Shown: piece after piece, positions 1 to 64,000 of the stretch
How the letters are laid out: the number at the start of each line of letters is the position of its first letter
How positions within the stretch are numbered: position 1 is the first letter of the stretch
Origin: Amaurobius ferox
Lineage: Eukaryota; Arthropoda; Arachnida; Araneae; Amaurobiidae
Direction of reading: 5' to 3'
Length of the DNA stretch: 64,000 nt
NCBI GenBank assembly: GCA_951213105.1
Contig: OX578136.1
Coordinates: 154,049,178-154,113,177, forward strand
Made by a program: the position numbers and the translations under genes
The notes under the pieces: generated by a model
Database searches by the model: none
What the model was told of the DNA's origin: nothing
What the model saw: only the letters and a program-made list of their open reading frames with translations

Positions 1-564
1 TTGAATAAAAAGTACTAAATTAGTAATTTTTTTATAAATTATCAATAAATTAAACTTTATCTTCCGAGTTATTAAATTATTATTAATTTGACAATATTTT
101 CCAAAAATCACCAAGTTGGAAATATTTCGCCAAATTTGTAACCCAGTGGGATAAATATACAGATAGACAGAGAGAATGGCTTCTCTTCTATTTTACTAGT
201 ATGAATCCCTGAAATACATAGAGAGGAAAGCAAAAGTTTAAGAGACATTGCGGGTTTGTTTTTTTTAATGTTATTTTTAAATATTTATGCTATGGATTCT
301 GAAAATTTAACAAAACCCTTTTTTCACCAATCTTCGTTTTCGAGTTCACGAAAAAAAAAGTGTCCAAAATAATAAACGTATATTTTGTTTCTCACCAGAT
401 CTGTCAATTTTCACCAATCAGTATTAAAATTGGGTCTCTACGAAACGTATTGTAGATGTCATGCAACATGCTTAACACCTACACATTGCATCTCCATGTG
501 TAGGTGATGTCCCATTGGTTCGGAGAAATAAGAACCACTAACGCTACTGCACCTTACATACATA
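1..564. other. AT-rich intergenic sequence
   Basis: No credible coding region is visible. A short stretch around 100-145 (a 'caccaagttgg ... cgccaaatttg' pattern) resembles the GGCGA/TCGCC-rich core of repeat family A described at 4555-5511, so this is probably an old, eroded copy. The rest is A/T-rich and I recognise nothing in it. Confidence 0.5.
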
Positions 565-574
565 TTTGGCATCG

Positions 575-860
575 TTATTGTTGATACCCAGTCCGTCCGA
601 TCTACCAGAAAGGTGTAAGGTAACTGTTTTGGACGGTCGGGAAGTGCCACCCAATTTAGACCGGAACCCAGTGGGGGAGGCATCCACAGGGACCGTACGT
701 TCCTTCCCCTACCACCAACCTCTCGGACTTACGGGCCCAAATGTTTAACGTGATCGTACTCCGCGTGAAAACGGCGGCAGTTTTGGTAGTAGCGAGAATA
801 GAACCCGTGCCTACCGAGTGCAATTCCCGCGCGCTAACCACTGGGCTACAGCGCCCTATT
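575..860 (-). mobile_element. SINE-A copy (tRNA-derived SINE, CAA tail)
   Basis: Read on the minus strand, this starts with a tRNA-like head holding a Pol III A box and B box, continues through a body shared with at least six other copies in this window, and ends in a short CAA-type tail seen on the plus strand as 'ttattgttgttg'. The 10-bp direct repeat TTTGGCATCG sits at both edges (565-574 and 861-870), the target-site duplication of a reverse-transcribed insertion. Short open frames here are shadows of the SINE. The B box has decayed (GAATAGAACCC on the plus strand), so this copy is older than the ones at 2300 and 54967. Confidence 0.9.
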
Positions 861-870
861 TTTGGCATCG

Positions 871-2246
871 CGTAATATCACGTAATAAACTCTTAGGACC
901 TCTACAATTTTAGTAGTATAAGATTCCTGTTGGTCCGTAATAATATTTTTTTCACTCGCGTAAAGTTGGTATAGTTCTTCTGATAAGCAAAAATAATTGT
1001 TTAACCCTCACCAATAAAACCATTGTTGAAACGATAAGCAGGGATGTTGAGTTTGATCCAAGAAATTTTAAATTGTTAATTATTCTTTCTCCATTAATAC
1101 AAATTTAAGAACTTCAATATATGCATCTCAAAATCGATATTCAATTAATTATATTTAGACTTTTATTATAGAGTGTTTCCATCCTAATATATTGGATTTA
1201 AAATCAAATGAAATTCTCAATAATGGTCGAGCAAAGCCCGCGTTCCATTTATAGTTTATGAATATAATTAAGGGAGGAAATCTGCCAAGAAACTTTGGGA
1301 AAATTTTTGACGTTTTAAAACACTTTTTAATTTTAGTGATGGGGTCAAAAATCTGCACAAATTTTGAGTAGCCCTGATTACGAATCAACCATTTTTAATT
1401 ATGTCTGTGGGTGGGATATTTCTCAAACAAATAGAAATATTAAAACTAAATTTGGTAAAGATATTTCAGTCAGCCAACGTTACAGGACTGTTGATTCTCC
1501 GAGAGATTACACAAGGAGAATACCTCCAATTTTTCAAACACCTTAATCGAAAAATGAAATATAAATGAGTTAAAAATACTTAAACAAATACATTTTTTAT
1601 TAGTAATTTATAATTTAAAGGCGGATGACTTATTTTATCGAAATATGGCACGTTTGTGATCTCAGTTAAAAAATGATCATAAAAAAACTAATTGTTGACC
1701 ATTATTAATAAATGAGTAAATGTTTTATAAGAACTTGTAACCAGAAGTGAATTGAAAATATTTTTAACGATTAGCACGAGTCGTTCTCGAGATTTAAAAA
1801 TGCTACATTCTTCCCAGGGAACGTAACATCTCTGGAAAGAATGAAACTATACCCATGAAATGTAGTATACTTATTTTAATCAATACCTCAATAAGCCTAT
1901 TGATTTTCAGCTAATTAAGCTAATCGATTTTCAGCGTCATCGAATCATAAGTTTTAATTGTCGCCATCCCGCAACATCGAAAAAAATGTGTTCAATATGT
2001 GTTCCAAAATCTCATATTCGAAACATAATTTTTTAAACAAAATATTATTTCATTAGTTAGTCAAAAATAAAATTTTATAAAATTCGAGCACGGTGTTTCT
2101 TAATAATACTCTTTAACAAATTTTGACATTTTGTGTGTCTGAGATTAAACACAATTACCACCTTTAATGTTGTTTGGTCTGCTGAATATGAAAATGAACA
2201 TTAAAACACCAGATTAACTCTTGAATTTGAAATATCTAAAAAATAA
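871..2246. other. Non-coding; eroded repeat relics
   Basis: No gene is visible. Around 1330-1420 the pattern 'ggggtcaaaaatctgc ... ccctgattacgaatcaacc' matches the right part of family A, and around 1775-1890 a degenerate 'cgttctcgagattt' block matches the centre of families A and B. The remainder is A/T-rich sequence without clear structure. Confidence 0.5.
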
Positions 2247-2298
2247 GTTTTACACATGACGCGTGTCATGTGTAAAACAAGTTTTACACATGACGCGT
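2247..2298. repeat. 14-bp palindrome plus a third direct copy
   Basis: The arm GTTTTACACATGAC (2247-2260) is followed by GCGT and by its perfect inverted copy (2265-2278), then by a further direct copy with ACGCGT attached (2281-2298). The SINE at 2300 inserted immediately to the right and its target duplication is taken from this repeat. Confidence 0.85.
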
Positions 2299-2299
2299 T

Positions 2300-2588
2300 A
2301 GGGGCGCGGTAGCCCATTGGTTAGCGCGCTGGAGTTGCACTCGGTAGGCCCGGGTTCGATTCCAGCCACTGCCAAAACTGCCGCCGTGTTCATGCGGAGT
2401 ACGATCACGTTAAACATGTGGGTCCGAAAGTCCTTCCGAGAGGTTGGTGGTAGGGGAAGGAGGGTACGGTCCCTGTGGATGCCTCCCCCACTGGGTTCCG
2501 GTCTAAATTGGGTGGCACTTCCCGACCGTCCAAACAGTTACCTTACACCTTTCTGGTAGGTCGGACGGTCTGGGTTTCAACAACAACA
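2300..2588 (+). mobile_element. SINE-A copy, young and near full length
   Basis: The head has a good A box (TAGCCCATTGG) and a perfect B box (GGTTCGATTCC), separated as in a tRNA gene, so it is derived from a tRNA and carries an internal RNA polymerase III promoter. The body has no run of four T before the CAA tail at 2578-2588. The 12-bp duplication ACATGACGCGTT flanks it at 2288-2299 and 2589-2600. It is almost identical to the copy at 54967-55251, which argues for recent activity. The open frame across it is not a gene. Confidence 0.95.
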
Positions 2589-2600
2589 ACATGACGCGTT

Positions 2601-3014
2601 GCACCCTAATCTGTCGTCGCGCTACTTGAGGATTTCTACAAGCAGTGCAAACCATCAATTTCCACGAACTCTTCACTCACCCCCTCTCCGTATCTTGAAG
2701 ACGAGAACTAATCCACGTTTTTCAAGTTCATATTCGTGATAAGCATGTTCAAATTAGTGAAATATAGCTTAATTAGTAAATGGCTACTTTTCACTGATTT
2801 AACAAAATTAGTGAAATGGACTTTTAATAGCCAATTTAGTGAAATTTTGTCTTGGAGGCATTTTATTGTTGGTCAATGTCATCCATCAATGTCAAAGTTT
2901 TCAGAGGTTTAAAAATCTAGTGATGAAATATTATATAATTACAAAAAACGAAGTCATTCTAAAAATGTGGTTTAGAAATTAATTTGAATTTTAACGCAAT
3001 TGTCAAGGAGTGAA
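2601..3014. other. Non-coding, nothing recognised
   Basis: A/T-rich sequence with three near-repeats of an 'aaattagtgaaat' phrase around 2750-2850. No coding region or known element is visible. Confidence 0.4.
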
Positions 3015-4150
3015 AAATCTAAGGTGGGCAGAACATGACTTTCCCTACAACTTAAATTTATTTTCGTAAATTTTTTTATATATAATGATGCATTAGATTG
3101 AGTTTAATTGCAGAAAATAGCATGGATACTTTTCTGATATTATATCCGATTTGCATTTATTATGTATGTTCGTTTCATTTGGCAATTTAATGCATTTTAA
3201 AACGTAATTAACCCCTCAAAATTCCAAAAAATATAACATCTCGAGAACGGTTCGTCCTAGAAGCATGGGGTCAATCTCATTAGCTTTGTTACAAACAAGT
3301 ATATAATTATTATATTTTAGCAATTTAATCAATTATTTCAGATTTCCACGATCTTTGCGGGCTATTTCGCAAAAAAAGAGTCGGTTATATGTTTGCGAAT
3401 CATTCCAAAATCTAATCAGCATCAGGATAACTCTCAGGAGACTTAACTGCTAAATTTTAAGAAATTTCGTTAAATAGGTTTTCATCTACATTGCAAAACA
3501 TCTTCAGCTCCATAAAATTAAAAAAAAATCTTAAATATCCCGAGAATGGTTCATCTTAGAATAATAGGATGTCTTATTCTTTTCATCGTCAAAAATTACA
3601 TAACAAGTATTTAATTTATACATTTGTGCATATGCAGTCTTTTATTTCAGATCTTGGCATTTTTTGTGGGCCATTTCGCTAAAACAGGCAGATTCTTTCT
3701 TTCTTTTCTTTTTTTTTTTTTTAATTGTATCAAAATCTACTCAGCACCAGTGCACCAGTGTAATCCGCAAGTGACTTATCTACAAAAATGTGTGAAATTT
3801 GGCTACTTGGTTTTCAGCTAGAGTGGACGCATACGATTTTTGAGGGGCCATTTAACAAAAAAAGGGAGGACTCTCTTTTTCCGAATCGTACCAGAATCTC
3901 ATCAGCACCAGAGTAATCGACAAGTAACTTGCCTGCAAAATTTTATAAATTTTGTTTAATTAGTTTTTCAGTTAGATTGGATACATATATTGCGCAGACA
4001 AACACATACACAGATGTCACGTTAAAAATAGTTTCTTTTCCGTGTTCTATAATACGAAAAACTTGTAGATTCGTCGAAAACACAAGTAGCGGTTTTCGAC
4101 GTAATTTCAGCACTTTCTTTATACATTACCATGTATTTCAGGAAAAGTAA
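3015..4150 (+). repeat. Repeat family B, about three tandem-like units
   Basis: The left edge has the family signature 'ggtgggcagaacatgac' (compare 'gtgggcagcacatgac' in family A). Three successive blocks of about 300 bp follow, each opening with a version of 'ctcgagaacggttc' or 'cgagaatggttcatc' (about 3240, 3540, 3830) and then 'tttcag', 'gggccatttcgc' and 'aatctaatcagcacca'. The last block ends with 'acattaccatgtatttcagg', the family B right end. Related copies lie at 28966-30258 and, inverted, at 30306-30925. The mechanism of spread is not evident, since no coding sequence belongs to the family. Confidence 0.75.
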
Positions 4151-4252
4151 AATGATTGCTCTTCATTGAATGCCTATTGATATAAACATTTACTCCAATT
4201 TTGTTATGATGGTAGTAATCGTTCCTGTTTAACTTACTCTTGCAATCCCACT

Positions 4253-4527
4253 GCGCATTTCACAAACATACTTCTATATTACACAAGCATACAGCTACAT
4301 TCCACAAACATACTGATACCTTACACAAGCATACTTCTACATTCCACAAACATACTTCTACATTACACAAACATACTGCTACATTCCACAAACATACTGC
4401 TACCTTACACAAGCATACTTCTACATTACACAAACATACTGCTACATTGCACAAACGCACTGCTACATTACACAAACATACTTCTACATTACACAAACAT
4501 ACTGCTACATTACACAAACATAATGCT
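4253..4527. repeat. 21-bp minisatellite
   Basis: About 13 units of a 21-bp sequence of the form 'cacaaacatactgctacatt' plus one base. Because 21 is divisible by 3, both strands stay open and give seven-residue repeats (HKHTATL on plus, LCNVAVC on minus). The open frames are a by-product of the period, not a gene. The array abuts the left end of a family A copy. Confidence 0.95.
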
Positions 4528-4554
4528 TCACCGAGAATCTTAACTATGCGACAA

Positions 4555-5511
4555 AAAAAAATCTGATGTGGGCAACACATGACTTTCCTTATATAATGTA
4601 ATGAATTTACTACTTTTACAGTAAAAAAATAGGATTTTCTTGTAGTAGATACTAATATTCTTTCCAAGATATTGAATTTTCGACAATTAGTCGTCATTTT
4701 CATTGATTTAGCGTCATTTTTATCCATTTGGCGAGATTTTCGTTAATTTGGCAACATTTCAAAAAAGTCGCCAAGTTGGCGACATTCCGCCAAATTCGTC
4801 GCCAAAATCTCGCCAAGCGTTATGCACTAAGAAATAAATTTTTCTTAAAGCAGATAAATGACTATTGGCGTTCAAATACAAAAGTATTTTTCAAAGTATC
4901 TTTTTTCAAGAATGGAACGAGCTAGATCCACGAGAAGGATGTCACTCAATTTATCGCATGGTATTACATATGAAAAGTAAACATGTTTCTCAATAGGAAA
5001 TAGTTTTCTTTTTATTTTATAAGACTTTTTGATAATTTTTTTTAAAAATGTACAATATCTCGAGAACGGTTCACGTTAGCGTTCTAAAATTTATGTCAAT
5101 CGTTTTCTAATGAAAAATTACATAAGAAATGTCTATTTGCGTAACTTTATTAGTGGTTTTAATTTTTTGACTATTTTTTCAAAATTTCATTCGAAAATTT
5201 AGGGGGGTTCTGAACATTCGATTGCGTATAAAAACAATAGGCTTCCAGTGTTTACGGATTGTGATTTTTGTACCAAATTTGGTTCGAATCGGTCCATTCG
5301 TTCGTCAGTTATCGTCTCCACAGACTCACTGACACACACACACACATACACACATACTTTCACACACACACACACACACAGACATCACTTCAAAAATGTT
5401 TGATTCGTGATCAGGGATGCTTGAAACGTGCTCTCCCATCGAAAACTCGAATTCGAATTTTCGACCCCGTCACAATACTTTCCTTATACATTATGTATAT
5501 AAGGAAAGTAA
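4555..5511 (+). repeat. Repeat family A, complete copy (~955 bp)
   Basis: This is the clearest full copy of the main dispersed family. In order it has the left signature 'ctgatgtgggcaacacatgac' followed by 'tttccttatataa'; a GGCGA/TCGCC-rich core (4730-4815); 'atctcgagaacggttcac' (5056); a (CA)n microsatellite (5334-5380); 'gatcagggatgcttgaaacg'; and a right-terminal hairpin in which ACTTTCCTTATA pairs with TATAAGGAAAGT around 5478-5510. No protein is encoded. Other copies are at 7905-9727, 9985-11612 (inverted, split by a LINE), 14494-14742, 52640-54190 (inverted) and 60061-61103. Confidence 0.85.
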
Positions 5512-6320
5512 AAATTAACACACCTCTAAAATACCGTCCGATAATCGCAAATTAGCCAATAATCAACTCGCATATCTACCGCTCAAGTATGTACAGTGGA
5601 GCCCGCATATAGCGAAGTCGCAAAGAGTAAGAAAAAAAGATTCGTTATAATTGATATTTGCTTTAACCGATAGAAACTTTATATATGAGAGAAATAATGA
5701 CTTATCTGATGGCATATTGTGAAACAAAAAAACAAAAAATCCATATAGTATGGTTGACATGTAATGCTCTTTTATTTACGTTGGAAAAAAAACTGTAATT
5801 TCCTTTGAACATGTGAATTTACAATGCACTTGCATAGCACTTCTCATATTGTATCTAAATTGCCACTGCAGTTCACGTTCTGAGCTTCGAAATAGTTACG
5901 CAACTTTTAGAGGCTTTCCACAACAATTTTTTCTGTTATCTTCCCTCGTTTTAAATCAATTTCGGTTCCATCGGAATTAGATTCATCAGACATCAGCAAC
6001 TGCAACAATAATGGCGTGTTTGGTCTCTAGTGCTTGTGCTTCAACACCAGTGTTTCTTCCAGGCATACATCCAGGGGGGGGGCTTCGTCCATGCCCCCAC
6101 CCCGGAGGCATTTTGTGTTACCCAGCAAAATGTTAATAAATTCAGGCTATATTGAAATTAAAAAAAGGTTTTGCTTCTTTGGATGCTACAAATTTGGAAC
6201 AAAACAGGTGCAAATCTAACAAAAGAAGCTGTTATCGGCGTGTGAATGGTGTTTAGAAATTCTCAGGAGGCTCGCCGATCATTTTCAGAATAAGATTTTG
6301 TGGCTGTATGTAGTCCAATT
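5512..6320. other. Non-coding, nothing recognised
   Basis: Mixed A/T-rich sequence. No element boundary or coding pattern stands out. Confidence 0.4.
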
Positions 6321-6459
6321 TGCAGTATCTATATGCATATATATATATGGTAATTACATATATATATATATGTATATATGTAAATATAGTAGTTAAAAAT
6401 TGCATATATATTTATATGCATATATATATATATATATATATGGTAATTACATATATATT

Positions 6460-6494
<35 letters not shown>

Positions 6495-6562
6495 AAATAT
6501 AGCAGTTAAAAATTGCATATATATATATATGGTAATTACATATATATATGATATATAAATTT
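6321..6562. repeat. Compound (TA)n/(TG)n microsatellite in a repeated frame
   Basis: Runs of TA and TG alternate with repeated spacers 'ggtaattacatatata' and 'tagttaaaaattgcatata', so the array is a tandem repeat of a microsatellite plus spacer and not just one simple run. The same spacers recur at 7290-7360. Confidence 0.85.
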
Positions 6563-7038
6563 TAAGCCTTTCCCAATAACGCGTCCTTTTCTTTCACAGT
6601 TATCTTATTCCAAATTCCTATCTCATGTCCAGCACATATTGCAACTACATTAAATTCTATCCCACGCCACTAATATTAACAAGTCTGCAGACGCTTCCTC
6701 GTTTCCTCGATCATAATGGTCACTAAACTTAACCCTCTGCAAACGTTCTCATTGAAATTGCATTCTCAATCACATTTTTAAAGCCTGCCTAAACCGCTAA
6801 GATAGCAATCACATGCTTCATATCCTCCCTCCACCTCTGATGAAAATGTATTTTGCACTTGTGAAGAACTGCGCAGACGATACACAGATTTGGTGAGAGC
6901 TGGTCTATGATCAGAAGTCGTCCAGAACATGTATAATTATATTTATTCCTAATGGCATCGAATAAAATAGATCTTTATAACTTAAATTGTATCATCCTTG
7001 GACTATTCAAGTCAATTGCCTGGGGCTTTCACACAAAA
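6563..7038. other. Non-coding, nothing recognised
   Basis: Moderately mixed composition without a supported gene or element. Confidence 0.35.
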
Positions 7039-7046
7039 ACATATCC

Positions 7047-7103
7047 TTACACCTTTCTGGTAGGTCGGACGGTCTAGGTCTCAACAACAACAACAACACA
7101 CAC
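7047..7103 (+). mobile_element. 5'-truncated SINE-A fragment (3' end only)
   Basis: Only the last ~45 bases of the SINE-A body plus a CAA tail are present. The 8-bp repeat ACATATCC lies on both sides (7039-7046 and 7104-7111), so this is an insertion that was truncated during reverse transcription, not a deletion remnant. Confidence 0.75.
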
Positions 7104-7111
7104 ACATATCC

Positions 7112-7167
7112 GGCCACACAAACAGCTACCATAAGCCTTCGGGTTGGTCGTGTGGTCTGGGCTTTCT

Positions 7168-7204
<37 letters not shown>

Positions 7205-7213
7205 CTACATACA

Positions 7214-7250
<37 letters not shown>

Positions 7251-7360
7251 TTATTTATTTATTTATTTATTATTTATATGTAAATATATTTTTTTTAATT
7301 GCATATATATATATTTATATGCATATATATATATATATATCTGGTAATTACATATATACA
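7112..7360. repeat. SINE-like tail followed by (CA)n, (TA)n and (TTTA)n
   Basis: The segment 7112-7165 ('aaacagctaccataag' then 'gggttggtcgtgtggtctgg') aligns by eye with the 3' end of SINE-A with substitutions and ends in a (AC)n tail, so it may be a second, diverged SINE tail. Simple repeats follow: (CA)n, (TA)n, (TTTA)n. The open frames here come from the simple repeats. Confidence 0.6.
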
Positions 7361-7363
7361 AGG

Positions 7364-7652
7364 TAGGATCAAAAAGTTCGGAAACTGTGCTGATATCTCC
7401 AACGCTGGTTGGAGGAGAGGGGAACTATTTTACCGTGGCGTAGAGGCACATGTGAGCGGGATGTGAAAAGGAAGAGGCAGGTCCGCAGTACAGGGTTTTT
7501 CCAAACAATTTTTGTCAGTGAACTGTAGTCGTTCGCGTTACTCGAAAACAGAAATGGTGTTTGAAGAACGATGTGCGAATATCAAATTCTGCCAGCGTTT
7601 GGGGAAATCGCCGGTAGAAACATTGCACCTGCTGCAGCGTGACTTTACTTAA
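7364..7652 (+). pseudogene. 5' end of a mariner-like transposon (truncated transposase)
   Basis: Mariner transposases cut and paste DNA at TA sites. The left edge 'ggatcaaaaagttcggaaac' resembles a mariner terminal inverted repeat. At 7554-7650 an ATG opens a short frame with 'CANIKFCQRLGKSPVETLHL', matching the start of the mariner N-terminal helix-turn-helix domain. The frame breaks after about 32 codons and the rest of the gene, with its catalytic D,D residues, is missing. It is a dead stub. Assignment rests on recognition of the N-terminal motif only. Confidence 0.7.
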
Positions 7653-7904
7653 ATAGTCTTACGGACAATGAACTCTATTATTTATTTTTGAGCTGTAACA
7701 TATCATCGAAATCATGAGCTTAAAAATCAGCGAATACATGTATTAATAAAGCAGTAACAGTTTCATATTAACAGCATGCAAATGAAATATGAAAATTTCC
7801 GTTTAAAAATATGAAAAAACCTGTTCGGTTATTCAAAATCAAAGTCATATCCAAATATATGTCACCTTTAACCTCTAAAATTTACTATCTCCATTTAAAT
7901 AAAA

Positions 7905-9727
7905 ATCTGATGTGGGCAGCACATGATTTTCCTTATATAATGCAACGAATTTACTACTTTTATAGTTTAAAAAAATCTGATGTGGGCAACACATGACTTT
8001 CCTTATGCAATGAATTTACTACTTTTACAGTAAAAAAAAATAGGTGTTTCTTATAGTAGATACTTATATTCTTTCCAAGATATTGAATTTTCGACAATTA
8101 GTCGTCATTTTCATTGATTTAGCGTCATTTTAATCCATTTGGCGAGATTTTCGTTAATTTGACAACATTTCAAAAAGTCGCCAAGTTGGCGACATTCTGC
8201 CAAATTCGTAGCCAAAATCTCGCCAAGCTTTACTGACGGAGAAATAAGTTATTCTTATAACAGATAAATGACTATTGGCGTTCAAATACAAAAGTATTAC
8301 TCGAAGTATCTTTTCTCATGAATGGAACGAGTTAGATCCACGAGAATGATGTCACCCAATTTATCGCATGGTATTACATATGAAAAGTGAACATGTTTCT
8401 CAATAGGAAATATATTTTTTTTAATTTTATATGACTTTTTGATAATTTTTTTGAAAAATGAAAAATATCTCGAGAACTGTTCATATTAGCGTTCTAAATT
8501 TTATGTTAATCGTTTTCTAATGAAAAATTACATAAGAAATGTCTATTTGCGTAACTTTATTAGCGGTTTTCATTTTTTGACGATTTTTTCAAAATTTCAC
8601 TCGAAAATTTAGAGAGGTTCTAAACATTCGATTAGATTTAAAAACAATAGGCTTCCAGTGTTTACGGATTGTGATGTTTGTACCAAATTTCGTTCGAATC
8701 GGTCCATTCGTTCGTCAGTTATCGTCTCCACAGACCCACTGGCACACACACACACACACAGACATCAGTTTAAAAATGTTTGATTCGTGATCAGGGATGC
8801 TTGTAACGGGCTCTCCCGTCGAAAACTCGAATTCGAATTTTCGACCCCGTCACAATACTTTCCTTATACATTATGTATATAAGGAAAGTAAAAATGTTAT
8901 TCTTATAGTAGATACTTATATTCTTTCCAAGATATTGAATTTTCTTCAATGAGTCGTAATTTTCATTGATTGAGCATCATTTTTATCCATTTGACGAGAT
9001 TTTCGTTAATAAAATGTGACATGTTGGCGACATTCCGCTAAATTCATCGCCAAAATCTCGCCAAGCGTTATGGACTGAGAAATAAGTTATTCTTACAGCA
9101 GATAAATGACTATTGGCGTTTAAATACAAAAGTATTACTCAAAGTATCTTTTCTCGTGAATGGAACGAGTTAGATCCACGAGAATGATGTCACAAAATTT
9201 ATCGCATGATATTGCATATAAAAAGTGAACGTGTTTCTCAACAGTTAATATTTTTTTTAATTTATGGGATTTTTTTATACATTTATTTGAAACATATGCA
9301 ATATCTCCAGAACGGTTCATGCTAGCGTTCTAAAGTTTAAGTCAATCGTTTTCTAAGGAAAAATTACATAAGAAATATCTATTTGCATAACTATTTTAAA
9401 GGTTTTGATTTTTTGATAATTTTTTCAAAAATTCACTCGAAAATTCAGGGGGGTTCTGAACATTCGATTGTGTTTTAAAACAATAAGCTTCGAGTATTCA
9501 CGGATTGTGACTTTTGTACCAAATGTCATTCGAATCGCTCCATTCGTTCCTGAGATATTGCCTCCACAGACTCACTGACACACACACACATACACAGACA
9601 TAACCTCAAAAATATTCGATTCGTGATCAGGGATGCTTGAAACGTGCTCTCCCGTCGAAAACTCGAATTCGAATTTTCGACCCCATCACAATACTTTCCT
9701 TATACATTATGTATATAAGGAAAGTAA
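7905..9727 (+). repeat. Two joined family A copies
   Basis: The first copy (about 7905-8893) begins with the signature 'atctgatgtgggcagcacat' twice (7905 and 7972), so its left end is duplicated, and ends with the family hairpin at 8860-8893. A second copy (about 8894-9727) follows directly but starts inside the element at 'ttattcttatagtagatac', lacking the left signature, and ends with the same hairpin at 9692-9725. Both contain the (CA)n tract at the same place. No coding sequence. Confidence 0.8.
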
Positions 9728-9984
9728 TAACCCTTCACTAAACTACAAAGAATAAAAACTTGTGTGAATTTTAACCCTGCATTATAATATATCTCATCAA
9801 AAAAGCGTAAATAAATTATAATTCCGTGAATTGTTGACAGTTTTGTTTCAGGCAGTTTTTAACGATATACAGTCATTGATTATTTGCTCTTTGTGTGCAA
9901 ATTTATCTAATTCATCTGATGGACGATGCAAGGCTGATTATACGTAGGAGTGAAAGCACCTCTAACTCTTCAACTCTACTTTTT

Positions 9985-10628
9985 ACTTTCGTTATATAGA
10001 TAATGTATAAGAAAAGTATTGTGACGGGGTCTAAAATTCGAATTCGAGTTTTCGACGGGATAGCACGTTTCAAGCATCCCTGATCACGAATCAAACATTT
10101 TTGAAGTGATGTGTGTGTGTGTGTGTGTGTGTGTCAGTGAGTCTGTGGAGACGATAACTGACGAACGAATGGACCGATTCGAACAAAATTTAGAACAAAA
10201 ATCACAATCCGTAAACTCTGGAAGCCTATTGTTTTTATACGCAATCGAATGTTCAGACCCCCCCCCCCCCGCCCTGAAGTTTCGAGTGAAATTTCGAAAA
10301 AATCGTTAAAAAATCGAAACCGCCAATGAAATTACTCAAGTAGACATTTCTTATGTAATTTTTCATTGGAAAACGATTGACATACATTTTAGAACGCTAA
10401 CATGAACCGTTCTCGAGATATTGCACATATTTCAAAAAAATTATCGAAAAGTTATATAAAATAAAAAAAAAGTATTTCTTATTGAGAAACATGTTCACTT
10501 TTCATATGGAATATCATGCTATAAATTGGGTGACATCATTCTCGTGGATCTAGCTCGTTCCATTCATGAGAAAAGATACTTTAAGTAATACTTTTGTATT
10601 TGAACGCCAATAGTCATTTATCTGCTGT
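9985..10628 (-). repeat. Family A copy, inverted, right-hand part
   Basis: This is the reverse complement of the family A right end and centre, starting with the hairpin at 9984-10020, then a (GT)n tract at 10108-10135, a 13-base C run at 10258-10270 and 'cgttctcgagatattgcac'. It is interrupted at 10629-10640 by the LINE insertion and resumes at 11318. Confidence 0.85.
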
Positions 10629-10640
10629 AAGAATAACTTA

Positions 10641-11317
10641 TTGCGATCAACGTAGGGCTTGACGCCATCATATCTCTTGATTATAATTTTGGAGAACTTT
10701 GGATACTGTCGGACAGCCGCAGTGCACTTCAACATCTTAGTGGCTGGTCCTCTGCAGGCGATGAAAGCAGTATATCTATTCTGCTCAAGCTAAAGAAGAT
10801 TTCTCAGAACCACGAAGTCCATCTCCAATGGATTCCATCACATGTAAACATTAGTGGTAATGAGGTTGCGAATAGATTGGCCAAAGAGGGCAGTGAGGAC
10901 GAAACGACCACTGGTTCTTCGCTTACTTATCAAGAATTGTACTCAAATGCAAGATCTAAATTAAATTTAATTTGGCGTACTCCACCTGCGCACCAATGGT
11001 ACACCGGAACTTCCCCTGGCGCTCTTCTGGAAATTAAATGTGATCGTGGCTCCCAGACTGCACTAGCTAGACTTAAAAGTGGCCACCTTAAGTGTCTTTC
11101 TTTTGAGCGCGGTGGAAAAATCCATCCCACTTGCAATAAATGCTGTGACCATCCGGCCTCCCCGAAGCACATTCTGAGTTGCGTCGGACTTTCCAAGGAG
11201 GACTTGACTTCTGCCCCCCTTTTAGTTATTGATTTTCTGGCGGTCAACAACCTACTGGAGTTGATCTGACTTATGTCAGATCTGTTAAAGAGGATAAGCA
11301 ACAACAACAACAACAAC
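10641..11317 (+). mobile_element. 5'-truncated LINE with (CAA)n tail
   Basis: The 12-bp sequence AAGAATAACTTA is present at 10629-10640 and again at 11318-11329, marking a target-primed insertion into a family A repeat. What remains is the end of the pol ORF and a ~48-bp untranslated end finishing 'gaggataagcaacaacaaca'. The CAA tail and the preceding ATAAGC are shared with SINE-B at 22711-22998, and the CAA tail with SINE-A. Confidence 0.9.
10656..11269 (+). pseudogene. LINE pol C-terminus: RNase H domain and zinc-binding tail
   Basis: RNase H removes the RNA strand of the RNA-DNA hybrid during retrotransposition. The frame is open from about 10656 to the stop at 11267-11269, longer than an ATG-based reading suggests. 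Visible motifs are SDSRSALQ (contains a catalytic Asp), QWIPSH, and GNEVANRLAKEG. In the last, Asn replaces the Asp usual in GNExAD, so one catalytic residue is missing. Near the C-terminus, C-x2-C then H-x4-C (CNKCCDHPASPKHILSC) is the zinc-binding tail found in LINEs that carry a terminal RNase H. The upstream endonuclease and reverse transcriptase are absent through 5' truncation. Assignment to the I/Jockey group is inference. Confidence 0.85.
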
Positions 11318-11612
11318 AAGAATAACTTAGTTCTCCGTCCATAACGCTTGGCAAGATTTTGGCGACGAATTTGGCGGAATGTCGCCAACTTGGCGCCATT
11401 TTTAATTGTTGCCAAGTTAACGAAAATCTCGCCAAATTGATAAAAATGACTCTAAATCAATGAAAATGACGACTAATTGAAGAAAATTCAATATCTCGGA
11501 AAGAATATAAATATCTACTATAAGAATAACTTTTTTTAACTGTAAAAGTAGTAAATTCATTGCATTATATAATGAAAGTCATGTGTTGCCCACATCAAAT
11601 TTTTTACATAGA
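11318..11612 (-). repeat. Family A copy, inverted, left-hand part
   Basis: Continuation of the copy starting at 9985. It holds the GGCGA/TCGCC core (11345-11450) and ends with the left signature in reverse ('tgttgcccacatcaaat', 11585-11602). Confidence 0.85.
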
Positions 11613-11718
11613 GTACAGAGTGGAACCTGGAAGCAACGAAATTTTTGCAGAAAGAGAGGCAAGTATGCTAACACATTTTCCCATGAAGAAACAATTTGTG
11701 AAACTCGTTTGGACAACA

Positions 11719-11839
11719 TGCAGAGTCCACTTCGACGAGAGCTTGCAATTTCGTCCCAGCAGCTCAATGGTAGAGCGTCGGCTGCCCAGTTCGGAGATCC
11801 AGGGTTCGATTCCCGGTTGGGACAGCAAGGCTCTTTACA
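11719..11839 (+). repeat. TRIM left LTR
   Basis: A 121-bp repeat from TGCAGAGTCC to CTCTTTACA. Its central 71 nt fold as a tRNA (see 11753-11823). The flanking 'cacttcgacga' and 'gcttgcaatttcg' are conserved in the right LTR. Confidence 0.75.
11753..11823 (+). other. tRNA-like module inside TRIM left LTR
   Basis: Seventy-one nucleotides fold into a near-complete cloverleaf. The seven-pair acceptor stem is GTCCCAG with TTGGGAC (one G-T pair), the D stem is GCTC/GAGC, and the T loop is TTCGATT. The A box (CAGCTCAATGG) fits ten of eleven consensus positions and the B box (GGTTCGATTCC) is perfect. The anticodon stem is poorly paired and position 33 is not T, so it is unlikely to be a working tRNA; it looks like a tRNA-derived Pol III promoter. 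The nearest TTTT downstream is at about 11913, inside the TRIM, so a Pol III transcript would be expected to stop before the right LTR unless read-through occurs. Confidence 0.75.
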
Positions 11840-11840
11840 A

Positions 11841-11853
11841 TGGCGCCCGAACG
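11841..11853 (+). promoter_or_regulatory. Primer-binding site, tRNA-Lys type
   Basis: TGGCGCCCGAACG directly follows the left LTR after one A. It matches the first 13 bases of the well-known tRNA-Lys primer-binding site of retroviruses and some LTR elements. Confidence 0.8.
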
Positions 11854-12051
11854 AATCAACCCTGTAGGTTAGTGCAAAGATGTCGGAGGTTTGAAAGAAT
11901 TTGAAGTGCCTATTTTAAATTAAGAGGATAACGGCCACTCAGGACCTGGGTAAAAATAGTAATAGCAGGAGGGTAACCTGAGGTAAAAATAGCAGTAGAC
12001 GGTTAATCAGATTGTCAGTGGCCCGCCAATCTGACATTAGAGGATGGAGAA

Positions 12052-12175
12052 TGCAGATTCCACTTCGACGATAAGAGCTTGCAATTTCGTCTCAGTAACT
12101 CAACGGTAGAGCAACGGCTGGCCAGTTTGGAAATCCAGGGTTCGATTCCCAGTAGGGTCAGCAAAATTCATTACA
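12052..12175 (+). repeat. TRIM right LTR
   Basis: A 124-bp repeat from TGCAGATTCC to TTCATTACA, aligned along its whole length with 11719-11839. The tract AGAGGATGGAGAA immediately upstream is a plausible polypurine tract. Confidence 0.75.
12089..12159 (+). other. tRNA-like module inside TRIM right LTR
   Basis: Same 71-nt module as at 11753. The B box GGTTCGATTCC is intact and the A box reads TAACTCAACGG. Two acceptor-stem pairs are lost, so this copy has decayed more than the left one. Keeping A and B boxes while the stems erode is compatible with selection on the promoter, or with chance. Confidence 0.7.
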
Positions 12176-12227
12176 AGTTACATAATCTTTTGCAAGCAAA
12201 TTTTGGCTCAGATAAATAATCAAATGT

Positions 12228-12350
12228 TGCAGTTCCACATCCACCATAGAAAATAAGAACACCGTCCCAATAACCCAATAGAATATATAATAGCACATCG
12301 AGTGACCAGGCAGAGATCCATAATTCGAATCCTTTTGGGACATGGGTTGT
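12228..12350 (+). repeat. Third, diverged TRIM LTR-like copy
   Basis: A segment starting TGCAGTTCCACATCC repeats the order of the two LTRs and contains a tRNA-like hairpin pair (GTCCCAA at 12264, TTTGGGAC at 12334-12341) around a weakened B box (ATTCGAATCC). It lies only 52 bp beyond the right LTR. It may be the remnant of a tandem TRIM formed by recombination between LTRs. Confidence 0.5.
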
Positions 12351-13330
12351 TAATACATAGGAGTTAATTATAAGATGTGTAAGATGTACCAAATGTAGAT
12401 GTACCAAAAGTAGCAGTGGTGTATGTGATTATGCTTTTATCCATTATATCTCTTATTACCTGGCGATTATGATGCATATGAAAGTCTATTAAAGTACCAA
12501 TAGACTGTATTTAAAGTTAAGTTGTAGCATATGTTCAGGGTTAAAATGAAATATTCTTTTCTCAACTCAGTGGTCGTGTATAAAGGTATTTGAGGATCGC
12601 ATAAAGGCATCCAATTTTGGTATGTATAATTATGCCATTATACAATATGCAATATTAGACGTTTTTCAATCAGCTATATCTATTGAAATACCGTGTTATA
12701 CGAGTATGTCTGGCAAATGTTTTTTTTTATTGATTGAAGAAAGAATTCGGAATCGATGTCTAATATTGAACCTGTCTTCCAGAAGCATGTCGTACGAGTA
12801 GATATAGGTAGTAGAATTAAGACGTATTTTCCTTGGAACACAGCTGCGCGAGTTGTTGTTATTTTTAGCAGCTGCATTCTCAGCCACGACACATAGACCG
12901 ATAGATATAATATCTAAAGTAACTGGAAGCACTTGACCCAAAATCGTGAAATAATTGCTTTTAGTATAATCCGTTCGATAAAGGATCATCCAACAAAATG
13001 CTCCAAGCAAAGTAAGAAATTCATATTTTCAACTATAGTTGAAACCTTGCCAATGTTCAAAATGGAAACGTTATAGGGTAATTATTTAGAAGAAAGAGAA
13101 GTTACGAAGTATGTACTTGCAATCAGTCGATAGAAAACTGCTGAAAAATATTAATGTGGTGACAAAAGAGTCTGCACGGGTCGAAATTTTAGACTTTCGT
13201 GCGGATAAGTGCTCGAACCCTGTGGGAGACGTAAGGAAAATTTTGAATGTAGAACCTGGGCCCATACGGCCTGGGTCGAAGGTCCTTGAGTCCTCGCTTC
13301 GTCCTCCCCGAAATGTGTTCCAACCCTAAC
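12351..13330. other. Non-coding, nothing firmly recognised
   Basis: The text after 12350 has short phrases like those in the TRIM interior ('taccaaaagtagcagtgg'). Beyond that, no gene or element is supported. Several short open frames overlap each other on the minus strand without any recognisable motif. Confidence 0.4.
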
Positions 13331-13695
13331 AGCATTTTTTTTCACAGTGACGTAAAATTTACGTCACACTGTGACTTTGGAACGTCACAGGACGTAGCAG
13401 TACGTCACGGCAATGTCATATTGAGGTCACAGCGCAGTCATTTTGGTCATTTTCATGGTCGTTTGTGACGTCGTATATTAACTTGTTTGTGACGTCACAT
13501 TGTAATTGCCATTGTAATGTCGTGACATTGTTACGTGTTAATTAAATTGTGGAAAAGTCACAGATTATAGTCACAATGAAGTTACAAAGCTACTAATACA
13601 TAACGTCGCACAGAAGTCACAAATATGGTGTCACATTGTGACCCAGGTGTCTAACTACAACGTCACTGTCACACATGTGACGATCTTTGCTGTGA
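13331..13695. repeat. GTCAC/GTGAC-rich degenerate repeat
   Basis: Within about 365 bp there are more than 20 occurrences of GTCAC, GTGAC or TGACGT in both orientations, many as small palindromes such as GTGACGTCAC (13487-13496). The patch begins with 'tttttcacagtgacg' and ends with 'cgatctttgctgtgaggg', possibly weak inverted ends. It encodes nothing recognisable. It could be a decayed MITE or an expanded palindromic motif. Confidence 0.6.
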
Positions 13696-14304
13696 GGGAA
13701 ATGTGTCAAATTTTACAATTTTTGCACTTAGAATTAAGATAAAAATTTATCAACATTTATATTTTGTATCTAAAGTCAACAAAATAATTTCGTGGACTCT
13801 ATTAAGAATTATTTAAAAATTTATCAAACGTCGAATACGTCCGAATTTCCATCGAATTTCGGTTCTCCGCAAATTTTGAAAACTAATACCGCCACGCTCA
13901 AAACCATCATAGAAAAACACAGCCCGATTTGGCAAATGGGTCGTCAGCTACAGTGAACACATGTTAAAACGCAGCTCTGAGGAACAAGAATTATTTTCTA
14001 ACCAATTTTCAAATCTTTTAGTGGTGCTGTTAGTGAATTGTATCTGTTAAAATAAATCAGCCCGCTTTTAAAATTATTCAATGTAGAAAGGAAGAGTGGA
14101 TTTTTTTATTCCATTTTATATAATTCTACTTCCTATAATTCTAACTTCTTCTACTTCATATAATTCTATATTTCTTTCAAATTTTACTTTCTATAATTAT
14201 ATTTCTTGTAATTCTGATGACAATTTAACTGCCTATAATTCTACTTTCTATAACACTAATTCCTAACATTATATCTTAATAAACTGATCTTATTCATTGA
14301 CAAT
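13696..14304. other. Non-coding; degenerate TATAATTCTA repeats
   Basis: From about 14115 to 14265 the phrase 'tataattctacttc' recurs in imperfect form six or seven times. The remainder is unremarkable A/T-rich sequence. Confidence 0.5.
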
Positions 14305-14493
14305 ACCAGAATTGAAGATAATTGGATCTTCAATTGAAGATAACAGGATCATCCACTGAAGATAACAGAATCATCCACTGAAGATAACAGGATCATCCAT
14401 TGAAGATAACAGGAGCTTCCACTGAAGATAACAGGATCATCCATTGAAGATAATAGGGTCATCCATTGAAGATAACAGGAGCTTCGATTGAAG
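14305..14493. repeat. 22-bp minisatellite
   Basis: About eight imperfect units of 'gaagataacaggatcatcca' plus two bases. The array ends exactly where a family A fragment begins. Confidence 0.9.
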
Positions 14494-14742
14494 GTTATTC
14501 TTATAGTAGATACTTATATTCTTTCCAAGATATTGAATTTTCGTCAATTACTCGTCATTTTCATTGATTTAGCACCATTTGGCGAGATTTTCCTTGATTT
14601 GAGAACTTTTAAAAAGTTGCTAAGTTGGCGTCATTCCGCCAAATTCATTGCCAAAATCTCGCCAAGCGTTATGGACGGAGAAATAAGTTATTCTTATAGC
14701 AGATAAATGACTATTGGTGTTCAAATACAAAAGTATTACTAA
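14494..14742 (+). repeat. Family A fragment, cut by LTR element
   Basis: Contains the family A interior from 'ttattcttatagtagatac' through the GGCGA/TCGCC core to 'caaatacaaaagtattact', where the Gypsy-type LTR starts at 14743. The rest of the family A copy is not found on the far side, where family D begins at 20172. Confidence 0.75.
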
Positions 14743-16074
14743 TGTTGTGTTTAAAAAGAGATAAAGGATGACATGATAATTAGTTTATTAAATTGTAACT
14801 TCGAATTAATTCAAGAACAAATTACACAGGCAGGCAAAATAGGAAGAATTAACAAGTTTATTCTAAATTTGACAGACATTAGAATTTTTAGAATTTTGAC
14901 AGCTTAGCTAGAATTGAAGAATTTGTATAAAAACTTTACTCTAGAAAAATCTATTTAAATTCCATCATATAATATTAAATATTAAATAATAATAAAATGT
15001 TAAATTTAAAAAATTTAGAATTTTCCCAGACTCTAAAATTAGAGATGCACAGGTTGGAGACAAATTTCCCAAACTGTTTTTCTGGAAATCACCAAACTTT
15101 AATCTGGAGAGGATTCAGCATATTTCTTTCAAAAAATATTATAAAATCAGGAGATTAGACCTAACAGCCACTTCTGCAACACTCGGATTTTCTTAAATCA
15201 GCCATCATCGTCAGACGCTACTTTCACGTAGCTCTCGTAATAAAACTTAAAAACTCATTTTTCCAGGAGTCACGTCGAAAAATAGATGATAAAAACAAAT
15301 AAAACTTTCTCTTAAAAAGAGACAAGTGAAAAAAAAACATCGCGAGGAACTCAATGTTCCACAGAAAATATCGCGTGGAACATAAGTTCCATTCGAAAAA
15401 TAAAACGACGCGCTTCTCGCGCAAACAAAATCGAAAGATTTCAACAAAAAACTGAAACTGAAAAATACCGCGAGCGTATTTATACGTGCGGAAAAAAGAA
15501 GAAGTTTAGACGAACGGCAGCAATTAAAATCAGCTTAGCGAAATTAGAATTGCCAAAATTAAAACTCAAAACTCCGATAGCAGACGATCCGGAAAAACGC
15601 GAAGCAATTAAAATAATTCACGAATTCGAAAAGCGCGAAAATCACTTAGGCGGCGCGTCAATCGCGGTAAAAAGCCCGCAAAACCAAGACTTCAATATGG
15701 CCGCAACTGAAATTATTGAAACGCACTGAACATGGAAATAACTTGAAACTATAGAACAAACGGAATTTCTAACCAAAATGGAAAAATGAGACAACAAATT
15801 AAAGAGAATTTTAAGGGGAATCAAATAGATAAATAATTTTTATAAATTTACAAATCAAAAGTAATATTAATTTAGGGAATGGAACATTTTTAATTAAGAA
15901 TATTATAAAGAAAATTAATTTAGAAAATTGAAAATATGCTAATTAACGAATAAATGAAAAAAACAATAAATAGTAATTAAATATTACCACATTGAGAATA
16001 TTGAGCCAGGGAAAAATAAATAAAAGTAAATTTCAAGCCCCCAAATTACATAAATTCTAAAGCAATCCAACACA
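14743..16074 (-). repeat. Downstream (3') LTR of the Gypsy-type element
   Basis: On the minus strand it ends in ACACAACA at 14743. The part to 16008 matches the other LTR. A purine tract (GGGGGATAGGTGGAAGGAA, minus strand) precedes TGTGTTGG at 16074, which suggests the true LTR start is there, 66 bp beyond the region shared with the truncated upstream LTR. A deletion relative to the other LTR lies near 15040. Confidence 0.75.
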
Positions 16075-17092
16075 TTCCTTCCACCTATCCCCCAAAAATT
16101 TTTCATTTGAAAAATGAAAAATTTTTGATAATAAAATAAAATATCTATCAGAAGTTACCAATTAAGCATAACAATTTTTATCCGAATTCTACCTCTATTT
16201 CGGAATAGGCAATTTGTTAAGAAACTATAAACTAAAAAGAGAATTATATAATAATGAATAAATTTTGTGTATCAGATCACTAAATTTGTGTAGACAAAAG
16301 TAAAGGTAGAGGATTTGACATTGATTCTCATTAGCTATAAATAAAAAAAATGTTTACGAAAACATTGGACCAGTCAAATAGTTTTCAAAGAATCGAAACA
16401 TTGAATTTTGAGAGGAATCCCTAAATAACCAATGAGAAAGAACTCTCACTTCCACTACAAAATATAAATACCAATTTGGAAAGAAGAAAAAAAATGTGTA
16501 AATAGAGTGATCTAAAAATAAAACAATGTACATAAGTTGTATAAAATAAATAAAATTTCGGTAGAAGTGTCAAATGACAATTGGCACAATAACACTTATC
16601 AATAAATAAGCAACACTGATATACTAAAAGCTCAATAACACAAGTATCTATTCATGTCCATTAAGAACTAAACATAACACCATCTATCTGCATTCTGCAG
16701 TAATACGCAGTAATTTAATACACACTGCCACTTTCATCTTTGCAGTACTCTAATACTTTTAACGACAACAAATATATACCTAAAAATATCAACATATGTG
16801 ATCAGAACTTATGTCATGGACCACGTAATTAAATGTTTGCAGAAATCTGCACTCTCAATAACAATAAATAAGTAACAATACATATCTATCTATAAATATA
16901 ATCAATTCATATAATCCAAACTAATCTTTCATCAATCATCTATCTAAATCCTGCAGTAATCTGCAATATCAATAACAATAATAACATATATTATTTCAAA
17001 ACAAACTTTTCTTTTACATCAATTAAATCAAGTTTGCAGCATTCTGCAATGTACCAATAACAAAATACACACACATATAAAAATTATACACT
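16075..17092. repeat. Non-coding LTR-element interior with TCTGCA repeats
   Basis: From about 16680 to 17060 four loosely spaced blocks share 'ctgcagtaatctgcaatatc' or variants followed by 'aataacaata', giving a degenerate ~120-160-bp tandem repeat between the integrase end and the downstream LTR. No coding sequence is visible. Confidence 0.5.
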
Positions 17093-17740
17093 TTAAAAAA
17101 AAATTATGTTGCGCAACAATAAAAAAAATGTCATTCTAGTTTTCCTTTGTCGTAAATTATATCTCTCATTAAGTGTTGGAATTACATCATTCTCATGAGA
17201 TGTAGTACTTACCGAATTATCAGATTGTACACAAGAAAAGAACACAGAATCTCTTTCTGGAATTTTTGTTAATCTGTCAATGTGCACCAACTGAACATTT
17301 CGTATGTCATTTACATGTTGAATTTTAAAGTTTACATTAGATGTTTTTTGTATTACTTTAAAAGGACCTTTATTAAGTTTAGAGAGCTTCCTACAATGTC
17401 CTGTTGGAAAAAAGAGGAATGTATAAATATACGAAATCTCCAACTTTTATATCTTTTACAACAGCAGAATTATTTCTGTATATTTCTTGTGTTTTAGCTG
17501 CTTTAAGTAAGTTTTTCTTTACTATTTCAAAAGATTTTTTCATACGAATCGCCAAATCCTGACTATAATCACTAACAGTGGTAAAATTTTGTTCATTTAA
17601 GTTAAAAAGAAGATGATGTGGCAAAATTAATTCTCTACCTTAGAGAAGATTAGTCGGAGACTCACCAGTCGAGGAATGGATTGAAGTTCGGTGGGCCAAC
17701 AAGGCAAAAAATAAATGTGGATCCCAATCCTCATGTGGTT
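17093..17740 (-). pseudogene. Gypsy-type integrase, C-terminal half (broken)
   Basis: Integrase inserts the DNA copy into the host genome. On the minus strand from about 17740, a degenerate frame has the order 'DWDPHLFFALLAHRTSIHSS', 'LLYGRELILPHHLL', then a host-factor-binding-like 'KVGDFVYLY' and 'KLNKGPFKVIQ ... VHIDRL', the usual C-terminal layout of Gypsy integrases ending in a GPY/F-like module (GPF here). At least two frame changes occur (around 17640 and 17420). The zinc-binding and catalytic D,D-35-E core are absent, so it cannot function. Confidence 0.85.
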
Positions 17741-17744
17741 TTAG

Positions 17745-18507
17745 GGTAGGATTAGCCATTTGAAATGAGGCTTCAGACCTTCAATAAAAACTGAGCACAA
17801 GACATCGAGTCTTTGCTGGTTTGCCACTTTGTCATGTGAAAGTCAGGTAGAACAGTCTTATATGAAGAAGCCTCAACTCGAGCAGCAAACTGATGCACAA
17901 ATCCATTGGGTCTCTGATAACTTTCTAAAAAGGATCTTAAGTTACTATGCAAACATTCGATTGAAGAAAATCTGTCGCGTAATGCTTTGAGAATTTGAGA
18001 TAAAGATTTCTTTTCCTTTTACCCAGGATTATCCCTAATAAAGTGTGCAGCTATGTCTGACAGTTTTAATTTTAAAACTAAAACCTTGTCTGATTCAGAC
18101 CAATTTGCATGGTCGGCTAACATTTTTATCCTATCTATGTAATCCTCCAATGGAAGGCCAGATTCCTCTCCAGATAATACTGGGATTGAATCCAAAAAGT
18201 CTCCTATTGAAGAGACTGTCTTAAAATTACTCATTAAATTACATTTAGAAGAATCCATTTTTAATCCCAGCTCAATTAAATCATTTTGTTTAATATTAAC
18301 ATTTGAATCTGTATTTTTGTTACAAGCAGAATTTAAATCATCAGAGATTGTCTCAATGTTTACTTTAGAAGGTAAATTTATTTCCAATAAAGATAACCAA
18401 GTTTTCTTGGTACTAGCAACTTGACTTCTGGGAACTAAATCCCAATCTTTACCATCATTTGAATTTGTGTAAAAGGAAGGAAATGGCTCTTTTCCAAGTG
18501 AGACCAT
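17745..18507 (-). pseudogene. gag of the Gypsy-type element (truncated)
   Basis: Gag forms the particle in which reverse transcription occurs. The ORF from 18507 to 18019 is 162 codons, with 'SGEESGLPLEDYIDRIKMLA' and 'WSESDKVLVLKLKLSDIAAH', a typical retrotransposon capsid-like helix region. After the stop at 18019 the gag-like reading resumes in another frame ('SSIECLHSNLRSFLESYQRP', then 'HQFAARVEASSYKTVLPDFH') to about 17745, where integrase sequence begins. No CCHC nucleocapsid knuckle is seen. The start is an ATG about 195 bp inside the LTR, preceded by a primer-binding-like 'TTTTTGGTGCCGTG'. Confidence 0.75.
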
Positions 18508-18701
18508 AATATATTATAATGTTTCAAAAGATTTGTCTTTAGAGCCATCTCCAATTTCATCTGATCCAAAAACAGATACATGCATACAGTTATTTTCTCC
18601 AATATCATCCATAATTGTTATAAAATTGAAAGCTTAACACTACTAATAAATATTATTAAACATGAGAGCAATTTCTAGACTGGTACACGGCACCAAAAAT
18701 C

Positions 18702-20171
18702 TGTTGTGTTTAAAAAGAGATAAAAGATGACATAATAATTAGTTTATTAAATTGTAACTTCAAATTAATTCAAGAACAAATTACAAAAACTCTGCTTACA
18801 GGCAGGCAAAATAGGAAGAATTAACAAGTTTATTCTAAATTTGACAGACATTAGAATTTTTATAATTTTGTCAGCTTAGCTAGAATTAAAGAATTTGTAT
18901 AAAAACTTTACTCTAGAAAAATCTATTTAAATTCCATCATATAATATTAATTTATTAAATAATAATAAAATATTAAATTTAAAAAATTTAGAATTTTCCC
19001 AGGCTCTAATAAATTTAGGAAGGTTTAGAAAATTGTTCTCAGACATAAAGTTTTAGAATTTTAAATTCAAAGAATAAAGTTAAAATCATACATTTCAAAT
19101 ATTGAGAATTTAAGAAAGTAAGTGTTTAAAAAGACAATAATCCGATATATTCACCCAGCCGGGTCATCAGACAAGGGGGAAAAGTTCTATAATTAGAGAT
19201 GCACAGGTTGGAGACAAATTTCCCAAACTGGTTTTCTGGAGATCACTAAACTTTAATCTGGAGAGGATTCATCCTATTTCTTTCAAAAAGGATTATAAAA
19301 TCAGGAGATTATACCTAACAGCCACTTCTGGAACACTCGGATTTTCTTAAATCAGCCGTCATCGTCAGACGCTACTTTCACGTAGCACTCGTAATAAAAC
19401 TTAAAAACTCATTTTTCCAGGAGTAACGTCGAAAAATAGGTGATAAAAACAAATAAAACTTTCGTTTAAAAAGAGACAAGTGAAAAAAAAAAAACATCGC
19501 GAGGAACTCAATGTTCCACAGAAAATATCGCGTAGAACATAAGTTCCATTCGAAAAATAAAACGACGCTCTTCTCGCGCAAACAAAATCGAAGGATTTCA
19601 ACAAAAAACTGAAACTGAAAAATACCGCACGCGTATTTATACGTGCGGAAAAAAGGAGAAGTTTAGACAAACGGCAGCAATTAAAATCAGCTTACCGAAA
19701 TTAGAATTGCCAAAATTAAAACTCAAAACTCCGATAGCAGACGATCCGGAAGAACGCGAACCAATTAAAATAATTCACGAATTCCGAAAGGTGCGAAAAT
19801 CACGTAGGCGGCGCGTCAATCGCGGTAAAAAGCTCGCAATACCAAGACTTCAAGATGGCCGCAATTGAAATTTTTGAAGCGCACTGAACATAGAAATAAC
19901 TTGAAACTATAGAACAAACGGAATTTCTAACCAAAATGGGAAAATGAGACATCAAATTAAAGGAAATTTTAAGGGGAATCAAATAAATAAATAATTTTTT
20001 TTTATAAATTTTCAAATCAAAAGTAATATTAATTTAGGGAATGGAACATTTTTAATTAAGAATATTATAAAGAAAATTAATTTAGAAGATTAAAAATATT
20101 CTAATTAACGAATAAACGAAAAAAAACAATAAATATTATTTAAATATTACCAAATTGAGAATATGGAGCCA
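18702..20171 (-). repeat. Upstream (5') LTR of the Gypsy-type element, end-truncated
   Basis: 1470 bp, matching 14743-16008 except for ~190 bp (around 19010-19190) present only here. On the minus strand it ends ACACAACA next to the putative primer-binding site GATTTTTGGTGCCGTG (18701 downward). Its outer end stops at 20171 where unrelated repeat D begins. Confidence 0.85.
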
Positions 20172-20640
20172 GATTTTTTTATTTTGCAATCAGTCACGTA
20201 ATCTCTTCAAATAATAGGAATGTAATTATTATTTGCATTTTTATTTAAAAAACTACTTAACATAATTTAATGAAATTTTTTTGCGCCTTTTAAGTGATAA
20301 TTTGAATATTTTCTAAAATTTTCAAAATAATTTGTGATTAACTCCACTGAAAAAATGTTTTAAAAATTAGGCCTCATAGGGATGGAATGTATTTTATTTT
20401 TTCAACCCGGGTTAAATACAAAACTAATTGGGTGATATTATTTTTTTACATTCCCATATGTCCCACAGAACGTCTCAACAAACTAATATTTCATTTTGAT
20501 AAAGTCATTTTAACGGCAGTTATTGTGCGAACGGACAGACAGAATGAACAAAATCATAAACACTTTACAACTATGTTGGAAAGTGTTAAAAACTGTTTCA
20601 TTCATGAACAGGAGTTCAAGGTTGCATAAATCCATGCATA
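20172..20640. repeat. Family D fragment
   Basis: Matches 37180-37575 and the reverse of 31262-31700: 'tttatttaaaaaactact', 'gggatggaatgtattttatt', 'caacccgggttaaatac', 'acggcagttattgtgc' and 'acggacagacagaatgaac'. Copies end near 'ttggaaagtgtta'. No coding sequence. Confidence 0.75.
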
Positions 20641-20914
20641 AATTCATCCAACTCTGAAAGTCGGACACAATATTTTTATATTACTATATTGGGGGTACAC
20701 GGGGTAAGGCCTAGGCCTGGCCCGGTCCGACCCGTTGGACGGTTCGAGCCGGGCTGGACTCGGAAGTAATTTCTAAAACTTCGAATCAGGTAGGACTGTA
20801 AACATTCAATGTTTGAAATTTACACAAATTAAATTTCAAAGAGTTCAACAGTAACTCTTTAATAAACATGTCTAAACTACAAGGAAGAGGTTGTTTTTCT
20901 TAATTGTTGCTTCT
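20641..20914. other. GC-rich patch in AT-rich DNA
   Basis: 20695-20765 is strikingly GC-rich with short repeats of 'ggcct', 'gcccgg' and 'cgagccggg'. No function is recognised. Confidence 0.4.
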
Positions 20915-21330
20915 TGTTTTCCATCCGTGGTCATCAACTGTGGGGAGCCGCATATTCCCCTTGATGGAGGATAGGTTCGAACTCGAAACCTTTAGTATGC
21001 TGATCCTGCGCAATGTCTTCAGGTCCAAAAGAATTCTTGGGGCCCGAGGGAATAACCTGGTATGTCTTTCGAACCAGGAGAGGGGAGGAGAATGGAAGTG
21101 TGCGTCATCTGTAGTGCTGCTATATCGTGAGAGAGGTGAGATCGTTGGAGAGACAGGGAAGGTTGCGTGCTTGTTCTTCATCCGTGGTCATCAACTGTGG
21201 GGAGCCGCATATCCTCCTTGGTGGGGGATAGGTTCGAACTCTTAACTGTTAGTATGCTGATCCCCTGCTATGCCGTTAGGCCCAAAAGAATTCTTCGGGC
21301 ACGAGAATAATCTAGGATGCCTTTCGTAGC
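20915..21330 (-). repeat. Tandem pair of tRNA-like repeat (putative SINE-C)
   Basis: Two direct copies about 257 bp apart (20915-21080 and 21172-21325) share 'catccgtggtcatcaactgt', 'gggataggttcgaactc', 'agtatgctgatcc' and 'caaaagaattctt'. On the minus strand each has a B-box-like GAGTTCGAACC, so the unit is plausibly a tRNA-derived SINE. A box and tail are unclear and no target duplication was found. Confidence 0.5.
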
Positions 21331-22131
21331 AGTGAATAACGCAATGCAGCCCCGCCACATACTGTTTGCTTCAATTTTTTTATATAAATTAGAAGTGACA
21401 AAGCTATATAGCTCAGAAATTCACGAAGGAACTATTTCTTATTGAAACCGAATCAATCGTGAATGTAATATAGGAATTCCCCGTGCATTGTGTTTTCCCT
21501 CACATAACATTTTTAATCAGTTCCACAGAGAAACGTAAAACCGGGGTTCCACTGCAATAAAATTATAAAATGTCATATATTCATTTTCATTTTAATTCAG
21601 TTATTACAGTGAACATACCGAATAAACAGTGGTTTAGCCAGCATCCAATGTTTCGGAACGTCCGGTAGTCCGACACGCCTCAAAAACCGCATTCGGATCC
21701 AGATCCGTAGGCAGTAGGGCAAGAGAATGCTTTGCGTAAGGGCCCCATGTCGTATAAACAGTTTACGAGAAAATGTCACAAATTCGTAAAATATGTGTAG
21801 CAGGGCGCGCATTTGTTGCATAGGAGCCCAAAAATTATTTCGACGGCAGTAGCTGTAGACCGCGGAGAGGCCTAAGTGAGGATTATATGGATGCATAGAA
21901 TCAGGCCCGGGAAGCGGCCGACCGCCTATGCAGTCTATACGAAAAAATGGCAATTTGAACTATGCTTAGATGTAAATAATATTAAAATAATATATATTAA
22001 CACAAGTCAACTAAATGCATTCAATTTATCTGCGTATCTAATCCATTGAAAATTTAAAACGAGATTTTAATGAATTTTTAAGAAAAATGTAACAAAATTT
22101 ATGAATAGCTTGTAACTAGAGCCCTTAAAAA
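21331..22131. other. Non-coding, nothing recognised
   Basis: Mixed sequence. A 118-codon minus-strand open frame (21597-21953) shows no recognisable motif and no sign of a start context or neighbours that would make it credible. Confidence 0.35.
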
Positions 22132-22136
22132 GAAGC

Positions 22137-22531
22137 TGTTACGAACCCCTCTCTGTCCATGCCAAGAAGACTGGGAAAGGCTATCCTCAGCCCGCCATCT
22201 TACTTCTCCCAGAGTTTTGCAGCTGGCCACGCAATTTGATACTGCGGACTGCGTGGGGTCAAGGGCCAGATATTGGAGGGGAGGGCGATGGCGGTTTGAA
22301 GAAGAAAGACTTGCTTTCTGGACTCGGATCTGAACGGACGATGGAACTCGCGGAGTCCCGAGTATTATGTATCAATCTGAATGTGTGAATATGTATATGT
22401 ATGTAAATAGTTCAATTAATAAATGTGTTAGTGTGAAATGAAGAAGAGTGTTTTGTATAATCTTAGCGAAACGAACCACCGAACGGGCTCAAGGCGATCA
22501 GCAATTGGAAATGAGAGCCGAGTTCGTTACA
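22137..22531 (+). repeat. Left LTR of the pol-less element
   Basis: 395 bp. It contains 'gttcaattaataaatgtg', a plausible AATAAA-type polyadenylation signal, about 110 bp before its end. It differs from the right LTR by scattered substitutions and by having G4 where the right LTR has a run of 17 G. Confidence 0.92.
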
Positions 22532-22546
22532 CTGGCGCAGCCGGCA
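22532..22546 (+). promoter_or_regulatory. Putative primer-binding site
   Basis: CTGGCGCAGCCGGCA immediately follows the LTR terminus TTACA, where minus-strand DNA synthesis is primed in LTR elements. The matching tRNA was not identified. Confidence 0.6.
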
Positions 22547-22710
22547 TGGATAAATGCTAAGCAAATGTGCAAATCGCTAAGCAATGGAAAACGGCAGGAA
22601 TACGTTGAAATACCTGAGTAATGATTGAAATAATTTGAATGATAATATATCGGCGTGAGACATAAGAACTCATTTGTGTGTGTGTTTAAGGTACGTAATG
22701 GATTAACGGT

Positions 22711-22998
22711 TGTTGTTGTTGTTGTTGCTTATAACCTCCTGTTTCGGTGAAACCACAAACAGGACCAGTGATGCCAGAAGACGGACAAAGAATGACACAA
22801 GACAAGATCACAAAGTTTATTAACACAAACAACATCACTGATGAAGGTCAAGGGGGGTGTAGCTTCTCATTTAGCGAGGACCCAGAGGGCGGAAGACTGT
22901 CTTCACCCTCAATAAAACAACCATGCCTTACTCGGGATTCGAACCCAAGCCCACTAGACAGGAGTCGGAGACGCTATCCACTTCACCGCCTGGGCGGC
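22711..22998 (-). mobile_element. SINE-B copy (second tRNA-derived SINE family)
   Basis: On the minus strand the head reads 'gaagtggatagcgtc' with a B box GGTTCGAATCC and the 3' end reads 'ggttataagcaacaacaaca'. The 11-bp duplication GGATTAACGGT lies at 22700-22710 and 22999-23009. The body is unrelated to SINE-A, but the last ~20 bases match the end of the LINE at 10641-11317. It sits in the leader of the pol-less LTR element, so it is younger than that insertion. Confidence 0.9.
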
Positions 22999-23706
22999 GG
23001 ATTAACGGTATAGGCCTGTGACAAAGACCCCAACCCATAAGAAAAAATGATGATGACATCTGGTACAGAAGAAGAGTAAATGGAAATTTTCACAATTTAT
23101 GGGTGATGCTCTCTGGGCTAGAGCGGATTTTAAATTAAATTGTAAAATTAGTAATGAGTTTAAAGTGGGTCATTTGGTTTGTGGGGAGTAAATTATGACT
23201 TTTAAAATTTTGTTAATAAATAACGGAAATTCCTAGATGAGCAGTGACAGAAGTAATATATGGATAAAAATTTTAGTTCAATATACAAATGTGTTTAAAT
23301 GCTGGTTTGATAAGAAATTATAGTAAATGGTTGCATGAAATTGTGTTACATTTAATATTAATGAGATATTTGTATGTGGAAATATAAATAATGTTATGCA
23401 TAGGGTATTTTACTATTAAGAGAAATTTAAATTATATTTCTTCTAAGGTATTTGGTTTTATATTAAAGAGAAACGTTTATGTTAAATTTAAAATTGGGGA
23501 TAAATAATAGTGGTAAAGAGAAACCATTTCACTATAAAGGGAAAAATGATATACGTGATTGATAAAAGTGATTTGACATGTGTATATATTATGTATTTTG
23601 GAGCAAGGGGAAAATGCAATATTGTGTATTAAGAGGGTGGTATGGTATAAATTAGGGTGAGCTATTATTGTGTAGGTAATTTTTGGTTCTCACGCAGTGG
23701 TTTAGG

Positions 23707-24006
23707 ATGGTATATTTATTGGAAGATAAGAAAATTGATCTTGTGAGGCTCTGTTATGAAATAGGCGAGACGGCGGATTCTGAGTGTGAGTTGGTGGAAT
23801 TAAAAAATATAATTTGTGGGAGCAAAGAGTATGAGGAAGAAGCGATAAGGAATATATTGTATTCTATTAGGGAAGAGAGAGAAGAGAATGAAGAACAGGA
23901 TAGAGAGAATAAAGAGTGGGAGAAAAAAGAATTAGAGTGCAATAGAAAGTTGAGAGAGTTGGAGAGAAAAAGCAGCAAAAGAGGGAAAGCGAGATCAAAT
24001 GGTTAA
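23707..24006 (+). pseudogene. gag N-terminal fragment of the pol-less element
   Basis: The first ATG is at 23707 (an upstream in-frame TTG is unlikely to be used), giving about 99 codons. The first ~50 residues (DLVRLCYEIGETADSECELV, then a stretch ending KNIICGSKEYEEEAIRN) resemble the short helical SAP-like N-terminus of arthropod Gypsy Gag proteins, and residues ~50-95 are a highly charged, Glu/Arg/Lys-rich coiled-coil-like helix. The capsid core that should follow is missing. The stop TAA overlaps the next ATG (TAATG at 24004). Family assignment is by pattern recognition and is moderate. Confidence 0.55.
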
Positions 24007-24578
24007 TGTGGGAACTGGGAATGAACCAGGATAATAGTGAATCCCAAATTGCACAAAATACCACTACCCAGAACTTTATCGGCCAAATTGGCAGAGCAGT
24101 GAAAAAAGTGCATAAGAACACCGTGTTGTGCTTCGCATGGAAAAAGGTAGGGCACTATAGGTATGAATGCCCAGAAATATGTAGTGCGCGTAACAGTAGG
24201 GGGCTTAATTCGGAAAAGTCGCGAAAAAGTACAAAGTTTAATTCGGAAAAGTCGCGTAAAGCTCAGTTTGTAATATTTGAGGAGACTTGGGAAAAATCAG
24301 GATTACCAAGCCTGGATATTCAGACAGGGGCGAAAAGCGTTGATAAAATTAAGCGGCCTTTTCGGGTATCCGATCTCCCGAGTCTCAGAATGGAAAGCGA
24401 GAATTTCGTTATGGAAAATGGGGTTGGAAAGTCTCAGAGAGAGGTGCTTCCCGTGGACTCGAAGTTCCGGAGAGAAAGAGAAAAGATGCTGAGGGAGAAA
24501 AGACATACAATTTCGCGAGTGAACCCTGCGCTCACAGAATACTATATTCAGAAGGTTCACTCCCATAGGAACCTATAG
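24006..24578 (+). pseudogene. gag nucleocapsid-like fragment
   Basis: 190 codons starting at the ATG overlapping the previous stop. Residues ~41-55 read CFAWKKVGHYRYEC, the shape of a retroviral zinc knuckle (C-x2-C-x4-H-x4-C) in which Trp has replaced the second Cys, so the finger is broken. Downstream is a basic, Ser-rich region with a duplicated 'NSEKSRKS' phrase. It probably belongs to the same ancestral gag as the previous fragment, with the capsid part deleted between them. No protease motif follows. Confidence 0.55.
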
Positions 24579-25722
24579 CAACATCGTTAACATAGGATTT
24601 CGCATAGACACTAGCGTTCGAGGAGCCAACCATCGCAGCTCTTCTAGATTTGGCGACTATCGCTCTATTGGCGATTTTATGTTAATGCGGTCAAAAAAAT
24701 TACGGAACTGTACTTTTATAATATTTTAAACTATAAACATGATCAGCATTTAAAAATACTTTATCTGTAATATGTGTAAATTTAAATAAATAAACATAGA
24801 TATATATTTATTTCATGCAATCATAAACTAAATAAAAAAATTGACGCATTGCATCACTGTAAATCATTATACACCAAAAATTACAAGCTAACATACCCAA
24901 AAGACTAAAATATTATATAATATTTTCAGCCTAAAAGTATACTACCGTGTTAATTGTTAAATTGCTTAGTTCTTAATTTATTCTGGGATGCTGTTATTAT
25001 ATATATATATTTAAATACACTTTTCTTATACTAAATAACAAATTTACATAAATGCATTATCAAAGGTGTCGAACTCAATCGTTAATTAGAAAGGAGGGGG
25101 GATTATTTTCCACATTACGTCAATTAGTAAAAAGCATGTAAAATATATACACATTCAATATCATATTAAACTTTCTCTAGAAAAAGTTATCCAAATATCA
25201 ATTTTTATACATTTTGTATAAATGAGGAAAAGGTTTTTTAACTAATAATGCCACTGCTTCTAAGAATTTAATCTAGTCGGCAGTAATATTACTGCACCAA
25301 TTTCTTATGATGAACACGTGCATAGGATGAAATATGGGATGGATAACAAATAAATTTTTTATTTAAATAAAAATAAATTACATACCTTGTAAACATAATT
25401 CCTTTTCTTTTAGTAATCCATAAAAAATAAAATAATTGATTATGAAATCCAAAATAGCACCGAAATTGTGTTTACCACGTGTAAACATGCGATGATAGAA
25501 CAACGTTCTTCCAAATTCCAAATATTATGTTCAGTGCCAAATAGGGTTATATTAGCAGAACGTCTTGGCGAAAACCGTCATCGCCAAGCGTGCCAAACCT
25601 TGATATTTTGGTTGGCGGTTGAGGGCGCTGCCGTCGAGTGAAAAGTCTGCTTTTATTAGTCTGTGCCTGCGCTGAAGAAAGAAAAGTCGGGGGGAGTTGA
25701 GAGTTGAGTCCTGATCATAGAT
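24579..25722. other. Non-coding interior, AT-rich
   Basis: 1.1 kb between the gag remnant and the 306-codon ORF. Composition changes sharply at ~24600 and again at ~25540, which suggests an inserted or replaced segment where pol would be expected. I found no matching ends. Short motifs 'ttggcga' occur near both edges (24652, 25565). Confidence 0.45.
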
Positions 25723-26643
25723 ATGTCTAGGTCAAAGTTGTCCCTGAAGGGAAAAGGGGCAATCGAGCAGGCGACCTCAAGTTCCGAGTCCGATAGTGCG
25801 CAATATATTAGGGATTGTAAGGAAGGGGAATGGGCTGAGAAAGGCCGCCACCCTGGGGTTCCAATATCTGTGAGTCCAATTATCACCGAAGAGGAAAATG
25901 TTACGAGTAGTTTAGAGACATTGGGGATCTTGAAGAATTCGAAAGAAATGGATAAGAGTCGAATTACGGAGTGTGAGGGAAAGGAGACGGAGACAATGAA
26001 CGAAAGATGGGGAACTGGAGAGTCAGTTATAGCCCAACGTGAGACAATAGGAACGGAAGGGAATGAAGTGTGCTCAGTTGGAAGTCATGAGAAAGCCATG
26101 TTAGTTAAAGTGGGAACAATGTTGGAAGGGAAATGTCAAGGAACAGGAATTATGGTAGTTATGGGTTCGGTCAGTAAGAAGAAGCAAAGGGCTAGTGGAG
26201 GTAGAAGCAAGTTGGCTTCCCTGCGAGACCAATGTTATGGAGGGAATGGATCAAGAAAGAAAAGGTGCAGGTATTCACGAGTGAAAATGAAATTATTAGT
26301 GGGAACATTTGGGAGATTGGGAAGAAAACCGAAGATGAAATATGCTGGGGTTAGAAGCAAGATTGCTTCCCTGCGAGACCAATGTTATGGAGGAAATTGT
26401 TCAAGAGATAAAATGTGTAATTATTCACGAGTGGAATTGAAGTTATTAGTGGGGGGATTTGGGAGATTTGGAAGGGAACCGAAGATGAAAATGAAATATG
26501 AGGGAGAAATTACATGGTCAGTGGAAAGAATGGAAGAGTGGGTCTGGATTTGTGGGATTAGAAAGTCGATATTGGATGATGAAAAGAAGTTGAGTGTAAA
26601 TCTGTGGGGGTTACTAGAATGGACTCCCGGGCAGGTGAAATGA
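25723..26643 (+). CDS. Unrecognised 306-codon ORF of the pol-less LTR element
   Basis: The longest plain ORF in the element, ATG 25723 to TGA 26641. I do not recognise it. The N-terminal ~130 residues are polar, Ser/Glu-rich and probably disordered. Residues ~160-260 hold two tandem copies of a ~50-residue module: RSKLASLRDQCYGG then a basic Cys-containing stretch, SRVKMKLLVG and FGRLGRKPKMK, and again RSKIASLRDQCYGGNCS ... SRVELKLLVG ... FGRFGREPKMK. The DNA is duplicated too, so the duplication is fairly recent. The C-terminus is Trp-rich (WVWICGI, NLWGLLEW). It occupies the place of the last gene of an LTR element. It could be a captured host sequence, a diverged gag or env-position gene, or chance. 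No signal peptide or clear membrane segment is visible. Confidence 0.5.
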   Translation: MSRSKLSLKGKGAIEQATSSSESDSAQYIRDCKEGEWAEKGRHPGVPISVSPIITEEENVTSSLETLGILKNSKEMDKSRITECEGKETETMNERWGTGESVIAQRETIGTEGNEVCSVGSHEKAMLVKVGTMLEGKCQGTGIMVVMGSVSKKKQRASGGRSKLASLRDQCYGGNGSRKKRCRYSRVKMKLLVGTFGRLGRKPKMKYAGVRSKIASLRDQCYGGNCSRDKMCNYSRVELKLLVGGFGRFGREPKMKMKYEGEITWSVERMEEWVWICGIRKSILDDEKKLSVNLWGLLEWTPGQVK

Positions 26644-27252
26644 CGAAGGGGGTTACTGGCTATAATGATATATTGTGTGTTCTTTGAATAAAGTTTTGAG
26701 CCAGTAATAAAAAATTATGAAATTATGGGAAAATGTATGTGAATTGTAGTGTGTTTAATATTATTAGGGTATTTCTATATGTTAGTAGTATTATAATGTG
26801 GTCAGAAGTAAAAATTGATAAAACTAGTGAATTTTGCTTTACAGTATGATTTTGTTTTAAGTGCTAAATAGTAAAAGTGGAAAATTGATAATTAGTGTTT
26901 TAAGCATAATTTTGGTTTGTAGTATGGTTTTGTTTTAAGCGCTAAACAGTAGAAGTGGTAAATTGATAATTAGTGTTTAAGAATAATTTTGGTTTAATGT
27001 ATGATTTTGTTTAAACGTAAACATTTGAATTGGAAATTGATAATGTTTTAAGAATAATTTAGTGTTTATGGAAATACACTTTTGTGTATGAAATTTAAAT
27101 TTGGATAATTATTATGTAATGGTTCGATCCTGTCACTGGCTCATAGAGGAATTCCGGGTTGCAGAGAGCATAGCCTGTGTGTGGGAATTTCCACTATGGG
27201 GTGGGGGTGCAAGATTTGAACTTTCCAGTCATCGTTGGTCAACGGATGGACT
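26644..27252. other. Non-coding 3' interior of the pol-less element
   Basis: 26860-27060 contains three imperfect repeats of about 85 bp sharing 'attgataattagtgttt', 'ataattttggttt' and 'tatgattttgttt'. No coding sequence is supported. A purine tract (AAAAAGTGGGGGGAAAG, 27253-27269) follows and is the likely plus-strand primer. Confidence 0.6.
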
Positions 27253-27270
27253 AAAAAGTGGGGGGAAAGT

Positions 27271-27345
27271 CTTTCCCAGTCTTCTTAGCATGAACAGAGA
27301 GGTGTTACGAACCCCTCTCTGTCCATGCTAAGAAGACTGGGAAAG
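27271..27345. repeat. 32-bp inverted repeat straddling the right LTR start
   Basis: The arm 27271-27302 (CTTTCCCAGTCTTCTTAGCA...) is the inverted copy, with one mismatch, of 27314-27345 inside the LTR. The 11-bp spacer TGTTACGAACC is exactly the LTR terminus. The left LTR has no such arm outside it. The arm therefore separates the purine tract from the LTR and looks like an inverted duplication made at the LTR edge. Confidence 0.9.
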
Positions 27346-27708
27346 CTTATCCTCGGCCCGTCATCTTACTTCTCCCAGAGTTTTGCAGCTGGCCACGCAA
27401 TTTGATACTGCGGACTGCGGGGGGGGGGGGGGGGGTCAAGGGTCAAATATTGGAGGGGAGGGCGATGGCGGTTTGAAGAAGAAAGACTTGCTTTCTGGAC
27501 TCGGATCTGAACGGACGATGGAACTCGCGGAGTCCCGAGTATTATGTATCAATCTGAATGTGTGAATATGTATATGTATGGAAATAGTTCAATTAATAAA
27601 TGTGTTAGTGTGAAATGAAGAAGAGTGTTTTGTATAAGCTTAGCGAAACGAACCACCAAACGGGCTCAAGGCGATCAGCAATTGGAAATGAGAGCCGAGT
27701 TCGTTACA
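27303..27708 (+). repeat. Right LTR of the pol-less element
   Basis: 406 bp, same termini as 22137-22531, with a 17-G run at 27419-27435 and the target duplication GAAGC directly after it. Confidence 0.92.
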
Positions 27709-27713
27709 GAAGC

Positions 27714-28025
27714 ATCATTTTTATCCCTTCTGATATTGATTGTGACACGAGTATAATAATGTAAAGATTAGCGGATGGATGGATGGATTGCTAAAACAGA
27801 CTCAAATTACACATTGTTGCGCGTAACAATTAAGAACAAGTACAATGCTTACAACAATAGTTACCCCCCAAAAAATTGCAAGACTACAAAATTAATGAAT
27901 TTCCTTTTCAAAATTCGTGAAAATTAAAATTCTTCAGTATCTTTCGTTTTGGTTTCTTTTCTTTGCTTATTTAAAATTTTTCGTATTCAAAACATTTTGC
28001 CGATCATAATTTGGCCGAACACAAT
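27714..28025. other. Non-coding spacer upstream of the acidic ORF
   Basis: A/T-rich sequence. The last ~80 bp (27937-28020) are T-rich. No promoter element can be named with confidence. Confidence 0.35.
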
Positions 28026-28448
28026 ATGCCGACCCACTTTCAGCATCGAAGGAAAAAGAACAAAAATTACAAAGCGTGCGTACAATGGGAGGATGTGGAT
28101 GATGTTCTTCAGAAAACTTTATCAGTTTGGGTAGCCCACCAGCCCGTACTAGATGCGGAAGAGCGAATGGAGATAGAAGAGGAACATCAACATCACTGTT
28201 CAAAGGGGGCAGTCCAGCCAATGAGTGACATTGAAATGAGCCTGTATAAAGAGACATACGTCCAACTAGATGCCGAAGGAAATGATATGGAAGAAGATTT
28301 CTTCGATACGGAAGAGTATCTGCACATCTTTGATTTTGAAAACGGTACAATGAACGAAGTTCCATTTCTTGTCAATTTCTTCCCACCAAGCCTTGAAGAA
28401 GAAGAGGAGGACGACACTGAGTCCCAATATTTTAAACCACAACGGTAA
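28026..28448 (+). CDS. Unrecognised acidic protein, 140 codons
   Basis: I chose the ATG at 28026, with A at -3; the frame is open upstream to a TTG at 28011. The product begins with a basic stretch (HRRKKNKNYK), continues with 'VQWEDVDDVLQKTLSVWV', a Glu-rich middle, then 'MSLYKETYVQLDAEGNDMEE', and ends in FFPPSLEEEEEDD and a short polar tail. There is no signal peptide or membrane segment, so a soluble protein is likely. Unlike other open frames here it is not made of repeats and has balanced amino-acid use, which favours real coding. It could be a host exon, a single-exon gene, a retrocopy or a captured fragment. No splice sites or flanking duplications were identified. Confidence 0.45.
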   Translation: MPTHFQHRRKKNKNYKACVQWEDVDDVLQKTLSVWVAHQPVLDAEERMEIEEEHQHHCSKGAVQPMSDIEMSLYKETYVQLDAEGNDMEEDFFDTEEYLHIFDFENGTMNEVPFLVNFFPPSLEEEEEDDTESQYFKPQR

Positions 28449-28674
28449 TTTTAAATAATTAATTAATTAATTTGTTCGGGTTATTACTAAAAACTTAATG
28501 TACCGACATCTCTCTCCGCCCTCTAACACACAAACACTACAAGCTGAATAGAACATAAGCTACAGTTTGAAAAATTCTAAAGAAGTTCAATTATAGCATT
28601 TTAATAGCAGATTAATAATTCTAAGCGTTTTTCATAATTGAATTTAAGTATCGAAGGCAGTGAGTATCTCACAA

Positions 28675-28962
28675 TTGATCAACCGAAACCTTTATCTTCT
28701 TCGACCCCGACCATCCGACCTACCCGATGGTATAAGGTATCTGTTTGGACGGGCGGGAAGTGCCACCCAATTTAGACCGAAACCCAGTACGGGCGGCATC
28801 TACAGGTACAGTACCCTTCTTGCCCTACCACCAACCTCTCGGAAGAACTTGTGCCTGTACTCTGCTTGAATATGGAGATACTTTTTTGGGTAGAGTCCGG
28901 AATCGAACTGGAGTCGTTCGAGTGCAATCCCCGCGCTCTAACTGGGCTGTCCCATCCCGAAA
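28675..28962 (-). mobile_element. SINE-A copy, diverged
   Basis: The plus strand shows 'gaccatccgacctacccgat', 'gaagtgccacccaatttag' and 'ccctaccaccaacctctcgg', the SINE-A body reversed. The tRNA head is degenerate (GGAATCGAACTGG in place of the B box) and the tail is 'cttcttcgaccccg' rather than CAA repeats. No target duplication is evident, so this is an older or distinct subfamily copy. Confidence 0.75.
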
Positions 28963-28965
28963 CTC

Positions 28966-30258
28966 CAACCATAATGTTTTTATCTTCAGACTCAAATTTA
29001 CTTTGTCTTTCATCCATTAAATTGAGTTTAAATGCGCAAAATAACACCGATAGACATTTGAAATCATATTCAATTTGCAGTTCTAATGCATTTGCTTTTT
29101 CATATGGCAGTTTAACGCATTTTACAACGTTGACAGCTCTTGAAATTTTCAAAAAAACTTACCTATTTTGAAAATGGTTCATCCTAGTGTAATGGAATTG
29201 GTCTTATTCATTTTGTCATCAAAAATTATGCATTAAACAATCATTTAATTAATACATAAAAATAAAAGAATATTTAGTGTTTAATTTCAGATTTTAACGA
29301 TTTTTGCGGGCCATTTTGCAAGAAAATGCAGGATTTTTTGGGTTTTTTTAAATTCAAATCGTACCAAAATCTAATCAGCACCAGGGAACCCAAAAGTGGC
29401 TCATCTACAAAATTTTGCAAAATTTCGTTAAATAGTTTTTGAACTAAAATGGGTACACACACACACATTATGTAAAAAATCATTGTTTTCGTGTTCTAGA
29501 ATGCTTTAAACGTGTAAATCCATTGAAAACTCAAGTTGCGATTTTCGACAGGATTCTAATACTTTCCCTATACATTACCATGTATTGTAGGTAAAATAAA
29601 TGTCTGATGTAGCCAGCACATGATTTTCCCTACAGATTGAAAGTCCCTTTCTCTATCTTTCTTTTATAATTCATTAAATTGAGTTCCATTGCACAAAATA
29701 ACACGGATAATTATTTGAAATTGCACTGAATTTTCAGTTCCATTCCAATTTTCAGTTCCATTCCAATTTTCGTTTCATTTGGCGACTGGACGTGTTTTCA
29801 AAGGCGGCGTAACAAAAATGCAAGAAAGCTGAAATATATCGAGAACGGTTAGTTCTAAAGAATAAGGTTGGTCTTATTCTTTTTTTTTAATCAAATATTA
29901 AGTATAAAATGATCATTCGATTGATACATTTGAGCATAAAGTATTATTTTATCTCAGATTTTGACCATTTTTAGGGGCCTTTTAGCTAAAAAAGGGCAAG
30001 TTAATTTTTTTCTTTTTTCGAATCGTAGCCAAATCTAATCAGAACCACGTTAGCCAGAAGAATGGGCCAAATTTCACAAAATTTGGTCCATTAGTTTTGC
30101 AGCTAGAGTGGATACATACATTTCATACACACACGCAGGCGTCACGCTAAAAATAGCTTTTTCGCGTTCTAAAGTACTTAAAACGTGTAGATCCTCCGAA
30201 AACTGCTTTTTGACACGATTTCAATGCATTCCTATACATTGCCATGTATTGTACGGAA
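28966..30258 (+). repeat. Two family B copies in tandem
   Basis: Copy one (28966-29590) has 'gaaaatggttcatcctag' at 29170, 'ctaatcagcaccagg' at 29365, a short (CA)n at 29455 and the end 'attaccatgtattgtagg'. Copy two (29590-30258) starts 'gtctgatgtagccagcacat', the same left signature as family A, and ends 'attgccatgtattgtacgg'. The direct duplication 'ttttcagttccattccaa' occurs inside the second copy (29740-29770). Confidence 0.75.
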
Positions 30259-30305
30259 AGCAAAAATCAATATATTGCAATTATAAAGCAACCAATATGT
30301 ATATA

Positions 30306-30925
30306 ATTATTGATTTACTGTCCCTACAATACATGGTAATATATAAGGAATGTATTGGAATCGTATCAGCAATTGTGTTTCATGCACACTAGACCACGAA
30401 TCCACCAATTTTAATGTGACGTCTGTGTGTGTGTGTTGTTTGTGCAATGATTATATCCAGTATAGCTCAAAATATATTTAACGAAATTTAAATAAATTTG
30501 GTAGACAAATCCCTTATTAAAAAAATTCCCCTGGTGTTGATTAGATTTTGGTTTGATTCGCAAAAATAGAACCGGCATTTTTTCGCAAAATGGAAGAAAA
30601 AATCGTCAAAATTAGATATAAAGGACAAAATGTGCTGGAATGTGTTAATTAAAAGCTTGTTCCATGCGCTATTTTTGACCACGAAGCGAAACAATAAAGA
30701 CCACAAAGACCCAACTGTTCTCGAGACATTTAATTTCTGTTTGGTAATTTTTGCAAGCTGGCAACGGTTCATAATGCGATAGAAAAATCGTTTTAAATTA
30801 TAAATTGAATATAATTTCAAATAAATATGTGCGTCATTCATTCATTCGATTATAAGAAAAATGCAGAAAAATGAATTTGAGCTTGTAGAGAAATTCATGT
30901 GCTGCCCACATCAGATTTTTTTATT
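30306..30925 (-). repeat. Family B copy, inverted
   Basis: Mirror image of the previous copies: 'ctacaatacatggtaatata' at 30325, (GT)n at 30425, 'actgttctcgagacattt' at 30713 and the left signature reversed ('gtgctgcccacatcagattt') at 30900. It forms a large inverted pair with the 29590-30258 copy. A 117-codon open frame inside it is not a gene. Confidence 0.8.
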
Positions 30926-31261
30926 GTAGGCCAAAAAAATACAAAATTAATTTTCCCTTTTTTCAGTTTCTCAAACTTTCTTTAAAGATTTATCTAAGTA
31001 TAGTTATATTTTAATTCAGTATAATATTTATCTGAATTTTTCGCAGGGTCTATAGTTCAAAAAGGAATTAGTTTCTAAACTTTTCTTTTTATCTGTAATT
31101 TATTGTAAACGTGGAGTTCAGATATCAATTTAAATATAATCATTTGATATCCTTTTTTAAAATGTGCTTTTCACAGCTGAAAATTAATATTGCAATATAA
31201 TAATTATATATTATTATAATTAGCATAATAATTTATATAAAGAGATGTAATTATTAATTAA
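30926..31261. other. Non-coding, nothing recognised
   Basis: A/T-rich, without a supported feature. Confidence 0.35.
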
Positions 31262-32545
31262 CATTTTACAACACAGTTGAAAAGTGTTTATGACTTTGTT
31301 CATTCTGTCTGTCTGCCGGTTAGCACGATAACTGCCGTAAAAATGACTTTGTCAAAATGAAATTTTAGTATGTTGTTCAGACGGTCTGCGGGACCTATGG
31401 GAATATAAATGGATAATATCATCCAATTAGTTTTGGATTGAACCCGGGTTGAAAAAATGAAACACATTGAACCCTATGGGACCTAATTTTTCAAACATTT
31501 TTTAAGCGAATTTAAAATTCACAAGTTGCTTCGAAAGTTTTAGGAAATATTCAAATTATCCCATAAAATATATATAAAAAAAATCAGCAAAATATATTCA
31601 GTAGTTTTTTAAATAAAAATTAAAATAATAATTACACATTTTGCATGAAGAGATCGCGTGACCATTATATGAAGAGATCCCGTGACCCTCTTCAAAATAA
31701 AATATGGCATCCATCTTGTCTCAAAATCGCGATTTTTAAAATTCTTTTTACTTCATATTTAGTTTCGTATCCGTCCTAAAACCGATTTATTTTTGCTTAA
31801 ATTCTGTGCATCTACATACTGAAATAACGCAATTACAATATATTTGAGTTTAAATGATTGTCAAACTTTGATTATTTTTACAACGAAACCTAATTTTCAC
31901 TTATGGAAAATGTAAACACCAAAAAATGTAGAATGAGTTGTATAAGAATTGTTGCATTTCTTTAACATAAAATTATTTAACTTATGGAGTCTGCAATATA
32001 GCTGATATGAATGAAGCATTCATCGATTTTACAGAAAACTAGACGATTTTTTAGATAAAGTTTTAAGCATAGAGTTAAATTATTTGTACCTCCATGGTTT
32101 TAAGTTTTTAAATAAAATAAATTATTATAGTATTGTGATGAATGGAAAAAAGTTTATGAATGAAATGCTGCTTTTATATAGAGGCGATTTATATTTCGAT
32201 GACGTCATTTGAATAAAGTTCATTTGCTTTCGATGAAATTTTCAAATATAATAAATTATTGTAGTATTATAATAATTTTAAATATGTATTACTTAGCAAT
32301 GTATCGCATTTTAGAGATGTTTAAACCAGGCAATTTATATTTCAGTGCCATCATTTGAATGAAGCTCATATTTTTCTATGAAATTTTAAGTTTTCAAATA
32401 TAATAAATTAATGTAGTATTGTGATAATTTTAAAAATTTTACCGAGGAATGTATCGCATTTTAGAGATGTGTATATAAAATTGCATTGAAGTTGTAAAGT
32501 GTTTCACAATCAATGCTTTATGCATGATTGAACCTTCTTGTTTTT
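31262..32545 (-). repeat. Family D, long copy
   Basis: About 1.28 kb that is the inverted counterpart of 35890-37575. Shared landmarks include 'ttcaacccgggtt' region, 'gcatctacatactgaaat' (31810), 'aaaccaggcaatttatattt' (32324) and the end 'gttgtaaagtgtttcacaatcaa'. Within it, a ~140-bp block with 'gtatcgcattttagagatg' is present twice (32300 and 32450). This copy is uninterrupted at the site where the other copy carries the 5S-SINE chimera. Confidence 0.85.
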
Positions 32546-34471
32546 GTTTTCACTTTACATTAATTCTTACAATTCACAATTAATATGACTTTTGTAAGTA
32601 GATAATAGCAAAAAGACTGAAGAAACAGATTAACATTATTTTGCGCTTTATTGATGCCCAATATAATTGCGATAAGGTGAATCTTTATAACTTTTAAAAT
32701 CTGAAAGCTTTCCACCAACCTTTCCCGAAGCATAGCCACCTTTATCTAGATAGATTCGGGCAAAGCCTCCTTTATCTAGATAAAGGTAGCTATGCCCTAT
32801 ACAGTAAAATAACTTTGTGAGAGGTGTTGATTGATGCATGAAAAAATCGTCGGAAGAGCGTTCCACTACATTCCTAAGCGTTCCACAATTTACCTAAAAA
32901 TAAAAATAATGGGCTATTTTAAAACCTCGTTTTACGACCATGTGAGATTATTTGTTTTCTATCTGATGTCTGAAAAGCATTCAAAATTATATTCTGGAAA
33001 TTGCTCTGCCTGCTCGCTGTTTCCTATCGGTAAGAAGCTCACTTTTCGAATTATGAAACATTTAATTTAGTTAAGTCAATAAAACATAGATGGCAGCACT
33101 GCAAATATTTGTATAAAAATTGAAATGGGTTATCATACAATAGGAACCAGATTAAGTAATTAAAATCTGTATTTATCATATAATGTAAATGTAGCTTATA
33201 TATATATATATATATATATGATTGCTTTTAATAGAGACAAAAACTACATTTAGCTGCTTTTCTATTGGAAGTGGTTAGGTTGATAAAATAAAGGCAACTG
33301 TAATGTTTGCTTAATCTAGTAGATGGCAGCACCACACAATATTTTGTTGTGGCATCACCGTCCATAGAGGAGAAAGATGAGGATCATAACTCCCACTATC
33401 CCCGAGGAGCGAGCCCATCGGAACTCGGAACCCATTCAAGTTCGAAGAAATGATATTTGGAAAAATGGGAAACAGTATATTCTTTTACTAATCCCATACC
33501 CTCCCATTTTTTTTTCTGGACATGCTACTGTTTGAAAATAAAGGAAAATAACACTATTTATGAAAAAAATATCAGTAAAGAACATTAAAAAAAGCATATC
33601 ACCTGTTTCGGTAGAAAAACCAGCAACTGTGTGCAAAATGTAAAACAGCGCAGTTTCTGTGGCCTGTAACAACAAAGACACTATCTGCCGACATGGTGGG
33701 GGGGAGGGCCAAAATGATGCATCGCGTAGGAATCTTGGGGGCCCGGGCCTCACATAGATCAATAACTTGTAAAGTAGGAGGTAGTATAGAGTCCCGCGTA
33801 TTAGCTGCATAGAAGCAAAAAATTTTGTTATTCACAACTGCTGTTGTACTGCTTGCTCTGTTTTTCTTATCTGAAGAAGGAATCTCAGTTTGCTTCTGAA
33901 ATCAGTATCACTTTTTTATTTTTTCTTCTTTTTTTTTTTTAGTTTTAAAAGCAATTTCGAGTTCCGAAATTTCTATAGTTTTTGCTCCCTTCATATATAT
34001 TTTATATCGAAAAAATTTTAAAGTTTATTGCTGCTGTGAGACTTGGAATCCTAGAGGAATACGATGTTTAGAGTCATGGAATAAAATGCACCAAACCCGA
34101 TGCTTGTTTCGGGGGCCTTGCCCCCCCAAAATAGAGGTCGAGTGATCTTTTTAATCATTAAAAACAAACATTTGTAGGCAACACTGCATATTAGTCGGTT
34201 TAATGGACCCATGGCCCATTGAAGTGACTTCTGCCTTATAACAGAGCATACCATAAAAGCAAAATGTGTTCAACTGATCATAGACCAACACCGGTGAAAG
34301 TTCACCTATCACCCCCACATCCCGTGAATCGAATCAGTTGAGCGCTTATGTAATGACTTTTTATAAGAAGAAAACACTTTACTGTAATTGTAAACCCTAA
34401 TAAGGTGGACAACATTAATGCCTTACATTGGAAATAAATATTTCTACCAGAATAATTTGTAAATACTTTCT
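32546..34471. other. Non-coding; minor repeats only
   Basis: Holds the hairpin at 32730-32795, a (TA)n run at 33197-33220 and a short (T)n at 33930. Open frames on both strands carry no recognisable motif. No element boundary is supported. Confidence 0.4.
32730..32795. repeat. 23-bp hairpin with TATCTAGATA cores
   Basis: Arm 32730-32752 (GCATAGCCACCTTTATCTAG...) pairs with 32773-32795 with one mismatch across a 20-bp loop. Each arm contains the palindrome TATCTAGATA. Confidence 0.85.
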
Positions 34472-34475
34472 TTAA

Positions 34476-35250
34476 GGGTGAGCGTCAGTAAATTTTCTGC
34501 CCTATCCGCGCTTTGTTAATTTTCGCGGCACACATATTTCGCCGAAATTCTGCTCGCACAGTTGCGAAATATTTTCTGAAAGATAAAATGCAATGCTTAG
34601 ATTATATTAAAACTAAATTTAATGCCCCAAAAAAGATAGAATATATTTTTTATTTTAATCCAAAATATTTTTGGTGCTGCCATCTGTTGTCGAAATTTAA
34701 TTCATACAGATTATTTTTATTTTTTAATGAACATTTTTAAATATCTACTCCTTCTAATACAGTGTTAAATACAACAACAGATCATATATAATAATGCCAC
34801 AATCACGGAAAGGTGATTTATCATTCTATAAATTTGATAAAGGATCTGAATGTACATCACTGAGGACTGCAGTTTTATCTTCAAATTCCTTTGTCTTCAA
34901 GTCCAAGTCCAATTACGTTTCCGTGATTATGGCATTATATATGATCTGCTGTTGTATTGAATAGCGTATTAGAAGGAATAGACATTTAAAAATGTTCATT
35001 AAAAAATAAAAATAGTAGGTATGAATTAAATTACGACAACAGATGGCAGCACCAAAAATATTTTAAATTAAAATAAAACATATATTCTATGTTTTATTGG
35101 GTATTAAATTTAGTTTTAATATAATCTAAGCATAGCATTTTATCTATAAGAAAATACTTCGCAACAGTTTGAGCAGAATTTCGGCGAAATATGTGTGCCG
35201 CGAAAGTTAACAAAGCGCGGATAGGGCAGAAAATTTACTGACGCTCACCC
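34476..35250. mobile_element. Foldback MITE, 775 bp, TTAA target
   Basis: The ends GGGTGAGCGTCAGTAAATTT are perfect inverted copies and the inverted arms extend for roughly 330 bp each, leaving a central loop of about 110 bp (34806-34915). TTAA flanks both ends (34472-34475 and 35251-35254), the target of piggyBac-type transposases. It encodes no transposase, so it is non-autonomous. The copy at 62188-62962 has exactly the same length in the opposite orientation. The 75-codon open frame in its arm is not a gene. Assignment to the piggyBac superfamily is inference from TTAA. Confidence 0.92.
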
Positions 35251-35421
35251 TTAATGACTTTAGTGGTCCTAATCACTTCATCGTCTGCACCAGGCTGACG
35301 AGCGGCAATCACCGCCAAACCATAATCCACATTAGTGAAGGATGATAAGTTGAACACTTTCTTTTCTTGCTTTTAACACTGTACAAATGTCGTAACTAAC
35401 GCTTGGTTATTTTCCCTATAG

Positions 35422-35586
35422 CTTGAGAAGCCAAATTCAAAAGAACGTCGCTGCTCACAATCGACCTCCTGACACCATCGAACAATTCGATTCTCAAATG
35501 ACTGTGAGCGGAGCGAGTCAGATCCCGATGGAAACCGATACACGAAGTAATGACTTCCTCGCCTGGTGTGACTCCTGGATGCAAAG
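35422..35586 (+). CDS. Candidate internal exon, 55 codons, unrecognised
   Basis: Upstream is a good 3' splice site (pyrimidine-rich 'ttattttccctatag') and downstream a 5' splice site (CAAAG then GTAAAC). Between them, frame 35423 is open throughout, with 'PPDTIEQFDSQMTVSGASQI' and 'DTRSNDFLAWCDSWMQ'; the other two plus frames contain stops. The sequence is not repeat-derived as far as I can see. The rest of the gene would lie outside this window or be lost. I do not recognise a domain, and chance splice-like sites are common, so this is tentative. Confidence 0.35.
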
Positions 35587-36635
35587 GTAAACAGATACAC
35601 TATGCATGGATATGCCATTTTTATTGGAGGGGGGGGGGGGCAGCTTGGGCATTTCCTTAAAGAAAGATGCCGCATATCCACAATTACTGTTCAGTCACCT
35701 AAAGTAATAAAAAAAGTATAATATTACAACACAAATGACATCCAAGGGAAGAACTAAAAACGATCTTGACGAACAATCCCACGTGTTTCAGGAAAACTAT
35801 AAAATGCAGACACCTCTACAAAAGCAATCATACTTTAACCGATGTGTTGTTGCAGTCTATAAATAAAACGCAATATAAACAAGAAAGATCAATCATGCTT
35901 AAAGCATTGATTATGAAACACTTTCCAACTTCAATGCAATTTTATTTAAACAAGTCTAAAATGCAATACATTCCTCGGTAATATTTTGAAACTTATCACA
36001 TTAATTTATTATATTTGAAAACTTAAACCTTCATCGAAAAAAATGAACTTCATTCAAATGACGGCATTGAAATATAAATTGCCTGGTTTAAACATCTCTA
36101 AAATGTTATACATTCCTCGGTAATAGTTTTAGAATTATCATAATACTACGATAATTTATTATATTTGAAAACTTCATCGAAAACAACTGAAATTAATTCA
36201 AATGACGTCATAGAAAAAATAACACGCCTGGATCTCTCTATGAAAACAGGATTTCATACATAACTTTCTCCCATTCATTTCATTCATCACAATACTATAA
36301 TAATTTATTTTATTTAAACATTTTATTTAAGACCATGGAGCTACAAATAATTAAACCCTATGCTTCAAACTTCATCGAAAAAAAATCGTCCTTCTCTTTA
36401 TAAAATCAATTAATATTTCATTCATATCAGCCATGCAGACTCCATGGACTAAATTATTTTGTGTTAAAAAAATACAGGAATTCTAATACAACTCATTCTA
36501 CATATTTGGCTGTTTACATTTTACATAGGTGAAAAATAGGCTTAGTTGTAGAAATAATCAAATTTAGATGAGCATTTAAACTCAAATATATTGTCATTGC
36601 GTTGTTTCAGTATGTAGATGCACAGAATTTAAGCA

Positions 36636-37020
36636 CGGCCAACGGCCATGCCGTGCTGAAAACACCGGTTCTCGTTAGATCACCGAAGTCAAGCAGCATC
36701 GGGCGCGGTTAGCACTTGGTGGGTGACCACCTCGGAACACCGCGTGCTGTTGGCCATCTCGGGTGCGGTATCCCCGTGGTTTGCGCGCTAGATTTGCACG
36801 CTACCACAAATGCCGCCGTGTTCATGCGGAGTACGATCACGTTAAACATGTGAGTCCGTAAGTCCTTCCGAGAGGTTGGTGGTAGGGGAAGGAGGGTACG
36901 GTCCCTGTGGATGCCTCCCCCACTGGGTTCCGGTCTAAATTGGGTGGCACTTCCCGGCCGTCCATACAGTTACCTTACACCTTTCTGGTAGGTCGGACGG
37001 TCTGGGTCTCAACAACAACA
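36636..37020 (+). mobile_element. Chimeric SINE: 5S rRNA head fused to SINE-A body
   Basis: The 14-bp duplication ACAGAATTTAAGCA occurs at 36622-36635 and 37021-37034, so the whole 385 bp entered as one reverse-transcribed unit. The family D copy at 31262-32545 shows the site without the insertion ('gcttaaattctgtgc' near 31795). The order is a 5S rRNA sequence, then a SINE-A head whose B box region is deleted ('gatttgcac' joins directly to 'gctaccacaaatgccgcc') and whose A box is degraded (TATCCCCGTGG), then a normal SINE-A body and CAA tail. No TTTT occurs between the 5S head and the tail, so Pol III could read through from the 5S promoter. Confidence 0.92.
36638..36756 (+). rRNA. 5S rRNA-derived sequence (SINE head, pseudogene)
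   Basis: About 119 bp match metazoan 5S rRNA over its full length: GCCAACGGCC start, ACACCGGTTCTCG, GATCACCGAAG, TCGGGCGCGGTTAG, GGGTGACCACC, and CGCGTGCTGTTGGC end. One base is missing relative to the usual GGATGGGTGACC. The internal control region (A box, intermediate element, C box) is largely intact. There is no T run after the gene. It lies within a target-duplication-bracketed insertion, so it is a retrotransposed copy and not a locus of the 5S array. Confidence 0.9.
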
Positions 37021-37575
37021 ACAGAATTTAAGCAAAAATAAAGTAGTTTTAGGACGGATACAACACTCAATATGAATTAAAAAGAACTTAAAAAAATCAC
37101 GATTTTGAAACAAGATGGATGCCATATATCATTTTGAAGTGGGTCATGTGATCGTTTCATATCATGGTCACGTGATCGTTTCATATAAGAGGCGTAATTA
37201 TTATTTTAATTTTTATTTAAAAAACTACTGAATATATTTCGCTGAATTTTTTTTTATATATTTTATGGATCAATTTGAATATTACCTAAAATTTTCGAAG
37301 CAATTTGTGAATTTTAAATCCGCTTAAAAAATGTTTGAAAAATTAGTTCCCATAGGGCTCAATGTATTTCATTTTTTCAACCCGGGTTCAATCCAAAACT
37401 AATTGGGTGATATTATTCATTTATATTCCCATAGGTCCTACAGACCGTCTGAACAACATACTAAAATTTCATTTTGATTAAGTCATTTTTACGGCAGTTA
37501 TCGTGCTAACGGACAGACAGACAGACAGACAGAATGAACAAAGTCATAAACACTTTTCAACTTTGTTGTAAAGTG

Positions 37576-39452
37576 TTAATAAACCACATTCTTATAAGAT
37601 AAAATCAAGATTATTCTAAGTGTAAACATGGCACGTATATGTAAGGGGTAGACATTGCAACCACAAATGATGGCCAAGGTACGATCAAAATGCATCTGAT
37701 GGTTCTCAAACTTTTTGGACGCGAATTTTAATCAACGAAACACTGTGGGATCGGTTACTAAATTCCACATCTGCATCTCACTTTAAAAAAAGGAGTTTAT
37801 CATTTATTTGGTATATCGAACATTTTTGTGTATGGCATCTCTAAAATAACAAATATCGCAAAACTCTAATTTTCCCCATTCCTATAATTGAACAATCTAC
37901 CCATGCTCCTAATTTCAATTTACTATCTAATCAGAAGGTGTGTTTTCCAAAGAGACCATATTTCGAACATTTCGTTCAGGGCGTCCCTCAAATGTAGATT
38001 TTCGAATAATTCGATTAGTGGATTACTATCCAACAATTGACCCGTGTACCAAATATCAAGTTTCTATCGCAGCCTCTCAATTGAACATTTTTGAAAAATT
38101 TGATTTTTCATGAGGCGGGACGGATTATCGAACGATGACCGAATACCAAATCCTAAGTTATTGACTTTGAGAAGTCCCACAGAAAGACGTGACAGATAAA
38201 TGATACTTGAGAATTAATATATAAGATAGACGAAGAAACGGCATTTAAAATTTATTCATGTAATGAGAATTCTTAAACAATATACGTCAATTACAATAAA
38301 TTTAATTTTCAAAAGGCAATGATTTTATTTTATTTTAACTTGTGAATTCATCGCGGAACCCCTGTTTTTATCTAACGGACTCCTGTTTTCATCTTACGGA
38401 ACCCGAGTTCATACTCAGAACCCGTCTATAGGAGACGTTCCCAAACTTAAGCTCCCATTGGAGAAAATGGCATCTATGGGTTGGTTTCTTTTTTTTCCAT
38501 GCTGATGAGTCCATTAAGAAAGAGTGAAACCGGTCCGGGAATACTCCATCTGCAATAATGAGATCGATATAATTTTTCCTCATTCTTTTAAGGCGTCCAA
38601 ACATAATTGTTTGATCATTAATGAATTTCCTTTCACAGACTTTGACACGGATTTCAAAACTTTTCTCTTTTTTTACGTCATATTGATTGTTTTTAATACT
38701 TTTAAAAAGAGGACGAAAAATTTAGAAATGGCTATTTCCACCTTCGGTAACTTATTTAGTCACTTTAAACAAAGAAATCATGAACTTGCAAAAGCTGTCA
38801 AACACATAGTCGACTGTTACGAAGGCATAATACGCATTGGATATGCGTCGCTAATACGCCTTTAGCCCGCTGCACGGGCGCAGGACATATCGACCACTTA
38901 TTACGCCCTGCATATATTTATAACTAATCCGGTACACCCCGGTATACCATAACACTCCTGGTTATAGAAGAAGTCGCTTCACTGTACAAACGATTCTACT
39001 ATTTTTGTCCCCCCCCCCCCTTACTTTCCATTGTGGATGTGATTTCAAAGTCCCTCCAGAAAATAAGAAATTGCCAACATTTTTCGTTCCGTTTCCATCG
39101 GAAGAACAGTTGCAGGAGACCAGGAAGTTGAATCTCCTTAATGCAGATCGCAGATGGTTTCGAATTGCTCCAGTAAACAGTGGAGCAATTATCCTGGCGC
39201 TGACAAGCTGCTTCCATAGGCCAAACAATTCTCCAGATTGTAAACTATTGAATGCTGAACGTTGCATGTTTAGCAATTTTCCTGTACATGATTCCTGACG
39301 TGGATTTCTTGAAAATTCTTCAGCTGCTCGACATCAACCTTGAAAATAATGAGCGGGTCATGTGGATGCTATCAAATTATGGGAGTTCAACAACGTTTCT
39401 CAGCCGATACCGTGCGTTGCCATTGGTGAAAGGGTAGAATGGCTAAAGAAAA
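37576..39452. other. Non-coding; weak coding-like patch near 39050-39300
   Basis: Mostly unique-looking A/T-rich sequence with no supported gene. At 39005-39298 an open frame contains 'FVPFPSEEQLQETRKLNLLN' and several spaced Cys, which reads like real protein, but it starts in a poly-C run and has no motif I can name. A 12-base C run lies at 39009-39020. Confidence 0.35.
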
Positions 39453-39454
39453 TA

Positions 39455-40356
39455 CAGGGTGTCCCAAAAACATTGACCTCGACTTTTATTCCTTAAATAT
39501 TGATCTTAGACATATATAATAAATTACAAAGACGCGTAAAAAAAGGTACAGAATTTTATGAAATCGATAAAAATTTTCAGAGGATTAAATTTGAAGAAAT
39601 ACAAAATTAAATTTTTATGCGGTCCCCGTACAAAAACATTTCCAATGAGTAAAATGTGCTGCATGCACTAATAAGGTGGTGTACAAAATTTCAACATTTT
39701 ATCATAAAAAGTCCCAGAGATATGAAAAGACAAAATTGCTGACTTAAACCATTTTTCGATGCATCGACATGGGGAAAAATCATGTCGGCAGATCGCGTTT
39801 CAGGGGTCATACACAAATTACGAAATAAAACAATGATTACATAAATAAATAATAATTTTGCTATTTATTGATACAAAAGTACCTACACTGTGTATAAATA
39901 ATAACTTTACACAAAGATTACAAAGCTTGTTCAAAATGTTTTCCATCCATGCCAAAGATCCATTAAAGATAAGAGGCAGATATTATTTGTTTATGATGCA
40001 TTTTTGCGTTGCGTCATTTGCACTCTTGCTGTAAACACTTACATTTTAATTTGTGATTAATCCCTCACCAACTGTGTTTAAACAAATCTCTGGGACTTTT
40101 TATGATAAAATGCTGAAATTTTGTACATCACCTTATTAGTGTTTGGGGCACATTTTACTAATTGGAAATCTTTTCGTACGGGGCCAGTCTAAAAATTTAA
40201 ATTTTTTATTTTTTCAAATTTAATCCCTTGAAAATTTTTAGCGATTTCATAAAATTCTGTACCTTTTTTACGCACCTTTGTAATTTATTATATATATATA
40301 TCTAAGATCAATATTTAAGGAATAAAAGCCGAGGTCAATAATTTTGGGACGCACTG
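39455..40356. mobile_element. Foldback MITE, 902 bp, TA target (Tc1/mariner type)
   Basis: The ends CAGGGTGTCCCAAAA and (inverted) CAGTGCGTCCCAAAA are flanked by TA on both sides (39453-39454 and 40357-40358). The inverted arms extend about 270 bp (39455-39730 against 40085-40356), including 'gacctcg', 'aaaggtacagaattttatg' and 'agtcccagagat'. The middle ~350 bp encodes nothing. TA target and terminal sequence fit the Tc1/mariner superfamily. Confidence 0.85.
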
Positions 40357-40682
40357 TATATATATTATATCCCTCCCCACAAACCTTTTATAATTAAAAG
40401 ATACATTGAGCATGAGAGATGGGCCCCTACAGCTTGGCGAGCTCCCAGAGGGCCTGCTTTGCCTATGGTGAAAAATGGGCTTGCTTTACCTATGGTGAAA
40501 AATGAGCCTGCTTTGCCTGTTGTGAAAAATGGGTCTGCTTTTGTCTATAGTGAAAAATGGGCCTGCTTTCCTATGGTGAAAAATGGACCTGTTTTGCCTA
40601 TGATGAAAACTGGGCCTGCTTTGCCTGTGGTGAAAACTGGTCATGCTCTGCCTATTGTGAAAAATGGGCCTGCTTTGTTTAT

Positions 40683-41047
40683 TGTTGTTGTTGAGACCCA
40701 GCCAGTCCGACCTACCAGAAAGGTATAAGGTAACTGTTTGAACGGCCGGGAAGAGCCACCCAATTTAGACTAGAACCCTGTGGGGAAGGCATCCACAGAG
40801 ACCGTACCCGTCTTCCCCTACCACCAACCTCTCGGAAGGCCTTACGGACCCAATTGTTTTTTTTTTCCGCAGCCCAGACCCGAGGGCTTGCCCGTGGGGC
40901 TGAACATCAAAATCTCGGGCAGGGACCCACATGTTTAACTTGATCGTACTCCGCTTGAACACGGTGGCAGTTTTGGCAGCTGGGGGAATCGAACACGGGC
41001 CTACCGAGTAGCAATTCCCGCGCGCTAACCACTGGGCTACAGTGCCT
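40683..41047 (-). mobile_element. SINE-A copy 1 in minisatellite, with an 80-bp insertion
   Basis: Full SINE-A on the minus strand, with tail 'ttgttgttgag' at the left and head ending 'ctgggctacagtgcc' at the right. At about 40853-40931 it carries an extra ~80 bp beginning TTGTTTTTTTTTTCCGCAGC and flanked by GGACCCA on both sides, a small poly(A)-tailed insertion of another element. Confidence 0.9.
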
Positions 41048-41405
41048 CTGATTTGTCTATTGTGAAAATGGGCCTGCTTTGCCTATTGTGAAAAATGGGC
41101 CTGCTTTGCCTATAGTTAAAATTGGACCTGATTTGCCTATAGTTAAAAATGGGCCTACATTGCCTATGGTGAAAATGGGCCTAATTTGCCTATTGTGAAA
41201 AGTGGGCCTGATTTGCCTATGGTGAGAAATGGGACTGCTTCACTTATTGTAAAAAATGAGCCTGATTTTCTTATAGTGAAAATTGGGCCTGCTTTGCCTA
41301 TGGTGAAAAATGAGCCTGCTTTGCCTATTGTGAAAAATGGGTCTGCTTTGCTTATGAAAAATGAGCCTGCTTTGCTTATTGTGAAAAATGGGCCTGATTT
41401 GCCTA

Positions 41406-41694
41406 TTGTTGTTGTTAAGACCCAGACCGTCCAACCTACCAGAAAGGTGTAAGGTAACTGTTTGGACAGCCAGGAAGAGCCACCCAATTTAGACCGGAAC
41501 CCAGTGGGAGAGGCATCCACAAAGACCGTACCCTCCTTTCCCTACCACCAACCTCTCGGAAGGACATGGACCCACATGTTTAACGTGATCTTACTCCCCG
41601 TTAACACGGCGGCAGTTTTGGCAGCGGAGGGAATGGAACACAGGCCTACAGAGTAGCAATTCCCGCGCGCTAACCACTGGGCTACAACGCCTCT
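41406..41694 (-). mobile_element. SINE-A copy 2 in minisatellite
   Basis: Full-length SINE-A body reversed. Right junction 'acgcctctgattc' is shared with copies 1 and 3. Confidence 0.9.
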
Positions 41695-42197
41695 GATTCA
41701 TCCATTGTGAAAATGGGCCTGCTTTGCCTATGGTGAAAAATGGGCCTACATTGCCTATGGTGAAAAATGGGCCTAATTTGCCTATTGTGAAAAGTGGGCC
41801 TGATTTGCCTATGGTGAGAAATGGGCCTGCTTTATCTATGGTGAAAAATAGGCCTCATTTGCCCATAGTGAAAAACGAGCCTGCTTTGCCTATAGTGACA
41901 AAAAGGACCTGCTTTGCCTGTGGTGAAAAATGGGCCTAATTTGCCTATTGTGAAAAGTGGGCCTGATTTGCCTATGGTGAAAAATGAACCTGCTTTGCCT
42001 ATTGTGAAAAATGGGCCTGCTTTGCTTATTGTGAAAAATAGGCCTGATTTGCCTATGGTGAAAAATGTGCCTTCTTCACCTGTGAAAAATTGGCCTACTT
42101 TGCCTATTGTGAAAATTGGACCTGATTTTCCTGTGGTGAAAAATGAGCCTGCTTTGCCTATGAAAATTGGGCCTACTTTGCCTATGGTAAAAAATGA

Positions 42198-42297
42198 CCC
42201 TGGCTGCATGCAGTTGGCACCCCAGGAAGTTCTGCTTGAAATTACTACATTAGAGTTGTCGCTTAAACGGCTCTCAAACGAATCCCATTTTCAGAAT
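42198..42297. repeat. Segment duplicated at 43884-43984
   Basis: Non-minisatellite 100 bp ('tgcatgcagttggcacccca' to 'aacgaatcccattttc') inside the array. The second copy marks the right edge of the array and runs into flanking DNA, so part of the array arose by segmental duplication of its right end. Confidence 0.85.
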
Positions 42298-42350
42298 TCC
42301 TATGGTGAAAAATGGGCCTGTTTTGCCTATAGTGAAAACTGGTTTGTCTA

Positions 42351-42713
42351 TTGTTGTTGTTGAGACCCAGGCAGTCCGACCTAGCAGAAAGGTGTGAGTG
42401 TGAAGACCCAGACCGTCCGACTCATCCAGAGGACTTGAGTATCTAATTGGACGGCCGGGAAGAGATCAAGGTAACTGTTTGGACGATCGGGAAGAGCCAC
42501 CCAATTCAGACCTGAACCCAGTGTGGGAGGCATCCATAGAGACCGTACCCTCCTTCCCCTGCCACCAACCTCTCAGAAGGATTTACGGACCCACATGTTT
42601 AACGTGATCGTACTCCGCGTGAACACGGTGGCAGTTTTGGCATCGGAAGGAATCGAACACGGGCCTACCGAGTAGCAATTCCCACGCGCTAACCAGTGGA
42701 CTACAGAGCCTCT
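42351..42713 (-). mobile_element. SINE-A copy 3 in minisatellite, with internal 3' duplication
   Basis: Two consecutive versions of the SINE 3' end occur (42361-42400 and 42408-42470), the second a diverged subtype ('gactcatccagaggacttg'). This indicates insertion of one SINE tail into another or gene conversion. The remainder is a normal SINE-A. Confidence 0.85.
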
Positions 42714-43124
42714 GATTTGCCTATTGTGAAAATGGGCCATCTTTGCCTACAGTGAAAAATGAGCCTGTTTTGCCTATAGTGAAAAATGGAACTACATTGC
42801 CTATGGTGAAAAATGGGCCTAATTTGTCTATTGTGAAAAGTGGGCCTGATTTTCCTATAGTGAGAAATGGGCCTGCTTTACCTATTGTGAAAAATGGGCC
42901 CGATTTGCCTATTGGGAAAAATGGGCCTGCTTTGCGTATGGTAAAAAAAGAGTCTGCTTTGCCTGTGGTGAAAAATGGGCCTAATTTGCCTATTGTGAAA
43001 AGTGGGCCTGATTTGCCTATGGTGAAAAATGAGCCTGCTTTGCCTATTGTGAAAAATGGGCCTGCTTTGCTTATAAAAAATGAGCCTGCTTTGCTTATTG
43101 TAAAAAATGGGCCTGATTGCCTAT

Positions 43125-43409
43125 TGTTATTGGTGAGACCCAAACCGTCCGACCTACCAGAAAGGTATAAGGTAACTGTTTGGACGGCAGGGAAGAGCAA
43201 TCCAATTTAGACAGGAACCCTGTGGGGGAGGCATCCACAGAGACCATATCTCTCCTTCTCCTACCACCAACCTCTCGGAAGGACACGAATCCACATGTTT
43301 AACGTAATCTTACTCCCCATTAACACGGCGGCAGTTTTGGCAGCGTAGGGAATCGAACCCGGGCCTAGCGAGTGCAATTCCCGCGCGCTAACCACTGGGT
43401 TACTGCGCC
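43125..43409 (-). mobile_element. SINE-A copy 4 in minisatellite
   Basis: SINE-A reversed, with an intact B box (GGAATCGAACCCGGGCC on plus). Its right junction 'actgcgccctgctttgcc' differs from copies 1-3, so it is an independent insertion or a gene-converted copy. Confidence 0.85.
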
Positions 43410-43984
43410 CTGCTTTGCCTATTGTGATAAATGGGCCTGCTTTGCCTATTGTGAAAAATGGGCTTGCTTTGCCTATTATGAAGAAAAATGGGCCTACTTT
43501 GCCTATTGTGAAAAATGGGCCTGCTTCGCCTGTGAAAATTGGGCCTGCTTTGTCTATTGTGAAAAATGTGCCTGATTTGCCTATTGTGAAAAATGGACCT
43601 GATTTGTCTATAGTGAAAAATGGACCTGATTTGCCTATAGAGAAAAATGGGCCTTCTTTGTCTATAGTGAAAATGGGCCTGCTTTGCATGTGAAAAATGG
43701 GTTTGCTTTGCCTGTGAAAAATGGATCTGCATTGCCTATTGTAAAAAATGGGCCTGCTTTGCCTGTGGTGAAAAGTGGGCCTGCTTTGCCTATTGTGAAA
43801 AATGTGCTTGCTTTGCTTATTGTGTAAAATGAGCCTGCTTTGCCTATGAAAAATGGGCCTGCTTTGCCTATGGTGAAAAATGACCCTGGGTGCATGCAGT
43901 TGGTACCCCAGGAAGTTTTACCTAAAATTACTACTTTAGGGTTGTCGCTTAAATGGCTCTCAAACGAATCTCATTTTCTGAATA

Positions 43985-45446
43985 TAAATTACTTAAAGTC
44001 GTGGGGGGAGGCAATTTCAACAGGCGTTGCATGCTACTACGAGCAGCAAAATATGTAGATAGTCCCCGGCTCTGAGTCACCTCGCTCGCGATGGACTTTC
44101 ATGATGTCTATAATACCTTCTGATTTTGAATCCTTTAGTAGTGCATGTAATAAACAAAAATATACTTTACCTAGTCATTCTTTCATACCCTTTGAACATG
44201 GATTCGATATTTTTGCCACTCATCAGTAAGGGATAGACGATTCGTTAGTCAGAGAGCACAAAACTACGTTTGCAATATTTACTTATAACCAACGATAGAG
44301 CAGGGTATTGTCTTAATCAAACCCAACATCTACAAAGTACTAAGAGCTCAGAATGAACAGTGAAGCTTTAAACTAGTTTCGCTCTCTCTGGTTCTATCAT
44401 CGCCTGCCCTTACTGCCGCAAAACTATGGTGTAAGTACAGTGAAGAATTAACTAGGTGAGCACATATCTATAACTTTTTTCATTTCCGTTTATTTCTCTA
44501 GGTACGACCGAAGATGCTTGCGCAAAGGTTCGAATATGAGGTGTCTCGAGTCACTCTGGAATCAGAATAAGAGAAGGAAGTGCTGAAACCCCAAAATTGC
44601 GATTCCGAACTGGTTTCTTATTAAAGTTCTGTCAAAGAAAAAAAAACTGTATTTCTCTCAGTGTAAAAAAAAATTGTTTGGAATCACGCTCTCGGCATAG
44701 CAACCATCACTGTCGGACCGGTTTCGTGATTATTTTCACAAAATTGCGGTATAAAGCAAGTTTTCTTGCTACCGATGCAATCATCGGTTCTGAACAACCG
44801 CTAACATATACGTATAACGGATCCGCCGTTGCTGATCACTGTACCAAGAGCGTCATTTCCAACTTTAGCAACACCACGTATCTAAGGTTTTTGTGACTCT
44901 AAAATTTTTTAATGAAACTAGGTCATAATGGACTGGCCGCAGAGTTGCCCCCCCCATAGGAACATCATTCGAGTGTGTGTGTGTGTGGGGGGGGGGGGGG
45001 TCTAGAGGGTATCCAGATCCCAATAATTTTGATGTAGAAGAAAACATGAAAAATTCACCAAGAGGAGCAAATTAAATGTGTGGGGGCCCTTGAGACAAAT
45101 GTTTATTCGGGGACCACAATTTGTATGGGCGACCATGCTTGTCGTATTCAGTGATATCAATGACACTCCAGTGTTGAATCATAGGACATGAGTTAGGGCT
45201 ATAATGTATTAAGAGGCTCCTTAAAATCTAACGGAGAATTCGCAAAAAGAATTTTTTTTTCCAGTGACGTAACTAGATTTTTAGCGCCTTGGAGCAAATA
45301 ATTTTAGGGCGCTTCGCTCCAGGACGGCACACCACTGACTCAGCCTCATTGCTCGAAAAGTGCTTAGTCGATATTGATCTTATAGTTCAAGAGATAGATA
45401 TTCCGTTGGGAATATGTTTTCAGATTTTTAATTCCTCTTACAATTG
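43985..45446. other. Non-coding, nothing firmly recognised
   Basis: Contains a (GT)n-G14 tract at 44973-45000. Several open frames under 115 codons show no motif. Confidence 0.4.
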
Positions 45447-45463
45447 TACACTATACGTGACAG

Positions 45464-45535
45464 GCCCGGCCGTCCAAACAGTTACCTTACACATTTCTGG
45501 TAAGTCTGACGGTCTGGGTCTCAACAACAACAACA
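45464..45535 (+). mobile_element. SINE-A 3' fragment inserted in the Tc1 terminal repeat
   Basis: 72 bp of SINE-A 3' end plus CAA tail, with a 16-bp target duplication ACACTATACGTGACAG at 45448-45463 and 45536-45551. The duplicated bases are the outermost part of the Tc1 inverted repeat. Confidence 0.92.
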
Positions 45536-45659
45536 ACACTATACGTGACAGTGAAAATGAGACACCAAGAAGGAGTGAACAGAAAGTGGTGAAAATCGGC
45601 AAACAGAGAGAGACAGCAACGAACAATAAGTGATGTTTATTGCAACACGATATACCTAT

Positions 45660-47770
45660 AAACTGAACGATAACACCGTCTGATCAGTAGGTTGTAGGAC
45701 CTCGTGGGCGGTGATATAGGCAGCAACACGTCTAGGTACAGAGTCAATGAGTGTGCGGATGATGTCCTGGGGGATGGCTGCCCATTCCCTGTTGTTATGT
45801 GGGTTTTAACCACACGTCCTGTTAGAACGCATAATCCAGTGGTATTGTTCATTAAAACAATCTCCGACATTGGCCGTGTCGAATAAAAATACATAAAAAT
45901 CAAATTATTGGAAAATGAGGACAACGGGCATGATATAAAACATTAACATTATTTATTGACAAAAGGAAATTAAAATAATAATAATAATAAAAGAACATAT
46001 TTAATTAATTCAATTAACACTCTTAGTACAACATAAATATTCTCTACTGACATATGTGTTTGGCATTTCCTAAATCATAAATATTTAAAATATATATTTA
46101 AATCCACTTCATTTAAGTTTTATCGTGAATTCATTCTAATTATTTACTCAAGTATAAATTGACTATAGATGTCGAGAGAGTGTACAAATTAACTAACAAA
46201 TCGTCATCAGACTAGTAGTATAAGAGACATGCATTCCGTACCTTCAAATACAGCGTAGGATCGCTCGTCACTGGACGCGGAGCCCTTCGACCGCGGAAAA
46301 GCCGGTCATCGCTGCAGACCTATTTTGGGAGAACCTTTTCTCTCCGGAGCACACAACCAATTCTCCGTCCTTTCTCTCCGACGTACCAAACCAATTCTCC
46401 GTTCTTTCTGAAAAATCTAACACTCTCTCGATCATCGGAAAAATGTCTCCTCCTACACAATTAAGCCCCAGGTTTGTTACTGGTCCCCCCAATTGAAGCC
46501 CCTGGTATTTTCATTGGATATTTCCAAAAATGTCCAGCTATTGGGTGCTGTGGTGACAGGAGGATGGCGATCATCCCAGAATTAATATCTGGCAGGTGGA
46601 CCGCGGGTTCTCACGACCTTGCGTGCACGTGCAGCCGAACCGGACAAGGGTCAGCTCTCCCCAAGAGCGCCCTGCTGTGCGCCCCTTTGTAACTGGGCGA
46701 TCGTTGTCCATATTTCCCAGAAACATGGCTTGCTCATCCTTTTGCAGGTGTTCTCTTAGGGAACTGTATATGAATTAAAGGAGAAGTACAGGGACCATCT
46801 TTGTAGGTTACGCTCCTCCATAATTTGCAATGTCCCAAATTTGCCTTGGGACACCTGTCAACCATTACCAGAGTTCGTCTTCTAAATGCGGCGGTGTCAG
46901 CGCACCAATCACGTCCCAGACGTGTTCGATTGGTGAGAGATCAGGGGAGACTGGTGTCCAGGGAAGCACCTAGGTATCTTGCCGGGCATGTTGGCTGATG
47001 CGTGCCGTGTGTGGTCGGGCGTTATCCTGCTGGTTAATGGCATTGAGCACCCCTGAAGGAAGGGTAGTGTCACAGCCCGCAGCACGTTATCCTCGTATCG
47101 TTGGGCCGTCATAGTGCCCTCAATATGGATCAGAGGTGACCTGCTATCATAGGCGATGGTGCCCCAACCTATGATGCCGCGTTGTCGCGCGGTGTTACGT
47201 TTCACAGATGCGGCCGGATTGGACCTGTCACCACTTCGGCGTCAGACTCGTACACGGAAACTGTAATTGCTAAAACAGAAGCGCTACTCGTCTAAGAACA
47301 CGACCATGTGCCATTTTGCCTTCCACTTGGCTCTATCCCGACACCATTGCAAACGGAGGCGTCTGTGCTGTTGGGTCAATAGCAGTCTTCCTAACGGGTG
47401 CCATGACTGCCGATCGCCGACGACCAATCGGCGGATAATGGTCCTGGTCGATATGGGAGCATCAAGGGTGCCCTGCACATGCTGCAAAAGGGCGACGGAA
47501 GTGGCCTGCGGAGCCGTCAGCCCTTGCAGGCGAATGCGTCGGTCCACTCGTACTGACGTTGCTCTGGCCTTACCGGCACCCCTCAAACTTGCCACATTCC
47601 CTTGTTCCAACCATCTTCGCCACAGCCGGTGCACCGTGGACGCGTGTAGGTGGCTCACCGCTGAGATTTAACGTATGGACCAACCTGCCCTTCTGAGTCC
47701 GATCACCATACACCTCGTGAAATCGTCTGTCTGCTGGAACTGCCTCGGTGGGTGGCGGCCTGGCATTCTC
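45660..47770 (-). pseudogene. Tc1-like transposase (split and frameshifted)
   Basis: Tc1 transposases bind terminal repeats through a paired-like domain and cut at TA with a DDE catalytic triad. On the minus strand the N-terminal part (47770-47284) has STVHRLWRRWLEQGN (helix-turn-helix), TPPQ-like 'LTAPQATSVALLQHV' and 'ISTRTIIRRL'. After a frame change, 47205-46909 gives 'GWGTIAYDSRSPLIHIEGTM', 'AQRYEDNVL' and 'RITPDHTRHA', where the usual QQDNARPH block is altered (TPDHTRH), then a CFPGHQSPLI block equivalent to WPARSPDL. The C-terminus (IPQDIIRTLIDSVPRRVAAY) appears only at 45797-45700 because about 1 kb intervenes. Several frame changes make it non-functional. Confidence 0.85.
45801..46829. 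other. Unidentified ~1-kb insertion in the Tc1 transposase
   Basis: Separates the last ~30 codons of the transposase from the rest. It has A/T-rich (45930-46200) and GC-rich (46480-46720) halves and on the minus strand a phrase 'ggaccagtaacaaacctggg' that is primer-binding-site-like, so a piece of an LTR element is possible. Exact edges and target duplication were not found. Confidence 0.45.
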
Positions 47771-48106
47771 TACTACTAAACGTTTCCTCTAAGACAAAAA
47801 AAAAATTTGCAAAGTGCCCTGGCAGACAGAGCGATGCGACTATTGACGATTCTGCAGGTTCCTTCCCTTATATCTCATTCAACGTGCGCGGAACAGCTGC
47901 GCATTTCACATCATGTACATCACTTTGCTCGCCCTTTGCAGGGTTTGCTGGTAGTCCAATTTTTCAGACCTATCCTTGATATATTCTCTAAAGTATGTGC
48001 TGAATTTAAGATAATAAGGGAAGGTCTCCACTCTACCTCGGATAGAATGGATGAAAATAGTATTGTTATGCTTGAACTTCACGAAAAGATTTAATATAGG
48101 GATGAG

Positions 48107-49072
48107 ATGATAAGGGAATGTAAAGGTGAATATGCGGATCTAAAGGCAAGCCATGATGGGCTCCTACAGGGTAAATCTCCTTACTTGTTTGACGAGGTTA
48201 AAATTTTGAAAGCAAGAGCGGATCGGCTTGAGAAAACTTTGGTTGAAAGGGTTGCTAAGAGCCCCGTCCAAGGGGACGAAGTTGTCGCCTTAAAGAACAA
48301 ATTAAGAAAAATGGATATTCAGCTGAGGGAGTACAGAAGTAAGTTGAGGCAACGAGATGCTAATGTGGAGGAACCGTCGCAAAAGAAGTTACAGGAGGTG
48401 GTTGCAGAGGTTGAAGCCCTTGGGTCTTTATTAAAGGAGAAGGAAATGGAGTTGGAGAAATTGAGAGCTTGTTCGGTGAAATTATCAGAAGCGGAGTTAA
48501 AATTAAAGAGACTTAGGGAGGAAAATAGCGTCGAAATTAATCAGAAAATTTTGAAGCTAAGCAGTGAATTGGCAGTTAAGGAAGAGAAATTATCAGAAAA
48601 GGCAGAGTTAGTGAGAAAGGATGAAAATAAGCTCAAAGAGCTTAATGTGAAATTGAAGGAAAGGGATTTGGAAATTGAGATAATGTCCCGGGTCTTAAAG
48701 ATTGCAGAGACTTCTTTGACGCAGTTTGAGAGCCCTGGGAGGCCGAATCCTTTCCCTGGCTTACTTGCTGATGCTATGACGGAGGCTGATGACTTGAAGA
48801 GGGAGTTCTCAGCTAAAGTCGAAGAGAAAGTTAGCCTTTTGCGGCAATCCAACTGCAAGCTTGCTGAAGCCGAGGCACTGATGAAGGAAATGAGGATGGC
48901 CATTGATGTAAAATTCAAGGAAATTAAAACCCTAAAATTGGAACTGAGGAGTAAAAACCAGGTTCTCAGGGAGTCCAATGATGTAATTAATTTGATGAAG
49001 TTAAGACTTGAGAAGTTGGAGCGCTCGGAGGTGGCGGGGAAGGTATCGAAGGTGGGGGGGGGGGAGGTTTAG
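48107..49072 (+). CDS. LINE ORF1-like protein, coiled-coil part (321 codons)
   Basis: ORF1 proteins bind the element RNA and multimerise. The product is almost entirely heptad-like, rich in Leu, Glu and Lys ('KLRKMDIQLREYRSKLRQRD', 'LLKEKEMELEKLRACSVKL', 'ELNVKLKERDLEIEIMSRVL'), predicting a long coiled coil with a break near residue 205-215 (SPGRPNPFPG). The same frame is open upstream to about 47960 apart from one TAA at 48092, so the original start was probably earlier. It ends in a G-rich run (49052-49065) and a stop, and the zinc-knuckle part follows in another frame. A minus-strand open frame over 48541-48978 is its shadow. Confidence 0.7.
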   Translation: MIRECKGEYADLKASHDGLLQGKSPYLFDEVKILKARADRLEKTLVERVAKSPVQGDEVVALKNKLRKMDIQLREYRSKLRQRDANVEEPSQKKLQEVVAEVEALGSLLKEKEMELEKLRACSVKLSEAELKLKRLREENSVEINQKILKLSSELAVKEEKLSEKAELVRKDENKLKELNVKLKERDLEIEIMSRVLKIAETSLTQFESPGRPNPFPGLLADAMTEADDLKREFSAKVEEKVSLLRQSNCKLAEAEALMKEMRMAIDVKFKEIKTLKLELRSKNQVLRESNDVINLMKLRLEKLERSEVAGKVSKVGGGEV

Positions 49073-49173
49073 AATTCAAATTTAAAGATTTTCTTGATAC
49101 TCAAGAAACTATACGACAAAGTATTAAAGCACAAGAGGTTAATTTATTGGCTTTCCTGGGAGAGATTTGAGAT

Positions 49174-49850
49174 TTGATAGAGGTTAAGGCCAAGGGAACT
49201 GATGTTCGAATGGGACCTTATAAGGAGACCTCCTTGCCTTCCGTGAGATCTAAAACTATTATTGTCAAACCTGTTGCTCCCTCGACTACCGAAGTTACTG
49301 TGAAGACAATTCTGAGCTCTGGTGTTTCCCCAAAGAGCCTTGGAATTGGAATTGATAAGTTTTCCCTCTGCCGGATGGCAGAGTTGTTATGGAGGTTCCC
49401 GGCGATACCCGCGCCGAGGTAATCCAGAATGAATTGCTTAGGGATCCTGGTATTCAGGGTAATTACCTGATCGAGCGACCCAGGAAAAGACCTCCTAAGT
49501 TGATGTTCTTCATTGTTCCTGAGGGTACTGATCATGAGCAATTTATTATTGACATTGTGGCCCAGAATCCATGTCTGAAGAGTCAGGAACAGGCTTTTTT
49601 CTTTAAGTTTGGAATTAAGGCTAGGACAGGCTCTCATTGGGCTTTCGACGTCGAGGCTGTCCCTTTTCGGGCAATCTTGAAACAACGTTTTGTTTATTTT
49701 GGATGGCATAGAGTGTGGAGTAGAGAGTTGCTCCAGTGTACCAAATGTGGAGTGCTTGGTCACACCCGGGGTCGTTGTGATCTTAAAAGGTTGTTAGATG
49801 TGCTAAGTCCCACCCTGGCAAGCCTTGTAAAGAGAGTCTTAAGTGCATAA
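49174..49850 (+). pseudogene. LINE ORF1-like protein, RNA-binding and zinc-knuckle part (frameshifted)
   Basis: Two overlapping frames (49174-49422 and 49389-49850) describe one protein with a one-base slip near 49365-49390. Recognisable order: a Val/Ile-rich linker, 'MEVPGDTRAEVIQNELLRD' (a typical RRM-like strand-helix of LINE ORF1), 'ARTGSHWAFDVEAVPFRAIL', 'RFVYFGWHRV' and the knuckle CTKCGVLGHTRGRC (C-x2-C-x4-H-x4-C, complete). This layout is that of Gag-like ORF1 proteins in R1/I/Jockey-type LINEs, which usually have two or three knuckles; only one is kept here before the frame ends. Confidence 0.8.
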
Positions 49851-51125
49851 ATTGTATAAATTTTAATTTGAAGTTTGGAAAGAAATACGAAGTTACTCAT
49901 TCTAGTAGAGATAATAATTGAGAATGTTTTAAAATAGAACTCAGTAGATATAAGAAGAATGTGGATTATGGGAAATGAGCTTTTATTATTGTATGGAGTT
50001 ATTTTTGCTGTACTTTCTTGATTAAACGTAAGAGCTGTTAGACTTAGGATTTTTCTTATATGTTTATGCGCTTTCATTCTGTCCGGGACCCCGGGTTTTG
50101 TTAATGTGTAATTTTCAGTATTGATGGATAGTTAAAGATTTTTATGATTCTTTAGTTTATTTGGCTGTCAGGAGCCCTGGAGATGGTTTGCTGAAGTGTT
50201 TTACCCCTTTCCTCTTCCCTGGTCCGGTGTCGTTAATATGCGTTCTTTTGTTTTTAAATCGGGATATGGATTGTTGTATGGCTGCAGGACCTTTGACTTT
50301 AGGGGAACGGGGTATATGTTCGTAGGTATTATGTGTTTTATTGCTTTCTTTCAGCTTGTGGGTTCATATTACTAGATATTATTTGGTTTTTTAGAGTGTA
50401 AATTTAGGTATTTGCGTAGGAGGTACGAGTATTTTATTCTTTGGTGTTTTGGATAGGTGTTTTGAGGTTGCATATTGACAGAAAAATAGACATAATGGAG
50501 GTACACTGAGTTATTATGATTTGTTGTTTTAACACTATGCTTAGAAAAGTATTTCTACGTGTGGTATATTTTAGTATTTGATTTTGGATTTTATGAGTCG
50601 GTTTTCTTTTGGTGTGTTTGCTATACTTGCTTTATTGACTAGAGGTTTTAATCTGTTTATAGCTGGGGGGCGTTTTCTTTTCTTAGTTTCTTAGTTTTCT
50701 TTTGCCTTGGCGGGGGATTTTATTTAGAAGTAGGTACTTTAATCGTTTTCGTTGCTCTTACTTGAGTAATGTATTTGTCCTTTGTTTATTCTTGCTTCCT
50801 TGGTCCTTGCCGCTTGGTTCGATTTATGGTTTTCTTTATGTGGTTTAGTTGTGACTGAGCTCAGGTGACCTGTTTTAGAACGGGGCAGATCAGGGGGGGA
50901 GGACAAATTTTTATTTTTGTTGGGCGGTCGTGGTTATTTCCAAGAAGTTTTAATTTTATGATTTTTGTTTCTATGATATTTGAGAGTTTTTCATATTGTA
51001 CATTATTTGATGTATTTATAATTATTATTTTTTGATGTCTGTACTATTCCCGCTAGTTTAGCGGTTGATTTTTAGGCTAATGAAACCGCCCTAGCCAGGC
51101 AAAAGTTTTGAGTTAATAATAAATT
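49851..51125. other. T/G-rich non-coding interior of the ORF1-only element
   Basis: Where a LINE would carry endonuclease and reverse transcriptase there is 1.27 kb of T/G-biased DNA with no open frame of note and none of the expected motifs (FADD-type box or similar). An AATAAA lies at 51116-51121. Confidence 0.5.
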
Positions 51126-51360
51126 TCTGGGGATGTGGGTGCGTCGTCGTTCTTGGTGGCGCGACTTGCCTGCTTGGTTTCGTTGGCACTGGGGACTGGT
51201 GGCGCTCGGCTTCGCTCGGCGGGGCGTGGACCTGCTGTCCCCTTGGTGTCCCGGGCTGTGCGCGCGTTGTGTGACGGAGTCGGCGGTTTTCTTTGTCTGG
51301 CGGGATGGGGAGCCCGATGTCCCTTTTCTGTGCTGGTGGTGATTCTCCTTCCGGCCGGGG
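51126..51360. other. GC-rich segment near the end of the ORF1-only element
   Basis: About 235 bp of strongly GC-rich DNA (for example 'ggcgctcggcttcgctcggc') in an AT-rich setting. Open frames here reflect composition. It may be a structured 3' region. Confidence 0.45.
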
Positions 51361-51500
51361 ATTAATGCCCTAAAAACTTAACGGTCAGGGCCCTCGGTCT
51401 GGGTTTGTACATCATGTGCATAACCTGCGTCTACTCTGCAATTTGTATATTTTTCTGTCCATTCCTTCTTGGTGTCCCATTTTCACTATCACGTAGTGTA

Positions 51501-52030
51501 TTATAAAGAAAGTACTGTTTTCCTGAAATTTTTCTAATTCGAGATTTTGACGTACGATATGCTTACGACACGATTAAGACCTCCTGACGTACGACATTAG
51601 ACGTACGACACGATTAAGACTTCCTGAACCCATTTCGAGCGCTTTTGAAATGATGTGTGTGCTGGTGTGTGTATGTACGTATATGTGAGTGTGTGTGGGC
51701 AATTTACAGTTCACAATTTACACAACCCATGACCATTCGACTTCTATATGAGATTCACTAATCATGTGTGTATGGGCACTATAACTCACGAACGTGGAAT
51801 GTGCAATGTGTTAAAACAAAAGCTCCCTGAACATTTTATGCCTTCCCTGTGCACAGTAGCGTCATCAGAAAAATCTTGGGGGGAAGGAGGTAAAACAATC
51901 TATTTTGTTTCCTATTTCTCCAATTAACATTTCTACGAACTTCAATGGATCTGATCAAAGAACTATAATTGACTTATTGCTCCTCGAAGATTCTAATGGA
52001 TCCCTGGGAGGACCCCCGTCTAAGTTGTTG
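51501..52030. repeat. Possible distant member of the family A/B group
   Basis: Order of parts is as in family A reversed: 'aattcgagattttgacg', 'gcttacgacacgattaagac' repeated twice, a (GT)-rich tract at 51650-51700, then 'ataactcacgaacg'. Sequence identity is low, so this is a suggestion based on architecture. Confidence 0.4.
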
Positions 52031-52039
52031 ACCAAAGTG

Positions 52040-52424
52040 CGCTACGCCGTCACCTCCGAGAGCAGAGGCCAGAGCACATGTGGTTTATGCACGATGAAGC
52101 CCCGGCACACTTTTCCATCACGGTCCGGAACTTCTTGAATGCCACATATCCCGCACGCTGGATCGGACGTGGCCGACCTGTGGCGTGGCCTCCTCGCTCA
52201 CCAGACCTCAACCCACTGGACTTTTTCTTCTGGGACCACATGAAATCTTTAGTGTACAAGACGTCTGTGGACTCGGCGGAAGATCTCTTCGTGTGCATCG
52301 TTGTTGCCGCAGACCACATTAACACAACACCCGGAATCTTCAAGAGGGTGCGTCAGTCATTCCTTCGCCGTTGTGAACGGTGCAACGACACGCGTGGTCG
52401 CCACTTTGAGCACTTGTTGTGAGT
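52040..52424 (+). pseudogene. Transposase C-terminal fragment (mariner/IS630-like)
   Basis: A frame open to the stop at 52420-52422 contains FMHDEAPAHF (second catalytic Asp region), 'ARWIGRGRPVAWPPRSPDLN' and PLDFFFWDHMKSLVY (third catalytic position), then 'RRCERCNDTRGRHFEHLL'. This is the C-terminal half of a widespread arthropod DDE/D transposase of the Tc1/mariner group. The N-terminal DNA-binding domain and first Asp are missing. Downstream DNA ends 'cactcaccctgtata'-like at 52625-52636, a typical terminal repeat, before family A begins. Confidence 0.85.
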
Positions 52425-52639
52425 TTGTTGCTGCACAATAAATCTGTTTGTGCAACGTTTAGTATCGTTCATTCGCTTTCTCAACACTGGTGTACGTGCA
52501 GGTTCGTATTCTAATTTTACTCTTTTCTGCCTCTCTGAGTGCAATGCGACCCTATGTTCCATAGTAATTATTGCTCGTCTGGTGGGGTACTATCACCCCT
52601 TTGCTTTTGTAAAAACAATTCCGACTCACCCTGTATAAG

Positions 52640-54190
52640 GAAAGTCATGTGCTGTCAACATCAGATTTTTACTTTCCTTATATACATAACGTATATAAGG
52701 AAAGTATTGTGACGGGGTCGAAAATTCGAATTCGAGTTTTCGACGGGAGAGCATGTTTCAAGCATCCCTGATCACGAATCGTACATTTTTGAAGTGATGT
52801 CTGTATGTGTGTGTGTGAAAGTATGTGTGTGTGTGTCAGTGAGTCTGTGGAGACGATAACTGACGAACGAATGGAACGTTTTGGTACAAAAATTTGGTAC
52901 AAAAATCACAATCCGTAAATACTGGAAGTCTATTGTTTTTATACTCAATCGAATGTTCAGAACCACCCTGAATTTTCGAGTGAAATTTTGAAAAAATTGT
53001 CAAAAAATCAAAACCGCTAATTAAGTTACGCAAATAGACATTTCTTATGTAATGTTTCATTAGAAAACGATAGACATAAATTTTAGAACGCTAACATGAA
53101 CTGTTCTCGAGATATTTCACATTTTTCAAAAAAATTATCAGAAAGTCATATAAAATAAAAAAAATATATTTCCTATTGAGAATCATGTTCACTTTTCATA
53201 TGTAATACCATGCGATAAATTGGGTGACATCATTCTCGTAGAACTACCTCGTTTTATTCATGGAAAAAGATACTTTGAGTAATACTTTTGTATTTGAACG
53301 CCAATAGTCATTTATCTGCTGAAGAATAACTTATTTCTCCGTCCATAACGCTTGGCGAGATTTTGGGGACGAATTTGGTGGAATGTTGCCAACTTGGCGA
53401 CATTTTGAATTGTTGCCAATTTAACAAAAATCTCGCCAAATGGATAAAAATGACTCTAAATCAATGAAAGTGACGACTAATTGAAGAACATTCAATATCT
53501 TGTTAAGAATATAAGTATCTACTATAAGAAAAACATTTTTTTAACTGTATATGTAGTAAATTCATTGCATTATATAAGGAAAGTCATGTGCTGCCCACAT
53601 CAGATTTTTTAAGCTGTAAAAGTAGTAAATTCATTACATTATATAAAGAAAGTCATGTGTTGCCCACATCAGATTTTTTAAGCTGTAAAAGTAGTAAATT
53701 CATTACATTATATAAAGAAAGTCATGTGTTGCCCACATCAGATTTTTTAATGTATTACGGAAAAGTTTAACAGTGTGATTATTACTTTCCTTATATACAT
53801 AGTATAATGTATAAAGAAAATATTGTGACGGGGGTCAAAAATTCGAATTCGAGTTTTCGACGGAAGAGCACGTTTCAAGCATCCCTGAACACGAATCAGG
53901 CGTTTGTGGTGATGTCTGTGTATGTCAGTGAATCTGTGGAGACAATATCTCACGAACGAATAAAGCGATTTTAACAAAATTTGGTACAAAAATCACAATC
54001 AGTGAATACTGAAAACTTATTGTTTTTACACATAATCGAATGTTCAGAACCCATCTAAATTTTGAAAAACTCATCAAAAAATTAAAACATTTAATAAAGT
54101 TACGTAAATATTAATTTCTTATATAATTTTTCATTTGAAAACGATTGACATAAACTTTAGAACGCTAGCATGAACCGTTCTCAAGGTATC
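52640..54190 (-). repeat. Family A copies, inverted
   Basis: A nearly full inverted copy runs from the hairpin at 52670-52705 through (GT)n, 'aactgttctcgagatattt' at 53100 and the GGCGA core at 53350-53440 to the left signature at 53590. A second, partial one follows from its own hairpin at 53783-53820 to 'ccgttctcaaggtatc' at 54190. Between them lie tandem copies of the left end (see 53550-53752). Confidence 0.8.
53550..53752. repeat. 69-bp tandem triplication of the family A left end
   Basis: About three units of 69 bp running 'gtaaattcattacattatat' ... 'gtgttgcccacatcagattt' ... 'aagctgtaaaagta'. The last two units are identical, so the expansion is recent. A similar doubling is visible at 7905-7990. 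Confidence 0.9.
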
Positions 54191-54944
54191 AGGTCAGCTT
54201 TAGGATTTTGACCGCCCCAATCCCTTCCCATTAATGTTTCGATTAATATTGGCAAGCTGCATTGAAATAGAAAAGCTGATAAATCTTATAAAGCTGATGA
54301 TTTAGTGAATTTTGGTCTAAATGCTTGTCAAAAGAATGGATTTTTTTATGGGGGGGGGGGGGGGGATTTAACTTCTTTCTTTTATTTTTCAGCTGTAAAC
54401 AAAAAAATGTGCAATATCTTAAGCACGAACGAAACACGCCATATATAGCGCCATATAAATATTGGCAGTCGACTTTAAATAATATAGAATGTGATGTGTC
54501 CAATGCATGACATTGCAGATTAACAAATTCTGTTATTTTTAGAAAAAATAACACAAATTAGACCGCTGAAGAATAGATATCACTGAAGATTAAGAGAACT
54601 TTTGGTGATACCTAGATAATTCAGCTTATCAAATTTCGAACAATTCTCTTCATTATTTAGATCTACCCCTCCTTGTGAAAAAATAAAGTTTAAAATAGCT
54701 CGAGAAAGGCTCTATAAAAAATTTTGTCCATGTATTTCCACTTAAAAGTACTTGCAAACCGACAGAAACCACATTATATGAAGTGGTATATTACCTCATG
54801 AGTTTAAAAACAACGCAGCTATTATTCATTTCTTTTTCACACATATTGAGCGCAGAACGTGCAAAGGAGTTTTGAATTTTATTGTAATATTTTTAACCCC
54901 CTCCCCCCCCCCATTAATGACCCTACCGCGCACATGGGGTGTAA
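54191..54944. other. Non-coding, nothing recognised
   Basis: Includes a G16 run at 54350-54365 and a short C tract near 54903-54912. No gene is supported. Confidence 0.4.
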
Positions 54945-56760
54945 GATTCTCCACACACATTCGCTCAGGGCGCGGTAGCCCATTGGTTAGCGCGCTGGAG
55001 TTGCACTCGGTAGGCCCGGGTTCGATTCCAGCCACTGCCAAAACTGCCGCCGTGTTCATGCGGAGTACGATCACGTTAAACATGTGGGTCCGAAAGTCCT
55101 TCCGAGAGGTTGGTGGTAGGGGAAGGAGGGTACGGTCCCTGTGGATGCCTCCCCCACTGGGTTCCGGTCAAAATTGGGTGGCACTTCCCGACCGTCCAAA
55201 CAGTTACCTTACACCTTTCTGGTAGGTCGGACGGTCTGGGTTTCAACAACAACACACATTCGCTCTTCCAATATTTAACGCGTTGGCACTCTAAGAGCCT
55301 CCACATGCATACGCTGTTTGAACTACCAAGGGTACACTCTATTAAAAGTATCACAGCGTATGTTGTTAGAACTATCACGCACATGCGCTGTTAGACTCAC
55401 AACCAGCTTGCGATGTAATATGGTTAAAGCGCATCCTCTGTTAGCTTTGACGCGCATGTTCAGAAAGAAATACCGCGCGCATGCGCTGTAGGAGCCTCCA
55501 CGCGCATTCGAAGTTCAATCCTTAATGCCTTTGCACTGGAAGAACCTCCACACGCATGCGTTGTAAGAGCCGTTTACACGCATGCTCTGAGCTTCAACGT
55601 ATGTGTGCTGTAAGAATTTTGAACTACAACGCACATTCGCTAAAAGACCCTCTAAGCGCATGTACTGTTCAATCACATGCTTATGCTGTTAGAACTCCCC
55701 CGAGCTGTTCAATTTCCAACGAGCATTTTCTGTAAGAACTTCCATGCATTCCAAAAATATACTCATGCGCATACGTTATAAGAGCCTCTAAGCACATGCC
55801 TTGTTGCAGGAACCATTCTCGCGCATGCGCTGTAGGTTTTAATGAGCGATGAATTCTCTCTCCGCACTCCAAGTCTTCCCACTCTGTTCAATCCTCAACG
55901 CGCATGCTCTGTAAGAATCTCCACGCGCATGCGCTGTAAAATAGATCCTCGCGCATGCGCTGTAGAATAGATCCTCGCGCATCCGCTGTGAGATCGCTCC
56001 TCGCACGTGCCCTGTTAGTACTGCCACGCGAGTGCGCTGTAAAAACTATCATGCGCGTATGTTGTAAGAACCATTCAAGAGCATGCACTGTAAGTTTTAA
56101 TGAGCATACGATGAATCCAAGTCTTCCCACCCTGTTCAATCCCCAACACACATGCGCTGTAACGAATCTCCACGCGCACGCGCTGTAAAATCACTCCTCG
56201 CGCATGCTCTGTAACAGTCTCAACGCGCATGCTCTGTAAGAGCCTCAACGCGCATGCTCTGTAACAGCCTCAACGCGCATGTTCTGTAAGAGTACTTCTC
56301 GCGCATGCGCTGTAAAATCGCTGCTCGCGCATGTCCTGTTAGAACTGCTCGTCCGCTGTAAAAATTATCATTCGCGTATGTTATAAGAACCATGCACGCG
56401 CATGCGCTGTAAGTTTTAATAAGCATGCCATGAATTCTCTTCCCGCGCTCCAAGTCTTCCCAGCCTGTTCAATCCTCAACGCACATGCTCTGTAAGATTG
56501 CTGCTCGTGCATGGCCTTTTAGAACTGCCACTCGTGTGCGCTGTAAAAATGTTTATGAACGTATGTTGTAAGAATCATTCACGCGCATGCGCTGTAAGTT
56601 TTAATGAGCTTGCGATGAATTCTCTCCCAGCGCTCCAAATCTTTCTACCCTTTTCAATCCTCAACGCGTATGCTCTGTAAGAGCCTCTACGCGCATGCGC
56701 TGTAAGAATCTCCACGCGAATGCATTAAAAGAGCCCCCATACGCGCATGCGCCATTTGTA
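54945..56760. repeat. Higher-order repeat built on CGCGCATGCGC
   Basis: A ~25-30-bp unit of the type 'ctccacgcgcatgcgctgta' plus 'agag' repeats dozens of times with variation. At least nine units hold the perfect palindrome CGCGCATGCGC. From 55836 a longer block ('gttttaatgagc...gatgaattctct...ccaagtcttcccac...tgttcaatcctcaacg') recurs at about 56093, 56412 and 56597, so short units are organised in larger periods of about 185-320 bp. The array starts just left of the SINE at 54967, whose target duplication is itself an array unit. Open frames inside it are by-products. Confidence 0.92.
54967..55251 (+). mobile_element. SINE-A copy, young and full length
   Basis: Intact A box (TAGCCCATTGG) and B box (GGTTCGATTCC). 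14-bp target duplication ACACACATTCGCTC at 54953-54966 and 55252-55265. Nearly identical to 2300-2588. Confidence 0.95.
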
Positions 56761-57692
56761 TTATGTTTTCAATTAAGCAAGGATCATCGAAAGTATAATA
56801 CTAATAATTTCAATCATCAAGAATGATTTCTTTCGAAGTTTTTTTACGCCCCGAAAGGAATATGGGTGAAAAAGAGGTTCACTTATATTGAAACCTAACC
56901 AAACCACCTCTTGATTGGATATCGGTATAAAAACGCAATCTTGTATTAAAGAACCTTGCGTGCTTATACCTGCGAATGATAAGTTTACAGTAAAATGCTA
57001 TTTAGTTTTAATTTATGATTTATGCACATATTTCGGTTGTCTTAAAATCTGTAGTGGTAAGTGATTTGATACAATGGGTCCTTTATTACAGTTATCTTTA
57101 TTTTATTTGGTTTATCTTTATTTTATGTTTATTATAGCTGGGCGGGCCTCGAGTTGACCAATTCTGCTCTAGAAGCATATTTCTGTGCACGTCATTGGAA
57201 GCATAGTATAGAAAAAAAATCGATGCTGAAAGTACATACATAAAATGCAAGATATTAAAAGTACCAATTAAATAGAACATAATTTCAATTATACTGAAAA
57301 GTGGAAATAATTTTGAAAAGTTAAGAAATTTAGACGCATTCTACTTACAGCAAAGAACAACGGATTTTTGTGGTTCTTCAGATTTTTTTTACCTTTCCTA
57401 TAGAAAACGCGAAAAATATGAAGATTAGAGTTTTACCTGAGAGACGGTTAAGAAAATAAATGTTAATTGATTTCGAAATTTTTGTCATTTCTGATCAAAT
57501 TGGTGACAAGTTTGGAGACCTTTCATACAGCACGGAACACACGGGGGTATTAGCGTAGGAAAAGACGGTGTGGAAATAAAATGATTGACGGTTAACGAGT
57601 GGAATGCCAAGCAGAAATAGCCAATCAGAGACAGGAGTTTGACACCTTTTCGTCAGAACCACACGCAGAATGAGAGTAACAATGTTACCCTT
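56761..57692. other. Non-coding, nothing recognised
   Basis: Unique-looking sequence of mixed composition without supported genes or elements. Confidence 0.4.
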
Positions 57693-57707
57693 GGATATTT
57701 AGTACTG

Positions 57708-57749
57708 TTGCTGTTGTTGAGACCCAGACCGTCCGACCTACCAGAAAGG
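57708..57749 (-). mobile_element. 42-bp SINE-A micro-insertion
   Basis: Only the extreme 3' end and tail of SINE-A ('ttgctgttgttgagaccc' to 'ccagaaaggg'). The 15-bp repeats GGATATTTAGTACTG (57693-57707) and GGATATTTAATACTG (57750-57764) flank it, differing by one base. Confidence 0.9.
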
Positions 57750-57959
57750 GGATATTTAATACTGTGAAAAATCCGAAGACTCGATCTATTCTTTAGGATA
57801 CGATGGGCACGATGCTCCCATAAGGGAGGCTAAGAGGGCATCCCCCCCTCCGGATATTCATATAGATACTAGGATATTTAGGATATTCAAGGTCACATAT
57901 AAGGGCATCAAGCTAGTCAACGTTGTACGTCTTATTCTTGAGTTTGCTCCAAGTTCTAC

Positions 57960-59750
57960 GTGCGCCCATGACCCCATCGTTCTTTTGAAACATTGGTGAT
58001 GGCCGCCCTACACGTGGTGTTTGCAACTATTTCCACGATCCAGCTCGCCTAACTTCGATGGCATGATTGCTACCATTGTTCATACTATTTCCCCATTTAC
58101 ATGGGATGTTTCCTCTCCTATCATCCATTTAAGTTTTGAAAGGGACCTACTTCTTGACCAACTTAAATTGGCTGTTATTATTCCAGTTTGTAAGAAAGGT
58201 GACAAAAATAATCTCTATAATTACAGGCCTATTTCCCTTTTGTATATTTTTACTAAAACTATTGAGAAAAATTACAAAGAAAAGATTGAGTATTTGAACT
58301 CCATAAATTTTTTCAGTTCTTGCAAATTTGAGTTTCCCGCAAATAAAAGTACTGAAGATGCTTTAATGAAATTTCTTGGTGAAATCAATGACGGTTTAAA
58401 TGCTGGCCATAGGGTTATTGGTGTGTTTTTGGATATCAAGAAAGCCTTTGATTATATTGATCATAATATCTTGCTGTATAAATTGCAGAGGATTGGCTTT
58501 CAGGACATTGAGCTGGATTGGTTCAGATCTTACTTCAATGGACATGAGCAATTAGAATTGGTTCTGCTATAAGTAAAAAAAGTTAGTTAAACAGGGTGTT
58601 TTCAAGCGTTCGGTCCTGGGTTCAATCTTGTTTCTTGTCTTTTTTAATGACCTCTCTTCATTTAATTTTAATGGGACTTTGTTTGCTTTTGCTGATGATA
58701 TTGCTTTACCTTATCATGGGCTTACAAATCCTGATGTTTTGAGAAATAGGGAAGGCGATTTGGCTGCTATTAGACAATGGTTCTGTGTTAATAATATTGT
58801 TCTCAATGTCAAAAAATCTAGATTTATTTGTTTTGTCTTGTCCAAAAAATTTTTATTTAGCTTTGTGTTAAAATATTATGCTTGTTGTTATCCAGATAGT
58901 ACTTGCAATTGTGAAGCTATTGAGCAGATGAGTAGCTTTAAATACCTTGGTATTACCATCGATGACTTGCAATCTTGGAATCTTCTTATTACAGGTCTTA
59001 GTAAATAATTAAAGTTAAATATCGGAAAATTTTATTTTCTACCCCAGTTTTGTCCTCCTGATGTTCTTAGATTTCTTTATTACTTCTTAATTCACTCTCG
59101 GATTCAGTATGGCATAACCTGCCTTGTCTGAATACCCTTTGTCCTGTTATCTTACTTTAAAAATTATTTACTAGGATTGTCTTATGTAAGCCTCGTGAGA
59201 CACCATCCTTTCTTCTTTCCCTCAATTCTATGATTATGCCATTTAGGCATTTTCATGTTTACAAAGATCTTAATATGATTCATAGAAATAAGAATGCGGG
59301 TGGTAGTCAAAGTGTAACTTCGGGCTAAGGCGGAGTATTATCAAACCTCCTCGAGCTGCAATTCTACTAAGTTTCAGAAATTTTATCTCTTTTTAGCTTC
59401 TAGAGTTTACAATCTTCTGCCTCAATTTTTAAAAGCATTATTACCTATCGTTCCTTTTCCAGGGCTATCATAAACTGGTTATTTACTTATGATTCAGTTG
59501 AAATTGAGAATTTTTTTCGTATTGATAGCTAATTTTCTACTACTTTTACTGTCATCTTTATCTTTTTATTGGCTATGTTTATCTTTTCAGATGCTATATG
59601 ATATAACGATTTATTGTAATTGTTTTATCTGTAACTGTTTTTATGTCATTTGATGCTGTGTTTATCCATCTTCTTCTATAAGGTTATTTTTTAAGATTAG
59701 GTATTCATGGATCTCCTTACTTTTGAATATTAAATAAAAATATAGTTGTC
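57960..59750 (+). pseudogene. LINE reverse transcriptase (decayed)
   Basis: Reverse transcriptase copies the element RNA at a nicked target. The frame 58021-58572 shows 'LKLAVIIPVCKKGDKNN', NYRPISLLYIFTK, 'GVFLDIKKAFDYIDHNILL' (first catalytic Asp) and LQRIGFQDIELDWFRSYF. After a frame change near 58570 come QGS-like sequence, 'FLVFFNDLSSF' and FAFADDIALPYHG, the FADD catalytic box, then 'LNVKKSRFICFVLSK' and 'FKYLGITIDD'. Further eroded frames to about 59530 retain 'HSRIQYGI', the thumb/linker of CR1/Jockey-type LINEs. Endonuclease and ORF1 are not visible. Multiple frame changes show it is inactive. Confidence 0.88.
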
Positions 59751-60060
59751 GTTCGTTGTGCTAGAGCAATTCATTGTTACTTGCTCTGTCAGATACACAT
59801 TTGGAGCGATATACTGAAAACTATCATATTTTGGCATTCTTTTCCCAGGAACGCGAGAATGAAAAATAATAGTATCCACTCTTTTATCTAGGAACAAATT
59901 GTTAACATTCAGTTGATGTCTTTGTACTACTTTTAACTTATGAAAATCCGACTGCTCGCGCCTATTTTATATACGACCTTGTTGATTTAAATACCGTCCC
60001 TAAAATGTGCCGCCCTAAGCAAGTGCTTGCTTTGCTGGTGCCTTAAGCCGGGACTGCGAG

Positions 60061-61103
60061 ATATTGCACAGTTTTCAAATAAATTTATCAAAAAAATCAC
60101 ATAAAATTCATAAAGTATTAACTATTGTGAAATCTGTTCACTTTCATATGTAATATTATGCGATAAATGTATTATCATCATTCTCGTAGATCTAGCTCGT
60201 TCCATTCACAGAAGAAGACGCTTTCGGGTAATAGCATTCAAATTTGACGCCATTTGTTGTTTATCTACCTACTATTAGAATAACCTATTTCTGCATCCAC
60301 AATACTTAACGAAATTAGACGACGAATTTTGCGGAATTTCGCCAAATTGGCGAGTGTTTAAATGCCGCAAGTTGATAAAAATGTCGCCAAATTGATAAGA
60401 ATGAAGCTAAATCATTGAAAATGACAATTGATGAAAATTGATTAATTTTGTAAGAACATAAGAATAACCTAATTCTCAGTCTGTAATGCATGGAATTCTG
60501 TCGACAAATTTTGGCGTCATATCGCCAACTTAGCGACTTTCTTAAATGTTGCCAAATTGATAAAAATGTTATCAAATTTATAAAAAGTTTACCAAATTGG
60601 CGAAAATGTTGCCAAATTGATTAAAATGTTATTAAATTGATAGAAATGACGCCAAATGGAATACAATGTTTTGCAAATTTTTAATTCCGTCATATGATAG
60701 GCATACTTTTTATTATATAAGAAATGTTTTTCCAAATATCGCCAACTTGGCAATATTTAGCCCCACATTGACGAAAATATCGTCAAAATTGCAAAAATGA
60801 CGCCAAGGTAATGATAATGACTCCTAGTTGATGAATTTATTATTAAAATATTTAAATATATGGGTTATATTGCTTATTAAGGATGATATCAATATCGATA
60901 ATCGTTAATTTAGAGTTACGTAAAGTATAAGTCAATTGGGTACTAAATAGTTTTACATGTTTTCATCCGAAAAAGCTCCCAATGTACAATTTAACATTAC
61001 AAACACCGTGTCGTTAATTTTTTCATCCCTTTTGTACCGTAAAATAAGTCAATTCATTACATTATATAAGGAAAGGCATGTGCTGCCCACATCAGATTTT
61101 TTC
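60061..61103 (-). repeat. Family A relic, expanded GGCGA/TCGCC core
   Basis: Begins 'gagatattgcacagttttc', contains the core phrases 'cgccaaattgg' and 'gttgccaaattgataaaaat' repeated many times (60330-60830) and ends with the left signature reversed ('gtgctgcccacatcagattt', 61080-61100). The core is longer than in other copies, so it has expanded or several relics are merged. Confidence 0.65.
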
Positions 61104-61984
61104 TTTTGGCATATCGTTTGCACTAAATAAACAAAACGCACCCGCAGAAAAAGAATATCCAGTATAATTTTCCTCAACAATAAAAGATATTTGAATATAA
61201 TGTTGCCGTTCGTGCATAGCAGATTTATTTGGTAATTTCAACACCTATACCCTCTAGAATTTGATACAACTTATTTTAAGCAGGATTGTCCTAGATTTGA
61301 TAATGCACCCACTGGCAAACAAGACTAAATAATACAATCATTGACCGAACAGTTTACCCGAGCACCTAACTTTTCAACAACTCCAAATTATAACCCGACC
61401 ATCAACTTCACGGACTTTTTAAACCAGTATTGTAAAGGAAGGCAGGGTACGTAAGCTTTTATCTAAAAATTCACACTTATTTCTAAACTGCGAGCTTGGA
61501 TTGTGTTCATTCATGCTATTTTTACTTCAATATTTTTCTGGGGGAAAATCTCATTCCAATACTATTTAAAGAAGATTAACAACAACAACACAAAAAAACC
61601 TTAATTACTTTCAAATTTCTGTGGGTGCCACCCACAGAAAGAAATCTGTGGGAGCAAGTTGCACCCATGAGTTCCGACGTCACTGTAGGGCGTTCACTTA
61701 CAATTTCTATCTCTGGCACACACTCATCTAATTAATTTTACATCGGCGTGCGCAACGCCATCTCTCGTTATAAATTGCAACAGCTCATGCGGTTACATTC
61801 TCCCGGTGTTGCAATGTTTACATTCAAATATTCGAATATACTGAAATACACTAAATACATATACTACATGTTATATCCATTTACATTATAAGCAAGTAAT
61901 TTAAATTGAAAATAAATTTAACATCATACAATAACTCAACACTTAAAAACACAATTCTTGAATTTAGAAATTACATTTAAACAT
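61104..61984. other. Non-coding; short CAA-tail scar
   Basis: At 61566-61590 'aaagaagattaacaacaaca' looks like the last bases of a LINE or SINE with CAA tail, without a recognisable body. A palindromic 'gtgggtgccacccac' lies near 61622. No gene is visible; it may include the LTR of the BEL/Pao element at 61985-64000. Confidence 0.4.
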
Positions 61985-64000
61985 AGTGAACATGTAAAAA
62001 CCTCAAATATAATACAAGTGATATACATATATATGCAATACATTTGAACAAATTTCCGCAATGGCTCTTTTTAAAATACCATTTGCGGTTTGAACCTTTA
62101 CAACTCTTATTTTATTGTCCAATCCTGGAAACAATTCTATGACTCTTCCTAACAGCCATTTACAGGTAGGCAAATTGTCCTCCTTAAGGGTGAGCGTCAG
62201 TAAATTTTCTGCCCTATCCGCGCTTTGTTAACTTTCGCGGCACACATATTTCGCCGAAATTCTGCTCAAACTGTTGCGAAGTATTTTCTTATAGATAAAA
62301 TGCTATGCTTAGATTATATTAAAACTAAATTTAATACCCAATAAAACATAGAATATATGTTTTATTTTAGTTTAAAATATTTTTGGTGCTGCCATCTGTT
62401 GTCGTAATTTAATTCATACCGACTATTTTTATTTTTTAATGAGCATTTTTAAATGTCTATTCCTTCTAATACGCTATTCAATACAACAGCAGATCATATA
62501 TAATGCCATAATCACGGAAACGTAATTGGACTTGGACTTGAAGACAAAGGAATTTGAAGATAAAACTGCAGTCCTCAGTGATGTACATTCAGATCCTTTA
62601 TCAAATTTATAGAATGATAAATCACCTTTCCGTGATTGTGGCATTATTATATATGATCTGTTGTTGTATTTAACACTGTATTAGAAGGAGTAGATATTTA
62701 AAAATGTTCATTAAAAAATAAAAATAATCTGTATGAATTAAATTTCGACAACAGATGGCAGCACCAAAAATATTTTGGATTAAAATAAAAAATATATTCT
62801 ATCTTTTTTGGGGCATTAAATTTAGTTTTAATATAATCTAAGCATTGCATTTTATCTTTCAGAAAATATTTCGCAACTGTGCGAGCAGAATTTCGGCGAA
62901 ATATGTGTGCCGCGAAAGTTAACAAAGCGCGGATAGGGCAGAAAATTTACTGACGCTCACCCTTAAGTAGAACAAGATTACCAATTTTCACATTATCCTT
63001 TTCGAACATCCATTTTGAGCGTTGCTGTAAGTTTTTTAAATAATATCTTTTCCACCTTTTCCAGATGCATTGCACCATTTTGGTGGTTCTCTTCCATCTG
63101 CTGAGAGGAAGGTAAAGGACTGATCGGCCGAGAATTTAGAATACCCTCGATCTGAGTTGTAATTGTGACAAACTCTTCATAAGTGAATTTAGGACTCCCC
63201 ATTTCGCGTTTCAGGTGATACTTACAGATATTTAAGATTTTGCACCCGCCTCCCAAAGCCCGCCAAAATTCGGAGCCCTTGGGGGTAGGACCTTCCAGTC
63301 AATACCTTCAGATGCAAGATATCCAGCCAAATTTTCATCAGGATTATGTACAAGACTATGCAATTTTTTAATTTCTGGATTAGCCCCAACAAAATTGGTT
63401 GCATTGTCTATAAACAATTTAGCACTTTTATCACGTCTACTAAAAAATCTCTTCAAACTGGCGATAAAAGACTCCGAGGCTAAATCAGAGACAATCTCTA
63501 AATGAACAGCACGAGTCACCATACATATAAAAATGGATACATAAATTTTATTGCATATTACCTTTCTTTGATTCCTGTACCTTACATAGAAAGGGCCACA
63601 AAATCAACTCCTGTGTAATTAAAAGTGTTAGTACAGGAGTAACTCTTTCTTAAGGCAAATTACCCATAATTTGTTCTGACAAAATGGGTTTATGTGTAAA
63701 GCATATTATACACACGTGACTTACCTTTCTTCACAAAGTTCTGCTGCTCAATGGCCAGAAGGCTCGTCTAACAAAACACAAAAGAGATTGAGGACCAATA
63801 TGAAAATTTTTGATATGATAATATCTAATAATTATTAGGGTTAACTTATGTTTATTGGGTAGGACAATTGGATGTTTTTGGGCAAATGTTAGATTGGAGT
63901 TGCTAAGGCGACCTCCAACACGAAGGATATGTTTGTCATCCAGGAATGGATTTAGGACTTTAAGGGACTATTGCTGGACACTGATTTTCTCCCCTGGAGT
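61985..64000 (-). pseudogene. BEL/Pao retrotransposon pol: integrase to C-terminus (runs off the window)
   Basis: Integrase inserts the element DNA. Reading the minus strand from the window edge, the order is a pre-integrase zinc-binding region ('DDKHILRVGGRL', 'QKHPIVLPNKHKLT', 'CIICFTHKPILSEQIMGNL'), 'NYTGVDFVA', the integrase core (MVTRAVHLEIVSD, 'SLKRFFSRR', 'LFIDNATNFVGAN', 'PPRAPNFGGLWEAG', ILNSRPISPL) and a C-terminal DUF5641-like domain ('LQQRSKWMFEK', 'NLVLLKEDNLP', KWLLGRVIELFPG) ending near 61990. There are frame changes at about 63240 and 63100, a short deletion after ILNSRPISPL, and a 775-bp MITE inside the last domain, so it is inactive. The family is well supported; the individual clade is not. 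Confidence 0.92.
62188..62962. mobile_element. Foldback MITE, 775 bp, second copy, inside BEL/Pao pol
   Basis: Same ends, inverted arms and length as 34476-35250, in opposite orientation. TTAA at 62184-62187 and 62963-62966. Collapsing the element and one TTAA restores the reading from LVLL-K to KEDNLP in the BEL/Pao C-terminal domain, which proves that a single host TTAA was duplicated. Confidence 0.95.

Follow-up and report, generated by a model that had tools for sequence, protein, structure and literature searches.

A TRIM with a tRNA-like unit in its LTRs from a spider genome, probably an old and rearranged copy of the Helenus type

TRIMs whose LTRs contain tRNA-derived sequence were named Helenus by Kojima in 2024, the presence of that sequence being the naming criterion, and were placed together with Cassandra and Ajax under the term TRIMp3 (PMC10886601). 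As described there, Helenus elements are 311 to 1263 bp long, are found in fungi, animals and a lycophyte, and have also been reported as solo LTRs and in tandem arrays. Most of their LTRs conserve box A (TRGCY, YGG) and box B (GGTTC). According to the same account, Helenus elements in animals have 4-bp target duplications (TSDs) and a Gypsy-like PBS, with tRNA-Lys among the primers, as in some hymenopteran, vertebrate and bivalve families (PMC10886601). The arthropod hosts in Table 1 of that paper are Hymenoptera (wasps) only, with no arachnid among them, and words starting with "spider" or "arachnid" are absent from its main text.

Cassandra resembles the element described here as a TRIM whose LTRs carry a Pol III promoter (PMC10886601) but is a plant element, derived from 5S rRNA, whose transcript ends in the 5S unit of the 3' LTR. 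Ajax, from nemerteans, is also a TRIMp3 but is described as having a partial 5S rRNA promoter (PMC10886601). Among arthropods, the description of PbTRIM from Pogonomyrmex gives a TRIM of 480 to 781 bp with solo LTRs; it differs from our element in its tRNA-Leu primer and 4-bp TSDs, and the passages that describe it make no mention of tRNA-like LTR sequence (PMC3532108). In a predatory mite genome, the figure reported for TRIMs is 0.01% (PMC6902594).

We analyzed a 64-kb stretch of DNA (the window) from the spider Amaurobius ferox that holds an element of this build (Table 1). An earlier note, made from the sequence alone, had described two TG...CA direct repeats of about 122 bp and of modest identity, a PBS one base past the first repeat and a purine tract before the second, with a total length of 457 bp and an interior of 212 bp. 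All of these points held, including the borders. The LTRs paired at 83.9% identity over 124 columns (E = 6e-34); aligned without gaps, they were identical at 104 of 121 positions (86.0%; K2P 0.158), and they differed in addition by one 3-nt indel. An element of this length, with LTRs of 121 and 124 bp, falls within the TRIM screen (<1000 bp) and is too short for a mobilization protein. The interior opens with a single A followed by TGGCGCCCGAACG and closes with AGAGGATGGAGAA. It has no second copy in the window, where all matches other than itself were weak and short, the best at E = 0.45.

Table 1. Features of the element and of the neighboring module, in window positions
Feature	Position	Strand	Remarks
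LTR5 (5' LTR), TGCAG...TTACA	11719-11839	+	121 bp; repeat pair with 12052-12175
tRNA-like unit in LTR5	11753-11824	+	Rfam RF00005, 39.4 bits (gathering 29)
Box A-like CAGCTCAATGG in LTR5	11760-11770	+	Against TRGCY...YGG of Helenus, first T reads C
Box B GGTTCGATTCC in LTR5	11803-11813	+	Pattern scan; GGTTC core like Helenus
Interior	11840-12051	+	212 bp; no coding content recognized
PBS TGGCGCCCGAACG	11841-11853	+	One base 3' of LTR5
TTTT in interior	11913-11916	+	Possible Pol III terminator
Polypurine tract (PPT) AGAGGATGGAGAA	12039-12051	+	12/13 purines; abuts LTR3
LTR3 (3' LTR)	12052-12175	+	124 bp; paired with LTR5
Decayed tRNA-like unit in LTR3	12089-12160	+	RF00005, 18.1 bits, below cut-off
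Box B GGTTCGATTCC in LTR3	12139-12149	+	Pattern scan; identical to LTR5 box B
Third module, TGCAG...AATACA	12228-12357	+	Aligns over full LTR length

Twelve nucleotides of the PBS presumably fit the 3' end of tRNA-Lys. Base composition predicts 0.0009 occurrences of the 12-mer TGGCGCCCGAAC in the window, counting both strands. No second PBS of the tRNA-Lys type was found elsewhere in the window, and TGGCGCC recurred there only at 11391 (+) and 11398 (−), which is one palindromic spot. A text search for the PBS 13-mer matched a paper on HIV-1 leader variants, which describes the HIV-1 primer site as complementary to tRNA-Lys3. Taken alone, the PPT is weak evidence, since 13-base stretches with at least 12 purines start at 0.7% of positions, though this one abuts LTR3.

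The tRNA-like unit of LTR5 was one of two Rfam matches above gathering in the 64 kb (E = 8e-5 for the whole window). Using a stem definition set by hand from the ARAGORN drawing, we counted 19 standard stem pairs out of 21 in LTR5, with one mismatch in the T stem and one in the anticodon stem, and 15 of 21 in LTR3. The LTR3 unit aligns with that of LTR5, was absent from the whole-window Rfam search at E up to 10 and scored E = 0.74 in an 801-base search. With the standard code and a lowered threshold, ARAGORN drew a tRNA-Gly(ccc) cloverleaf in LTR5 and found no tRNA in LTR3 or in the third module; with default bacterial settings, it found zero tRNAs in the whole window. The proposal that each repeat folds like a tRNA was thus borne out for LTR5, but in LTR3 the fold is only residual. 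The halves of box A read CAGCT and TGG in LTR5 and TAACT and CGG in LTR3, with one mismatch each to the Helenus pattern. In the third module, boxes A and B are both off pattern.

This third module, also proposed earlier as a diverged unit just downstream, aligned from TGCAG to TACA with both LTRs at 63 to 64% identity. Its global scores against LTR5 and LTR3 were matched by none of 25,188 other 130-nt segments, sampled on either strand in steps of five positions, and its whole-length score exceeded all 300 shuffles for each LTR. The local score against LTR5 was 25, just above the shuffle maximum of 24, and that against LTR3 was 22, below the shuffle maximum of 23 (300 shuffles each). nhmmer paired the module with LTR3 (E = 0.0068 and 0.46 for the two directions) and gave no match to LTR5, blastn linked it to neither LTR at E up to 1, find_repeats did not pair it with them, and Rfam's tRNA model did not match it even at E up to 10. 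When the comparison was made in pieces, the LTR3 upstream piece beat all 63,272 sampled segments, the LTR5 upstream piece was equalled by 299 of 63,272 and the LTR3 tRNA piece was equalled by 638 of 63,180. The local tests are weak; the kinship is clear-cut only by whole-length alignment, and it is in this form, rather than in local searches, that the module stands as a relative of the LTRs. It is most likely an old, diverged solo LTR, an identification less firm than that of the LTR pair. Solo units and arrays are described for other TRIMs (PMC6934838), and the third module beside an LTR pair is similar. Of the 17 sites where LTR5 and LTR3 differ, the module shares the LTR5 base at 7 and the LTR3 base at 5 and has neither base at the remaining 5, which suggests that each LTR has undergone changes. 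We also considered the 52-bp spacer between LTR3 and the module as a second interior and rejected it (local score 14; shuffle mean 14.8).

As the earlier note had observed, there is no target duplication. The 4-bp flanks of this one copy read AACA and AGTT. Shifting the borders gave two 4-bp matches among 81 shift pairs and none of 5 or 6 bp, and we rejected these candidates, which are no more than chance would give and would both displace the LTR ends. By our own arithmetic, flanks decaying at the LTR rate (14% of sites) would retain at most one of four matches about 1% of the time, so that point decay alone is a poor excuse for the missing TSD. Together, the missing TSD and the indel between the LTRs make it probable that recombination between copies has reshaped the locus. 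Such an exchange would jointly explain the absent TSD, the LTR indel and the extra LTR.

We consider it very probable that the locus represents one old, probably rearranged copy of the Helenus type, moved in trans by a Gypsy-like helper. Its TRIM character is argued by homology that runs well outside the tRNA-like unit, by a PBS and a PPT at the borders and by a LTR5 unit above the Rfam cut-off, and is also supported by a box B that is the same in both LTRs and by a third unit that shares both ends. Its size, LTR content and presumed tRNA-Lys primer fit the published description of Helenus, with which it was compared. Because families are judged on many copies, its membership in that group is provisional. 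It shares with Helenus the short TRIM form, the tRNA-derived LTR sequence, the PBS after the 5' LTR and the PPT before the 3' LTR; it differs in lacking the 4-bp TSD, which is a family trait and not the naming criterion, and in its host, a spider rather than a member of the Hymenoptera. The absent TSD, the single full copy, the LTR3 unit below cut-off, the box A mismatches, the interior TTTT with no four-T run in either LTR, and a third module that local methods hardly detect all speak against this interpretation. Nor was a relative found in the collections searched: exact searches with the LTR and PBS patterns gave 0 matches in viral and prokaryotic contig collections, which says little, and LTR-PBS translations, with one reading per strand, gave no candidate in the protein database.

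In the life cycle that we infer for such a copy, on the model of the published group, transcription by Pol III (or Pol II) would begin at the tRNA-like unit of LTR5, or close to it, and continue into LTR3, which would place an R region at both ends of the RNA. Minus-strand DNA would be primed by tRNA-Lys at the PBS and plus-strand DNA by the purine tract, and the enzymes of an autonomous element, probably of the Gypsy type, would copy the element and insert its DNA in trans. The neighboring module would be the solo LTR of an older relative.

An element of the same TRIM anatomy might instead rely on Pol II for its transcription and carry the tRNA-like unit, captured from a SINE or a tRNA, as a passenger without promoter function. 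Such a version is compatible with the Helenus-type explanation, of which it is a variant, and we hold it to be rather unlikely, though with a real share of the probability. The interior TTTT noted earlier is present, and it would cut a Pol III transcript short. After the promoter, the first TTTT is at 11913, followed by one at 12188 in the 3' flank and another at 12333 in the third module. Neither LTR5 nor LTR3 has a run of at least four T residues, so termination within the 3' LTR, as in Cassandra, is not visible here. In addition, PMC10886601, in its account of Helenus promoters, describes them without experimental validation. Against a mere passenger, box B is unchanged where the LTRs differ at 17 of 121 sites, albeit as one short motif only, and conservation across Helenus centers on boxes A and B (PMC10886601). 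The interior TTTT argues against a full-length Pol III transcript of this copy: an RNA ending at 11913 would be unusable as a template for LTR replication, but read-through to 12188 could serve as one. Use of the tRNA-like unit by Pol III is putative in this copy. It is also conceivable that LTR5 is now a tRNA or tRNA-fragment gene kept by selection. The surplus of stem pairs in LTR5 over LTR3 and the tRNA-Gly(ccc) call at lowered threshold would suit such a gene, but these are small numbers, both LTRs seem changed when judged by the third module, the LTR5 unit has its two stem mismatches and ARAGORN finds nothing at default settings; we give this idea hardly any credence.

A further rival is a tandem of two or three tRNA-derived SINE copies beside a chance PBS. 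tRNA-derived SINEs share boxes A and B with the element but lack LTRs, a PBS and a PPT. It is true that the tRNA-like unit scores best of all parts of the element, that the window contains several copies of a tRNA-headed SINE family, and that the element as a whole also lacks an LTR-type TSD. The repeats, however, reach beyond the tRNA unit, by 34 and 37 nt on its upstream side and by 15 nt on its downstream side, as far as shared TG and CA ends, and the PBS and PPT are placed at the borders. The LTR-type units lack the (AAC)n tail of the two SINE units inspected, and the likeness between the head of the SINE in the window and the LTR tRNA unit lies mostly at boxes A and B. The longest flank words shared by the two sides of the three LTR-type units were 4 to 5 nt, the commonest chance values, whereas the same flank geometry on three SINE units gave 8, 14 and 6 nt; in 2000 random geometries, 8 nt arose 26 times and 6 nt arose 215 times, which leaves the last of these within chance. 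With shared ends beyond the tRNA unit and no SINE-type duplication, the SINE pair that the earlier note had kept as its rival is a poor fit, and we regard it as very improbable.

The Helenus-type explanation also changes what is new here. The anatomy first proposed, a TRIM with tRNA-like Pol III boxes in its LTRs, stood, but its standing as a new parallel to Cassandra did not, since Helenus was published in 2024. The kind is thus already known. Relative to Cassandra, the spider element is tRNA-derived and has LTRs free of four-T runs. The spider seems to be a new host record, and arachnid Helenus seems unreported in the literature searched: no report was found in openly licensed PMC papers, with Repbase and the supplement of PMC10886601 outside that scope. 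The copy would extend Helenus-type elements to spiders, beyond wasps, and its internal terminator-like TTTT makes it a test case for the Pol III model. More tentatively, there may be a chelicerate TRIMp3 lineage that arose independently by capture of a tRNA sequence other than that of the host's abundant SINE and persists in spiders, a scenario that we think has somewhat less than an even chance. The tRNA-like unit further suggests that spider tRNA gene counts may include LTRs, a situation reported from rust fungi (PMC10886601).

The window also holds other repeats. A repeat of about 960 bp is present as several copies and fragments in both orientations (4556-5515, 7901-8895, 8890-9730, 9977-10642, 11318-11606 and 52665-53611), and the fragment ending at 11606 lies 112 bp before the element. 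At 10637-11266 lies a LINE-type fragment of RNase H (Pfam RNase_H), for which a search at E up to 1e-3 gave 127 relatives; among the best 120 of these, 116 are from Trichonephila, Araneus, Stegodyphus or Parasteatoda and four are unnamed. Araneus and Parasteatoda are spiders. By taxonomy look-up, Trichonephila and Stegodyphus belong to Araneae. Although they concern a single mobile-element fragment, these relatives by themselves make a spider origin of the window very likely. An integrase C-terminal domain at 17096-17446 on the minus strand (Integrase_p58_C; E = 4e-10) is the remnant of an LTR element.

Members of the tRNA-headed SINE family lie at 2302-2592, 54967-55259, 574-857, 41397-41691, 43123-43411 and elsewhere. 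The copies at 2302-2592 and 54968-55259 are 99.3% identical and hence recent. A full-length 5S rRNA-like sequence at 36638-36755 (Rfam, 97.7 bits) is followed directly by a tRNA-derived SINE body whose tRNA head, by eye, looks degenerate and lacks box B; this SINE and that at 2302-2592, the two inspected, end in (AAC)n. The entire chimera (36622-37034) is bounded by two copies of the 14-bp repeat ACAGAATTTAAGCA, at 36622-36635 and 37021-37034, and was therefore probably retroposed as a single 5S-headed SINE unit. Flank words of at least 14 nt arose in 2 of 2000 random geometries, a figure to be read with the SINE end having been set after the repeat was seen. Finally, long hairpins at 27271-27346 and 30209-30370, with Rfam microRNA-family matches below the cut-offs, are probably foldback elements.
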